A DNA stretch of 36,267 nucleotides, from positions 1-36,267 of the IMG/VR virus record IMGVR_UViG_3300046170_000218. One strand, given 5' to 3'. The notes under the pieces are model-generated. The model saw nothing but the letters and a program-made list of their open reading frames with translations, ran no database searches and was not told where the DNA came from. Source of the stretch: a virus. The position numbers and the translations under genes are program-made. This document shows, in pieces, positions 1 through 36,267 of this stretch (positions are counted from its first letter, which is position 1; the number at the start of each line of letters is the position of its first letter).

Positions 1-56
1 CAAACCGGCGTCCCATCAACTCTCTTTTTGCAAATACAAATTTCGTCGAGGGACGC

Positions 57-518
57 ATGGCAAGGAAAACAAAAGTAACATCTAAGGAAGCTCAGATCGA
101 GGCGGCTCGTAAGTCGCTCGGCGACATTGTTCCGCCGATGACAGTTCCTCTCGGCGATGATGATTTGCCATTCTTTGACGCTGTCATAAGAGAGTATGCG
201 AAAAGCGAGTGGAGTGATCACCAGCTCGAGATCGCAGCGATGATGGCTCGAACAATGAAAGACCTCGAGGAAAATCAGCGAGAGCTCCGGTCTGAAGGTT
301 ATATTACGATCAGGCCGAGCAACGGAACGACGGTCGAGAACCCGCGCGCGAGAGTGGTCAAGTCGCTGACTGGTGATCTCCTGTCGCTCCGTCGATCTCT
401 TGGCGTCCACGCGCGCGCGAAGGCTGAGCCCCGAGAAGCTCAGCGCAACACCAAGATCCTCAAGGAATATGAGGCGGACAACGTGCTCGAGGATGATTTG
501 TTGGCGAGACCGCATTGA
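57..518 (+). CDS. terS: Terminase small subunit
   Basis: Probable small terminase subunit, which recognises the packaging site and loads the large subunit. The 153-residue product is charged and mostly helical in appearance, with a central stretch of about residues 50-85 rich in Glu, Arg and Leu and a basic middle. I cannot pick out a certain helix-turn-helix by eye, so the call rests mainly on position: it is the first gene of the rightward head block and its stop overlaps the start of an unmistakable large terminase. The ATG at 57 has a GAGGGA ribosome site a few bases upstream. Family sequences are highly divergent, which fits. An HNH gene lies just across the presumed circular junction, the usual neighbour. 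Confidence 0.8.
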   Translation: MARKTKVTSKEAQIEAARKSLGDIVPPMTVPLGDDDLPFFDAVIREYAKSEWSDHQLEIAAMMARTMKDLEENQRELRSEGYITIRPSNGTTVENPRARVVKSLTGDLLSLRRSLGVHARAKAEPREAQRNTKILKEYEADNVLEDDLLARPH

Positions 519-2038
519 GCGAAGCGACACGCGGCGACAAGATTTGTGATTTTATTGAAAAATTTTGTGTGATCCCAGAGGGCAAGCTCGTCGGCCAGCC
601 GATGAAGTTAATGCCCTTCCAGCGCAAATTTATCATCGACGTTTTTGACAACTCGAGCGGGACGTCACGCGCTTACCTATCGGTCGGCCGAAAAAACGGA
701 AAGTCTGCATTGATTGCGGCGATCGTTCTTGCGCACCTGATCGGACCAGAGGCAAAGCTGAACAGTCAGATCATTTCTGGCGCTCGGTCGAGGGATCAGG
801 CGGCTCTTGTTTTTAAGCTCGCGGAAAAAATGGTTCGGCTTTCGCCGAGATTAAGCAAGGTCGTCCGGATCGTGCCATCGCAAAAGATGCTTGTCGGCCT
901 TTTGATGAATGTCGAATACAAAGCGATCAGCGCTGAGGCGGGAACGGCTCACGGCCTAAGTCCTATCCTGGCGATACTCGATGAGGTGGGTCAGGTTCGA
1001 GGGCCACACGATCCATTTATCGAGGCGATTGAGACGGCGCAGGGCGCGCATGAAAACCCGCTCTTGATTGCGATCTCGACGCAAGCGTCGACCGACGGAG
1101 ATCTTTTCTCGATTTGGCTTGATGACGCGGATCACGCGGACGACCCTCGAATTGTCTCGCATTTATACACAGCGAAAAAAGGCTGTGATATCTTAGATAA
1201 AACTGCCTGGCGCGCGGCCAATCCGGCAATGGGCAAATTTAGATCAACAACGGATCTCGAGGATTTTGCAAAACAAGCTGAACGCCTTCCGGCAAAGGCT
1301 AACTCATTCCGGTGGCTTTATCTAAACCAACGGATAGAGGCGCAGTCACCCTTTCTGTCCCGAGCTGAGTGGGAGGCAAATAATGCGCCTCCGGAGGTCG
1401 AGCCTGGTGACGCTTGTTTCGCCGGGCTCGATCTTTCGGCAAGCCGAGATTTGACAGCGCTGGTCCTCGTTTTTCCAAAGGATGACAAGCTCCATGTCGT
1501 CCCGAGGTTCTGGCTTCCAGAGGACGGTTTGAGGGACAAGGCGCTCGAGACGAAAGTCCCTTATGACCTATGGGCAAAGCAGGGGCATCTTTTGACGATA
1601 CCAGGCCCGGTCATTGTTCCGGAGGTGATTGCCCAGGCGATCGCTGAGGTTCAAGAGGAATATGACCTACAGCTCCTCGCTTATGACCGCTGGCGGATCA
1701 ACGATTTAAAGCGAGAGCTTGATAACATTGGCGCGCAAGTTCCCATGCAACCCTTTGGACAGGGCTTTCGCGATATGGCTCCGGCTGTTGATAAGCTCGA
1801 ACAACTGGTGGCGGAGCGCAAACTTTGCCACGGCGGACAGCCGGTCTTGAATATGTGCGCGGCGGGAGCTGTCACACAATCGGATCCAGCGGGAAACCGA
1901 AAACTGAATAAATCGAAATCTTACTCAAAGATCGACGGCCTGGTCGCGCTTGCGATGGCTCTCGGGTCCATGAGTTCAGAAGAAACAGCGCCGAGCTCGT
2001 CACCCTGGGATGATCCAGAATACAAGCTCGCGGTCTAG
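515..2038 (+). CDS. terL: Terminase large subunit (ATPase-nuclease)
   Basis: Packaging motor and headful/cos nuclease of the HK97-type large terminase family. The 507-residue protein shows a Walker A-like motif VGRKNGKS (residues 57-64), a hydrophobic Walker B strand ending in LDE (about 151-157), a motif III-like STQAS (about 188-192) and a C-terminal RNase H-like nuclease strand GLDLSASRDLTAL (about 304-316) whose first Asp is expected to bind metal. Length is normal for the family. The start is a TTG whose last two bases form the terS stop (TTGA overlap), implying translational coupling. The next in-frame ATG would remove the conserved FQRKF region start, so TTG is preferred. Confidence 0.95.
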   Translation: MSEATRGDKICDFIEKFCVIPEGKLVGQPMKLMPFQRKFIIDVFDNSSGTSRAYLSVGRKNGKSALIAAIVLAHLIGPEAKLNSQIISGARSRDQAALVFKLAEKMVRLSPRLSKVVRIVPSQKMLVGLLMNVEYKAISAEAGTAHGLSPILAILDEVGQVRGPHDPFIEAIETAQGAHENPLLIAISTQASTDGDLFSIWLDDADHADDPRIVSHLYTAKKGCDILDKTAWRAANPAMGKFRSTTDLEDFAKQAERLPAKANSFRWLYLNQRIEAQSPFLSRAEWEANNAPPEVEPGDACFAGLDLSASRDLTALVLVFPKDDKLHVVPRFWLPEDGLRDKALETKVPYDLWAKQGHLLTIPGPVIVPEVIAQAIAEVQEEYDLQLLAYDRWRINDLKRELDNIGAQVPMQPFGQGFRDMAPAVDKLEQLVAERKLCHGGQPVLNMCAAGAVTQSDPAGNRKLNKSKSYSKIDGLVALAMALGSMSSEETAPSSSPWDDPEYKLAV

Positions 2039-2046
2039 GAGATACA

Positions 2047-3258
2047 ATGGGCGTCCTTGATATGTTTAAGCGAGCTGAGGCTCGCAGTATAGAGAACCCG
2101 AATGTCCCGGTGAGCGCTGACAATTTCTTTCAGCTTATGGGGTTTGATAATTATTCGAGCACCTCTGGCGTGACAGTGAATGTCGAGACCGCTCTCGGCG
2201 TCCCTGCCCTCTGGTCGGCGGTCAACTTTATCTCTGGCACTTTGGCGGGATTGCCTCTCGAGATTTATCAAGGCAATGAGCAAGTCACGACTGGCGTTGG
2301 ATCCTGGATCGATCGGGCGGTCAATCCGACGACCAGCTCATTTAACTGGAGAAAATACACGTTTGAGCAAACGCTGACAGGCGGTCGCTCAGCGACGCTG
2401 ATCATCAAGAGCGGAAGCGGCGAGATTACTGATTTAGTTCCTCTGGATCCAGCGGACCTTATCGTCACTGAGGCTACGACAGAGCAAGGCTTTCCTACAA
2501 AAGTCTACCGGACAAAAACGGCGATTTATCAAGCCGAGGAAATCATCGACCTGACATTCATGGTCAAAAACAATCAGATCGATTTTCGCGGTCCGATCAT
2601 GGCGAACAAGGATGTCATCGGCCTGGCGCTTGCGTCGGCGCGTTATGGATCAAAGGCGTTCCAGTCCGGCGGCATCCCCCCGGCCGTTCTCCAGGGTCCA
2701 TTCAATTCCGGCGCGTCAGCGGCTCGAGCCTCTGAGGACATCGCAGCGGCGACGGCTAAACTCGCTCGCGAGGGTCGGCCGGTGATGGCGTTGCCGCTCG
2801 GCCATGAGCTGAAATCAATCGGCTTTTCGCCGGAGCAAATGCAGCTTTTGGATTTGCAGCAATTCTGCATTGAGCAAATCGCGCGCATCTATTCTTTGCC
2901 TCCGGTGTTTTTGCAAGATCTCTCAAAAGGGACTTACAGCAACGTCGAGCAACAGGACTTGCATTTCGTCAAGCACACGCTCCGTCGTTGGATTGAGCAA
3001 ACCGAGCAAGAAATGAATTTAAAATTGTTTGGACGATCGAGCGACATGACCGTCCGGTTCAACGTTGACAGCTTGCTCAGAGGCGATCTGAAAACTCGAA
3101 TGGAAGCTCACGCGACTGCGATCCAGAACGGCATCAAGACGCCGAATGAGATCCGTGATCATGAGGGTCTTGAGCCTCTACCGGGTGGCGACGATCTAAT
3201 GATACAAGGCGCGACAGTTCCGATCACGATGCAAGGCGGCTCAGATGCCGAGACCTAA
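2047..3258 (+). CDS. Portal protein, HK97 family
   Basis: Dodecameric portal ring at the packaging vertex. The 403-residue protein carries the family hallmarks: an N-terminal V-P-A-L-W-S-A-V-N-F-I segment (about residues 50-60), a central G-I-P-P-A-V-L-Q-G stretch and a C-terminal helical segment with IARIYSLPPVFLQ followed by N-V-E-Q-Q and a Trp/Glu-rich stem helix. Length fits HK97-type portals (about 400). Start ATG 2047 follows GGAGATAC, nine bases after the terL stop. The 3' end overlaps a second ATG (3245) that begins the N-terminal part of the next protein. Confidence 0.95.
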   Translation: MGVLDMFKRAEARSIENPNVPVSADNFFQLMGFDNYSSTSGVTVNVETALGVPALWSAVNFISGTLAGLPLEIYQGNEQVTTGVGSWIDRAVNPTTSSFNWRKYTFEQTLTGGRSATLIIKSGSGEITDLVPLDPADLIVTEATTEQGFPTKVYRTKTAIYQAEEIIDLTFMVKNNQIDFRGPIMANKDVIGLALASARYGSKAFQSGGIPPAVLQGPFNSGASAARASEDIAAATAKLAREGRPVMALPLGHELKSIGFSPEQMQLLDLQQFCIEQIARIYSLPPVFLQDLSKGTYSNVEQQDLHFVKHTLRRWIEQTEQEMNLKLFGRSSDMTVRFNVDSLLRGDLKTRMEAHATAIQNGIKTPNEIRDHEGLEPLPGGDDLMIQGATVPITMQGGSDAET

Positions 3259-3352
3259 TCAGGCGATGCGGGAGGAAGCGGCTCGAGGTCTTGCCTGGCG
3301 CGAGGAATATGGGCGCGGCGGGAACAGAGGTCGGCGTCGCTCGCGCTCGTGA
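3245..3352 (+). CDS. 5' fragment of protease gene, cut off by a frameshift
   Basis: A 35-codon open stretch starts at an ATG that overlaps the portal stop by 14 nt, the usual coupling in this genome. It encodes a basic helix (A-M-R-E-E-A-A-R-G-L-A-W-R-E-E-Y-G-R-G-G). From memory, this is the segment that normally precedes T-E-V-G-V-A-R-A-R-D in phage head proteins. The T-E-V-G-V part lies immediately downstream in the +1 frame. Skipping one A at 3323 joins the two into one 429-residue protein. Either the base is an insertion or error, or the ribosome shifts +1 here. As read, the short frame runs out of frame into an Arg-rich tail and stops at 3350. Confidence 0.55.
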   Translation: MPRPNQAMREEAARGLAWREEYGRGGNRGRRRSRS

Positions 3353-4535
3353 CATTGTGAACAACCGGAACCTCTCGATCGATACGGTCAAGAGAATGAA
3401 GTCATATTTTGCGCGGCATGAGGTCGACAAAGAGGGTCAAGGGTGGAGCCCTGGCGAGGACGGCTATCCCAGCGCTGGCAGAGTTGCCTGGGCGCTTTGG
3501 GGCGGTAATCCGGCGCGGTCCTGGGCAAATGGAATTTTGAAGCAAGAGGAAAACTCAATGGATACTCGAGCGGAGGCTGATGCGCTGGTTGTCGGTGATT
3601 ATGTTACCTGGGACAGCTCCGGCGGCGAGGTGTACGGTCGCATTCGTCGTATTGAGCGCGATGGCACGATAAACGTTCCAGACACCGATTTTTCAGTTGA
3701 GGGAAGCGCTGAGGATCCGGCGGCGTTAATCATGGTTTATCGCGAGGTTGAGGACGGCTGGCGTCCGTCTGGAACGTTGGTCGGCCATAAATTCTCGACA
3801 CTTTCAAAAGTCTCGGCGCGTTATTACGACGATGAGGACGAGGACAAACGTCACATAAAGCGCATCGAGGAAACAGATGATGAGGTGATTGTCGTGTTTG
3901 GAAAGTCCGAGGAATACCAGGAAACGGAAGCCGACATCGAGGATCCGGCGCTTGCTGGTTTCAAAAAGGATGACGAGGAGCGCGAGGCGCGCCCGGCTCA
4001 GAGAGTAGAAATCCGCGAGGCGCAGGACGGCACAGTCAGCGTCGAGGGTTATGCGGCTGTGTTCAACGAGGAGACCGTCATCGGTGGACAGTGGCGCGAG
4101 CAAATCGCCCCTGGCGCTTTCACAGATGCGATCGGTCGTGATGACGTCGTTTTCTTAATCAATCATGAAGGATTGCCGCTCGCGAGATCGCGCAGCGGAA
4201 CGTTACAGCTTTCAGAGGACGAGCGAGGACTAAAGGTCCGCGCGTCCCTTGATATGACTGATCCGGATGTCCGCTCGATCGTTCCAAAGATGAAACGCGG
4301 CGACCTGGATAAGATGAGTTTTGCTTTTATGCCGACCCGCCAAAAGTGGGACGACGATGATGAAATGCCTCGTCGAACCATTCAAGAGGCGGCGCTTTAC
4401 GATGTCAGCATCGTGACAACCCCGGCCTATGAAGGAACCGCAATCGGTCTTCGTAGTTTGGAGCGGCATCGTAAGGAGCAAAAGCAAAGTCAGGCGGCGC
4501 GTCGCTTACGCATGAAAGCCCGGCTTATCAAATAG
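3309..4535 (+). CDS. Prohead protease with N-terminal accessory and Tudor-like domains
   Basis: HK97-type (U35) maturation protease that processes the prohead. Three parts are visible. First is a short module T-E-V-G-V-A-R-A-R-D ... S-A-G-R-V-A-W-A-L-W-G-G. Next is a small beta-rich domain beginning V-V-G-D-Y-V-T-W and G-R-I-R-R-I, which resembles DUF2945/Tudor-like folds. The C-terminal protease domain has V-E-G-Y-A-A-V-F-N, the catalytic His in LINHEG and the catalytic Ser in DKMSFAF. ATG 3309 is the first ATG in this frame (a TTG at 3291 also exists). The true N-terminus probably begins at 3245 in another frame, interrupted at 3323. A second possible internal start is the ATG at 3558, with an upstream GAGGA, which would give a Tudor-protease protein alone. 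Confidence 0.88.
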   Translation: MGAAGTEVGVARARDIVNNRNLSIDTVKRMKSYFARHEVDKEGQGWSPGEDGYPSAGRVAWALWGGNPARSWANGILKQEENSMDTRAEADALVVGDYVTWDSSGGEVYGRIRRIERDGTINVPDTDFSVEGSAEDPAALIMVYREVEDGWRPSGTLVGHKFSTLSKVSARYYDDEDEDKRHIKRIEETDDEVIVVFGKSEEYQETEADIEDPALAGFKKDDEEREARPAQRVEIREAQDGTVSVEGYAAVFNEETVIGGQWREQIAPGAFTDAIGRDDVVFLINHEGLPLARSRSGTLQLSEDERGLKVRASLDMTDPDVRSIVPKMKRGDLDKMSFAFMPTRQKWDDDDEMPRRTIQEAALYDVSIVTTPAYEGTAIGLRSLERHRKEQKQSQAARRLRMKARLIK

Positions 4536-4634
4536 GAGCGGTCTCCCGTTCTTAGCCCGTTATTTCCGACCCTTGGGCAAGGTCTGAAATTGAACGTCGT
4601 GATGACGTCCATTTCCCAACGAAGGAGCCTACAA

Positions 4635-5882
4635 ATGGCAGACATCAAAACATTGCGGGAGCAAATGGCAAGGATTGCCACGGAAGCCCGTTCAAAATTA
4701 AACGAAGTGACCGACGAAACACCAGAGGAGCGCGCGGCTGAGGTCGAGCGTGAATTTGATGCAGCGATGGCTGACGCTGACAAACTCCAAGCTCGCATTG
4801 ATCGAGAGGAGCGCGCAGCGTCTTTAATCGCAAAGTTGGAACAGCCAGACACCAGTAAGATCCCAGCGGTCGAAGGTCGTTCAACAAAGGCGATCGACGA
4901 CGGTCAGGTCATGGATTATCGTCACGCATTTGCTGAATACATTTCAGCCGGTGGCGACGCCCATGTTGACGCAGAGGTTCGCTCAGTATTGCGCGAATAT
5001 CGCGCGCAATTAGCCGGATCAAACGCGGCTGGCGGATATACTGTACCGACCGAAATGGCGACCTTCATCGAGCAATCTATGGCGGCAAGCGGCCCAATGT
5101 ACACGAGCAACTTGTTTTCGGTTATTAGTACAACCGACGGACGCCAGTTCGACATTCCAACGAGCGACGACACCGGCTCCAGCGCGGTTGCTCATACGGA
5201 AGGCGGAGCGCCGACTGATGACGGCGGTGCGGATGTAACGTTCGGAAGTAAATCAGTTGGAGCGTTTAGCTTCAACACTGAGTGGGTTCGCTGGTCAGCG
5301 GAGTTGAACGCCGACAGCATCTTAAATATGGAAGCCTTGTTAGGTGACATGCTTGGAGATCGTCTCGGTCGCATCGCAAATAGCAAGCTGACAACTGGAT
5401 CGGGATCCTCCGACGTTGAGGGCATCGTCACAAACTCTGCAACTGGTGTAACAGCGGCAGCGGCGGCGGCGATTACAGCGGACGAGATCATTGATCTAAT
5501 TCACTCAGTCGACCCTGCTTATCGTCAGTCCGCCGGAACGGCCATTATGATGAACGACAGCACACTTGCGGCAGTCAGGAAGTTGAAGGATGGGCAAGGA
5601 AATTACCTATGGCAGATGGGAAATTACCAAGCGGGAGTTCCTCAATCTATCCTCGGCTATAATGTTGTCGTCAATCAGGCGATGGACAGTCTCGCGGCGA
5701 ACAAAAAAGTCATGTTGTTTGGCGATATGAAAAAGTTTTTCGTGCGCAAAGCTGGCGGTCCGTCATTGACAGTCGCGTCAGAGCGTTTCGCGCCGGATTA
5801 TGGGATCTTGGGCTTTGTACGCTTCGACGGCGTTTTGTCGAATACAGCGGCAATCAAGCACTTGAAAACAGCCTCCTCATAA
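4635..5882 (+). CDS. Major capsid protein, HK97 fold
   Basis: Main shell subunit. The 415-residue protein begins with an acidic, Glu/Arg-rich coiled-coil of about 70 residues (the delta or scaffold domain usually removed by the protease). The HK97-fold core follows: G-G-Y-T-V-P-T-E about 100 residues further on, V-A-H-T-E-G-G, a long A-rich helix, I-M-M-N-D-S-T-L and a C-terminal F-A-P-D-Y-G-I-L-G-F strand region. The ATG at 4635 is chosen because GAAGGAG lies at ideal spacing; an upstream in-frame ATG at 4590 lacks one. The 99-nt leader after the protease gene has no other gene. A terminator-like hairpin follows the stop, typical for a highly expressed capsid gene. Confidence 0.95.
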   Translation: MADIKTLREQMARIATEARSKLNEVTDETPEERAAEVEREFDAAMADADKLQARIDREERAASLIAKLEQPDTSKIPAVEGRSTKAIDDGQVMDYRHAFAEYISAGGDAHVDAEVRSVLREYRAQLAGSNAAGGYTVPTEMATFIEQSMAASGPMYTSNLFSVISTTDGRQFDIPTSDDTGSSAVAHTEGGAPTDDGGADVTFGSKSVGAFSFNTEWVRWSAELNADSILNMEALLGDMLGDRLGRIANSKLTTGSGSSDVEGIVTNSATGVTAAAAAAITADEIIDLIHSVDPAYRQSAGTAIMMNDSTLAAVRKLKDGQGNYLWQMGNYQAGVPQSILGYNVVVNQAMDSLAANKKVMLFGDMKKFFVRKAGGPSLTVASERFAPDYGILGFVRFDGVLSNTAAIKHLKTASS

Positions 5883-5890
5883 GCATGACA

Positions 5891-5912
5891 GAGAGGGCGT
5901 TCGCGCCCTCTC
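5891..5912 (+). terminator. Hairpin terminator after capsid gene
   Basis: Perfect 9-bp inverted repeat GAGAGGGCG / CGCCCTCTC with a TTCG loop, eight bases after the capsid stop. The following T tract is short (CCTTTAACT), so termination may be partial, acting as an expression step-down between capsid and connector genes. Confidence 0.75.
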
Positions 5913-5933
5913 CTTTAACTCGGGAGAAACCGA

Positions 5934-6140
5934 ATGAAGTTAAAACTATTGCAATCAATGGCGGGAATTAATTTTTCGCACAACGCCGGGGATATTATCG
6001 AGATCGGTGATGCTGACGCAGCGAAACGCTACATCGAGCGCGGAATTGCGGAGCCGGTTGTTGCGGCTAAAAAATTAGAAACAGCGACAAAGAAAACTCC
6101 AGCAAAGCGAAAAGCGGTTAAGCCTGACGCTAAGGATTAA
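5934..6140 (+). CDS. Small head-associated protein, unknown role
   Basis: A 68-residue protein of the type often found between capsid and connector genes. The N-terminal half has a short beta-hairpin pattern (K-L-K-L-L-Q-S-M-A-G-I-N-F) followed by G-D-I-I-E-I-G-D-A-D-A-A-K-R-Y-I-E-R-G-I-A-E-P. The C-terminal 25 residues are Lys/Ala/Thr rich and probably disordered and basic. Start ATG 5934 follows GGGAGA. Function is not recognised. A role at the head-tail interface or in DNA contact is inferred only from position and charge. Confidence 0.75.
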   Translation: MKLKLLQSMAGINFSHNAGDIIEIGDADAAKRYIERGIAEPVVAAKKLETATKKTPAKRKAVKPDAKD

Positions 6141-6144
6141 ATAA

Positions 6145-6747
6145 ATGCCAACGCTTCCCCTACAACATCGGATCGAGCTGGTGACAGCTCCGACGGCTGA
6201 GCCTCTGACGCTCACCGAGGTCAAGTCGCAGCTACGCATCGAGCACAACGACGACGACGGTTTGATCGCTCGGTTGATACAAACGGCGATTGATTATGTC
6301 GACGTCACTGGCACTCTGGGGAAAGCGATGATCACGCAAACCTGGGGCGAGTGGATTGCACCAAACCCAGGCACGGTGACGCTTTCGCTCGGACCCGTTC
6401 AGTCGGTTTCGGCGGTCAAATATTACGACACGGAAAACGCGATCCAAACCGCGACGCTGTCGGACTTTTATGTTCTCGGGACTAAAGGGCGGACGACTGT
6501 CAAGCCAAAGCCGGGACAAGCCTGGCCCTCCACGTTCACCAGGGACGACGCGATCAAGATTGAATATGTCATCGGATATGGCGCGGCGCGCTCTGACGTT
6601 CCGCAGACCGTTCGTCATGGTTTAATGATGTTGATCGCCCATTGGTACGAGAACCGCGAAAACGAGCTCATGGGTACGATCTCGAAAACATTGCCTCACG
6701 GCTTCGAGGCTCTGATGGATTACGAGCGAGGCTCTTGGTATGGCTAG
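6145..6747 (+). CDS. Head-tail connector, phiE125 gp8 / HK97 gp6-like
   Basis: First connector ring protein attached below the portal. The 200-residue sequence has the features of the phiE125 gp8 / gp6-like family. The N-terminal helical part contains L-T-E-V-K-S-Q-L-R-I ... I-A-R-L-I-Q-T-A-I-D-Y-V and T-Q-T-W. A central V-Q-S-V-S-A-V-K-Y-Y-D strand region follows. Near the end are I-E-Y-V-I-G-Y-G-A-A, V-P-Q-T-V-R-H-G and H-W-Y-E-N-R-E. Start ATG 6145 follows the preceding stop by 4 nt. The 3' end overlaps the next gene by 8 nt. Confidence 0.88.
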   Translation: MPTLPLQHRIELVTAPTAEPLTLTEVKSQLRIEHNDDDGLIARLIQTAIDYVDVTGTLGKAMITQTWGEWIAPNPGTVTLSLGPVQSVSAVKYYDTENAIQTATLSDFYVLGTKGRTTVKPKPGQAWPSTFTRDDAIKIEYVIGYGAARSDVPQTVRHGLMMLIAHWYENRENELMGTISKTLPHGFEALMDYERGSWYG

Positions 6748-7075
6748 GGCTGGCCTAATGCGGGATCGCGTCACCTTTCAGCGTATGGCGGCGACGACTG
6801 ACGATTTCGGGAATACGGCCGGATCCTGGTCAGATCACCTGACAAGGTCAGCTCACATAATCGAGCGGACAGGCAATGAGAGCACTGAGGGCGGTGCATT
6901 GGCTGACGTATCGACGGCGACTTTAAGAGTAAGGAAAGACGCGCTCACAGCGGCTCTCAGCGCCGCTGATCGGGTAGTTGCTCGCGGACAAACCTGGGCA
7001 ATTCGTTCAGTCGTCCAGGTGGATAACAAAGGACAGACGCTCGAGTTCCTGCTTGAGAAGGGCGTCGCGTCATGA
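6740..7075 (+). CDS. Head closure / head-tail adaptor protein
   Basis: Probable head closure protein (SPP1 gp16-like family) that plugs the connector after packaging. The 111-residue sequence starts M-R-D-R-V-T-F-Q-R after a short leader and has the characteristic pattern of alternating beta strands: T-L-R-V-R-K-D, then D-R-V-V-A-R-G-Q-T-W-A-I-R-S-V-V and an L-E-F-L-L-E-K-G strand near the end. It overlaps its neighbours at both ends (8 nt upstream, ATGA downstream), which places it in the strictly ordered connector cluster. Confidence 0.85.
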   Translation: MARAGLMRDRVTFQRMAATTDDFGNTAGSWSDHLTRSAHIIERTGNESTEGGALADVSTATLRVRKDALTAALSAADRVVARGQTWAIRSVVQVDNKGQTLEFLLEKGVAS

Positions 7076-7506
7076 AAATCGAGGCCAAAGGTCTCCAGGA
7101 TGCTTTTAAAAAGCTACCTCGAAAGCAGCGAAAAAATATTGGGGACGCAATACGAAAAAGCGTCAGAGAGGGCGTCCGCTTGGCTCGCGTCATGGCCCCG
7201 GTCGATGAGGGTGATCTCAAGCGGGGGATCCATGCGAAATTTGAAATTGAGGAAAACGCATTTGTCGGATCTGTCGAAGCAGCTCCGGCGCGTAGGGATC
7301 CGCAAGTCAAAGCGCTCTCGGTTGAGTTTGGGCGGACCTACTCGAGCGGGAAGAAACGGCAAGCGATGTCTCATGTTTTCAAGCAAACCGGGACGACTGA
7401 TGAGTTTCCCTTTATAAGAAGAACGCAAAAAATCCTCGGGAAAAAACACCGGGCTCGCGTTACGCGCGCAATGAATAAAGCAGCTAAGGAGCTTGGATTT
7501 AAATGA
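7072..7506 (+). CDS. Neck protein, HK97 gp10 family
   Basis: Tail-completion or neck protein of the HK97-gp10 family. The 144-residue product begins with an Lys/Arg-rich helix (L-Q-D-A-F-K-K-L-P-R-K), then V-R-L-A-R-V-M-A-P-V-D-E-G-D-L-K-R-G-I, which is the family core. Later come V-E-F-G-R-T and F-P-F-I-R-R-T before a basic helical C-terminus. It starts with ATG in an ATGA overlap with the previous stop and ends in another ATGA overlap. Confidence 0.88.
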   Translation: MKIEAKGLQDAFKKLPRKQRKNIGDAIRKSVREGVRLARVMAPVDEGDLKRGIHAKFEIEENAFVGSVEAAPARRDPQVKALSVEFGRTYSSGKKRQAMSHVFKQTGTTDEFPFIRRTQKILGKKHRARVTRAMNKAAKELGFK

Positions 7507-7916
7507 GCGACGGTTTTGCTTTGGAGCTACAAAAAGGCATTCGGGCGGCGTTGGTGGCGGACAGTGACATAACGGATCTGGTTTCGACCAGGGTTTACGA
7601 TGAGCCTCCACAGCGTCCGACTTATCCTTTTATAAAGTTTGGATCAATACAGCCGCAAGCTGATGACACGGACGGCTCGACTGGTGCAAATATCAGTTTG
7701 ACGATTGACGCGTTTTCGCGCGCAACTGGTCGCGTCGAGGCGTCACGCATTGCGGAGGCGATCCGCGCATCATTGCATCGCCAAGAGGAGACGGTTTCGT
7801 TAGCCGGGTTCCATCTGATTGAACTTATTTGTGAAACTTATTTTGTCGACCAGGAGAATGACGAGCGCGGACATTTCGCGACAGTCATCTTTTCGGCAAA
7901 CGTTCAGACCGTTTAA
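7503..7916 (+). CDS. Tail terminator-like protein, DUF3168 family
   Basis: Matches the DUF3168 pattern of tail completion/terminator proteins: an N-terminal helix, V-S-T-R-V-Y-D-E-P-P-Q-R-P-T-Y-P-F-I-K-F-G, a T-I-D-A-F-S strand and I-A-E-A-I-R-A-S-L-H at about residues 80-90, finishing with a V-D-Q-E-N-D-E-R-G-H-F-A-T-V-I-F strand. Length 137 residues is typical. This protein caps the tail tube and joins it to the head. It is the last of four overlapping connector genes. Confidence 0.85.
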   Translation: MSDGFALELQKGIRAALVADSDITDLVSTRVYDEPPQRPTYPFIKFGSIQPQADDTDGSTGANISLTIDAFSRATGRVEASRIAEAIRASLHRQEETVSLAGFHLIELICETYFVDQENDERGHFATVIFSANVQTV

Positions 7917-7934
7917 GCGGTCTAGCCCTCTCGC

Positions 7935-7960
7935 GGTTTGGGCATCCGCAAACCCCTTTT
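7935..7960 (+). terminator. Weak hairpin with T tract before tail tube gene
   Basis: A 6-bp stem GGTTTG / CAAACC with an 8-nt loop is followed by CCTTTT, in the 62-nt gap between the DUF3168 gene and the tail tube gene. It could be a partial terminator or mRNA end-stabiliser that separates connector from tail expression. The stem is short, so this is tentative. Confidence 0.4.
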
Positions 7961-7978
7961 GATTGAAGGATCAACATC

Positions 7979-8404
7979 ATGGCTAAACAACTAGGACGCT
8001 CGTTCCTCCTCAAGATTGGGGATGGAGAAAACAGCGAAACATTTTCGGCACTGGCGGGACTTAACTCCAAGTCGTTGACGGTGAATAACACCTCGATTGA
8101 CGTCACTACACCGGACGCATCGTCGCCCGGCGGCGCTCTATTCACTGAAACTTTGAACGGCCTGAAAGCTGTCTCGGTTTCTGGCGACGGGATCTTTCTG
8201 GACGAAACCGCTGAGGCTCGCTTGAATACTGTCGCGATGCAAGCGGACCCAGAGGCAAACTTTCAAGTCATCATTCCTGACTTTGGGACATACGCGGGAG
8301 CCTTTAAAATAGCATCGCTCGAATTTGGCGGCGAAACAGAGGGCGGCGTCACGTTCTCAGCTTCTTTGGAAAGCAACGGCGCGATCACTTTTAGCGCAGC
8401 TTAA
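7979..8404 (+). CDS. Major tail tube protein
   Basis: Predicted tail tube subunit, 141 residues. The sequence alternates beta strands and turns rich in Gly, Ser and Thr: G-R-S-F-L-L-K-I near the start, S-I-D-V-T-T-P in the middle, V-S-G-D-G-I-F and a closing F-S-A-S-L-E-S-N-G-A-I-T-F. This is the pattern of TP901-1/GTA-type tail tube proteins. It has its own leader with GAAGGAT upstream of ATG 7979 and sits exactly where tail tube genes sit, between the terminator protein and the tail chaperones. Confidence 0.85.
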   Translation: MAKQLGRSFLLKIGDGENSETFSALAGLNSKSLTVNNTSIDVTTPDASSPGGALFTETLNGLKAVSVSGDGIFLDETAEARLNTVAMQADPEANFQVIIPDFGTYAGAFKIASLEFGGETEGGVTFSASLESNGAITFSAA

Positions 8405-8408
8405 ATAA

Positions 8409-8807
8409 ATGGGGATTACCGCTGAGGCTCCCCGAGGTGGGGTCGTTGAGGAAATCGACGGCGTCACCTACACTTTTATCCTACGAAATCGCGAGATCGA
8501 ACGTTTTGAAGACAAGCATCGCGGGATTTTTGAAGTCTGGGACGGTTTTTTCGATCGGGGGAAAAAGCCGACCACGACAGAGGTTCGCAACCTTCTTGCC
8601 CTCGCCCTGGTGGGCGGCGGCAAAAAAGACAGTGAAGCTGATGCGATCATTGAGAGCGGTGGTCCGGAAAGTTTGTTATTATTCTACCAGATCGCTCAGG
8701 CGGTTCTCGGCGTGGCGTTTATGCCTGATGCGTTGAGCGAGGTTGAGAATAAAAAAAAAGATTTGACCGAGGGTCAAAGCCAAGAAGTCTTAACGTCCGC
8801 AGCTTAA
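8409..8807 (+). CDS. Tail assembly chaperone (gpG-like)
   Basis: A 132-residue acidic helical protein between the tail tube and tape measure genes, resembling GTA-type tail assembly chaperones. It coats the tape measure during tail assembly. Near the 3' end the codons N-K-K-K are encoded by a run of nine A at 8751-8759. A -1 slip there leaves this frame after residue 117 and continues in the ORF ending at 8977. Start ATG 8409 is 4 nt past the tail tube stop, with no strong ribosome site, so coupling is likely. Confidence 0.85.
   Translation: MGITAEAPRGGVVEEIDGVTYTFILRNREIERFEDKHRGIFEVWDGFFDRGKKPTTTEVRNLLALALVGGGKKDSEADAIIESGGPESLLLFYQIAQAVLGVAFMPDALSEVENKKKDLTEGQSQEVLTSAA
8751..8759 (+). promoter_or_regulatory. 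-1 programmed ribosomal frameshift site (A9)
   Basis: Nine consecutive A bases (frame 0: AAT AAA AAA AAA GAT) form a typical -1 slippery run. The -1 frame opens at 8753, right after a TAA at 8750-8752, and stays open to 8975-8977. Slipping fuses 117 residues of the first chaperone to 72 new residues (189 in total), as in lambda gpG/gpGT. Confidence 0.8.
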
Positions 8808-8977
8808 TTAAAAACGCAGTCGTCACCGGGCTCAAGCCTGATGACGTCCGCGATATGATCCCGAGGGATACATTTTTATTTTTTGACGGATGGCAGAAAG
8901 CACACAATCCAGCAAAGCCTGGATCAAATGCTCCGTCGATTGACGAAGCAAAACAACTCGCAAGGATTTACGGCTAA
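8753..8977 (+). CDS. Tail assembly chaperone extension (gpT-like, -1 frame)
   Basis: Open frame without a convincing start of its own, read by -1 frameshift from the preceding gene. The encoded segment includes G-L-K-P-D-D-V-R-D-M-I-P-R-D-T and F-F-D-G-W-Q-K-A-H, then S-I-D-E-A-K-Q-L-A-R-I-Y-G. It resembles the small second chaperone found next to tape measure genes in GTA-like phages. Its TAA overlaps the tape measure ATG (TAATG). The lambda analogue binds the tape measure and recruits tail tube subunits. An independent start at the internal ATG 8855 is possible but has a poor ribosome site. Confidence 0.75.
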   Translation, partial: KKRFDRGSKPRSLNVRSLIKNAVVTGLKPDDVRDMIPRDTFLFFDGWQKAHNPAKPGSNAPSIDEAKQLARIYG

Positions 8978-11073
8978 TGGCAGCAATTACAGCGCAAGAG
9001 CTGAACGTCATTTTGAGCGCGCGCGACAGAGAGTTTTCGAAAGCGATGGATCGCGCAAACCGGCGCGTCGAGCGTTTTTCTAAAAAATCACAAAAGGATT
9101 TGTCGAAAACGACAAAAGCATTCGGAACGCTTTCAACGGCGGTCGGAGGTCTCGCGGCTAGTTTGAGCGCTGGCGCTTTGACCGCTGGTTTTGTTCGAGG
9201 CGCAAATGAGGCGATGCATTTCGCAAAAGAAATCGAAAAACTTTCAAGGGTTTCGGGTGTTGGCGTTGAGCGTTTTCAAGAGCTGACATTTGCGGCTCGG
9301 CGAGTGGGTGTTGAGCAAGACAAGCTCGCCGATATTCTCAAGGATACAAACGACAAGTTCGGAGATTTTTTCCAAAACGAGGCGGGACCGCTCAAAGACT
9401 TTTTTGACAATATTGCGCCGAAAGTAGGGCTCACCGCTGACGAGTTCAAAGGTTTAAGCAGCGAGCAAGCTCTCGGGAAATACGTCAAAGCGCTTGAGGA
9501 CGCCAATTTATCTCAAGCAGAAATGACATTCTATCTTGAGGCGATTGCCTCCGACGCGACCCTTTTGGCTCCATTGTTTATAAATAACGCTCAATCTTTG
9601 GACACGATGACGACATCAGCTCGCGAGCTTGGCGCAGTTCTGAGCAACGACAGCATCGTTGCGGCGACAGCAATGAAAGACCATTTCGACATGGTTTTCG
9701 ACGCGCTTTCCACAAAGTTTCGCAATTTTATGTTTGGCGTCGTCGCGGGAATGGACGCGGTCCACAATATAACAAACCGAGAAAAGCTCCACGAAAACGC
9801 TGAGAGCATGGCGAAGGTTCGTGAAAAACTTGCCAAGGTGAGCGAGCGGATCCGCAAAAATCAAATGGGTGAAAGTAGGTTCCCGAGCGAAGCTCGCAAG
9901 GCTTTGGATCTTGAAACACAAACCGCGAGGCAGCTCTCACTGCAAGCCGATCTCAACCGACTGCAAGCCGAGGACACGCGGTTGCGGTCGTTGGTCGAGG
10001 GTCGCCAAGAGCTCTTGACGGCGTTGGATAATATGACAACCGGCGGGACACTTGGATCATCGACTTCCAGCGGGAGCAGCTCGGAAGGCGGAGACGACAA
10101 CCAGTCCGGGACATCGCGCGCGGCTGGTTATGCGGCTTATGCTCAATCGCGTCTAATTGCAGCTCGCGAAGCGGCGACCGCAGCGGCAAAGGCGGCAGCG
10201 GAAGAAGCGGAAATATTTGAGGACAAGCTCAACGAAATATTCGAACCATTCATGACGGAGACTGTCGATCAAGCGTTTGAAAATTCGATCAAGGATCTTA
10301 CGCCTCTGGAGCGCGATATCAAGCGGCTGGAAAAACGCCGCGACGCCATGATTGAAAAATCACGCAAAGCCTACAAAGACGCCGGTCGGGAGTTGCGCGG
10401 TTATGATCTAGTCCAGGTTGAGAACATCGCTTTTGCCTGGTTTCATGCTCAGAAAGCAGCGACAGAGTTTGAGCACAGTCAGCGCGCAGCGCGTGAAGGT
10501 CTTGAGAAAACGGCCGCAACGATGGAAAAAGTCGCGCCTAAATTTTCTGAACTTGAAAGCGCGATTAAAACAATGGAGGACGGTCTTTCGAGCGCGTTTA
10601 TGCGGTTGCTAGATGACAGCAAAAGTTTCGAAGCTGGCATTAGAAACATGGCAAACGAAGTCGTGCGAGAGCTTTATCGCGTTCTCGTCGTGCGTCAAAT
10701 GGTGAGTGGCATCATGAGCGCGACCGGATTGGATTTGTTCAGCGGACCCTCGACCGGATCGTTTGGCTTACCTTTTGGCAACGCCTCCGGCGGAGCTGTT
10801 TATCCTGGCAAACCGACGGTCGTTGGTGAGCATGGCCGCGAAATATTTGTGCCATCGTCGGCCGGTCGGATCTTGTCTGTCCCTCAGTCAAAGTCGGCGG
10901 TCGGCGGCGGCGGGGATGTAATTGTTCAGCAAACGATCAACGTGACGACCGGGGTCCAGCAAACGGTTCGGAACGAAATTAAATCGATGATGCCTCAGAT
11001 CGCGGAGAGCGCGAAAGGCGCTGTCGCTGACGCGCGTCAACGCGGCGGATCTTACCGGAGGGCTCTGGGTTAA
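8977..11073 (+). CDS. Tape measure protein
   Basis: Tail length ruler, 698 residues. It starts with a coiled-coil-like stretch (S-A-R-D-R-E-F-S-K-A-M-D-R-A-N-R-R-V-E-R), followed by a hydrophobic Gly/Ala-rich segment at about residues 50-72 that may insert into the host membrane. Long amphipathic helices continue to about residue 580. The C-terminus has the lambda/GTA tape measure signature F-G-N-A-S-G-G-A-V-Y-P-G-K-P and V-V-G-E-H-G-R-E-I-F-V-P. At about 0.15 nm per residue the tail would be close to 100 nm, which supports a siphovirus. Confidence 0.93.
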   Translation: MAAITAQELNVILSARDREFSKAMDRANRRVERFSKKSQKDLSKTTKAFGTLSTAVGGLAASLSAGALTAGFVRGANEAMHFAKEIEKLSRVSGVGVERFQELTFAARRVGVEQDKLADILKDTNDKFGDFFQNEAGPLKDFFDNIAPKVGLTADEFKGLSSEQALGKYVKALEDANLSQAEMTFYLEAIASDATLLAPLFINNAQSLDTMTTSARELGAVLSNDSIVAATAMKDHFDMVFDALSTKFRNFMFGVVAGMDAVHNITNREKLHENAESMAKVREKLAKVSERIRKNQMGESRFPSEARKALDLETQTARQLSLQADLNRLQAEDTRLRSLVEGRQELLTALDNMTTGGTLGSSTSSGSSSEGGDDNQSGTSRAAGYAAYAQSRLIAAREAATAAAKAAAEEAEIFEDKLNEIFEPFMTETVDQAFENSIKDLTPLERDIKRLEKRRDAMIEKSRKAYKDAGRELRGYDLVQVENIAFAWFHAQKAATEFEHSQRAAREGLEKTAATMEKVAPKFSELESAIKTMEDGLSSAFMRLLDDSKSFEAGIRNMANEVVRELYRVLVVRQMVSGIMSATGLDLFSGPSTGSFGLPFGNASGGAVYPGKPTVVGEHGREIFVPSSAGRILSVPQSKSAVGGGGDVIVQQTINVTTGVQQTVRNEIKSMMPQIAESAKGAVADARQRGGSYRRALG

Positions 11074-11663
11074 TGGCGATTTCATATCCGATTACAACGC
11101 CGACCGGGAACGCGATCAGGTCAGTGACCTTCACAGCGACGAACGCTGTCGCTTATTCTCGATCGCCTTTTACGTTTGAGGGTCAGTCTCACGCCTACGC
11201 TGGCGAGATGTGGTCAGCCGACATATCACTCAAGCCGATGGCTGAGGATGACGCTGAGGCGTGGAGCGCTTGGCTGACGAGCCTCAGAGGCCGACACGGC
11301 AAGTTTTACCTGGGCAATCCGTTTCGCAACTCTCTGCGCAGCTCAGCCGCTCCCAGCTCCGTCACAATCACAGGGTCGGCGGGTGCTCGGAGCGTCACAG
11401 TCGTAATGACCGGAACGCTTTTGGCTGGCGATTATTTCCAGCTCGGAACGGGTGCATCCTCACGGCTTTACAAAGTCCTCGCGGACCAGACGGACGGCGG
11501 AACCCTTGAGATCTGGCCGGCACTTAGAGACGCAGCGTCAACATCGGCGGCGGTCATATCAAGCCCGGTCGGGACTTTTCGCTTGGCGTCAAACGATGTC
11601 TCCTGGAACGTCAACAATTTGCGCCATTACGGAATATCATTTGGAGCGATGGAAGCGATATGA
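11073..11663 (+). CDS. Putative distal tail protein
   Basis: A 196-residue beta-rich protein in the position of distal tail proteins (directly after the tape measure; GTA gp12 or lambda gpM/gpL region). Visible features are R-S-V-T-F-T-A-T-N-A-V-A-Y-S-R-S-P-F-T-F near the N-terminus, a W-S-A-W-L-T-S-L-R-G-R-H-G-K-F-Y-L-G-N-P-F segment at about residues 62-82, and a W-N-V-N-N-L-R-H-Y-G-I-S-F end. The conserved G-K-F-Y-L-G-N-P-F pattern is one I associate with phage minor tail proteins, but I cannot assign a named family with certainty. Start ATG overlaps the tape measure stop (TAATG). Confidence 0.65.
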   Translation: MAISYPITTPTGNAIRSVTFTATNAVAYSRSPFTFEGQSHAYAGEMWSADISLKPMAEDDAEAWSAWLTSLRGRHGKFYLGNPFRNSLRSSAAPSSVTITGSAGARSVTVVMTGTLLAGDYFQLGTGASSRLYKVLADQTDGGTLEIWPALRDAASTSAAVISSPVGTFRLASNDVSWNVNNLRHYGISFGAMEAI

Positions 11664-12259
11664 GCCGCAACATAAGCACAAGTCTATTAAACCAGCTTTA
11701 CGCTGACGGCGATCCAACCGGGAGCCTTCAGGATATTGAGCCATTTTATGCAATCGACTTAGATTTTGAAGGCGGCAACTTGCGCCTCTGGACTGGCACA
11801 GGAAATCGGACAATCCAGGGCCATTCGTTTCTTGGGACTGGTTCGCTTCTAAAAATCGACGGGATCGAGGAAATCTCAGACCTGTCAGCCAGAGGAGCGA
11901 CGCTTACGCTTTCCGGTTTAAGCTCAACAATTATTTCAACCGCATTGACCGAGGATTATCAGGGCCGCTCGGCCGCTGTTTATTGGGGCGTTCTGGGAAC
12001 GTCGTCGGTCGTCAATGTCTTCAGTGGGTTTATGGACAAGATGACGATCGTCGACGAGGGCGAGATGTCGACCGTAAGCCTGACGGTTGAGAGCAAGCTG
12101 ATCGTCTTGGAGCGAGCAAGCGCGCGGCGCTACACTCACGCGAGCCATCAGGCAACTGTCGCGACGGAGGGATACAGCCAAAGCCCTGATACGATCTTTA
12201 AATGGGTCACAAGATTGGCGGATAAACAGATCCCTTGGGGTCGTCAGCTTGACAGCTAA
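11660..12259 (+). CDS. Tail hub-like protein, DUF2163-type
   Basis: A 199-residue protein with the layout of DUF2163/GTA gp13-like distal tail hub proteins. It opens with a helix, then F-Y-A-I-D-L-D-F-E-G-G-N-L-R-L-W-T-G, followed by D-G-I-E-E-I-S-D-L-S-A-R-G-A-T-L-T-L-S-G-L, a W-G-V-L segment and V-F-S-G-F-M-D-K-M. The gene overlaps its neighbour upstream by an ATGA and the peptidase-like gene downstream by 11 nt. The order distal protein, hub, NlpC/P60-like, tip matches the GTA tail tip operon. Confidence 0.7.
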   Translation: MSRNISTSLLNQLYADGDPTGSLQDIEPFYAIDLDFEGGNLRLWTGTGNRTIQGHSFLGTGSLLKIDGIEEISDLSARGATLTLSGLSSTIISTALTEDYQGRSAAVYWGVLGTSSVVNVFSGFMDKMTIVDEGEMSTVSLTVESKLIVLERASARRYTHASHQATVATEGYSQSPDTIFKWVTRLADKQIPWGRQLDS

Positions 12260-12668
12260 TTATCCAGGGTTGAGCGCCTACTTAAAAGAAGTCGCGCATC
12301 GTGGGTTTATGTGGCATGTCCACGACTGCTTTATGTTTACAAATGAAGCATTCCGGCGGCTCTACGGATCCGGCTGGGCGGATGACTGGTCCGGCCGATA
12401 CATATCAGATCTGGGTTTATACAAGGGCCGCAGAGAGCTCGTTCAGTCATTCGGCTTCACGACACTTGATGACGCGATCGACAGCAAGCTCGAGCGCATA
12501 AACTACACTCCACCTAGAGGCGCGCTAGTCACCTCTAAGGCTCCGCAAATCTGGGCGATCGATCGAGCCCTCGGGATTTCTTTGGGATCAAAAGCAGCGT
12601 TTCTTGGAAAATCTCGCCTCGTTTACATACCGATCCAACGGATCGAAAGCGCATGGATTAAAAAATGA
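12249..12668 (+). CDS. NlpC/P60-like tail protein (DUF6950-type)
   Basis: Small (139-residue) tail-tip protein of the type that in GTAs and lambda is a peptidoglycan-cleaving NlpC/P60 peptidase. The W-H-V-H-D-C-F-M-F motif near residue 20 holds the potential nucleophilic Cys. The following G-R-Y-I-S-D-L-G-L and P-P-R-G-A-L-V segments fit the DUF6950 subgroup. A clear catalytic His later in the chain is not obvious, so activity is uncertain. The start appears to be a TTG at 12249 overlapping the previous gene; a later ATG would remove the strand before the Cys motif. Confidence 0.7.
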   Translation: MTANYPGLSAYLKEVAHRGFMWHVHDCFMFTNEAFRRLYGSGWADDWSGRYISDLGLYKGRRELVQSFGFTTLDDAIDSKLERINYTPPRGALVTSKAPQIWAIDRALGISLGSKAAFLGKSRLVYIPIQRIESAWIKK

Positions 12669-15600
12669 AAGACAACCTCAACAATCCTTTTAACGTCATG
12701 CGTCATAAAAATTGGGACAACGCTCCCCGAGAGGTTGTCGCTCAATATCTGATTGCATTAGGCTTACCAACGGCCGTCGCCTACGTCGTCGCTTTCGTTG
12801 GTTTGACGATGGTGGCGTCCTGGGTGACAAATGCTCTGATGCCAGACATTGAGGGTCAAAAGGGTCTTTTGACAAACACGCGAGACGCAGCGGCTCCGCA
12901 AGATATTGTTTATGGTGAGGTCCGGAAAGGTGGGTCGATTACATACCTGGAGGCAACCGGCGACGATAATGAATATTTACACATGATCCTGACGCTGGCT
13001 GGTCATGAGATCAGCTCGATTGATCAAATTTATTTAAACGATCAAGAGGTGACGATAAGCTCATCAACAAATTTTGTCACGACTAGCGATTGGGTTAATG
13101 ACAGTGAGCCCAAAGTTTACATCAGAAAGTTTTTGGGATCTCCAAATCAAAATATTTATTCAGATCTAAACGGCATCGCCAACGGTCCAGATTGGCAGGG
13201 AAAGGATGACGGAGACGATGTAAATTTCAGAGGCCAGGGCGTCGCTTGCTTGTATGTCCGGATGAAATATAACTCCGACGTTTTTGCGCAAGGTATTCCG
13301 CTGGTCACAGCTCGGATCAAAGGTAAAAAGGTTTTTGATCCGCGCGATGATACAACTGGATATTCTGCAAACGCGGCGCTCTGCATTAGGGATTACCTCG
13401 TCAGCAAATACGGTCTCGATGCTGATGGCGAAATCGATGACACTTCGTTTGAAACGGCGGCAAATGTCTGCGACGAGGATGTTTCTCTTGCGGCTGGCGG
13501 CACGGAAAAGCGCTATGAGATGAACGGCGCGACCAGTCTGTCGAGCACTCCCGGTAACATTCTCAATCGTATGATGACGACATGCGCTGGAAACTTATTC
13601 TGGGGTCAGGGGAAGTGGGTTTTAAAGGCTGGCGAATACAACCCCAGCGTCCAGACTTTTACGCTAAGCGATTTGCGCGGCGAGATAAACCTGGCGACCA
13701 AAGCGTCGCGTCGCGACAATTTCAACATCGTGCGAGGCAAGTTCGTCAGCGCAGATGATGACTATGTTCAGGCGGATTATCCAGAAATCAAAAGCTCAAC
13801 GTTTATCACGGAGGACAATGGTTTTGAGAATGCTCTTGATCTTGAGCTTCCTCTGACGACTTCGCACACGATGGCGCAACGCCTGGCAAAAATGACGCTT
13901 TACCGGGCGCGCGAACAGATGACGCTCCAGGCTAATTTTTCGATGAAAGCCTTTGACGTCCAGGTCGGCGATGTCGTCGCGCTCACGATCGAGCGTTACG
14001 GTTTCACGACGAAAGAGTTTGAAGTCATCGGATGGACTTTTCAAAACGATCCAGACGACGGTGGTCAGACTGTCGGACTTACGCTGAGAGAGACATCAGA
14101 GGCCGCGTTTTTGTGGAGCGCTGAGGAAACTGATTTAGCGGCAAACGACAGCACTTTGCCCTCGCTGGGCTACGGCTTAACAATCAGCAATCTCGCAATC
14201 AGCCAAGCGACGACGATTGCGTCCGACGGCACGTTTTTCGTAAGGGCGACGGCAACCTGGACAGCGGCATCGACGATTTATCTGCACCATTACAACGTCA
14301 GATGGAAACAGGACGGCGGTGAATATTCCGAAAGCACAACGTCCGGCCCGGCGTTCGAGTTCGGTCCTTTGCTTGACAGTGAGGTTTTTGAGTTCGAAGT
14401 CCAGCCTGTCACTGAGCAAAATATTCGCGGAACCTGGACGAGTGTTTCATTCACCGCTGAGGCCGATACGACTGCCCCTGGCGTTCCGACGAGTGTTTCA
14501 GCGACCGGCGGATTTCAGCAAGTCGTCGTCGATTGGAACAACCCGACCGACAATGATTTTGCGCGAGTTCAAATTTATCGAGCATCGAGCGACAGCTCAT
14601 CATCGGCGACGCTGATCGGTGAAACCGCCGGATCGTTTTTCACCGACAGCGGCTTAGCTGACAGCACACAATATTATTATTTTTTGAAAAGTCAGGATTT
14701 CACCGGGAACCTGTCAAGTTTCACAGCAAGCGTGAACGCGACGACCATTGATGAGATTGTGCTTGGGACATCGATCGTCGCAGTTTACGCGTCGAACAGC
14801 TCGGGCAGTAATAAGAGCTTTTCGGCTGGTTCGCTGGAATATATCCTTTATCATGAATATACAGGCGACCGCCCTGAGCTTTCTTCTATCAACGGAACTT
14901 GGATAAAATTTGTTGGCGAAGACGGGGCGCAGGGCGCGCAGGGTCCGCAAGGGGTGCAAGGCCAGCAAGGCCAGCAAGGTGAGCAAGGCGAGCAGGGCGA
15001 TCCCGGCTCTGACGGCGATCCTGGTGCGCGATATGCGACGGTCAGATATTACGCTGAAAGCTCAACGTCACCAAGCACCGCAAGCCTGACATCAAACGTA
15101 AGTTACAACTGGTCAACGGCTGTCGCGTCGACGTCATACGGCGTCTGGTCTAAGACCTCCCCGACGATCGCAGCAACAACGGCGGCGAACTTTTGGTTTG
15201 TGGATATCACGTTCAGAGACACTACTGGCGAGGCGTCGAGCTCGTCAGGTAACGCGGTCACAACCCCTGCTCGCTTGTTGAATTTCAATGGCCTCGTTAC
15301 GTTTACAAATACATCCGGAACGACGAGCCTCCAGGACGCGATCGATGACGACGCGACGACGATCGACGCGGGTAAGATTACGACCGGCACTCTTGACGCG
15401 ACAAACATCACAGTATCAAATTTGAGCGCGACGAGCATCCAGACCGGAGAGCTCAGCGCAGCTCGTTTAAATTTAAGCGGAACGCAGTTTATCAACAGCA
15501 GCGGCGCGCTGTCACTTAAGGACAGCGGCATCTCAACGAGTTTAGTCCAGAGCAACGCAATCACGAAAGAAAATCATTTTAGTCGGTCTTCTCAGGTGAT

Positions 15601-15940
15601 CACCGGATATTCAATTTCTTCGGTAAGTTTGGGCAGCTTCTCACTCGCAAACGATTTGCAGTCAATCATCATTCTCGGCGCTTGCAATTTGTACGGGACG
15701 GGATCGGATAGCAGCTATTCAGTGGCTCTGCATATAGACGGCTCCGCGACGTCGACATTCGTCAACGGATCCTCGGATGATTATTCGACGATTGGTGATA
15801 TCAGATTTCCGGCGACCATTCTTGATCGTCGGATCTATAACAGCGGCACACACTCCTTGTCTCTTAACTGGATCGTTCCAGCGAGCACATCACTCACAAT
15901 TCGCAACTTGGACGTCGTGATTTTTGAATTAAAAAGGTAA
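12665..15940 (+). CDS. Tail tip / host specificity protein (J-like) with FN3 and collagen-like parts
   Basis: Large (1091-residue) tip protein. Order of parts: a hydrophobic segment at about residues 28-58 that could insert into membrane; a lambda J/GTA gp15-like hub region with [12 protein letters not shown]; a central region with L-D-L-E-L-P and V-Q-V-G-D-V-V-A-L; fibronectin type III-like domains at about residues 505-700 (for example [10 protein letters not shown] and Y-Y-Y-F-L-K-S-Q-D); a collagen-like run of Gly-X-Y triplets at about 751-788; and a C-terminal beta-rich region. The collagen triplets are Gln/Glu-rich with two G-D-P units. This part probably contacts the host receptor. Confidence 0.9.
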
Positions 15941-15943
15941 ATT

Positions 15944-16318
15944 ATGAAAGCGTATTTCAGCACCTTGACGGGTGAAATATTGAGCATCGCGAGCGGTCCT
16001 GGCCTGGTCTCTAATGATGCGGATTATGGTTATATTGACTACGCTCACGATCGCGCTGATATGTTGAAATATAAGGTCGTCAACGGCGCTGTCGTTTTAA
16101 AAAGTCAAAGCGACATCGATGCAGTCGAAAACGATTTTGCGGTAATAAAGTTTCGGCGTCGTCGTGATAGTCTCCTTGCGGCATCAGATTGGACCCAGGC
16201 AAACGACAGTCCTCTTAGCGATGCGCAAAAAGCAGCTTGGCGAACCTATCGCCAGGCGCTCCGAGATTTGCCGGAGAACACAGATCCATTAACGCCGACT
16301 TTCCCGACGGCTCCTTGA
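15944..16318 (+). CDS. Tail fibre assembly chaperone-like protein
   Basis: A 124-residue protein whose C-terminal half matches the phage tail assembly chaperone pattern (PF16778-like): R-R-R-R-D-S-L-L-A-A-S-D-W-T-Q-A-N-D-S-P-L-S, then W-R-T-Y-R-Q-A-L-R-D-L-P. It follows the tip gene by 3 nt and probably assists folding or attachment of a fibre. A second protein with the same W-x-x-[YF]-R-Q-A-L-R-D-L core lies at 20329-20811, next to the later fibre genes. Confidence 0.75.
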   Translation: MKAYFSTLTGEILSIASGPGLVSNDADYGYIDYAHDRADMLKYKVVNGAVVLKSQSDIDAVENDFAVIKFRRRRDSLLAASDWTQANDSPLSDAQKAAWRTYRQALRDLPENTDPLTPTFPTAP

Positions 16319-16320
16319 TC

Positions 16321-16932
16321 ATGCTTAAAATTAATATGATGCCAGAGCAGATTTTTGCTTTTGATGCGGATGATAAACTCGCGGAGAATGTCGCTCAGGC
16401 TTGCGAAAAACTGGATTGGAACCAACAGAAGTTCAACCAACGCTCGAAGAATTATCATTTGGAGCGGAAGCGAGAGTTTCAAGCATTCCGATCTTGGGTC
16501 AATTCATGTTTAAACCGTGTAAAGAATGAGCTCCGGTTTTCTTGCGATGAAATGCGCGTCACTCAAATGTGGGGAAACAAAGCGCTCAAAGGGCAAACCC
16601 ATCACAAGCATTATCATCCAAACTCGGTTTTGAGCGCTGTTTATTATGTAACAAAAGATAACGCTCCAACGAGGCTTTACGCGCCGAGCATTTATTCAGG
16701 ATTTTCAGGATCCGCCCCCGGCGGTCTTGATCTGTTTATCCAGGACAATACAAAAGCCTGGAGAATGGTGGAGCATCGAGGAACGCCAGGTCAACTTCTG
16801 ATCTTTCCCTCAACACTCCAGCACGACGTCGCAGCTCAATCGAGCGATGACGTTAGGATCACCCTTGCAATCAACTCGTTCCCGAGCGGTTTCATCGGTG
16901 ATTTTTCGCAGCTTTCCGGTTTCGATCGTTAA
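16321..16932 (+). CDS. 2OG-Fe(II) oxygenase family protein
   Basis: A 203-residue double-stranded beta-helix oxygenase of the TIGR02466-like group. Metal ligands are expected in H-H-K-H-Y-H-P-N-S-V-L-S-A-V-Y-Y-V and in the distal F-P-S-T-L-Q-H-D-V motif, and the Arg of V-R-I-T-L-A-I-N-S should bind 2-oxoglutarate. Start ATG 16321 directly follows the preceding stop; an upstream in-frame extension to 16237 overlaps that gene and lacks support. Such oxygenases occur in many marine phages, with unknown substrate. Its place between the collagen-bearing tip gene and the fibre genes suggests hydroxylation of a virion protein, but this is inference. Confidence 0.8.
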   Translation: MLKINMMPEQIFAFDADDKLAENVAQACEKLDWNQQKFNQRSKNYHLERKREFQAFRSWVNSCLNRVKNELRFSCDEMRVTQMWGNKALKGQTHHKHYHPNSVLSAVYYVTKDNAPTRLYAPSIYSGFSGSAPGGLDLFIQDNTKAWRMVEHRGTPGQLLIFPSTLQHDVAAQSSDDVRITLAINSFPSGFIGDFSQLSGFDR

Positions 16933-17029
16933 GCTAAACGCCAGCCGTTTAAGCCGAAAAAAGGATTTAATCTTGGTTTATCGCGCGTGGTAAAATTTAA
17001 GTGCATATGCAACCCAATGGAGATCCAAA

Positions 17030-17401
17030 ATGGCATCTATTTCAGACTATATACTAGACGGCGCGCTAGATTTGCTGGACACCGAGGCAAACCGCATCGA
17101 TGTCACCAGTCAAGAAGCGACGACCTTTGCTGAGGCGACAAACACGCACTCCCTCGGCAACTCAACGTCACTCTCAATCGGCGCAGCCGGTGATCGCTCA
17201 GGCGGCGGTCGTGAGGTTACTGTCGCAGCAATCACCGACGGATCCATCACCGGAACTGGCACGGTCACACATTACGCAGTGGTCGATACCGGCAACTCAC
17301 GCTTGCTGGCAACCGGCGCACTATCCGCCAACCAGTCAGTGACAAACGGCAACACCTTCACGCTTGCGAGCTTCACCATTGGGATCCCAGATCCAGCATA
17401 A
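17030..17401 (+). CDS. Putative fibre/decoration protein
   Basis: A 123-residue Thr/Gly/Ala-rich beta protein. The segment G-T-V-T-H-Y-A-V-V-D-T-G-N-S-R-L-L-A-T-G-A-L is similar to a domain seen in phage fibre proteins where strands alternate with short turns, and the C-terminus ends I-G-I-P-D-P-A. Start ATG 17030 follows GGAGATCC. The 97-nt gap before it holds a 6-bp hairpin (16935-16951) but no clear promoter. I infer a structural role from composition and neighbours only. Confidence 0.6.
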   Translation: MASISDYILDGALDLLDTEANRIDVTSQEATTFAEATNTHSLGNSTSLSIGAAGDRSGGGREVTVAAITDGSITGTGTVTHYAVVDTGNSRLLATGALSANQSVTNGNTFTLASFTIGIPDPA

Positions 17402-17418
17402 ATAAAAGGGGTGATCAC

Positions 17419-18111
17419 ATGGGTTTTGTCGTTAAAGATCGGGTGAAAGAAACGACGTCCACAACCGGGACGGGAACCATCACGCTCTCTGGGGCGTCTG
17501 ATGGTTTCCGCTCGTTTGCGTCCGTTTTGTCTGATAATGATATTACTTATTACGCTCTCACAGAAAGCGGGACTGGTGAGTTCGAGGTCGGGCTCGGCAC
17601 ATTTAATTCATCCGGAACGACTTTAGAGCGCACGACAATCCTATCAAGCTCAAACTCTGACAGCGCCATCAACCTGACGGATGGTGAGGCTGACGTTTTT
17701 ATCACCTATCCGGCGGACAAAGCGGTCATCCTGGATGGGTCTGACAACCAGACAAACCCTGGCTTGATTACGGCTGACACTTTCGTCGATCGAGCGACAA
17801 CGCTTTCGGGCGCAACGCCGACGGCAAATGTTGGATCTTTTGGCGTCTTCAACATCACGCTCAGCGCGGCGACGACGTTTTCGTTTACCGGGTTTCCATC
17901 CAGCGGGACGGCTGTTTATTGGGTTGTCAAAGTTAAGCAAGACGCATCCGGCAACGCCTATTCAGTATCTTGGCCGTCATCTGTCAAGTTTGCAACTGGC
18001 GCAGCGCCAACGCTGTCCAACTCCGCTGACGAGGTCGATGTTTTCACATTCTATTCAGACGACGGCGGGACAACGGTTTTCGGCTTCGCGTCTGGGCTAG
18101 ATCTCTCGTAG
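17419..18111 (+). CDS. Tail fibre protein
   Basis: A 230-residue probable receptor-contact protein. Residues 1-110 carry the motif D-R-V-K-E-T-T-S-T-T-G-T-G-T-I, then Y-Y-A-L-T-E-S-G and F-E-V-G-L-G-T-F and a T-L-E-R-T-T-I-L-S-S-S-N run ending V-F-I-T-Y-P-A-D. This is a module repeatedly found in marine phage fibres. The remainder is a Thr/Ser-rich beta region. The start has GGGGTGATC upstream, 17 nt after the preceding stop. Confidence 0.75.
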   Translation: MGFVVKDRVKETTSTTGTGTITLSGASDGFRSFASVLSDNDITYYALTESGTGEFEVGLGTFNSSGTTLERTTILSSSNSDSAINLTDGEADVFITYPADKAVILDGSDNQTNPGLITADTFVDRATTLSGATPTANVGSFGVFNITLSAATTFSFTGFPSSGTAVYWVVKVKQDASGNAYSVSWPSSVKFATGAAPTLSNSADEVDVFTFYSDDGGTTVFGFASGLDLS

Positions 18112-18118
18112 GTTTGAA

Positions 18119-19438
18119 ATGAGCGCTCAGAAAAAAATATTGTTTGGTGGTCAACATCTGACGACGTTCAACACAACATATCCAACAAGTCGGACGACCA
18201 CCTTTACGACAACATTTTTGACGAGCCAGTCGACAAACCGAGCGACATCAAGAGCAACGACGACGTCTTTTACGACCACCTATGCGACGACGACGCCGAC
18301 ATCAAAGTCGACGACGACAACGTTCAACACAAACAAGCCGACGTCATTTTCAACAAGCCGCTCGACGACGACAAATTATAGCTCATCTTTTTCTACAAAC
18401 ACTCCGACATCAAAGTCGACGACGACATCGTTCAGCACCAGCTTCGACACGACATTTTCAACATCTAAGTCGACGACGACCAGTTACGCTTCTAGCTTTC
18501 CGACGAGCTATCCAACATCTTATCAATCGAGCTTTTCAACAGCCGTGAGCGATCTGACAATTCGAAACACCTCAAAGCTCACAGCTAAGCCGACACTTAA
18601 GACGACGTCTTTTTCACAAAGTACAAATTCTCCAACGTCAAAGCCGACGTCGTTTTCAACGAGTTACACAGCATCAACGAGCTATTCGACTTTTTACGTT
18701 GGGACAACTACCTATAATACCTCGGTTATCAATTTTACTAACCATCAAACGCAAAGAACTACGTCGAAGCCTACGTTTTATGTGAGCTATGCAAGCCCTC
18801 CCGTCGCAACAAGTCGCTTAACAAACGGTCCGACAAACGTATATACAATTTACAGATCCGACATTGTAAACAGTACAAGCAAATCGACGGCCTTAAGTCA
18901 GACCACATCAAAAAATACGGCTAAAACGCGGACGACAAGCAAGTCGACAACTAAGCCAACCTATTTCAGCACGGCCGCATCTAGGCAGACAAACAAGCCG
19001 ACGGACAAACCCACGACTTTCGAAACCGCATTTAATACAAATTACAATCGAAACACTTCAACGCCAACCTCGGCCACGACGACAAAGTCAACCAGCGTTC
19101 CGACATCAAAGTCGACGACGACAACGTTCAACACAAGCCGAGGGACGTCAAACTCAACGTCACGCTCAACGACGACCTCCTATGCTTCGTATTTCCTCAC
19201 ATCAACGCCGACATCAAAGTCGACGACGACATCCTTTACAACCTCAAGGCTAACAGCAAAGCCGACGTCCAAATCGACGACCACCTCATATCTGTCAGTT
19301 TTCAACACATCACGGTCAACGAGCAAATCGACCTCAACAGGATACACGACCTACTTCACAACCCAATTTAACACATCAAAACCGACCAGTCGTTTGACGA
19401 CTTTCGGGACGTTTTACTTAACAGACAAGCTGACATGA
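18119..19438 (+). CDS. Thr/Ser-rich tandem-repeat fibre-like protein
   Basis: A 439-residue low-complexity protein, about two thirds Thr plus Ser in the segment I counted, with almost no acidic residues, many Lys/Arg and no Cys. Most of it can be written as tetrapeptides such as F-S-T-S, F-N-T-N, K-S-T-T and K-P-T-S, where an aromatic or basic residue alternates with T-S/T-T. This is the sort of sequence that can form a thin solenoid or needle. DNA repeats recur along the gene (for example 18296-18332 equals 19100-19136). A short non-repetitive start (M-S-A-Q-K-K-I-L-F-G-G) precedes the repeats. Its stop overlaps the start of a glycosyltransferase-like gene (ATGA). Similar Thr/Ser repeats exist in other marine phage proteins of unknown function. 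Confidence 0.7.
   Translation: MSAQKKILFGGQHLTTFNTTYPTSRTTTFTTTFLTSQSTNRATSRATTTSFTTTYATTTPTSKSTTTTFNTNKPTSFSTSRSTTTNYSSSFSTNTPTSKSTTTSFSTSFDTTFSTSKSTTTSYASSFPTSYPTSYQSSFSTAVSDLTIRNTSKLTAKPTLKTTSFSQSTNSPTSKPTSFSTSYTASTSYSTFYVGTTTYNTSVINFTNHQTQRTTSKPTFYVSYASPPVATSRLTNGPTNVYTIYRSDIVNSTSKSTALSQTTSKNTAKTRTTSKSTTKPTYFSTAASRQTNKPTDKPTTFETAFNTNYNRNTSTPTSATTTKSTSVPTSKSTTTTFNTSRGTSNSTSRSTTTSYASYFLTSTPTSKSTTTSFTTSRLTAKPTSKSTTTSYLSVFNTSRSTSKSTSTGYTTYFTTQFNTSKPTSRLTTFGTFYLTDKLT
18296..18332 (+). repeat. Direct repeat within Thr/Ser-rich gene (copy 1)
   Basis: 37-nt sequence starting CCGACATCAAAGTCGACGAC, identical to 19100-19136; its first 23 nt recur at about 18404 and 19208. All copies are in the same reading frame and encode P-T-S-K-S-T-T-T, so duplication within the gene is likely. 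Confidence 0.85.
19100..19136 (+). repeat. Direct repeat within Thr/Ser-rich gene (copy 2)
   Basis: Perfect second copy of the 37-nt repeat at 18296-18332, 804 nt (268 codons) away, in frame. Confidence 0.85.
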
Positions 19439-20328
19439 TCCCTCCGCATAAAACATATCTTCACACGACAGCGAATAACGAACAGCGGATCGGTGAAAAT
19501 AAAAGGTCTGTCGACGCCAAAGGGTTTCGCGCGATCGAAGAAATGTTGGACGAGCTTGGCCCAATGACGACGACTTGTGATGTCCGTCCGATCCAGCCGC
19601 CAAATTTCACGGAGTTTCTCTATTTCGATTGTTTGGGCGGTTTGATGCTGGCGACGATGTCGGCAGAGATCAACTGCCGAGTTGCGGCCGTAATATCTGA
19701 GGAGAAACCAGCGGCGGAGTTTAATCGCGCCTGGATTGCGGACAAGTATGTTCTGGACGAAAATATAAAAACTTATGACCGGATCATTTTTTTGGCTGGG
19801 TGCAATAGCGCGCACCTGATGGATCAACAGCGGATCATGGACCTGGTCGATAATCACGGCTTTTATTTAAAGCCTCACCCTGTCGTGACTGAGGGATTTA
19901 TCAAAGACCTCGGCGCAACGTTCGGCTATCATAAAGTGATCGACCCCTCGGTTTCTGGAATGACGTTGCTTGAAAATTGTGAGGTCGCCGGGTCGACGCA
20001 TTGCTCAGAGCTTTACATTGTGGCGCGGATTTTGGGCAAACAAGTGGTCGACATTACTCGCCCCGACCGGGCTTGGAATGGAACCTATCATCACGTTTGT
20101 CGATTGCTCGACAATACTGACAAAGACATCGAGCGCATTTCTGCTTTATTCATGAACGACCGCTCAGGATTTTTGCGCCCAAACGATGAGATAGATGTCT
20201 CTAGGTCGAAGGCGGAAAATTACATGGAGGCAGCTCTGATAGAACGAAAGCCTTTTGAATTACTAACAACTCAAAGACTGGTTCCAAAAGAGCGAACGCA
20301 TTCTCATTGGAATGAAGCGAGGCAATAA
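19435..20328 (+). CDS. Glycosyltransferase-like protein
   Basis: A 297-residue protein with a GT-B/capsule-synthesis-like second half: F-Y-L-K-P-H-P-V-V-T-E-G-F, then T-L-L-E-N-C-E-V-A-G-S-T-H-C-S-E-L and A-R-I-L-G-K-Q-V-V-D-I. In that fold, K-P-H-P and the S/E-containing loop bind the donor nucleotide sugar or phosphate. I cannot assign donor or acceptor. It is translationally coupled (ATGA) to the Thr/Ser-rich protein, whose hydroxyl side chains are natural O-glycosylation targets. The N-terminal third, about residues 1-95, is less clear. Confidence 0.5.
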   Translation: MIPPHKTYLHTTANNEQRIGENKRSVDAKGFRAIEEMLDELGPMTTTCDVRPIQPPNFTEFLYFDCLGGLMLATMSAEINCRVAAVISEEKPAAEFNRAWIADKYVLDENIKTYDRIIFLAGCNSAHLMDQQRIMDLVDNHGFYLKPHPVVTEGFIKDLGATFGYHKVIDPSVSGMTLLENCEVAGSTHCSELYIVARILGKQVVDITRPDRAWNGTYHHVCRLLDNTDKDIERISALFMNDRSGFLRPNDEIDVSRSKAENYMEAALIERKPFELLTTQRLVPKERTHSHWNEARQ

Positions 20329-20811
20329 ATGTTTATAAAATCAAATGAAAACGGCGAGGTCGTAAAATTTCCTTACAGCTTCGGCATGTTCAGAAATGAT
20401 CACCCGAATGTATCAGTCCCGCGAAATATGTCGCACGATTTGTGCGCGCAGTTTCACGTTTATCCGGTGGCATCACTGCCCTTCCCAGCTTACGAAAAGC
20501 GCACTCAACGGCTCAGAAGATGGGCCGAGCCTCGGTATGACGAGGGCGCTCAAGAATGGCAATATGGTCACACTGTCGAGAATATGACAGACGCCGAAAT
20601 TGCGGTTCAGCTTGAGGCAGCGTCAAGACTTGTTCGAGCGCAGAGAAACAAAGAGCTTGATAAATATGATTACGTGATCGTCCGGTATTTAGAGCGCGGC
20701 GTTGAGATCCCGCAAGAGTGGCGAGATTTTCGTCAAGCGTTGCGTGACCTAACGAGCCAACAAAACTTCCCCTGGGAAGTCGTTTATCCACAGGCTCCGA
20801 GCGATGGCTGA
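20329..20811 (+). CDS. Second tail chaperone-like protein
   Basis: A 160-residue protein beginning immediately after the preceding stop (TAAATG). Residues about 50-110 include R-R-W-A-E-P-R-Y-D-E. The C-terminal part has the W-R-D-F-R-Q-A-L-R-D-L core and a P-W-E-V-V-Y-P-Q-A-P end, like the chaperone at 15944-16318. It probably serves the fibre proteins of this second cluster. It overlaps the next gene by 8 nt. Confidence 0.65.
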   Translation: MFIKSNENGEVVKFPYSFGMFRNDHPNVSVPRNMSHDLCAQFHVYPVASLPFPAYEKRTQRLRRWAEPRYDEGAQEWQYGHTVENMTDAEIAVQLEAASRLVRAQRNKELDKYDYVIVRYLERGVEIPQEWRDFRQALRDLTSQQNFPWEVVYPQAPSDG

Positions 20812-21496
20812 GGTTTTTTATTCTATCACCGATACAGTTGGTGGCTTGCCGCTCACCCTCAGCGAGCCCGTCAGCTTGCTCTCGGAATTGCGAGACAAAT
20901 ACAAAGGGACAAGCGCGGATCTCTATCTCAGATGCCCGAGCGCGATCGACGAGCTGAAAAACACTTTTGTTATGCGAAGCCCGACGGATCTTAAAATTAA
21001 ACACAGAGCCGCTGACATATCTATCGAGGCGGGATCAGAGCAATTCGCAAAAGATGTTTTCAATGATCTTTCAAGTGACGGGACGCTTTGCACGATCGGT
21101 CCAGGTTTTGCGTTTTTCTCGGAGCAACCTTTGAGGATGTTTCAAACCCCTGCATATTTACACAAGACACCATTTGACGACGTTGTTCTCACGCCTGGGA
21201 CATTCGATGTTGGAAAGTGGTTTCGCCCCATTGTCAGCGGCGTAATAAATCAGGCTCAATCGGACATTGTGATCAAACGGAATGATCCGCTTTATTATGT
21301 GCGCTTTGATACCGATGAAAAAATTAAGTTTCGCGCTTTTGAGTACAGCGAAAAAATCCATGAGTTTTTTGGCGATGCGATAAATTTGAAAATTAGCATC
21401 GACCGGCTCGCGCTGAAAGATCTTTATAAAATGTTTACTAGATCTAAACGACGGGAAGCTGTCCGGCGCGAGATCCTCGCGAACGCCTTGGAGTAA
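20804..21496 (+). CDS. Unknown protein of fibre cluster
   Basis: A 230-residue soluble protein I do not recognise. Visible features: L-Y-L-R-C-P-S-A-I-D-E-L-K-N-T-F-V near residues 42-58, a central F-F-S-E-Q-P-L-R-M-F-Q-T-P, F-D-V-G-K-W-F-R-P-I and I-V-I-K-R-N-D-P-L-Y-Y-V-R-F. The pattern of a compact alpha/beta enzyme-like protein, rather than a fibre, is suggestive. Without a family match, function is unknown. The start overlaps the preceding gene by 8 nt. Confidence 0.7.
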   Translation: MAEVFYSITDTVGGLPLTLSEPVSLLSELRDKYKGTSADLYLRCPSAIDELKNTFVMRSPTDLKIKHRAADISIEAGSEQFAKDVFNDLSSDGTLCTIGPGFAFFSEQPLRMFQTPAYLHKTPFDDVVLTPGTFDVGKWFRPIVSGVINQAQSDIVIKRNDPLYYVRFDTDEKIKFRAFEYSEKIHEFFGDAINLKISIDRLALKDLYKMFTRSKRREAVRREILANALE

Positions 21497-21502
21497 ATTG
21501 TC

Positions 21503-22168
21503 ATGTTTGGTTTTTCACCTTTTGCCGGATCCGCGTTCTCTGATGAGGGCGTCGTCACTTATGCACTAACGCCTAGCAGCATCACGGTCACGCCGGTCGT
21601 TTCAAGCTCGGCAATGGTTGAAAACGAAACGTTCAGCGCTCCAGCCCTTACGGCTGGCGCTCCTGTTTTACAGTCGGCGGCAATGTCCGAGGACGAGACG
21701 CTTTCGGCGTCTAGCTTAGAGGCTGGCGTCCCGGTTTTGGGATCCTCAGAAATTGACCAGAAACACAATCTGGTCGGCTCTGGGGTCAATTCAACGCCTG
21801 TTCTGGGCGCGCCTGACATTGATCAAGGTCATGACCTGGCTGGCACTAGCTTTGCGGCTCATACACCAACTCTAGGCGCTCCGGAGATTGACCAGGATCA
21901 CCGGATCACAGCGACAAATCTATCAACACAATCGCCGGTCCCGGCGGCTGTCACGATGTCAGAGGACGAGAGTTTCACCGCTGACAACCTAGTCGGCGGG
22001 TCACCTAGCCTGGGCGACCCTGACGTCGATCAAGAGCACGATCTGGCGGCTGATAGCATCACCGGCACAGGACCGGCCATCGCGGACATCGTTCTCGGCC
22101 AAATCGAAGTTCTCGGAACAACCGGCGTTCTTGCCGGGAGCGCTGCCCTGGGATCATCCTGCATTTAA
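21503..22168 (+). CDS. Repeat fibre protein, N-terminal part (frameshifted)
   Basis: First part of a protein built from 22-24-residue tandem repeats. A short start (M-F-G-F-S-P-F-A-G-S-A-F) leads into units such as P-V-L-G-A-P-D-I-D-Q-G-H-D-L followed by 9 more residues. Two flavours alternate: x-I-D-Q-x-H-x-L and x-M-S-E-D-E-T-L. The open frame ends at 22168 because a single extra T (22160) shifts it; removing it restores the exact 23-residue period into the next frame. The whole protein would be about 693 residues and probably forms an elongated fibre. Confidence 0.75.
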   Translation: MFGFSPFAGSAFSDEGVVTYALTPSSITVTPVVSSSAMVENETFSAPALTAGAPVLQSAAMSEDETLSASSLEAGVPVLGSSEIDQKHNLVGSGVNSTPVLGAPDIDQGHDLAGTSFAAHTPTLGAPEIDQDHRITATNLSTQSPVPAAVTMSEDESFTADNLVGGSPSLGDPDVDQEHDLAADSITGTGPAIADIVLGQIEVLGTTGVLAGSAALGSSCI

Positions 22169-23582
22169 TCAAGGACAAACCTTAGACGCGAATGATTTAG
22201 AAACGCAAGCGCCGGTCCCGGCGGCTGTCACGATGTCAGAGGACGAAACGCTGAGCGGCGTCAGCATCGCAGCAAGCGCGCCGGTCTTAGCGGCTCCCGA
22301 TATTGATCAAGATCATGACTTAAGCGGCGATGCGGTGGCCTCTCAAACGCCTCGCCTGGGCTCTCCGGATATCGGTCAGGGTCACACAATCACGGCCTCA
22401 GCGTTGCTCTCAGCGGCTCCCGTTCCAGGCAATGCAAACATGGCAGAGCGCGAGACACTCACGATCGCCGACATCGTGATCCCTGCTTATGTTTTCGGTT
22501 CACCAGACATCGATCAAGAGCACGAACTGACAGGATCAAATCTCGTCGGATCAGCGTTCAACTTAGCATCGGCGGCAATGTCCGAGGAGGAAACGTTAGG
22601 CGGAGCATCGATCGTCGCTGGATCCCCAGAAATTTCGACAACTACGTTTACTCTATCAGTCACACTCGATGGGAACGACATCGCTGTCGGCGCGCCGATC
22701 GTCGGCTCCACAGCGATCGACCAACGCCACAACCTTACCGGCGACAGCCTAACACTCGCCCCGGCTGTTGCGCCTGTCGCAATGTCGGAGGACGAAACGT
22801 TTGCGACTGACGGCATCCTAAGCGGGTCTCCGGCTTTGGTGAGTGCAATCATGGTCGAGAATGTCGTCATGAGCGCCGACAGCATCACAGCGCTTGCGCC
22901 GGTCGTCCCAGAGACAGCGATGGCAGAGGACGAAACCCTTGCGGGTGTTCCATTGGCTATCGGCTCCCCTGCCCTGGGAAGTCCAGAGATCGACCAGGAT
23001 CATCAGCTCACCTCGCCAGACTTGGCGGCTCATACGCCAACCCTCGGCGAGCCCGACATTGACCAGGATCATCAACTCACATCATCCGCCCTCGAGAGCG
23101 CGCCGCTGTTGGCCGAGCCTGATTTCAGTCAGGATCACGACTTGGGCGCTGGCTCGATATCTCTACGATCGCCCGACGTTCCAGCCGCGACAATGTTCGA
23201 GGAGGAAACACTCACAACCGGCGATTTGGAAACTGACAGTCCGGACCTTGCTGATCCTCAGATTTCTCAGGTTCACGACCTGGCGGCGAATGCGGTTCTT
23301 TCAGCGCCAGTCATTGCAGACGCAAACTTTGTTCAAATTCACGACTTGGCGGGTGTATCGATCGCCTCTGGATCCCCGAGCCTGGGCGTTTCGCCTGAGC
23401 TTGTTCAAATCAGTTACCTTTTCGCAACGAACTTAAACGCCGGGACGCCTAGAATACCGACGCTCGTTTATGACATCGGGCTCCCGCGTCTGGTCAGCAT
23501 TGACCAGGCATCATTCAACCTTGTCGTCGTCAGAACGTCGACAAACTCAATCACTTATAATGAGGAAAATGACGCGGCATGA
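22131..23582 (+). CDS. Repeat fibre protein, C-terminal part (frameshifted)
   Basis: Continuation of the repeat protein in the +1 frame from 22161; the nominal TTG start at 22131 has no ribosome site and encodes nonsense until the repeats begin at A-F-N-Q-G-Q-T-L. About 19 further repeats follow (most 23 residues, a few 22 or 24), giving about 27 in total with the upstream part. The last 60 residues lose the repeat pattern and end in E-E-N-D-A-A. The stop overlaps the next gene start. This part could be a separate nonfunctional piece, or be fused through +1 recoding. I judge it part of one gene. Confidence 0.75.
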   Translation: MPGALPWDHPAFNQGQTLDANDLETQAPVPAAVTMSEDETLSGVSIAASAPVLAAPDIDQDHDLSGDAVASQTPRLGSPDIGQGHTITASALLSAAPVPGNANMAERETLTIADIVIPAYVFGSPDIDQEHELTGSNLVGSAFNLASAAMSEEETLGGASIVAGSPEISTTTFTLSVTLDGNDIAVGAPIVGSTAIDQRHNLTGDSLTLAPAVAPVAMSEDETFATDGILSGSPALVSAIMVENVVMSADSITALAPVVPETAMAEDETLAGVPLAIGSPALGSPEIDQDHQLTSPDLAAHTPTLGEPDIDQDHQLTSSALESAPLLAEPDFSQDHDLGAGSISLRSPDVPAATMFEEETLTTGDLETDSPDLADPQISQVHDLAANAVLSAPVIADANFVQIHDLAGVSIASGSPSLGVSPELVQISYLFATNLNAGTPRIPTLVYDIGLPRLVSIDQASFNLVVVRTSTNSITYNEENDAA

Positions 23583-23902
23583 CGTTTTATATAAAACAAA
23601 ATGACACCTCGCCACATCTTAGCGCCACGCTCAAAGATGCCGACGGAAATTTGATCGACCTTACGAGCGCGACGGTTCGCTTTCATATGCGCAAAATCGG
23701 AGGATCGACTGCACTCGTCGACGCAGCGGCGACCGTCGTCGCTGAGGATGCAGGGTCGGTCAGATACAACTGGCAAGCTGAGGACACCGAAACGCCGGGG
23801 TCGTTCCACGCGGAATTTGAGGTCACTTATGCGAGCGGAGACATCGAAACTTTCCCAAATGACAGCTACGTCTCCGTCGAAATTACAGACGACATAACAT
23901 AG
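23579..23902 (+). CDS. Baseplate/fibre-associated protein (BppU N-terminal-like)
   Basis: A 107-residue beta-rich protein resembling the N-terminal domain of BppU-type baseplate proteins. It has Q-N-D-T-S-P-H-L-S-A-T-L-K-D-A-D-G-N near the start, L-T-S-A-T-V-R-F-H-M-R-K, Y-N-W-Q-A-E-D-T-E-T-P-G-S-F-H-A-E-F-E-V and D-I-E-T-F-P-N-D-S. Such domains attach receptor-binding proteins to the tail. Its start overlaps the repeat fibre stop (ATGA-type), consistent with co-assembly. Confidence 0.7.
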   Translation: MTFYIKQNDTSPHLSATLKDADGNLIDLTSATVRFHMRKIGGSTALVDAAATVVAEDAGSVRYNWQAEDTETPGSFHAEFEVTYASGDIETFPNDSYVSVEITDDIT

Positions 23903-23909
23903 GAGACGG

Positions 23910-24116
23910 ATGATGTCAGACGATCGACGCACTGTCGCAAGCGCTCACTCGAGGGTCGATGCATTGGAAAAAGAAATCGTAGAGCTAAAAACCACGATGA
24001 AAATCCAGCTCAAAGATTTGTTCGGGCGCGTGAAGCTGATCCAGAATATTATCTTGTCGGCATCCGGAGCGATGATCTTGATGCTCGTCAGCATACTTAT
24101 GAAAATGTCGTCATGA
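23910..24116 (+). CDS. Small coiled-coil membrane protein (XhlA-like)
   Basis: A 68-residue protein with an N-terminal soluble coiled-coil (about residues 12-40, D-A-L-E-K-E-I-V-E-L-K) and one transmembrane segment near the C-terminus (I-I-L-S-A-S-G-A-M-I-L-M-L-V-S-I). This is the layout of XhlA/haemolysin-type lysis accessory proteins. AGGAGACGG precedes the ATG. It is the first gene of the lysis cluster. Confidence 0.6.
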   Translation: MMSDDRRTVASAHSRVDALEKEIVELKTTMKIQLKDLFGRVKLIQNIILSASGAMILMLVSILMKMSS

Positions 24117-24373
24117 TTTGCGAGCTGGTCCTCATCATGTGGGCTCAGCAAATTGTCCAGGGCTCGGGATCCTGGGTGTTTAAGGACTGTTATTACAAGT
24201 GTGACAACAGCCCTAGTCCGGTTTTTCGCCGGTTGGATCCTGAAAAAATATGTCCTGGGAGTTTTAAATATGCCGATCGATCCGATCTCAGCCCTGAGCG
24301 TCGCGGCGTCAGCCGTGAACTCAATGCGAACCCTTATAAACGCGGGTCAGGATACCAGCTCGGCTATTTCTAA
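24113..24373 (+). CDS. Small Cys-containing protein of lysis cluster
   Basis: An 86-residue product starting with an ATGA overlap. A hydrophobic start (M-I-C-E-L-V-L-I-M-W-A) is followed by F-K-D-C-Y-Y-K-C and R-L-D-P-E-K-I-C-P, a pattern I associate with small marine phage proteins with disulfide-capable Cys residues. The last 35 residues overlap the start of the next gene in another frame and are probably less constrained. A role in lysis or in membrane association is inferred from context. Confidence 0.5.
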   Translation: MICELVLIMWAQQIVQGSGSWVFKDCYYKCDNSPSPVFRRLDPEKICPGSFKYADRSDLSPERRGVSRELNANPYKRGSGYQLGYF

Positions 24374-24740
24374 ATTTGCCGGAGCTTGGGCAGATATTAA
24401 CGAGGCCGAGAGTAGAGCCAAAAATCCAAAGTGGTTCGAACACTTTACCGGCTCGCTCGAACAGCGCGCCGCGTCAGCTTTTGCGTGTAAGAAAAAAGCC
24501 GAGGCTTTAAACAAAGATCTCTGCGATATGATCCAATTCGTTCACGGTCCGACAGGTCTGAAAGAATACAAAACTATTCTCAGAGAGATGCGCGAACAAA
24601 AGAAAAAGAACGAATTTCGCAGACAAGAAATCAAAGACAAAGTCCTGAGCTGGACACTTGGCTTGCTTCTGTCGAGCTTGGCGACGGCCTTAATGGGGAT
24701 CATTGTTTATTTTCTCGGCAAGGGCGAGGGGCGTTGGTGA
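24270..24740 (+). CDS. Unknown protein with C-terminal transmembrane segment
   Basis: A 156-residue protein starting M-P-I-D-P-I-S-A-L at ATG 24270 (GGGAG upstream), chosen over longer in-frame extensions that lack start context. The body is helical, with K-N-P-K-W-F-E-H-F and a charged R-E-M-R-E-Q-K-K-K-N-E-F-R-R-Q-E stretch. A transmembrane helix near residues 131-150 is followed by a short Lys/Gly/Arg tail. Proteins of this layout occur in other marine phages. A virion or lysis role is possible, but I cannot name one. It overlaps the upstream gene by about 100 nt. Confidence 0.65.
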   Translation: MPIDPISALSVAASAVNSMRTLINAGQDTSSAISKFAGAWADINEAESRAKNPKWFEHFTGSLEQRAASAFACKKKAEALNKDLCDMIQFVHGPTGLKEYKTILREMREQKKKNEFRRQEIKDKVLSWTLGLLLSSLATALMGIIVYFLGKGEGRW

Positions 24741-24743
24741 TTT

Positions 24744-24986
24744 GTGCAAATAAAAGGGCATCGAGGAAAGTTTACGCTCGAGGACGACCGAGGGCGCGTC
24801 GTCGTTATATCGAGCGATATCAGAATATGTCGTCATTATGCAAAGGAGCTGAGAGATGAACGAAATGGTCCCAGACAAAATGGCCTATCAGGTAAACAAA
24901 CGGCGGATGGCCTGGTCGTCAATCGGCCTCATGGCCTTGGTGACGATCGCGACGATCGTAGATCCGGCAAGGATGGCGGAGGCTGA
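24744..24986 (+). CDS. Small protein of unknown function (GTG start)
   Basis: An 80-codon frame starting with GTG 3 nt after the previous stop. The first 45 residues (V-Q-I-K-G-H-R-G-K-F-T-L-E-D-D-R-G-R-V-V-V-I) look like a real small beta protein with a helix. The rest overlaps the next gene, where Arg/Asp/Gly-rich sequence looks like frame shadow. The ribosome site is weak (GAGGGG). Tentative. Confidence 0.4.
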   Translation: MQIKGHRGKFTLEDDRGRVVVISSDIRICRHYAKELRDERNGPRQNGLSGKQTADGLVVNRPHGLGDDRDDRRSGKDGGG

Positions 24987-25092
24987 CAGCGTTTTGATGG
25001 CTCAATACATCGCCCTGTCTGGTTTGGTCGGCGCGTATTTTGGATTTTCTGCCAAGTCGAACACAAGCGTCAGCTCGTCAGCCAAGTCATGA
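24856..25092 (+). CDS. Small two-helix membrane protein, holin candidate
   Basis: A 78-residue protein with two predicted membrane segments: about residues 19-36 (S-S-I-G-L-M-A-L-V-T-I-A-T-I) and 49-66 (Y-I-A-L-S-G-L-V-G-A-Y-F-G-F). AAAGGAG precedes the ATG at good spacing. The short hydrophilic ends and position before a 3-TM holin-like gene and a muramidase suggest a holin or antiholin. Confidence 0.65.
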   Translation: MNEMVPDKMAYQVNKRRMAWSSIGLMALVTIATIVDPARMAEADSVLMAQYIALSGLVGAYFGFSAKSNTSVSSSAKS

Positions 25093-25126
25093 TCGACGCT
25101 GATTAAATTAAAGGAGTAATGGTTCA

Positions 25127-25477
25127 ATGATAGGACAGATCATTTCGGCGGTCGGTGGTCTTGCGACGTCTTATATCGACGGCAAGACAGCGATCCAAAA
25201 AGCAAACGCGGAAATCAAAAAAAAGCAATTAACCGGCGAGATCGATTGGGAGCAATCCGCGATTGAGGCGTCAAAGGAGAGCTGGAAAGATGAGCTTTGG
25301 ACGATTGTGTTTGTGCTTATTCTTGCTGCTAATTTTGTTCCGACTTTACAAGATACAATGGAGCGAGGTTTCGCAAATCTTGAGACGACACCCCTCTGGG
25401 TTCAGTGGGGCATGTATGCTTCGATCGCCGCATCCTTTGGCATTAGGACCGTTCGAGGCTTTGGAGGTAAAAAATGA
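25127..25477 (+). CDS. Holin, GTA-type 3-TM family
   Basis: A 116-residue protein resembling 3-TM holins of GTA-like elements. It has an N-terminal amphipathic start (I-I-S-A-V-G-G-L-A-T), a long charged helix (residues 22-50), then membrane segments I-V-F-V-L-I-L-A-A-N-F-V and, after a W-V-Q-W turn, M-Y-A-S-I-A-A-S-F-G-I. The C-terminus ends G-G-K-K. The next gene begins in an ATGA overlap with this stop, tying it to the endolysin. AAAGGAG precedes a run of candidate starts; ATG 25127 keeps the family N-terminus. Confidence 0.75.
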   Translation: MIGQIISAVGGLATSYIDGKTAIQKANAEIKKKQLTGEIDWEQSAIEASKESWKDELWTIVFVLILAANFVPTLQDTMERGFANLETTPLWVQWGMYASIAASFGIRTVRGFGGKK

Positions 25478-26013
25478 AAAATAATTACGACACCTTTTTC
25501 GAGGAGCTGATCAAGCATGAGGGCGGTTTCACCGACGACCCTCGAGATCCTGGAAATCAGCGAGAGGATGGTTTTGGAAATCCTGGTTCGACAATGCTCG
25601 GCGTGACAGCTCAGGTCTGGTCCGAGTGGACCGGCAAGCCCTCACCGAAAGACGTTATGCGCGCGCTGACAAAGGACGACATCAAACCGATGTATAAGGC
25701 TAAATATTGGGACGCTGTCAAAGGCGATGAGCTGCCCTCTGGGGTCGACATTTCTGTCGCTGACTTTGGGGTCAACGCCGGTCCTGGTCGCGCTGCAAAG
25801 CGGCTCCAGCGCGTCGTCGCGGCCACTCAGGACGGAGCGATCGGCCCGAAAACGCTGGCAATGGTTTATAACATGGAGCCGAAAAACCTTTTGCAGAAAT
25901 ATGCGAACCAGCGCGAAGCGTATTACAGAAGTCTTAAAACCTTTGAAATATACGGGAACGGATGGCTGAGGCGAACGCGCGAGGTGCTGGAGAAATCGTT
26001 AAAAATCGCATAA
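25474..26013 (+). CDS. Endolysin, GH108 muramidase
   Basis: Peptidoglycan-cleaving endolysin, 179 residues. The N-terminal catalytic domain carries H-E-G-G-F-T-D-D-P with the expected catalytic Glu at residue 16. Then, unusually, a longer loop R-D-P-G-N-Q-R-E-D-G-F-G-N precedes S-T-M-L-G-V-T. The C-terminal half has D-G-A-I-G-P-K-T-L-A-M-V, the peptidoglycan-binding pattern of the family. No signal peptide, so it depends on the holin. It ends the rightward late block and meets the leftward operon's terminator 12 nt downstream. Confidence 0.88.
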   Translation: MKNNYDTFFEELIKHEGGFTDDPRDPGNQREDGFGNPGSTMLGVTAQVWSEWTGKPSPKDVMRALTKDDIKPMYKAKYWDAVKGDELPSGVDISVADFGVNAGPGRAAKRLQRVVAATQDGAIGPKTLAMVYNMEPKNLLQKYANQREAYYRSLKTFEIYGNGWLRRTREVLEKSLKIA

Positions 26014-26025
26014 CTTTAATTGAAC

Positions 26026-26053
26026 AAAAAAGCCTCGGCTGATAAACCGAGGC
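26026..26053 (-). terminator. Rho-independent terminator of the leftward operon
   Basis: Perfect 7-bp stem GCCTCGG / CCGAGGC with an 8-nt loop. Read on the minus strand it is followed by TTTTTTG, a strong intrinsic terminator for the leftward genes that end at 26116. On the plus strand the T tract is absent, so rightward termination would be weaker. Confidence 0.85.
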
Positions 26054-26115
26054 AGAGGGTGGAGAAACGCGCTTAGTCCGAAACTTCACCAGTGTTTTTT
26101 CTGTTCGGGTCTTCC

Positions 26116-26391
26116 TCAGTCTTGACCAGATCCACCCTCACGAAATGTCAGATCTTCCGGTATTCGCCAGAAAGTAACATTGCGAAAATGATCTGTTTTC
26201 AACCAGCCTTTACCATGCAACCGATCGATGAGAGCGTGAACGGACTGTTTTTTTGTTCGAGGAATTAGTTGCTTTCCATCCAGCTCACCCTCGGCGATTT
26301 CGCGCAAGCTCGGACACCGGTTTTTGATTTCCCAATGTTTCAAAATGAAATTGAAAACCTCGCGCTGGCGATCAGTCAAAGGCGCTCTCAT
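26116..26391 (-). CDS. LexA-type winged-helix DNA-binding protein
   Basis: A 91-residue protein equivalent to the N-terminal DNA-binding domain of LexA. It has L-T-D-R-Q-R-E-V-F-N-F-I-L-K-H-W at residues 5-20 and C-P-S-L-R-E-I-A-E-G at about 26-35, with a recognition helix in T-K-K-Q-S-V-H-A-L-I-D-R-L-H-G-K-G-W-L. The peptidase half is missing, so it is a stand-alone regulator. It is the last gene of the leftward operon, starting in an ATGA overlap. Confidence 0.7.
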   Translation of the reverse strand: MRAPLTDRQREVFNFILKHWEIKNRCPSLREIAEGELDGKQLIPRTKKQSVHALIDRLHGKGWLKTDHFRNVTFWRIPEDLTFREGGSGQD

Positions 26392-26645
26392 TGGACAACT
26401 TCCCAGTCAATATCTAGCTCGCCATTTTCAAGCAAAGTAAGCGTTGCGTTGTCGAGCTGGAAAGATCCAATGGCGCTGTCCTCCATAGTATTCGCAAGCG
26501 CTAAACTTATTTCGCGCTCAATCCGTTGCCATTTTTGCTTTTGGAATTTGGCAAGCTGGATATCGGATGCAAGCATTGCCAGATCTCTTTTAAGCTCGGC
26601 GTCGATTTTCTTCGCGGTTAGGTCAATGACCTTACGGAAACTCAT
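26388..26645 (-). CDS. Small acidic helical protein, unknown
   Basis: An 85-residue protein starting M-S-F-R-K-V-I-D at 26645 in an ATGA overlap with the upstream gene. A longer in-frame extension is not supported. It has a long helix with K-K-I-D-A-E-L-K-R-D and an acidic C-terminus ending D-I-D-W-E-V-V-Q. No family recognised. Confidence 0.65.
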   Translation of the reverse strand: MSFRKVIDLTAKKIDAELKRDLAMLASDIQLAKFQKQKWQRIEREISLALANTMEDSAIGSFQLDNATLTLLENGELDIDWEVVQ

Positions 26646-26866
26646 CTGATCAATTCCGAAACTATTGGCAGCATCCAGAGACCACCAAAAAGCATAATAA
26701 ACAGGGAAATTGCGCCGAGAAAATCTGTAAAAAGCAGCCAACATAATCTGGCAATGCTAGGCTGGCTGTTTACGTTGTTCTGATTTTCTGGTGCGTCTAA
26801 TACATTATACAATTTATATATTATGCGCCTAAGCTTTCCACAATCTGCCTCAAGTGTATATTTCAT
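26642..26866 (-). CDS. Small membrane protein, unknown
   Basis: A 74-residue product with a charged N-terminus (about 35 residues) and one long hydrophobic segment C-W-L-L-F-T-D-F-L-G-A-I-S-L-F-I-M-L-F-G. It ends in an ATGA overlap with the following gene. A small hairpin (26895-26911) sits in the 46-nt gap upstream. Function unknown. Confidence 0.55.
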   Translation of the reverse strand: MKYTLEADCGKLRRIIYKLYNVLDAPENQNNVNSQPSIARLCWLLFTDFLGAISLFIMLFGGLWMLPIVSELIR

Positions 26867-26894
26867 TTACCTTATCCTCTACTCTTTATTTTAA

Positions 26895-26911
26895 CGCAGC
26901 AATAAACTGCG
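26895..26911 (-). terminator. Small hairpin between leftward genes
   Basis: CGCAG / CTGCG stem with a 7-nt loop, followed on the minus strand by TTAAAATAAA. It lies between two leftward genes and might attenuate transcription. The stem is short, so this is weak. Confidence 0.3.
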
Positions 26912-26912
26912 C

Positions 26913-27317
26913 TTATTCTCGCCCAAATTGGTAATCTGGGCGCACTACTGGCTCATTTAAGTCTTCACGAGCCAACAATTCATCGTGGCCGTTTGTGTCA
27001 ACGGCGTAGGTTCGTCCTCCAACATATTCCATCCGCTGGCCTTTATATTGACCGCGCGGATCTGCTGGCAGAATTTGCTGCAAATCCCAGTGCGTGTTTC
27101 TAGCTGCGCGCTGCGCCAGAATGGCTTTGTCAACGCCTCGCATTGAGTTGCTTTGATCGATGCGCCTAAGCTCACCAGCAAGGCGTTCAAGATGCTCTGC
27201 ATTCTTAGCAATATGATCCGGATGCCACATCTGCATCGTCATGCGAACGGTCATTGTCATGCCACCCTGTCGCATTGCAGTCACGGTTGGATTAACTTGC
27301 TTTTTTCTGCGGTTCAT
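26913..27317 (-). CDS. Unknown protein of leftward operon
   Basis: A 134-residue protein starting M-N-R-R-K-K-Q at 27317, with GAGGTGG on the minus strand upstream; an in-frame ATG at 27341 lacks this. It has a Met-rich stretch (M-T-M-T-V-R-M-T-M-Q-M-W-H) and a helical middle with E-H-L-E-R-L-A-G-E-L. The C-terminal region, G-Q-Y-K-G-Q-R-M-E-Y-V-G-G-R-T-Y-A-V, looks like a beta-hairpin. No family recognised. It overlaps the upstream gene by 26 nt. Confidence 0.65.
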   Translation of the reverse strand: MNRRKKQVNPTVTAMRQGGMTMTVRMTMQMWHPDHIAKNAEHLERLAGELRRIDQSNSMRGVDKAILAQRAARNTHWDLQQILPADPRGQYKGQRMEYVGGRTYAVDTNGHDELLAREDLNEPVVRPDYQFGRE

Positions 27318-27807
27318 CTTTTCCACCTCTGAAATGAGCATAGTCTATATTTGTGACTTGAGAAGGTAAGTCAGAGTTACGGCGTTTAAGCAGCGCTAAC
27401 AGAAGCTCGGCGTTGTGAACTTCTGCGTTTAAAAAGACGTCTGAGCTATAATCTGCATACTCTACGATTGAGGCGCAAAGTTCGTCAGATGCCATATATA
27501 TATAACTATTACCGCGTACCTTTTCCCAAACAATCCACCCCGCAGCGCAGCATTCGTCTGTAAACTTGCAAATGGTCTGACGGCTTATTTGCAGCTCAGC
27601 GCTGATTTGTGAAACCGTGTAACCTTGGTTTACACAAGCAGCGATATACATCAGGCGACTAAACGCTGCTTTTTCTGGGGTGCTTTGAAAATATGCAGCC
27701 ATCGCGTCCGTTGCGCGCCACGATTTGCGCTCTTTAAATATTTGAATTTCAGCAAGAGCCAAGTGATATGAAAAGTCATTCAGCGCGGTTTTTAAAATAT
27801 TATCCAT
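27292..27807 (-). CDS. Helix-turn-helix regulator
   Basis: A 171-residue protein with a winged-helix/HTH core at about residues 62-92 (Q-G-Y-T-V-S-Q-I-S-A-E-L-Q-I-S-R-Q-T-I-C-K). A wing-like W-I-V-W-E-K-V-R-G-N-S-Y-I-Y-M follows. The MarR-like layout suggests a transcription or replication regulator for this leftward operon. Start ATG 27807 overlaps the preceding recombinase stop by 8 nt. Confidence 0.7.
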   Translation of the reverse strand: MDNILKTALNDFSYHLALAEIQIFKERKSWRATDAMAAYFQSTPEKAAFSRLMYIAACVNQGYTVSQISAELQISRQTICKFTDECCAAGWIVWEKVRGNSYIYMASDELCASIVEYADYSSDVFLNAEVHNAELLLALLKRRNSDLPSQVTNIDYAHFRGGKDEPQKKAS

Positions 27808-28504
27808 CAATCTGCCCCATTTTTTTGATGCGCTGTATCACACGATAAACCGCGCTTTGCGTCCAAGCATTGCCTTTTTGATTGCGCACTTTTTTGGCGT
27901 TTAGCTGGCGCGCTATATCTGATTGAGACACTCCTCTGTTATAGAGGACGCAAATTTCAGGCCAGATTGTCAATGCAAAATCGTCAGCCTTCTTTTGTTT
28001 CGCTGCGTTACCAGCATCGATGAGAGCCTTTTGATTGGGCGTCCCGAGCGCGTTGATTTGACGTCCCGAGCGCGTCGTATGAGGTTTCCCAGCCTCTAGT
28101 TTTTTGCGCACTCTGTCCAACCCTGCCTGAGCTCGCGCGACAATACGATCGCGCTGAACTTGCGCATTTGCACTCAAAACGTGAATACTGCCTTGGCTGA
28201 TGATTGGGTCATCCGCAACCTCTATTGCCACCCCCTGCACGGCTAAGGTTTCCAAGAACTCCAACGCAATCCATTGCCTTGATGCAAACCCATGTAAACT
28301 CGCAAGCGCAAACGTGGAGCTGTCAGATTTGCAATGCTCAACGCACTCTTGCAGCTCTTGCCGGTCAGAAAAGTCGCGCGTTGATTTGCCCTTTTCCACA
28401 AACCATTTGACTGCCCTGCCATCAGCCAAAGCATCGATTTGCCTCCTCTGACGATCCTGATGCGCCTCGTCAACGCCGTTGTAAATAAAGCCGTTAAGTT
28501 TCAT
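27800..28504 (-). CDS. Degenerate serine recombinase homologue
   Basis: A 234-residue protein with the architecture of a small serine recombinase: resolvase-like N-terminal domain, a long helix (Q-R-D-R-I-V-A-R-A-Q-A-G-L-D-R-V) and a C-terminal HTH (G-V-S-Q-S-D-I-A-R-Q-L-N, then W-T-Q-S-A-V-Y-R-V-I-Q). The catalytic motif Y-x-R-V-S-x-x-x-Q reads Y-N-G-V-D-E-A-H-Q, so both the Arg and the nucleophilic Ser are gone (G10, D12). The L-D-R-L-A-R motif is also lost (L-H-G-F-A-S). It cannot recombine DNA by the known mechanism and is more likely a DNA-binding regulator or structural protein. Start ATG 28504 has GGAGG upstream. Confidence 0.75.
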   Translation of the reverse strand: MKLNGFIYNGVDEAHQDRQRRQIDALADGRAVKWFVEKGKSTRDFSDRQELQECVEHCKSDSSTFALASLHGFASRQWIALEFLETLAVQGVAIEVADDPIISQGSIHVLSANAQVQRDRIVARAQAGLDRVRKKLEAGKPHTTRSGRQINALGTPNQKALIDAGNAAKQKKADDFALTIWPEICVLYNRGVSQSDIARQLNAKKVRNQKGNAWTQSAVYRVIQRIKKMGQIDG

Positions 28505-28506
28505 TA

Positions 28507-28665
28507 TCAGAGCGCCTCCCAACGCTGAATAAAATCTTTCACAAACGTTTTTTGATTGTCGGTAAGATCAAGCAAGATAGCCTCTTGCGCATCCAAATTT
28601 ATATCCAAGCCTTCTCGTTTTAAAAACGCAAGCCAATCATCGTGTAGGTGCTCTAAGTCGTTCAT
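28507..28665 (-). CDS. Tiny unknown protein of leftward operon
   Basis: A 52-residue ORF, starting M-N-D-L-E-H-L-H-D-D-W-L-A-F-L-K. Its ATG overlaps the upstream stop (ATGA) and its stop lies 2 nt before the recombinase ATG (TGATAATG). This tight coupling on both sides supports a real gene. The product is acidic, helical and ends F-I-Q-R-W-E-A-L. No family recognised. Confidence 0.7.
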   Translation of the reverse strand: MNDLEHLHDDWLAFLKREGLDINLDAQEAILLDLTDNQKTFVKDFIQRWEAL

Positions 28666-28910
28666 GCTGTCACACCTTCAGCATCGTTAAAATTTTTAGG
28701 TAAATTATCAGCAAAATACCAACCGCGCCCATTGCACCAACTGCCAATGTGGCCCTTCTCGTTGTAATACAAGTGAATGAGGGTGTTTTCGTTTGTTTCA
28801 AAGTTAAATTCATTGTGCTTGTCGTGATCCATCACCTGACTGTTGTTCATTTTGAACAAAGTGTTTTCAAAGTCAGTTTTTTTAATTTTTCCTAATTGTG
28901 TCGCTTCCAT
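28662..28910 (-). CDS. First gene of leftward operon, unknown
   Basis: An 82-residue protein. A GGAGAG ribosome site precedes ATG 28910. The N-terminus is charged and Lys-rich (K-I-K-K-T-D-F). The middle has H-K-H-N-E-F-N-F-E-T-N-E, and the end is H-I-G-S-W-C-N-G-R-G-W-Y-F, with alternating beta-strand character. As the promoter-proximal early gene it may act on the host, but nothing in the sequence says how. Confidence 0.65.
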   Translation of the reverse strand: MEATQLGKIKKTDFENTLFKMNNSQVMDHDKHNEFNFETNENTLIHLYYNEKGHIGSWCNGRGWYFADNLPKNFNDAEGVTA

Positions 28911-29023
28911 TTTCTCTCTCCATTTTTACAGCCGCAGAGGCGTCAGCCTTCCGTCAGCTTGTTTAATGTATATAAATTCATGTAGTTTTATGCAAGCCCA
29001 ACTTATTAGTTGAAAAGAGGGTC
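28911..29023. promoter_or_regulatory. Divergent control region between leftward and rightward operons
   Basis: 113 nt between genes diverging in both directions. Leftward: -35 TTGCAT (28990-28995 on the minus strand), 17-nt spacer, -10 TATACA (28967-28972), giving a roughly 50-nt leader. Rightward: no strong match, only an AT-rich TATAAA near 28971. Two CGTCAGC repeats 11 bp apart (about 28941-28958) and the inverted repeat CAACT/AGTTG (28999-29012) are candidate operators. The RHH protein encoded next to it and the HTH proteins of the leftward operon are candidate binders. Confidence 0.55.
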
Positions 29024-29215
29024 ATGGCGACAAAGTATAAAACACAGCAAAAACAACGGGTCGCATTGAACACGATGGTCGATCCAGAAATTAAATCCGC
29101 GCTCGATGAAGAAAAAGACATTAAAAAAGTCAGTCTTGCGCATTTGATCGATCAGATCTTGAGGCAGTATTTCGAGGAGGCCAACGATGGCACGAACACC
29201 GTCACAACGCGGTAA
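29024..29215 (+). CDS. Ribbon-helix-helix regulator
   Basis: A 63-residue small protein with the Arc/CopG-like pattern: a basic strand (R-V-A-L-N-T-M-V-D-P-E-I-K) and two helices (V-S-L-A-H-L-I-D-Q-I-L-R-Q-Y-F). Expected to dimerise and bind the nearby operator region through its N-terminal strand. It is the first rightward early gene, with GAGGG before ATG 29024, and overlaps the nuclease gene by 29 nt. Confidence 0.7.
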   Translation: MATKYKTQQKQRVALNTMVDPEIKSALDEEKDIKKVSLAHLIDQILRQYFEEANDGTNTVTTR

Positions 29216-29648
29216 ATTCGCAAAAAATCGCGGGAGCTCGTTTGAGCTGGAAATAAAAAATTTTCTTTTCGATGAGCTTGGCATCGAGTTCAAAAGAAAC
29301 CTCGAGCAAACGCGAACGTCCGGCCTCAGCGATTTAATAACCAATGAGACTAAATTTCCCTTCGCATTAGAGCTTAAGCGGCGTCAGTCAGGTTCGATGA
29401 TCCCGACCGGCGCATGGGCGCAATCAATAAAAGCGTCAGACATCAACGCCGGGATCTATCCAGCCGTCATTTATCGCTACGACCACAGAAAGGCTCGTTG
29501 CGTCGTCCCCTTCTCAGCGATCGCTGAAATGGAAACCGGCCTTTGGACAAAAACAATTCACGATAAAGCCGACATTTCGCTCCCTCGCTTTTGCAAGCTG
29601 GTTCGAGAAATCATGGCCTGGAGAGCACAAAAAAATGACGCGGTTTAA
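29187..29648 (+). CDS. PD-(D/E)XK nuclease (Holliday junction resolvase-like)
   Basis: A 153-residue nuclease-fold protein. An N-terminal E-L-E-I helix is followed by G-I-E-F-K-R-N-L-E-Q-T, then the catalytic core S-D-L-I ... F-A-L-E-L-K-R-R (D, then E-x-K) and a later A-W-A-Q-S. This matches small phage endonucleases thought to resolve junctions or cut branched DNA. The start is the ATG in CGATGGCACG with an AGGAGG site. It overlaps both neighbours. Confidence 0.75.
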   Translation: MARTPSQRGKFAKNRGSSFELEIKNFLFDELGIEFKRNLEQTRTSGLSDLITNETKFPFALELKRRQSGSMIPTGAWAQSIKASDINAGIYPAVIYRYDHRKARCVVPFSAIAEMETGLWTKTIHDKADISLPRFCKLVREIMAWRAQKNDAV

Positions 29649-30831
29649 TTATCTCTCGGTTTGCTCTGGCGTCGAAGCGGCGACGGTCGCTTGGCATGGC
29701 CTTGGGTGGTCTCCGACAGCATTCAGCGAGATTGAAGCCTTTCCGAGCGCAGTCCTCGCTCATCATTATCCAAGCGTCCCTAACTTGGGCGACATGTCAA
29801 AATTTAAGGAGTGGCCTGATGACAGAACAGTTGACCTTTTGGTCGGAGGCACACCATGCCAATCGTTTAGCGTCGCAGGATTGCGAAAGGGTCTGGATGA
29901 TCCGCGCGGCAACCTCATGCTCACATATCTTGCCATTGCTGAACGATATGCTCCCCGCTGGATCGTCTGGGAAAACGTCCCCGGCGTTCTGTCAAGCAAC
30001 CGAGGACGAGATTTTGGAACCTTCCTTGGGGCGTTGGCTCAACTCGGGTATGGGTTCGCTTACCGAGTGCTGGACGCTCAGTTCTTCGGAACACCCCAGC
30101 GACGGCGTCGCGTGTTCGTTGTCGGACGTCTTGGAAGCTGGCAACGTGCCGGAGCGGTTCTTTTTGAGCGAGAAAGCCTGTTCAGGCATACTCCGCCGAG
30201 CCGAGCGTCGCGGAAAGAAGTTACCGGAACAGTTACAACGCGCTCTGGAAGCGGTGGCGGCGGCGGAATAGGCACGGACGAGGCTTGTAGCGGGTTTTTG
30301 CAACCAACTTGGCCAGCTAAAGTCGCCTCAACCCTTAACGCAGCATTTGCTAAAAAGCAGGGCTTGGAAGATCAGCATATAAACGGCGGCGCTCCGCTTT
30401 TTGTGCCGCAAAGCACTGGCCCACTAACAGCCGGAATGGGTAAGGGGCCAAGAGGAACGGAAGCGGTCGAAAGCAATCATGTCATAGCGTTTTCATCAAA
30501 AGATTACGGCAATGATGCTGTTAATGATTTGTGCCCCACTCTAAGGGCTGGCGGTGCGTACAACGCGAATGCGGGTGTACCGCCAGCGGTGGCACAAGCC
30601 AGCGCAGTACGCCGCCTAACGCCAACCGAGTGCGAGCGTTTGCAGGGTTTCCCCGACAACTACACGCAAATTCCATACCGCAACAAGCCAGCAGAAAACT
30701 GCCCTGATGGCCCTCGATACAAGGCGATGGGCAACTCAATGGCGGTCCCTGTCATGCGGTGGATCGGTCGTCGGATCAATTTTATCGACCAAATAGATGA
30801 CCTTAAATTGGAGCGCAAAAATGACCTATGA
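29635..30831 (+). CDS. DNA (cytosine-5) methyltransferase
   Basis: C5 methyltransferase, 398 residues. It has motif I (residues about 7-23, S-V-C-S-G-V-E-A-A), motif IV G-G-T-P-C-Q-S-F with catalytic Cys 75, motif VI E-N-V-P-G (113-117) and motif VIII Q-R-R-R-R-V (155-160). A Gly-rich variable region and target recognition region follow, then R-R-L-T-P-T-E-C-E-R-L-Q-G-F-P-D and G-N-S-M-A-V-P near the end. It methylates phage or host DNA, likely protecting against restriction; the target sequence cannot be read from sequence. A second, out-of-frame gene lies inside it (29819-30271). Its stop overlaps the exonuclease start by 11 nt. Confidence 0.92.
   Translation: MTRFNYLSVCSGVEAATVAWHGLGWSPTAFSEIEAFPSAVLAHHYPSVPNLGDMSKFKEWPDDRTVDLLVGGTPCQSFSVAGLRKGLDDPRGNLMLTYLAIAERYAPRWIVWENVPGVLSSNRGRDFGTFLGALAQLGYGFAYRVLDAQFFGTPQRRRRVFVVGRLGSWQRAGAVLFERESLFRHTPPSRASRKEVTGTVTTRSGSGGGGGIGTDEACSGFLQPTWPAKVASTLNAAFAKKQGLEDQHINGGAPLFVPQSTGPLTAGMGKGPRGTEAVESNHVIAFSSKDYGNDAVNDLCPTLRAGGAYNANAGVPPAVAQASAVRRLTPTECERLQGFPDNYTQIPYRNKPAENCPDGPRYKAMGNSMAVPVMRWIGRRINFIDQIDDLKLERKNDL
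29819..30271 (+). CDS. Nested gene within the DNA methyltransferase (alternate frame)
   Basis: A 150-codon ORF in the +1 frame inside the methyltransferase gene. Its ATG has AAGGAG at 7-nt spacing, one of the best ribosome sites in the window. The product starts M-T-E-Q-L-T-F-W-S-E-A and ends with a coherent basic helix region (V-P-E-R-F-F-L-S-E-K-A-C-S-G-I-L-R-R-A, then R-R-G-K-K-L-P-E-Q-L). I recall very similar small proteins from other phages, lying with or overlapping cytosine methyltransferases, so the frame appears conserved. Function unknown; it could modulate the methyltransferase or a host defence. Confidence 0.7.
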   Translation: MTEQLTFWSEAHHANRLASQDCERVWMIRAATSCSHILPLLNDMLPAGSSGKTSPAFCQATEDEILEPSLGRWLNSGMGSLTECWTLSSSEHPSDGVACSLSDVLEAGNVPERFFLSEKACSGILRRAERRGKKLPEQLQRALEAVAAAE

Positions 30832-31630
30832 ACTCGACGTCCCGAATGAAGTTTATCACCAGATTTTGCCTGGATATTCCTCGACCTTCATTAAAACCGC
30901 TTACGAAAAGTCGCTTTATCACGCGCGCTTTGGCGTCAGCTCAATCAACCCTGCGATCGCTGATTTTGGCACAGCAATTCATTCAATGACGCTCGAGCCT
31001 GAAAAAGATCATGTCCGGCGCGGACCAGAGACCAGGAGAGGCAAAGCCTGGACCGAGGCAAACGAGGCAGCAAAAGCCGACGGCGCGGTCCTACTGCCGG
31101 AAAAGGAGTTTGACGTCGCTGAAAGGGCCGCTCAAAAGCTCCTAGACCACCCCAGCGCCGGAAAGATCTTAAAAGCCGAGGACAAGATCTGCGAGGCATC
31201 AATCACAGTGAAGCACCCTCGGACCGGGCTTGAGCTGAAAATTCGTCCTGACATTTACGTCCCTTCGACCGGCGTCATGGCAGACGTCAAAACGACAGTC
31301 AGCTCAGATCCGCGCTTATTTTCTCGCCAAGCGTGGTCGCTCGGATATCCGATCAGCGCGGCATTTTACAAAATGGTCGCCGAAATGATCGGCTGGAACG
31401 TGAGTTATTTTTGCTTTTTGACGATCGAAAAGACTGAGCCTTTTGCCGCGCATTGTCATCACCTCTCTAGCGAGGCGCTCGAGCGCGGACATCGGATCGT
31501 TGAGCACACGCTCGACCTGATCGCTGAGGCGGAACAATCCGGCGACTGGCCGACCGGCTGGGGAACGCACACGACGCTTAATGTTCCGGAATGGATGCAA
31601 CTGAAAGATCAGGAGAACGATGATGTCTGA
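30821..31630 (+). CDS. RecE/RecB-like exonuclease (PD-(D/E)XK)
   Basis: A 269-residue nuclease of the RecE/DUF3799-like group used in phage recombination. It has F-G-T-A-I-H (residues about 49-54), I-R-P-D-I-Y-V with Asp 144, and A-D-V-K-T-T with Asp 155 and Lys 157 of the active site. Then Q-A-W-S-L-G-Y follows, the typical RecB-family Q/Y helix. Start ATG 30821 with GGAG upstream, overlapping the methyltransferase stop by 11 nt. An SSB gene follows, suggesting a single-strand annealing recombination module; no annealing protein (Beta/Erf-like) is recognised. Confidence 0.85.
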   Translation: MTYELDVPNEVYHQILPGYSSTFIKTAYEKSLYHARFGVSSINPAIADFGTAIHSMTLEPEKDHVRRGPETRRGKAWTEANEAAKADGAVLLPEKEFDVAERAAQKLLDHPSAGKILKAEDKICEASITVKHPRTGLELKIRPDIYVPSTGVMADVKTTVSSDPRLFSRQAWSLGYPISAAFYKMVAEMIGWNVSYFCFLTIEKTEPFAAHCHHLSSEALERGHRIVEHTLDLIAEAEQSGDWPTGWGTHTTLNVPEWMQLKDQENDDV

Positions 31631-31931
31631 TATGAGAAAGGTTCGGCGCTTGCTCGCCGGAGCGAAAGAGCTGTCGAAAAATGACGAGGTCAAGAGCCTG
31701 ATCGATCAGGCAATTTTTCACAGTTTCAGAGAATACGTCAAACCCAGGGCTCCAAACGAGAGCCGCAACCTCTCGCTTAGGGACGTAAGGCGGATCTTAA
31801 GCGTCCATAATGACGACCCATTCCGGTCCATCCAGTCGATCGCCGATGATTTTGACGTCAACCCTGGGCGAGTTTCAGAAATTATCAGTGGCAAACACAA
31901 ACTGCAAAAAGGAGAAAAAAGTGGATTATAA
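31620..31931 (+). CDS. Small helix-turn-helix protein
   Basis: A 103-residue basic protein with a likely HTH near its C-terminus (I-Q-S-I-A-D-D-F-D-V-N-P-G-R-V-S-E-I-I-S-G) and a helical N-terminus (R-K-V-R-R-L-L-A-G-A-K-E-L). It overlaps the exonuclease stop (AGGAGAACGATGATG; two tandem ATGs) and may regulate or assist replication. Exact role unknown. Confidence 0.65.
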   Translation: MMSDMRKVRRLLAGAKELSKNDEVKSLIDQAIFHSFREYVKPRAPNESRNLSLRDVRRILSVHNDDPFRSIQSIADDFDVNPGRVSEIISGKHKLQKGEKSGL

Positions 31932-32493
31932 ACTTATGAACGTCGAGGCTCTGTGGCCGCGCATTGATCGACCTTACAAATACGATCCGAGCGTCGGAGA
32001 AAGAGGATCCTCGGTTCCAGCGGATTTGACAGATGAGGAAGCCTCATACGAAATCACGCTCATTATAAAGCCTGAGCAAGCAAAAGATCTTGCGAAAGCA
32101 ATGGCCGACACCGCAAAAGCATCGGGCAAGCACAAGGACAAGGTTTGGTCGCCTGGCGGACTGGATGATCTTTTTGAAAAAGACGAAAACTGCTATCGCG
32201 TAAAATGCAATATTAAAACATATGGCGACCCTGGCACAAAACCGGTCGAGTTTATGGACGATGGTCGCAAGGCTGAACCGGGCTTTCAGCTCACAACCGG
32301 ATCGATTGTTCATGCAATGATTAGGATCGCGCCTTGGGCTTATGCTGGCAAAATCGGCGTCGGCTTACGCCCAAAGGCGTTCAAAGTCGTGCGCTTGGCT
32401 GAGCGCACTGGCGGCATACAAAGCGACCCGTTTAGTGATACATCAAGCGGCCAGTCGACAGACGACCCGTTTGATGACGCCATTCCTTTTTAA
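31921..32493 (+). CDS. ssb: Single-stranded DNA-binding protein
   Basis: A 190-residue protein starting at GTG 31921 (AAAGGAG at ideal spacing) and beginning V-D-Y-K-L-M-N-V-E. The T7 gp2.5/DUF2815-like OB-fold is suggested by Y-E-I-T-L-I-I-K-P-E-Q-A and C-Y-R-V-K-C-N-I-K. The tail ends D-D-P-F-D-D-A-I-P-F, the acidic tip typical of SSB proteins that contact replication partners. It lies between recombination and ATPase genes. Confidence 0.82.
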   Translation: MDYKLMNVEALWPRIDRPYKYDPSVGERGSSVPADLTDEEASYEITLIIKPEQAKDLAKAMADTAKASGKHKDKVWSPGGLDDLFEKDENCYRVKCNIKTYGDPGTKPVEFMDDGRKAEPGFQLTTGSIVHAMIRIAPWAYAGKIGVGLRPKAFKVVRLAERTGGIQSDPFSDTSSGQSTDDPFDDAIPF

Positions 32494-32496
32494 TCT

Positions 32497-32907
32497 ATGG
32501 CACAACAGCGCGCAAATTTACCCTGGCATCTGTTTAAAGCCGAGCACAAGGCGGCCGGAAGATCGGTTTGTCTAGCTCTGGGTGCGGACGACGCGGACGC
32601 TTGGTTTACGCTGTCCAAAATACTTTTTGCGCGCCTAACGCCAGAGGAAAAAGTGGGGCTCGCGTTCGCAGCAATGCGCGCCCTGCCCTCTGAAAACCGC
32701 TGGGACATATTGTCAGCGTTGGGCGACGTCGAAATGCCGACTGGTTCACCGCTGCCACCCTTCGCCGAGGACATTGCTGCCGATGCTAACTGGTGGGCAT
32801 CGAGCGCGAGTAACGAGGAGCTGAGGGCGTATTTCCGAGCGATCATCAATTACATGAGCGACGACGACAAAAAAATCGCGTCGCGCAATTTACTGAGGAA
32901 AAAATGA
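32497..32907 (+). CDS. Unknown replication-module protein
   Basis: A 136-residue protein starting M-A-Q-Q-R-A-N-L-P-W-H-L-F-K, 3 nt after the SSB stop. Mainly helical with L-T-P-E-E-K-V-G-L-A-F-A-A-M-R and W-W-A-S-S-A-S-N-E-E-L-R-A-Y. No clear catalytic motif. Its position just before the ATPase gene, with a 4-nt overlap, suggests a replication partner such as a loader, but this is inference. Confidence 0.65.
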   Translation: MAQQRANLPWHLFKAEHKAAGRSVCLALGADDADAWFTLSKILFARLTPEEKVGLAFAAMRALPSENRWDILSALGDVEMPTGSPLPPFAEDIAADANWWASSASNEELRAYFRAIINYMSDDDKKIASRNLLRKK

Positions 32908-34055
32908 AAGTGGTCAAGGGTGGGGATTGGTTCGATCGATATGGTGATTTGATGCCGCAGTCGGACGCGGCGGTCGACGACAATCCATTATTTATAGAAG
33001 CGTCGACGCTCAAGGAGCGCGACATCGTGCCGATGGAGTGGCTGATCGGAAGCCTAATCCCGGCCAATACAGTCACGCTTCTGAGCGGCGACGGCGGAAC
33101 AGGAAAGTCGCTCCTGGCGCTAAACCTAGCAATCAGCGTCGCGTCAGGCGGAAAGCTGCCCTGGCTTAACATGAAGCCGGAGCAAGGTCCGGCGCTCTAC
33201 ATTGGAGCCGAGGACGACATCAACGAAATGCATCGGCGGATAAACGATATGATCTGGTTGCGTCAGGGCGTTACCTGGGACGACCTAGACGATCTTCATT
33301 TGGCGAGCTTAGCCTCCAGAGACGCACTCCTAGCATCACTGGACCCGCGAACTGGTATTTTGACGCCATCCGCCCTCTGGGCAAAAATTTTGACAAAGAT
33401 TGAGGCGGAACAACCGCGCATCGTGATCCTCGACACCTTGGCGGATCTCTATCCAGGGAACGAGAACGATCGAGCTCAGGCGCGTCAGTTTATCGGTCAG
33501 CTCAGAAAAGCCGCTGTCGATTTTCAAACGACCGTCGTCCTTTTGTCTCACCCCTCGCTTAGCGGGATGGCAAGCGGAACCGGAACGTCAGGAAACACCG
33601 CTTGGAACAACTCAGTCAGATCTCGGCTCTACATGCAAAGGGTGAAAGATGACGGCTACGAGGCCGACAAATCAGCGCGCAAACTGACAGTCATGAAATC
33701 GAATTACGGCGAAACCGGAACTGAGATTTTGATGAACTACGACAGCGGCTATTTTGTGGCGCAAAAGGTCGAGGACAGTCTCGACAAGCAAGCGATCGAG
33801 GCAAAGGCTGAGCGCGTGTTTCTGTCGCTTCTCGATGATTTCACAAGCGCTGGGATGTTTCTCAGCCCTGCCCCGTCGGCGCAGAACGGCGCAGCGGTTA
33901 AATTTGCAAACTCTAACGGTCATCAAGGCATCACGAAAAAGCAATTCCGAGCGGCTCAGGATCGGCTCCAGCTCGCGGGTAAAATCTGGATCGGAACGCG
34001 CGGCCCAGCGTCCAGGCAACAGCAATATATCGTCAAAGGGAGCAAGCCGGAATGA
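32904..34055 (+). CDS. RepA-like hexameric ATPase/helicase
   Basis: A 383-residue AAA_25/RecA-fold ATPase. It has Walker A G-D-G-G-T-G-K-S (residues 62-69) and Walker B I-V-I-L-D-T (172-177). A later motif, H-P-S-L-S-G-M-A-S-G-T-G-T-S-G-N-T, precedes W-N-N-S-V-R-S-R-L-Y; this layout matches RepA/RSF1010-like replicative helicases. The C-terminal 110 residues add a winged-helix-like region. A phased repeat array begins 3 nt after its stop, consistent with an origin that this protein or a neighbour recognises. Confidence 0.85.
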   Translation: MKVVKGGDWFDRYGDLMPQSDAAVDDNPLFIEASTLKERDIVPMEWLIGSLIPANTVTLLSGDGGTGKSLLALNLAISVASGGKLPWLNMKPEQGPALYIGAEDDINEMHRRINDMIWLRQGVTWDDLDDLHLASLASRDALLASLDPRTGILTPSALWAKILTKIEAEQPRIVILDTLADLYPGNENDRAQARQFIGQLRKAAVDFQTTVVLLSHPSLSGMASGTGTSGNTAWNNSVRSRLYMQRVKDDGYEADKSARKLTVMKSNYGETGTEILMNYDSGYFVAQKVEDSLDKQAIEAKAERVFLSLLDDFTSAGMFLSPAPSAQNGAAVKFANSNGHQGITKKQFRAAQDRLQLAGKIWIGTRGPASRQQQYIVKGSKPE

Positions 34056-34057
34056 CC

Positions 34058-34157
34058 TTCAAACCTTGTTCAAACCCCTTCAAACCCCCTACAAACCCCC
34101 TTCAAACCTGGGGTACAAACCCCTTTCAAACCTTATTCAAACCCCCTTCAAACCCCC
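34058..34157 (+). repeat. Iteron-like array, nine TTCAAACC-type repeats (candidate origin)
   Basis: Nine copies of T[TA]CAAACC(CCC) start at 34058, 34069, 34079, 34090, 34101, 34114, 34125, 34136 and 34147. Spacing is 10-13 bp, mostly 11, so repeats share one DNA face. The period is not a multiple of three, so coding cannot explain it. The sequence is C-rich and almost G-free on the plus strand except for the central hairpin (34110-34123). A rut-like Rho site is an alternative reading. Confidence 0.75.
34110..34123 (+). repeat. Central hairpin of the iteron array
   Basis: GGGGT/ACCCC inverted repeat with ACAA loop between the fifth and seventh repeats, its right arm being part of the sixth repeat. 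It may extrude as a cruciform or nick site at the origin. Confidence 0.45.
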
Positions 34158-34183
34158 TACACACACACACCCCTTATACCCCT

Positions 34184-34203
34184 AGAGGTTTGAACCTCTT
34201 TTT
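34184..34203 (+). terminator. Terminator after the iteron array
   Basis: AGAGGTT / AACCTCT inverted repeat followed by TTTTT, separating the helicase transcript from the next gene. The stem contains the repeat core in inverse orientation (GGTTTGAA), so it may also serve as an inverted iteron. Confidence 0.7.
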
Positions 34204-34224
34204 CCTGACGGAAAGAGGAACCTT

Positions 34225-34548
34225 ATGAAAGAGTTGAAAGACGTCGTCGAGCGGTTACGCGCGCTCGGCTTTGAGGCAAAAATAAACACGACAGAGGCAA
34301 CCCAACCAGCATCGCCAGGATCATCCCTAGATTATGCTGAGCTTCCGGAGAAAGAGTTTCGCCGGGTCGTCAGCCGGATCGATGACATAAACGTCCTCGC
34401 TGGCATGGCTAACAGGAGAAAACTCCTGAGCGCTCCCTGGTTGAAAAAATATTCGCCGATCCAACGGTCGATAATTATGGAGCGCAAGTTTGCGCTCGAG
34501 CAGAAAGACAAGGCAAATGTCACCAGAGGACGAAAAAAAACTCGGTAG
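34225..34548 (+). CDS. Unknown small basic protein
   Basis: A 107-residue protein with an N-terminal helix (K-E-L-K-D-V-V-E-R-L-R-A-L-G-F), a central E-K-E-F-R-R-V-V-S-R-I-D-D-I-N and a Lys/Arg-rich end (G-R-K-K-T-R). AGAGGAA precedes the ATG. It sits directly after the putative origin and could bind DNA. No family recognised. Confidence 0.6.
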   Translation: MKELKDVVERLRALGFEAKINTTEATQPASPGSSLDYAELPEKEFRRVVSRIDDINVLAGMANRRKLLSAPWLKKYSPIQRSIIMERKFALEQKDKANVTRGRKKTR

Positions 34549-34876
34549 ATGTTGGATCGCGAAAGAGCGTGAATGGCATCGCAAAGGATTGCGCCCAAAA
34601 TTGCCCGGCGACGTTCGCGCTGGACGCGATGATCCAAGCTATTTGATCAGCTCATTTAAGGACGTTTATGGCTACATCTTAAGGAGGCCCGGTTGCACCT
34701 ATCACGATCTTAAAAACGATCTGTCGTTATCGTCGCCGGTCATTATCAACAACATCGCTGTTTTGAAAAAGCGCGGGATTGTCACCGGCAAAGCGATCGG
34801 CTCAAGGCGAGTAATGAAGTTCTACATTAAAAATAAAATAAACGTTGGGGATCTGGTAAATGGAAAAAAAGACTAA
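34517..34876 (+). CDS. Winged-helix DNA-binding protein
   Basis: A 119-residue protein starting M-S-P-E-D-E-K-K-L-G at 34517 (AAGGCAA upstream). A MarR/ArsR-like winged helix is visible at about residues 45-100: V-Y-G-Y-I-L-R-R-P-G-C-T-Y-H-D-L, then L-S-L-S-S-P-V-I-I-N-N-I-A-V-L-K-K-R-G-I and a wing. Probably a late or replication regulator. It overlaps the gene before and the gene after. Confidence 0.7.
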   Translation: MSPEDEKKLGRCWIAKEREWHRKGLRPKLPGDVRAGRDDPSYLISSFKDVYGYILRRPGCTYHDLKNDLSLSSPVIINNIAVLKKRGIVTGKAIGSRRVMKFYIKNKINVGDLVNGKKD

Positions 34877-35147
34877 CAATAAGCGGACAGAGGCCATTCT
34901 TGAGGCTCTCGATTTAATTAACGGTGCGCGGAATAGCAGCTACGGCGACCCGGCGAAAAACTTTCAGATCACGGCTGATCAATGGTCGGTAGGTCAGGAC
35001 GAGCCGATCGAGCCTTATCAGGTCGCGCTGAGGATGATTGATCTTAAAATGGCTCGGCTCAAATCATCCAAAAGATTTCACCGGGACAGCCTGATTGATA
35101 TTATTGGATACGCGGCGCTCGCGGTTGAGGTTTTCGATGAGACCTGA
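34860..35147 (+). CDS. DUF6378-type phage protein
   Basis: A 95-residue protein fitting DUF6378: A-I-L-E-A-L-D-L-I-N-G-A-R, S-S-Y-G-D-P-A-K-N-F, P-Y-Q-V-A-L-R-M-I-D-L-K-M-A-R-L and D-S-L-I-D-I-I-G-Y-A-A-L. The conserved Y-G-D-P and D-x-x-G-Y signatures resemble those of small MazG-like nucleotide-pool proteins, but activity is unknown. Overlaps the previous gene by 17 nt and the next by 11 nt. Confidence 0.75.
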   Translation: MEKKTNNKRTEAILEALDLINGARNSSYGDPAKNFQITADQWSVGQDEPIEPYQVALRMIDLKMARLKSSKRFHRDSLIDIIGYAALAVEVFDET

Positions 35148-35691
35148 GCTGAAAGAAAAGATGCGAAACCACGACTGGCGGCGGACCTTGCGTGACGCCT
35201 ACGACCTCGCGCGGGATCAGGTCCGCAGTGATTATAAGGTTAAGGATCATCACATCGCTTTTGCGCTGCTTAGAGAGGCGGCGTGGGTTTCGCGCGTTGC
35301 CTACCCTGCCCCTCCTCGCTCGGGCTTCCCTGGCCGCTCTGCAATGCCTGAGAGCCCTGATGAGGTCACACAATGGCAGCTCATGAGCGCATATCTCAGA
35401 GGAGAGATCAGCTCGCTCCCTGATGAGCCTGGCAGCGCGCCGAGACCGGAGGCATATGTGATTGATCGAGCTGAGCTTATCCTTGATCTTTGGCATCAAG
35501 TCGCCCTCATTACAAAGGGAAACAAGCGAACGCTCAAGCGCGCGGTGTATGAGCGAGCTCTTGGGGTCAAGCCTCGTCGTATTACGCAGAGATATGGCTT
35601 GCATTACAAGCAACTGAACAGCGCAGTCATGGAGGCCAGCGACGACATGGCTCAACAGATTGATAAATATAGTAAAAAAATCATTGGATAA
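35137..35691 (+). CDS. Unknown phage protein with C-terminal HTH-like region
   Basis: A 184-residue protein starting M-R-P-E-L-K-E-K-M at 35137. Mid-part P-A-P-P-R-S-G-F-P-G-R and A-P-R-P-E-A-Y-V-I-D-R-A-E are followed by an HTH-like end (V-K-P-R-R-I-T-Q-R-Y-G-L-H-Y-K-Q-L-N-S-A). This resembles DUF6362-type proteins, which precede late genes in some phages. Possibly a late activator or packaging factor. A terminator follows. Confidence 0.6.
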   Translation: MRPELKEKMRNHDWRRTLRDAYDLARDQVRSDYKVKDHHIAFALLREAAWVSRVAYPAPPRSGFPGRSAMPESPDEVTQWQLMSAYLRGEISSLPDEPGSAPRPEAYVIDRAELILDLWHQVALITKGNKRTLKRAVYERALGVKPRRITQRYGLHYKQLNSAVMEASDDMAQQIDKYSKKIIG

Positions 35692-35779
35692 AATGCTCAT
35701 TGAGGCTGAGAATGGTGATATAATCGCAAGAATTGTCGAAAGGCTTGGGATTATGTTCATGATTACGCTCTGAACTGAG

Positions 35780-35833
35780 CCGGGCCTCTGCTTTTTTCTC
35801 CTCCCTGTTTTTTAAAGAGGCTCGGTTTTTTTT
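35780..35833 (+). terminator. Intrinsic terminator of the replication operon
   Basis: CCGGGCCTC (35780-35788) pairs with GAGGCTCGG (35817-35825) over 9 bp with one G-U, with a 28-nt pyrimidine-rich loop, followed by eight T. It lies between the replication operon and the HNH gene. The GTG start of the HNH gene falls right after the T tract. Confidence 0.75.
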
Positions 35834-35834
35834 A

Positions 35835-36176
35835 GTGAAACGATCCAGCTCGGCGGTTGAGTACCGCAAAATGTATATGACTAAGAGGTGGCGCGTGTTG
35901 CGCGACACGATCTTGGCTCGAGACGGTTATCAATGCCAGCACAAACGATGCGGACAATTTCTGCAACCTGGCCGCAATCATCCGCGCTCGGCGGTGGTTC
36001 ATCATATTGTGCCGCACAAAGGCGACCACGGTTTATTTTACAGCCCGAGCAATTTGCAAGCGGTTTGCTGGAGCTGTCACTCCGGAGACATTCAAAGCGA
36101 GGAGGCTCTGGGATACGACAACGAGATCGGCGCTGACGGATGGCCGACAGACCCAGCTCATCCAGGAGCACAGTGA
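35835..36176 (+). CDS. HNH endonuclease
   Basis: A 113-residue HNH nuclease. It has zinc pairs C-Q-H-K-R-C-G and C-W-S-C-H, the catalytic V-V-H-H-I-V-P-H and N-L-Q-A-V-C. GTG 35835 is preferred to an ATG at 35871 because the Y-R-K-M-Y-M-T-K-R-W-R stretch usually precedes the domain in homologues. No ribosome site precedes the GTG, so the start is uncertain. HNH proteins next to terS take part in packaging-site cleavage; here terS lies across the window end. Confidence 0.85.
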   Translation: MKRSSSAVEYRKMYMTKRWRVLRDTILARDGYQCQHKRCGQFLQPGRNHPRSAVVHHIVPHKGDHGLFYSPSNLQAVCWSCHSGDIQSEEALGYDNEIGADGWPTDPAHPGAQ

Positions 36177-36267
36177 ATATTTTTTCAGAGAGAGGCACCC
36201 TTTTTTGAGCGCAGCGGCGTCAGAAATTTTGGGGAGGGGTGGGTCAATCACTAGGACGTATTTTACG
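36177..36267. other. Probable packaging region at the genome junction
   Basis: 91 nt after the HNH gene plus 1-56 form the gap between HNH and terS if the ends join. It contains a G-rich tract GGGGAGGGGTGGG followed by GTCAATCACTAGGACG near the right end and ACCGGCGTCCC near the left end. G-rich tract, TCA, GGACG and ACCGGCG are spaced like packaging-site sequences I recall upstream of terS in other HK97-like phages. No gene is visible. The cleavage site cannot be located by eye. Confidence 0.4.

Follow-up and report, generated by a model that had tools for sequence, protein, structure and literature searches.

The cytosine methyltransferase gene of this virus almost certainly holds a genuine overlapping gene in a second reading frame, and the conserved end of its product is shown by sequence profile comparison to be homologous to a segment that one-chain enzymes carry in the methyltransferase frame itself. 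The window, by which we mean the whole 36,267-nucleotide stretch of DNA analysed (IMG/VR virus record IMGVR_UViG_3300046170_000218), encodes a C5-cytosine DNA methyltransferase (MTase), and the nested open reading frame (ORF) lies in the +1 frame of that gene (Table 1). The original prediction, made by inspection of this DNA, had given the position of the ORF, its +1 frame and an AAGGAG at 7 nt from the start, and all of these coordinates are confirmed. On the MTase, the ORF runs from inside codon 62 to codon 212, and the overlap takes in the catalytic Cys75, the ENV motif and motif VIII. Motif IX (RRLTPTECERLQGFP) is present in the MTase frame and absent from the nested protein. A longer form of 191 aa, starting at 29696, is not the conserved version, since most relatives have a +1 stop near MTase codon 51 and a start at the column of 29819.

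Table 1. Features of the MTase gene and of the gene nested in it, in window coordinates.
Feature	Position	Strand	Details
C5-cytosine DNA methyltransferase (MTase), outer frame	29635..30831	+	398 aa; PF00145 E 7.7e-54, residues 4-381
Nested gene	29819..30271	+	150 aa + stop; ATG start; +1 frame of MTase
AAGGAG Shine-Dalgarno (SD) site of nested gene	29806..29811	+	7 nt ahead of ATG; in the MTase frame, Lys58-Glu59 of 'FKEW'
Nested protein, N-terminal part	29819..30085	+	Residues ~1-89; overlaps MTase motifs IV to VIII
MTase connector, putatively displaced	30116..30169	+	Nested residues 100-117, 'SLSDVLEAGNVPERFFLS'; homologous to canonical in-frame segment after motif VIII
Nested protein, C-terminal helical part	30170..30262	+	Residues 118-148, 'EKACSGILRRAERRGKKLPEQLQRALEAVAA'; helices 118-131, 137-148
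MTase catalytic Cys75 codon	29857..29859	+	Motif IV PCQ; within overlap
MTase motif VIII	30097..30111	+	QRRRR; in canonical enzymes the connector follows it in frame

Selection on the second frame

An open +1 frame in one GC-rich gene is weak evidence for a gene, whereas the same frame across relatives is decisive. Long alternative frames are frequent in GC-rich genes, and shuffles of single genes gave p up to 0.56, as would suit a reading in which there is no gene and the similarity in +1 is either cast as a shadow by MTase conservation or due to a constraint on the RNA. Because MTase conservation alone would give the +1 frame a similar look, all null expectations were obtained by shuffling synonymous codons inside each gene. 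In each of 81 loci selected by their MTase, the +1 frame is open at the same place for 156 codons or more, with a median of 159 codons versus 69 in the +2 frame. Among 136 MTases below 80% identity, the +1 frame has 12 stops versus 414 expected, and the +2 frame, serving as an internal control, has 701 versus 686. Stop codons in this frame of related MTases had been named in the original prediction as what would speak against it; all 12 are outside the nested ORF proper, past its end or before a later start, and none interrupts it in the 136 relatives. The pairwise identity of the nested frame in the same set is 0.517 versus 0.262 (sd 0.0013) in the shuffles; sequence pairs share kinship, and this and the other selection figures are effect sizes rather than exact probabilities, with effects that are very large.

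The bounds of the nested ORF also mark the limits of synonymous constraint on the MTase. For MTase-synonymous differences in 115 MTases, the observed to expected ratio is 1.02 upstream of the nested ORF, 0.59 inside and 0.99 downstream, with the strongest constraint (0.21-0.24) over the part that codes for the nested C-terminus (MTase residues 181-204). Where the MTase has Arg or Leu, synonymous changes at the third codon position, which fall in nested codon position 2, go from 0.44 outside to 0.25-0.34 inside, while first-position changes, which fall in the nested wobble position, are not reduced (0.07-0.09 outside, 0.10-0.12 inside). A constraint at the RNA level would not yield a pattern in which first-position changes are free and third-position ones are reduced. 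The supposition that both frames are under selection is thus borne out, within the nested bounds and with codon-position specificity.

The overlap pattern repeats independently in the AT-rich phages of Firmicutes, whose MTases were gathered with a Brochothrix MTase query and have a GC content mostly of 0.33-0.50. Open +1 frames occur in 39 of 40 non-redundant MTases versus 0.05 expected; these 40 were chosen by the connector motif described below, and openness was scored also over the roughly 95 codons upstream. This set has a single +1 stop versus 234.6 expected, and synonymous differences at the conserved connector end are 0.17-0.23 of expectation. The pattern is absent from 30 chromosomal control MTases, taken as the best PF00145 matches within one phylum, which have 192 +1 stops versus 193 expected and of which none is open. 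Shuffling removes the shadow, and together with the codon-position, AT-rich and control results it refutes the reading without a gene, to which we give almost no credence.

The start column is conserved across relatives as ATG, TTG or GTG, with the start codons of some divergent groups assigned by position only. Of 134 nested starts, 87 have an SD core ahead of them, compared with 41.5 (sd 4.5) expected under synonymous recoding. At the SD site all 38 Lys codons are AAG (background 0.53), and 40 of 51 Glu codons are GAG. These codon choices show that the predicted ribosome signal is under selection, and the ribosome site that had been claimed for the ORF holds up among its relatives. From the conserved start, the SD site and the open frame we infer that the nested gene is translated from its own start within the MTase mRNA.

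Three other places in the window stand out. The 483-aa gene at 22131-23582 has long open stretches in both alternative frames, 187 codons in +1 (ORF 22894-23436) and 163 in +2, with p ≤0.005 against synonymous shuffles; this may be low complexity or another overlap. The 199-codon gene at 11660-12259 has a +2 open run of 106 codons that was unmatched in 200 synonymous shuffles. Two genes upstream of the MTase, a small ORF at 29024-29215 looks CopG/ribbon-helix-helix-like by eye.

Distribution and annotation of the nested gene

A protein search of the nested ORF against phages had been proposed as a check, together with the expectation of similar proteins within or next to the MTases of other phages. 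By tblastn the nested protein matches 144 phage records. In the examples with hand-checked coordinates the match is offset by one base from the phase of the annotated MTase coding sequence, and a script check of 171 loci found every one to follow the +1 frame of an MTase. When genomes were scanned with the nested alignment, the best 80 bacterial loci, from Proteobacteria, Acidobacteria, Planctomycetes, Verrucomicrobia and Spirochaetes, likewise all had this arrangement. When loci were picked by the DNA pattern of the nested frame and MTases were disregarded, the best 80 were again all in +1 of an MTase. The expectation therefore stands for the inside of MTase genes in many phages and is not supported for their neighbourhood, as every one of the 331 loci (171 + 80 + 80) is inside an MTase gene and no nested homologue outside one was found among them. 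Nor did a standalone homologue appear in the pattern-chosen viral contigs, GTDB genomes or phage records examined. Plasmid matches to the nested protein are under MTase annotations or in unannotated stretches.

Among the hundreds of phages with the nested gene are P1 and P7, where it is in dmt, and nearly all of the 72 P1-like dmt loci read have it too. Through P1-like elements it is present in some 9% of the complete genomes of E. coli (493/5,426). In the P1-like loci (L431-L502), the final ~20 nested residues come in about three versions, and these covary with the start of the variable region of the MTase, as if carried along by swaps of the target-recognition domain (TRD). In two bacterial loci, L202 and L237, the MTase frame is truncated or shifted and the nested frame is still open; in L237 it is joined to the MTase C-terminus. 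In three Omegavirus mycobacteriophages (L510, L511, L512) an HNH gene or intron interrupts the MTase near the nested region, and the Schatzie record states that the intron boundaries could not be determined.

The nested protein has no matching family in Pfam or NCBIfam and no sequence relative in the PDB, and it has probably been overlooked by annotation. PHROG 16143, named 'DNA methyltransferase', is made up of nested-frame sequences. The methyltransferase-named families that match the nested frame, and so hold second-frame sequences, are PADLOC PDLC03324, phrog_16143 and phrog_1008; gp104 of Mycobacterium phage Thibault is a gene call on part of the nested frame. PHROG 16143, phrog_1008 and Thibault gp104 all contain nested-frame sequences, but they are annotated as MTase by position or as hypothetical and not as an overlapping gene. 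The nested frame explains the mis-framed PHROGs and PADLOC entries.

Origin of the conserved C-terminus

The two parts of the nested protein behave differently. The N-terminal part is always open, moderately conserved (synonymous observed to expected ratio 0.51-0.88) and modelled with low confidence. In an AlphaFold2 model, folded from an alignment without the rows from phage records, pLDDT is about 40-58 at the N-terminus and about 90-95 in the C-terminal part (residues 118-148); the model is good for the final 40 residues, which include the two helices of Table 1. Foldseek and VIA returned no informative match for the full nested protein or for its C-terminus.

The consensus of the conserved C-terminus is 'LSDxLE..VpekYfLS..c..iLrrAekRgk'. 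Canonical one-chain C5-MTases have, in frame between motif VIII and the TRD, 'LIDILETDVDEKYFLSDEKVKKL' or 'VxDKYTLSDKLWxYLQxYAAKHxxKGNGFG'. In the MTases with a nested gene, the MTase frame at that place reads 'VGHLRGSGGRKVFPIGEN' (Firmicutes phages) or 'VGRLGSWQRAGAVLFERESLFRHTPPSR' (the window), and the +1 frame reads 'LSDILEDQVDEKYFLSEK' or 'LSDVLEAGNVPERFFLSEKACSGILRRAERRGK'. A hidden Markov model (HMM) built from 44 of the +1 connectors matches ten other MTases in frame 0, at 20-36 residues past motif VIII, with a best E of 2.8e-11, and has no match in the +2 frame or in reversed sequences. In a profile-profile comparison, the proteobacterial (window-type) nested C-terminus scores 21.8 against the canonical 'VxdKYtLSxkLWxYLqxYAxKH', and 200 column shuffles reached 15.4 at most. 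An origin of the entire nested ORF by de novo overprinting was considered and, on these HMM and profile matches to the canonical segment, is rejected for the C-terminus; overprinting of the N-terminus is possible.

Of 252 MTases, 210 show the connector in the nested frame only and 8 in the MTase frame only; none shows it in both, and 34 show it in neither. The 8 in-frame cases come from few lineages, and the 34 are diverged controls at the threshold used. Three loci (L531, L545, L578) combine an N-terminal half of the nested class with a C-terminal half having the connector in frame, and their nested ORF ends at motif VIII; L551, L561 and L571 carry the connector in +1. Apparently the former three regained an in-frame connector by recombination at motif VIII. 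As the connector is in frame in diverse chromosomal MTases, a move from the MTase frame into the +1 frame is the simpler direction, and we infer this move. The nested class may have a single origin, on an MTase tree whose deep branches are weak.

The nested product and known systems

Control of the MTase and action against host defence had been offered as possible roles in the original prediction. What the product does would follow most directly from the homology of its conserved end to an MTase segment, which is why we favour a small partner of the MTase, either a subunit or a regulator, docking where the connector normally sits; we put the chances of this at about even. In the proposed sequence of events, the ancestral in-frame connector would have shifted into the +1 frame in this class of MTase, leaving an MTase chain that no longer shows it. 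The nested product, loosely constrained at its N-terminus and helical and conserved at its C-terminus, would then work in trans on the MTase that the shared mRNA also encodes, possibly docking on the catalytic domain or hinge, in the connector's place in one-chain enzymes. Such a separate connector-bearing chain could complete or regulate the MTase, serving as a small subunit that helps the enzyme to fold and to work, or else as a stoichiometric regulator. Counting against a subunit, the MTase frame alone retains its PF00145 motifs, IX included, and with these in the main chain activity without a partner is possible. It is possible, though we hold it only tentatively, that a very large class of phage C5-MTases, the cytosine half of P1 Dmt among them, consists of two-chain enzymes in which the nested small subunit supplies the connector in trans after a frame change removed it from the main chain.

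Other roles can be imagined for the product. Anti-restriction is a common role of phage MTase loci, the nested gene is present in phages and prophages of many hosts, and its N-terminus has conserved features of its own, all of which would suit a separate phage effector (anti-restriction or anti-defence) that does not act on the MTase. We consider this unlikely, given that the gene is never free of an MTase in 331 loci, that its conserved end derives from an MTase segment and that its only defence-family matches are to mis-framed 'MTase_II' entries; beyond this last point, the results tell neither for nor against anti-defence. The reading as a small DNA-binding regulator with a ribbon-helix-helix (RHH)-like C-terminus, perhaps one that represses its own MTase operon in a role like that of the C proteins of restriction-modification systems, appears quite improbable. 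The strand-helix-helix layout, the gapless register with the RHH consensus, the basic C-terminus and a match of Pfam RHH_1 to 2 of 134 members at E 0.023 made this fold suggestive early. The profile match is weak, however (8.9, P 0.08, equalled by 4 of 150 shuffles), and it was outscored by the canonical MTase segment, whose much higher score was reached in 0 of 200 shuffles. No RHH structure is among the Foldseek matches, where the C-terminus found no relative at all, a result that weighs neither way on the fold or on the partner reading.

A further reading is programmed frameshifting: ribosomes on the MTase would slip at motif VIII into the nested frame and join the N-terminal half of the MTase to the old connector. 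Since the connector is in +1 directly past motif VIII, a single slip would restore the canonical order, and in Firmicutes phages the constraint is concentrated on the connector. A slip would have no need of the selected start and SD site, nor of the ~95 upstream codons that are also open in 39 of the 40 Firmicutes MTases, and the fusion product would be without the TRD and motifs IX and X, and we regard this mechanism as very improbable.

The partner reading has parallels among split enzymes. Like the nested-class MTases, M.EcoHK31I is a C5-MTase with a second small polypeptide bearing a piece of the canonical enzyme. Its small chain is reportedly encoded in another frame within the gene of the large chain. 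The difference is that this small chain has motif IX, which in the window is in the MTase frame. M.EcoHK31I (YGGCCR) and M.AquI are described as natural two-polypeptide C5-MTases (PMC3404938; for M.EcoHK31I also PMC3439449, with Lee, Kam and Shaw 1995 as the work cited), and the former source places motif IX of M.EcoHK31I on the small polypeptide and the TRD on the large one, and gives the interval between motif VIII and the TRD as the best split point of C5-MTases (PMC3404938). In M.AquI and the artificially split M.HhaI, M.SssI and M.BspRI, two chains likewise assemble to an active C5-MTase, but they are split end-to-end in separate or tandem genes rather than by a nested second frame. At the sequence level, the nested gene has what marks a split MTase, namely a second polypeptide bearing a segment that is in frame in one-chain enzymes.

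A second protein in another frame within a phage methylase gene is also known from mycobacteriophages, where the ShiLan-type out-of-frame HNH endonuclease is a mobile insertion, patchy and without a ribosome site (PMC11855218). The gene of the window overlaps the catalytic core (motifs IV-VIII), is fixed among the relatives examined, comes with an SD site and lacks any Pfam match to HNH; the two differ in every respect tested.

The nested gene would combine two known kinds of arrangement, an overlapping gene and a naturally split MTase, and no description of it as a second-frame gene was found in the literature searched. To our knowledge, full-length overlapping genes with both frames under selection and conserved across phyla are rare in bacteria and phages, and this one has been hidden in a common gene and in the textbook phage P1. 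The case suggests that part of an enzyme can become a protein of its own through a change of reading frame. If the nested product is a needed subunit, recoding (codon optimisation) of such MTase genes for expression would destroy it unnoticed.

Follow-up and report, generated by a model that had tools for sequence, protein, structure and literature searches.

Background

The oriV of the IncQ plasmid RSF1010 contains iterons and inverted repeats, and the iterons, of about 20 bp, are bound by a separate protein, RepC. In phage P4, the helicase alpha itself carries a C-terminal winged-helix domain that binds the origin, where the repeats are short (the type I iterons of ori and crr). Recognition of repeats situated behind the reader's own gene is described for SaPI Rep and SCCmec Cch2, whose helicases belong to the DUF927 or D5/Primase_Cterm type (PMC7581432). 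For ORF904 of pRN1, it is proposed that a winged helix binds downstream of its own gene, at an origin whose form is conserved while its sequence is poorly conserved (PMC4234260).

Here we describe a repeat element at positions 34058-34199 of a 36,267-bp stretch of viral DNA, which was analysed in full and is referred to as the window. The element directly follows the gene for a RepA-like ATPase and is probably the replication origin of a siphophage, which would be recognised by the product of the preceding gene, such that the helicase would recruit itself. A likeness to SaPI Rep and Cch2 is suggested by an array positioned behind a helicase gene, the unit of which covaries with the C-terminal wing of the encoded protein; binding of the array by this C-terminal domain is predicted. 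By contrast, the ATPase here is of the RecA-fold, RepA-like AAA_25 (PF13481) type rather than DUF927 or D5/Primase_Cterm, the units are spaced by 11 bp and accompanied by a conserved C-run box, specificity apparently resides in the wing, and the hosts are mainly alphaproteobacteria. By analogy, the window ATPase may work in the manner of SaPI Rep while standing outside the SaPI Rep family.

The RepA-type RecA-fold helicase domain is shared with RSF1010, by both sequence and predicted fold. However, the layout of the origin is different, and the window ORFs scanned with Pfam and PHROGs (not every small ORF being among them) yielded nothing recognisable as RepC- or RepB'-like. The comparison with pRN1 is one of form: in both cases a winged helix is proposed to read DNA downstream of its own gene, at an origin that keeps its form and not its sequence, but pRN1 has a prim/pol-SF3 helicase and a stem-loop of approximately 100 nt, whereas an array of 11-bp direct repeats is present here. 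P4 alpha differs in its helicase family, its primase fusion and its repeat layout.

The ATPase and other genes of the window

The window encodes terminase, portal, head, tape-measure, tail-fibre, endolysin and serine-recombinase-like proteins. Other tandem repeats occur within its genes: a 22-bp unit (TTGATTGGACGTCCCGAGCGCG) is found twice in tandem at 28031-28075, inside the reverse-strand serine-recombinase-like gene, and 9-bp repeats lie at 14947-15000 within the tail-fibre gene, which is collagen-like by PHROGs.

The ATPase, of 383 aa, is encoded on the forward strand (32904..34055) and matches the Pfam family AAA_25 (PF13481, E 5.7e-36). RSF1010 RepA is both its sole clear sequence match in the PDB by phmmer (1g8y, E 3.7e-13) and the top PDB match found by Foldseek (1nlf, E 3.3e-16) with its AlphaFold model, which has a mean pLDDT of 89.7. 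A winged helix is predicted at the C-terminus (residues 292-378, encoded by 33777..34037), in which helices at residues 292-315, 330-336 and 345-357 precede strands at 361-366 and 373-378. This order of an HHH core followed by a beta-hairpin wing, as in winged-helix DNA-binding domains, is predicted in the AlphaFold models of both the full protein and the domain alone. Winged-helix structures were matched by VIA-align of the domain, the first being the SAMD1-DNA complex 6lui (Z 8.7 over 71 residues, rmsd 2.3); the similarities are modest (Z 7-9), and Foldseek alone returned no match below E 0.001 for this domain. RSF1010 RepA, at 279 aa in the PDB, is too short to include a C-terminal winged helix. 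The window protein is predicted to be an RSF1010-RepA-like replicative helicase to which a C-terminal DNA-binding domain has been added, and is putatively hexameric by homology.

Exonuclease VIII-like and Gp2.5-like proteins are encoded next to the ATPase. Among the window ORFs scanned with PHROGs, no further helicase, primase or polymerase was recognised, the exception being a DNA methyltransferase with an additional match to a primase-methyltransferase family. None of ten replication-region proteins has a Pfam match to a dual winged-helix initiator of the Rep_3/RepE kind, which sets the locus apart from Rep_3 iteron plasmids. Downstream of the ATPase gene, positions 34490-34876 encode a protein of 128 aa with a weak MarR-type match, a possible DNA-binding player that is also present in both close relatives (69-71% identity).

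The repeat array and its surroundings

Two bases (CC) separate the stop codon of the ATPase gene (34053-34055) from the first of nine TWCAAACC units on the forward strand (34058..34157). The units start at 34058, 34069, 34079, 34090, 34101, 34114, 34125, 34136 and 34147, the last unit ending at 34154, in steps of 11, 10, 11, 11, 13, 11, 11 and 11 bp, and the same steps are found at two related loci (L007 and L008). Tandem Repeats Finder reports the same array with a period of 11 and a score of 97. As each of 5000 dinucleotide shuffles of the 169-bp intergenic sequence contained at most two TWCAAACC units, the nine repeats at about 11 bp reported by the first-pass annotation are confirmed. Other occurrences of the unit in the window are at 21141 on the forward strand and at 34187 and 18111 on the reverse strand, that at 34187 being an inverted copy within a hairpin. 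The placement of the repeats on one helical face by the same annotation holds approximately: a period of 11.2 bp fits best, with a mean resultant of 0.93 where 10.5 bp gives 0.41, hence the units lie near but not exactly on one face, with a drift of about 25 degrees per unit.

On the 3' side, the array is followed by a CA tract, the sequence CCCCTTATACCCC (34170..34182, forward strand) and the hairpin AGAGGTTTGAACCTCT (34184..34199, forward strand), within which the inverted iteron copy is GGTTTGAA (34187-34194). The CCCCTTATACCCC box, a possible unwinding element, is the best-conserved part of the element and was absent from the first-pass annotation. A central GGGGT-ACAA-ACCCC hairpin, to which that annotation gave prominence, does occur in the window. 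The two relatives whose ATPases are 91% identical have GGGGTTCAAACCTT at this place, and the hairpin is thus not conserved. When applied to the window, the stem finder chose another stem that overlaps the 34184-34199 hairpin.

Conservation of the element among relatives

Relatives of the ATPase were collected by profile searches, which yielded 44 bacterial-genome loci, almost all of them alphaproteobacterial as judged from record titles, and, from viral contigs, the best 80 of 211 confirmed matches. Four loci were left out before the main counts, these being truncated (L062), at 22% identity (L065), on the same contig as another locus (L066, with L007) or without a stop codon (L117). Removal of 21 near-duplicates with more than 90% identity reduced 125 proteins to 104, and the omission of three with too little downstream DNA (L027, L081 and L111) left 101 non-redundant loci. 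Among the earliest matches to the ATPase, the analysis covered five phage records out of seven and a single plasmid record out of two. Loci from Azospirillum (L018) and Wolbachia WO (L015 and L021) were kept as distant members, in which arrays are weak or absent; no array was seen by eye in L019 or L020, and the record of L014 stops within the gene. An exact search of viral contigs for three TTCAAACC units in step found five stretches, two of which are the close relatives.

The other three stretches found by the exact search (L011, L012 and L013) are arrays that lie in unrelated contexts, and were therefore set aside. Two of these carry unrelated 11-bp arrays (TTCAAACCGGA; L011 2014-2053 and L012 9100-9150) beside further repeats (GTCCGATTT), and no ATPase homologue was noticed nearby. 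Many of the contigs numbered L070-L144 are 8-18 kb in size, and many carriers are short records holding an integrase, the ATPase and an array; they may be satellites of phages or pieces of prophages and not complete prophages. Integrase-like ORFs are found upstream in 28 of the 101 loci and HNH-like ORFs downstream in 23.

An in-phase array, with at least three steps of 10-12 bp, is present around the stop codon at 80 of the 101 loci, compared with two of 101 control stretches; eight loci have fewer than two in-phase steps. The first-pass annotation had tied its origin reading to conservation of phase in relatives, and the phase is indeed kept: 285 of 560 spacings between successive best 7-mers downstream of the gene measure 10-12 bp, the corresponding counts being 21 of 261 within the gene and 26 of 311 after dinucleotide shuffling of the downstream DNA. 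The mean autocorrelation z at lag 11 is correspondingly 2.11 downstream (101 loci), -0.07 at the gene end (101 loci) and -0.09 at +600 (99 loci). The per-locus lag test is weaker than the spacing test, a z of 3 at lags 10-12 being reached at 34 of the 101 loci. While this step stays, the sequence of the unit varies between relatives, in which TTCCAACC, TTCATCCC, GTGCAACC, TTCGCGCC (the unit of L067), TTCCACCG, GCGATCTC, CGGCGAC and others are found.

The box is more constant. A C3+/AT/C3+ sequence occurs on the gene strand in 63 of the 101 relatives and in none of 101 in-gene control stretches of 300 bp; on the opposite strand, a C-run/AT/C-run box is present in three relatives (clear in L037, weak in L060 and L015) against one control. 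Other palindromes take the place of the box in some relatives. Across 62 loci, 67 inverted units were counted on the right of the box, where shuffled units give 13.4, and 10 on its left, and the longest stems past the box average 7.4 bp, compared with 5.2 bp in shuffles. The first-pass annotation had described an inverted core within a terminator stem at 34184-34199. The inverted unit is real and conserved in kind; a T-rich, terminator-like tail, however, follows the longest stem in just one of 63 relatives, which implies that the stems past the box are not generally intrinsic terminators.

The position of the element is also subject to variation. In L037 (3601-3800), the whole element of hairpin, box and array runs in the opposite orientation to the ATPase gene, which makes this locus a natural test of orientation, and in L144 the array lies at about +785 bp downstream. 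In five sphingomonad loci (L055, L057, L058, L061 and L063), as well as in L108, the reading frame itself contains the array within its 3' part; the proteins encoded by these in-frame arrays end in a repetitive tail, and short palindromes come next in the sphingomonads, for example TACTACGTA or CTAAAG-centred hairpins. In eight loci (L046, L047, L051, L052, L053, L064, L018 and L135), the array is split by a near-constant TAAGTCATTGAAATCATT-like stretch, which occurs instead of or besides the box and may be another kind of opening element. As a family-wide part, the TTGA[AT]-type element that lies between split arrays (L046, L047, L051-L053, L064 and others) is not established, since the loose pattern used is present at 20 of 101 loci and in 12 of 101 control stretches. 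The element as a whole is widespread and apparently undescribed, no description of these arrays having been found in full-text searches of open-licence papers.

Covariation of the repeat unit with the wing

Association between unit and protein sequence was studied at the 56 of the 101 loci with at least five unit copies and three 10-12 bp steps. Unit distance correlates with distance over residues 365-374 (Spearman 0.63), whereas for 10-residue windows before residue 360 the values range from -0.01 to 0.36. In partial Mantel tests, the unit is associated with the C-terminus (residues 337-382) given the ATPase (r 0.388, p 0.001), and not with the ATPase given the C-terminus (residues 290-382; r 0.047, p 0.24). 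The strongest associations after correction for the ATPase are at columns 368, 370 and 373 of the 328 compared, which lie in or next to the wing (residues 367-374, encoded by 34002..34025 on the forward strand), the predicted specificity segment. Third codon positions of codons 364-378 are almost uncorrelated with the unit (0.09), which argues against simple linkage.

A similar pattern is evident in pairs of loci with an ATPase identity of at least 0.62 (n = 280, of which 84 of middling similarity are omitted from the contrast). The 132 pairs with the same unit have a wing identity of 0.63 and a helix-3 identity of 0.58, while in the 64 pairs with different units these values are 0.21 and 0.53, respectively. 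Residue 373 is T, V or A at every one of the ten loci whose units read [CG]ATC[TC]C, and at four of the 46 other loci. On a tree of the ATPase domain, the unit class takes 16 changes, and ATC units agree with residue 373 in about 4.9 of five independent pairs; the median sign-test p of 0.0625 reflects that such binary trait tests comprise three or five pairs, too few for significance to be within reach.

This covariation with the C-terminal winged helix is what would be expected of an ATPase that reads the iterons. Within 2.6 kb, no gene family is common to more than 35 of the 101 loci, save that of the ATPase itself and two groups of ORFs on the opposite strand (at 94 and 91 loci), which are presumed, as groups, to be shadows of the ATPase gene. 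It is very probably the ATPase's own C-terminal tail that reads the array, as judged from these sequence comparisons.

An apparent exchange between two closely related loci

The loci L071 and L086 have TTCCAACC and TTCATCCC units, respectively, and ATPase domains that are 97% identical. In 50-bp windows, their identity is 0.82-1.00 until approximately 200 bp before the stop codon, and drops to 0.31 in the final 50 bp before the gene ends; downstream, it is again 0.88-1.00 from +100 to +450, such that the box and the sequence beyond it match. The two loci appear to differ almost only in the winged helix and the array, jointly swapped between flanks that match closely. L086 is a 4.3-kb metagenomic contig, and this single case of a joint swap may be an assembly chimera. 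In the wider set, 95 of the 177 pairs with an ATPase identity of at least 0.80 have a wing identity below 0.5, and the listed pairs of this kind have different arrays, or belong to the same gene family with other units.

GC skew and the position of the origin

The detrended cumulative GC skew of the window, a check suggested by the first-pass annotation, has its minimum at 34465, close to the element, and its maximum at 15060, nearly opposite on a circle. The low-skew region is broad, with 29.5-36.2 kb lying within 10% of the range. The skew was also studied, after removal of coding-strand bias, in 14 of 18 long records (all but G013-G016), which with the window make a set of 15. With the gene end serving as a proxy for the array, and several of the records probably being incomplete, the distance to the skew minimum is at most 10% of half a genome in seven of the 15 (1.5 expected, p 0.0003) and at most 25% in ten, but exceeds half of a half-genome in five. 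The minimum is thus near the element in the window and near the gene end in about half of the set. Six of the records (G004, G007, G009, G010, G017 and G020) were analysed without their last bases beyond 40 or 60 kb, and in G017, G019 and G020 the ATPase match lacks the C-terminal part, any array there being putative. The proximity of the skew minimum to the gene end in part of the records provides independent but indirect support for an origin.

Alternative functions of the array

The covariation points to the probable reader of the array, not to its purpose, and would be predicted identically by an autoregulatory operator or roadblock, at which the winged helix of the ATPase would limit read-through or control the next genes with no role in replication. 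The window array does sit between the ATPase gene and the next gene, with a hairpin after it. Nevertheless, this function is unlikely: a search around the window array found no promoter of sigma-70-like type, and an origin is a better fit to arrays that lie behind rather than before the gene, to the lack of a commonly shared downstream gene family, to the GC-skew minimum and to the inverted element of L037. Autoregulatory and origin roles could also both be served together. A partition site is considerably less probable again. Direct repeats of 11 bp are typical of R1 parC too, and a centromere of the ParR-system kind would have such helically spaced direct repeats, but the putative reader here is a predicted winged helix fused to a RepA-like, RecA-fold ATPase, whereas in such systems a ribbon-helix-helix adaptor accompanies ParM or ParA. 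PHROGs scans of window ORFs revealed no partner of the actin-like or tubulin-like kind, and many relatives are on bacterial genome contigs, where a chromosomal prophage would have no need of partition.

That the element acts as RNA, with a C-rich Rho-loading site ahead of a terminator, can be almost wholly discounted. This alternative, raised by the first-pass annotation, fits the composition of the window array (43% C, 5% G) and the T-run that follows the 34184-34199 hairpin. The C-rich, G-poor strand expected of a rut site is not family-wide, however, as the C/G ratio is below 1.2 in seven of 56 arrays and the element is inverted in L037; the rarity of T-rich tails argues in the same direction, and Rho loading predicts neither covariation with a protein domain, at the wing, nor a conserved 11-bp step. 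Equally improbable is neutral expansion by slippage behind the gene, with the covariation an appearance created by linkage. No part of the gene is closer to the array than the C-terminus, and both could be inherited as one block, but the step is conserved while the unit changes, the correlation jumps at residues 360-374 without a gradual rise, third codon positions show a near-zero correlation, and on separate branches one unit class is found together with related substitutions. The iteron-type replication origin proposed by the first-pass annotation is supported by the phase kept among relatives, the covariation of the unit with the winged helix and the nearby skew minimum, and from these we infer its function.

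Proposed mechanism and implications

In the mechanism that we propose for such an origin, the winged helix would bind the 11-bp-spaced units, chiefly through the wing, and several ATPase subunits gathered along the array would assemble into a hexamer. The CCCC-TTATA-CCCC box would be the site of strand opening and helicase loading, and the inverted unit or units and hairpin past it may bound the opened stretch or take part in lagging-strand priming.

A broader and more tentative suggestion, which we consider possible but somewhat doubtful, is that the temperate phages and prophages of alphaproteobacteria possess a cassette for origin specificity that can be exchanged, consisting of the winged-helix end of the ATPase and the iteron array, in which a wing-to-iteron code at residues 368-374 would switch the identity of the origin while keeping the motor, the box and the rest of the genome. 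The pressure behind such switching is perhaps the presence of co-resident prophages or satellites that might otherwise share or sabotage the origin.

The element and the ATPase are the likely origin and initiator of many alphaproteobacterial phages and prophages. The use of a SaPI-like logic with an unrelated, RecA-type helicase suggests convergence. The dozens of natural variants provide material for reading a winged-helix code that would lie in the wing and not in the recognition helix, and the joint change of unit and wing may offer a means to predict which prophages have a common origin of replication.
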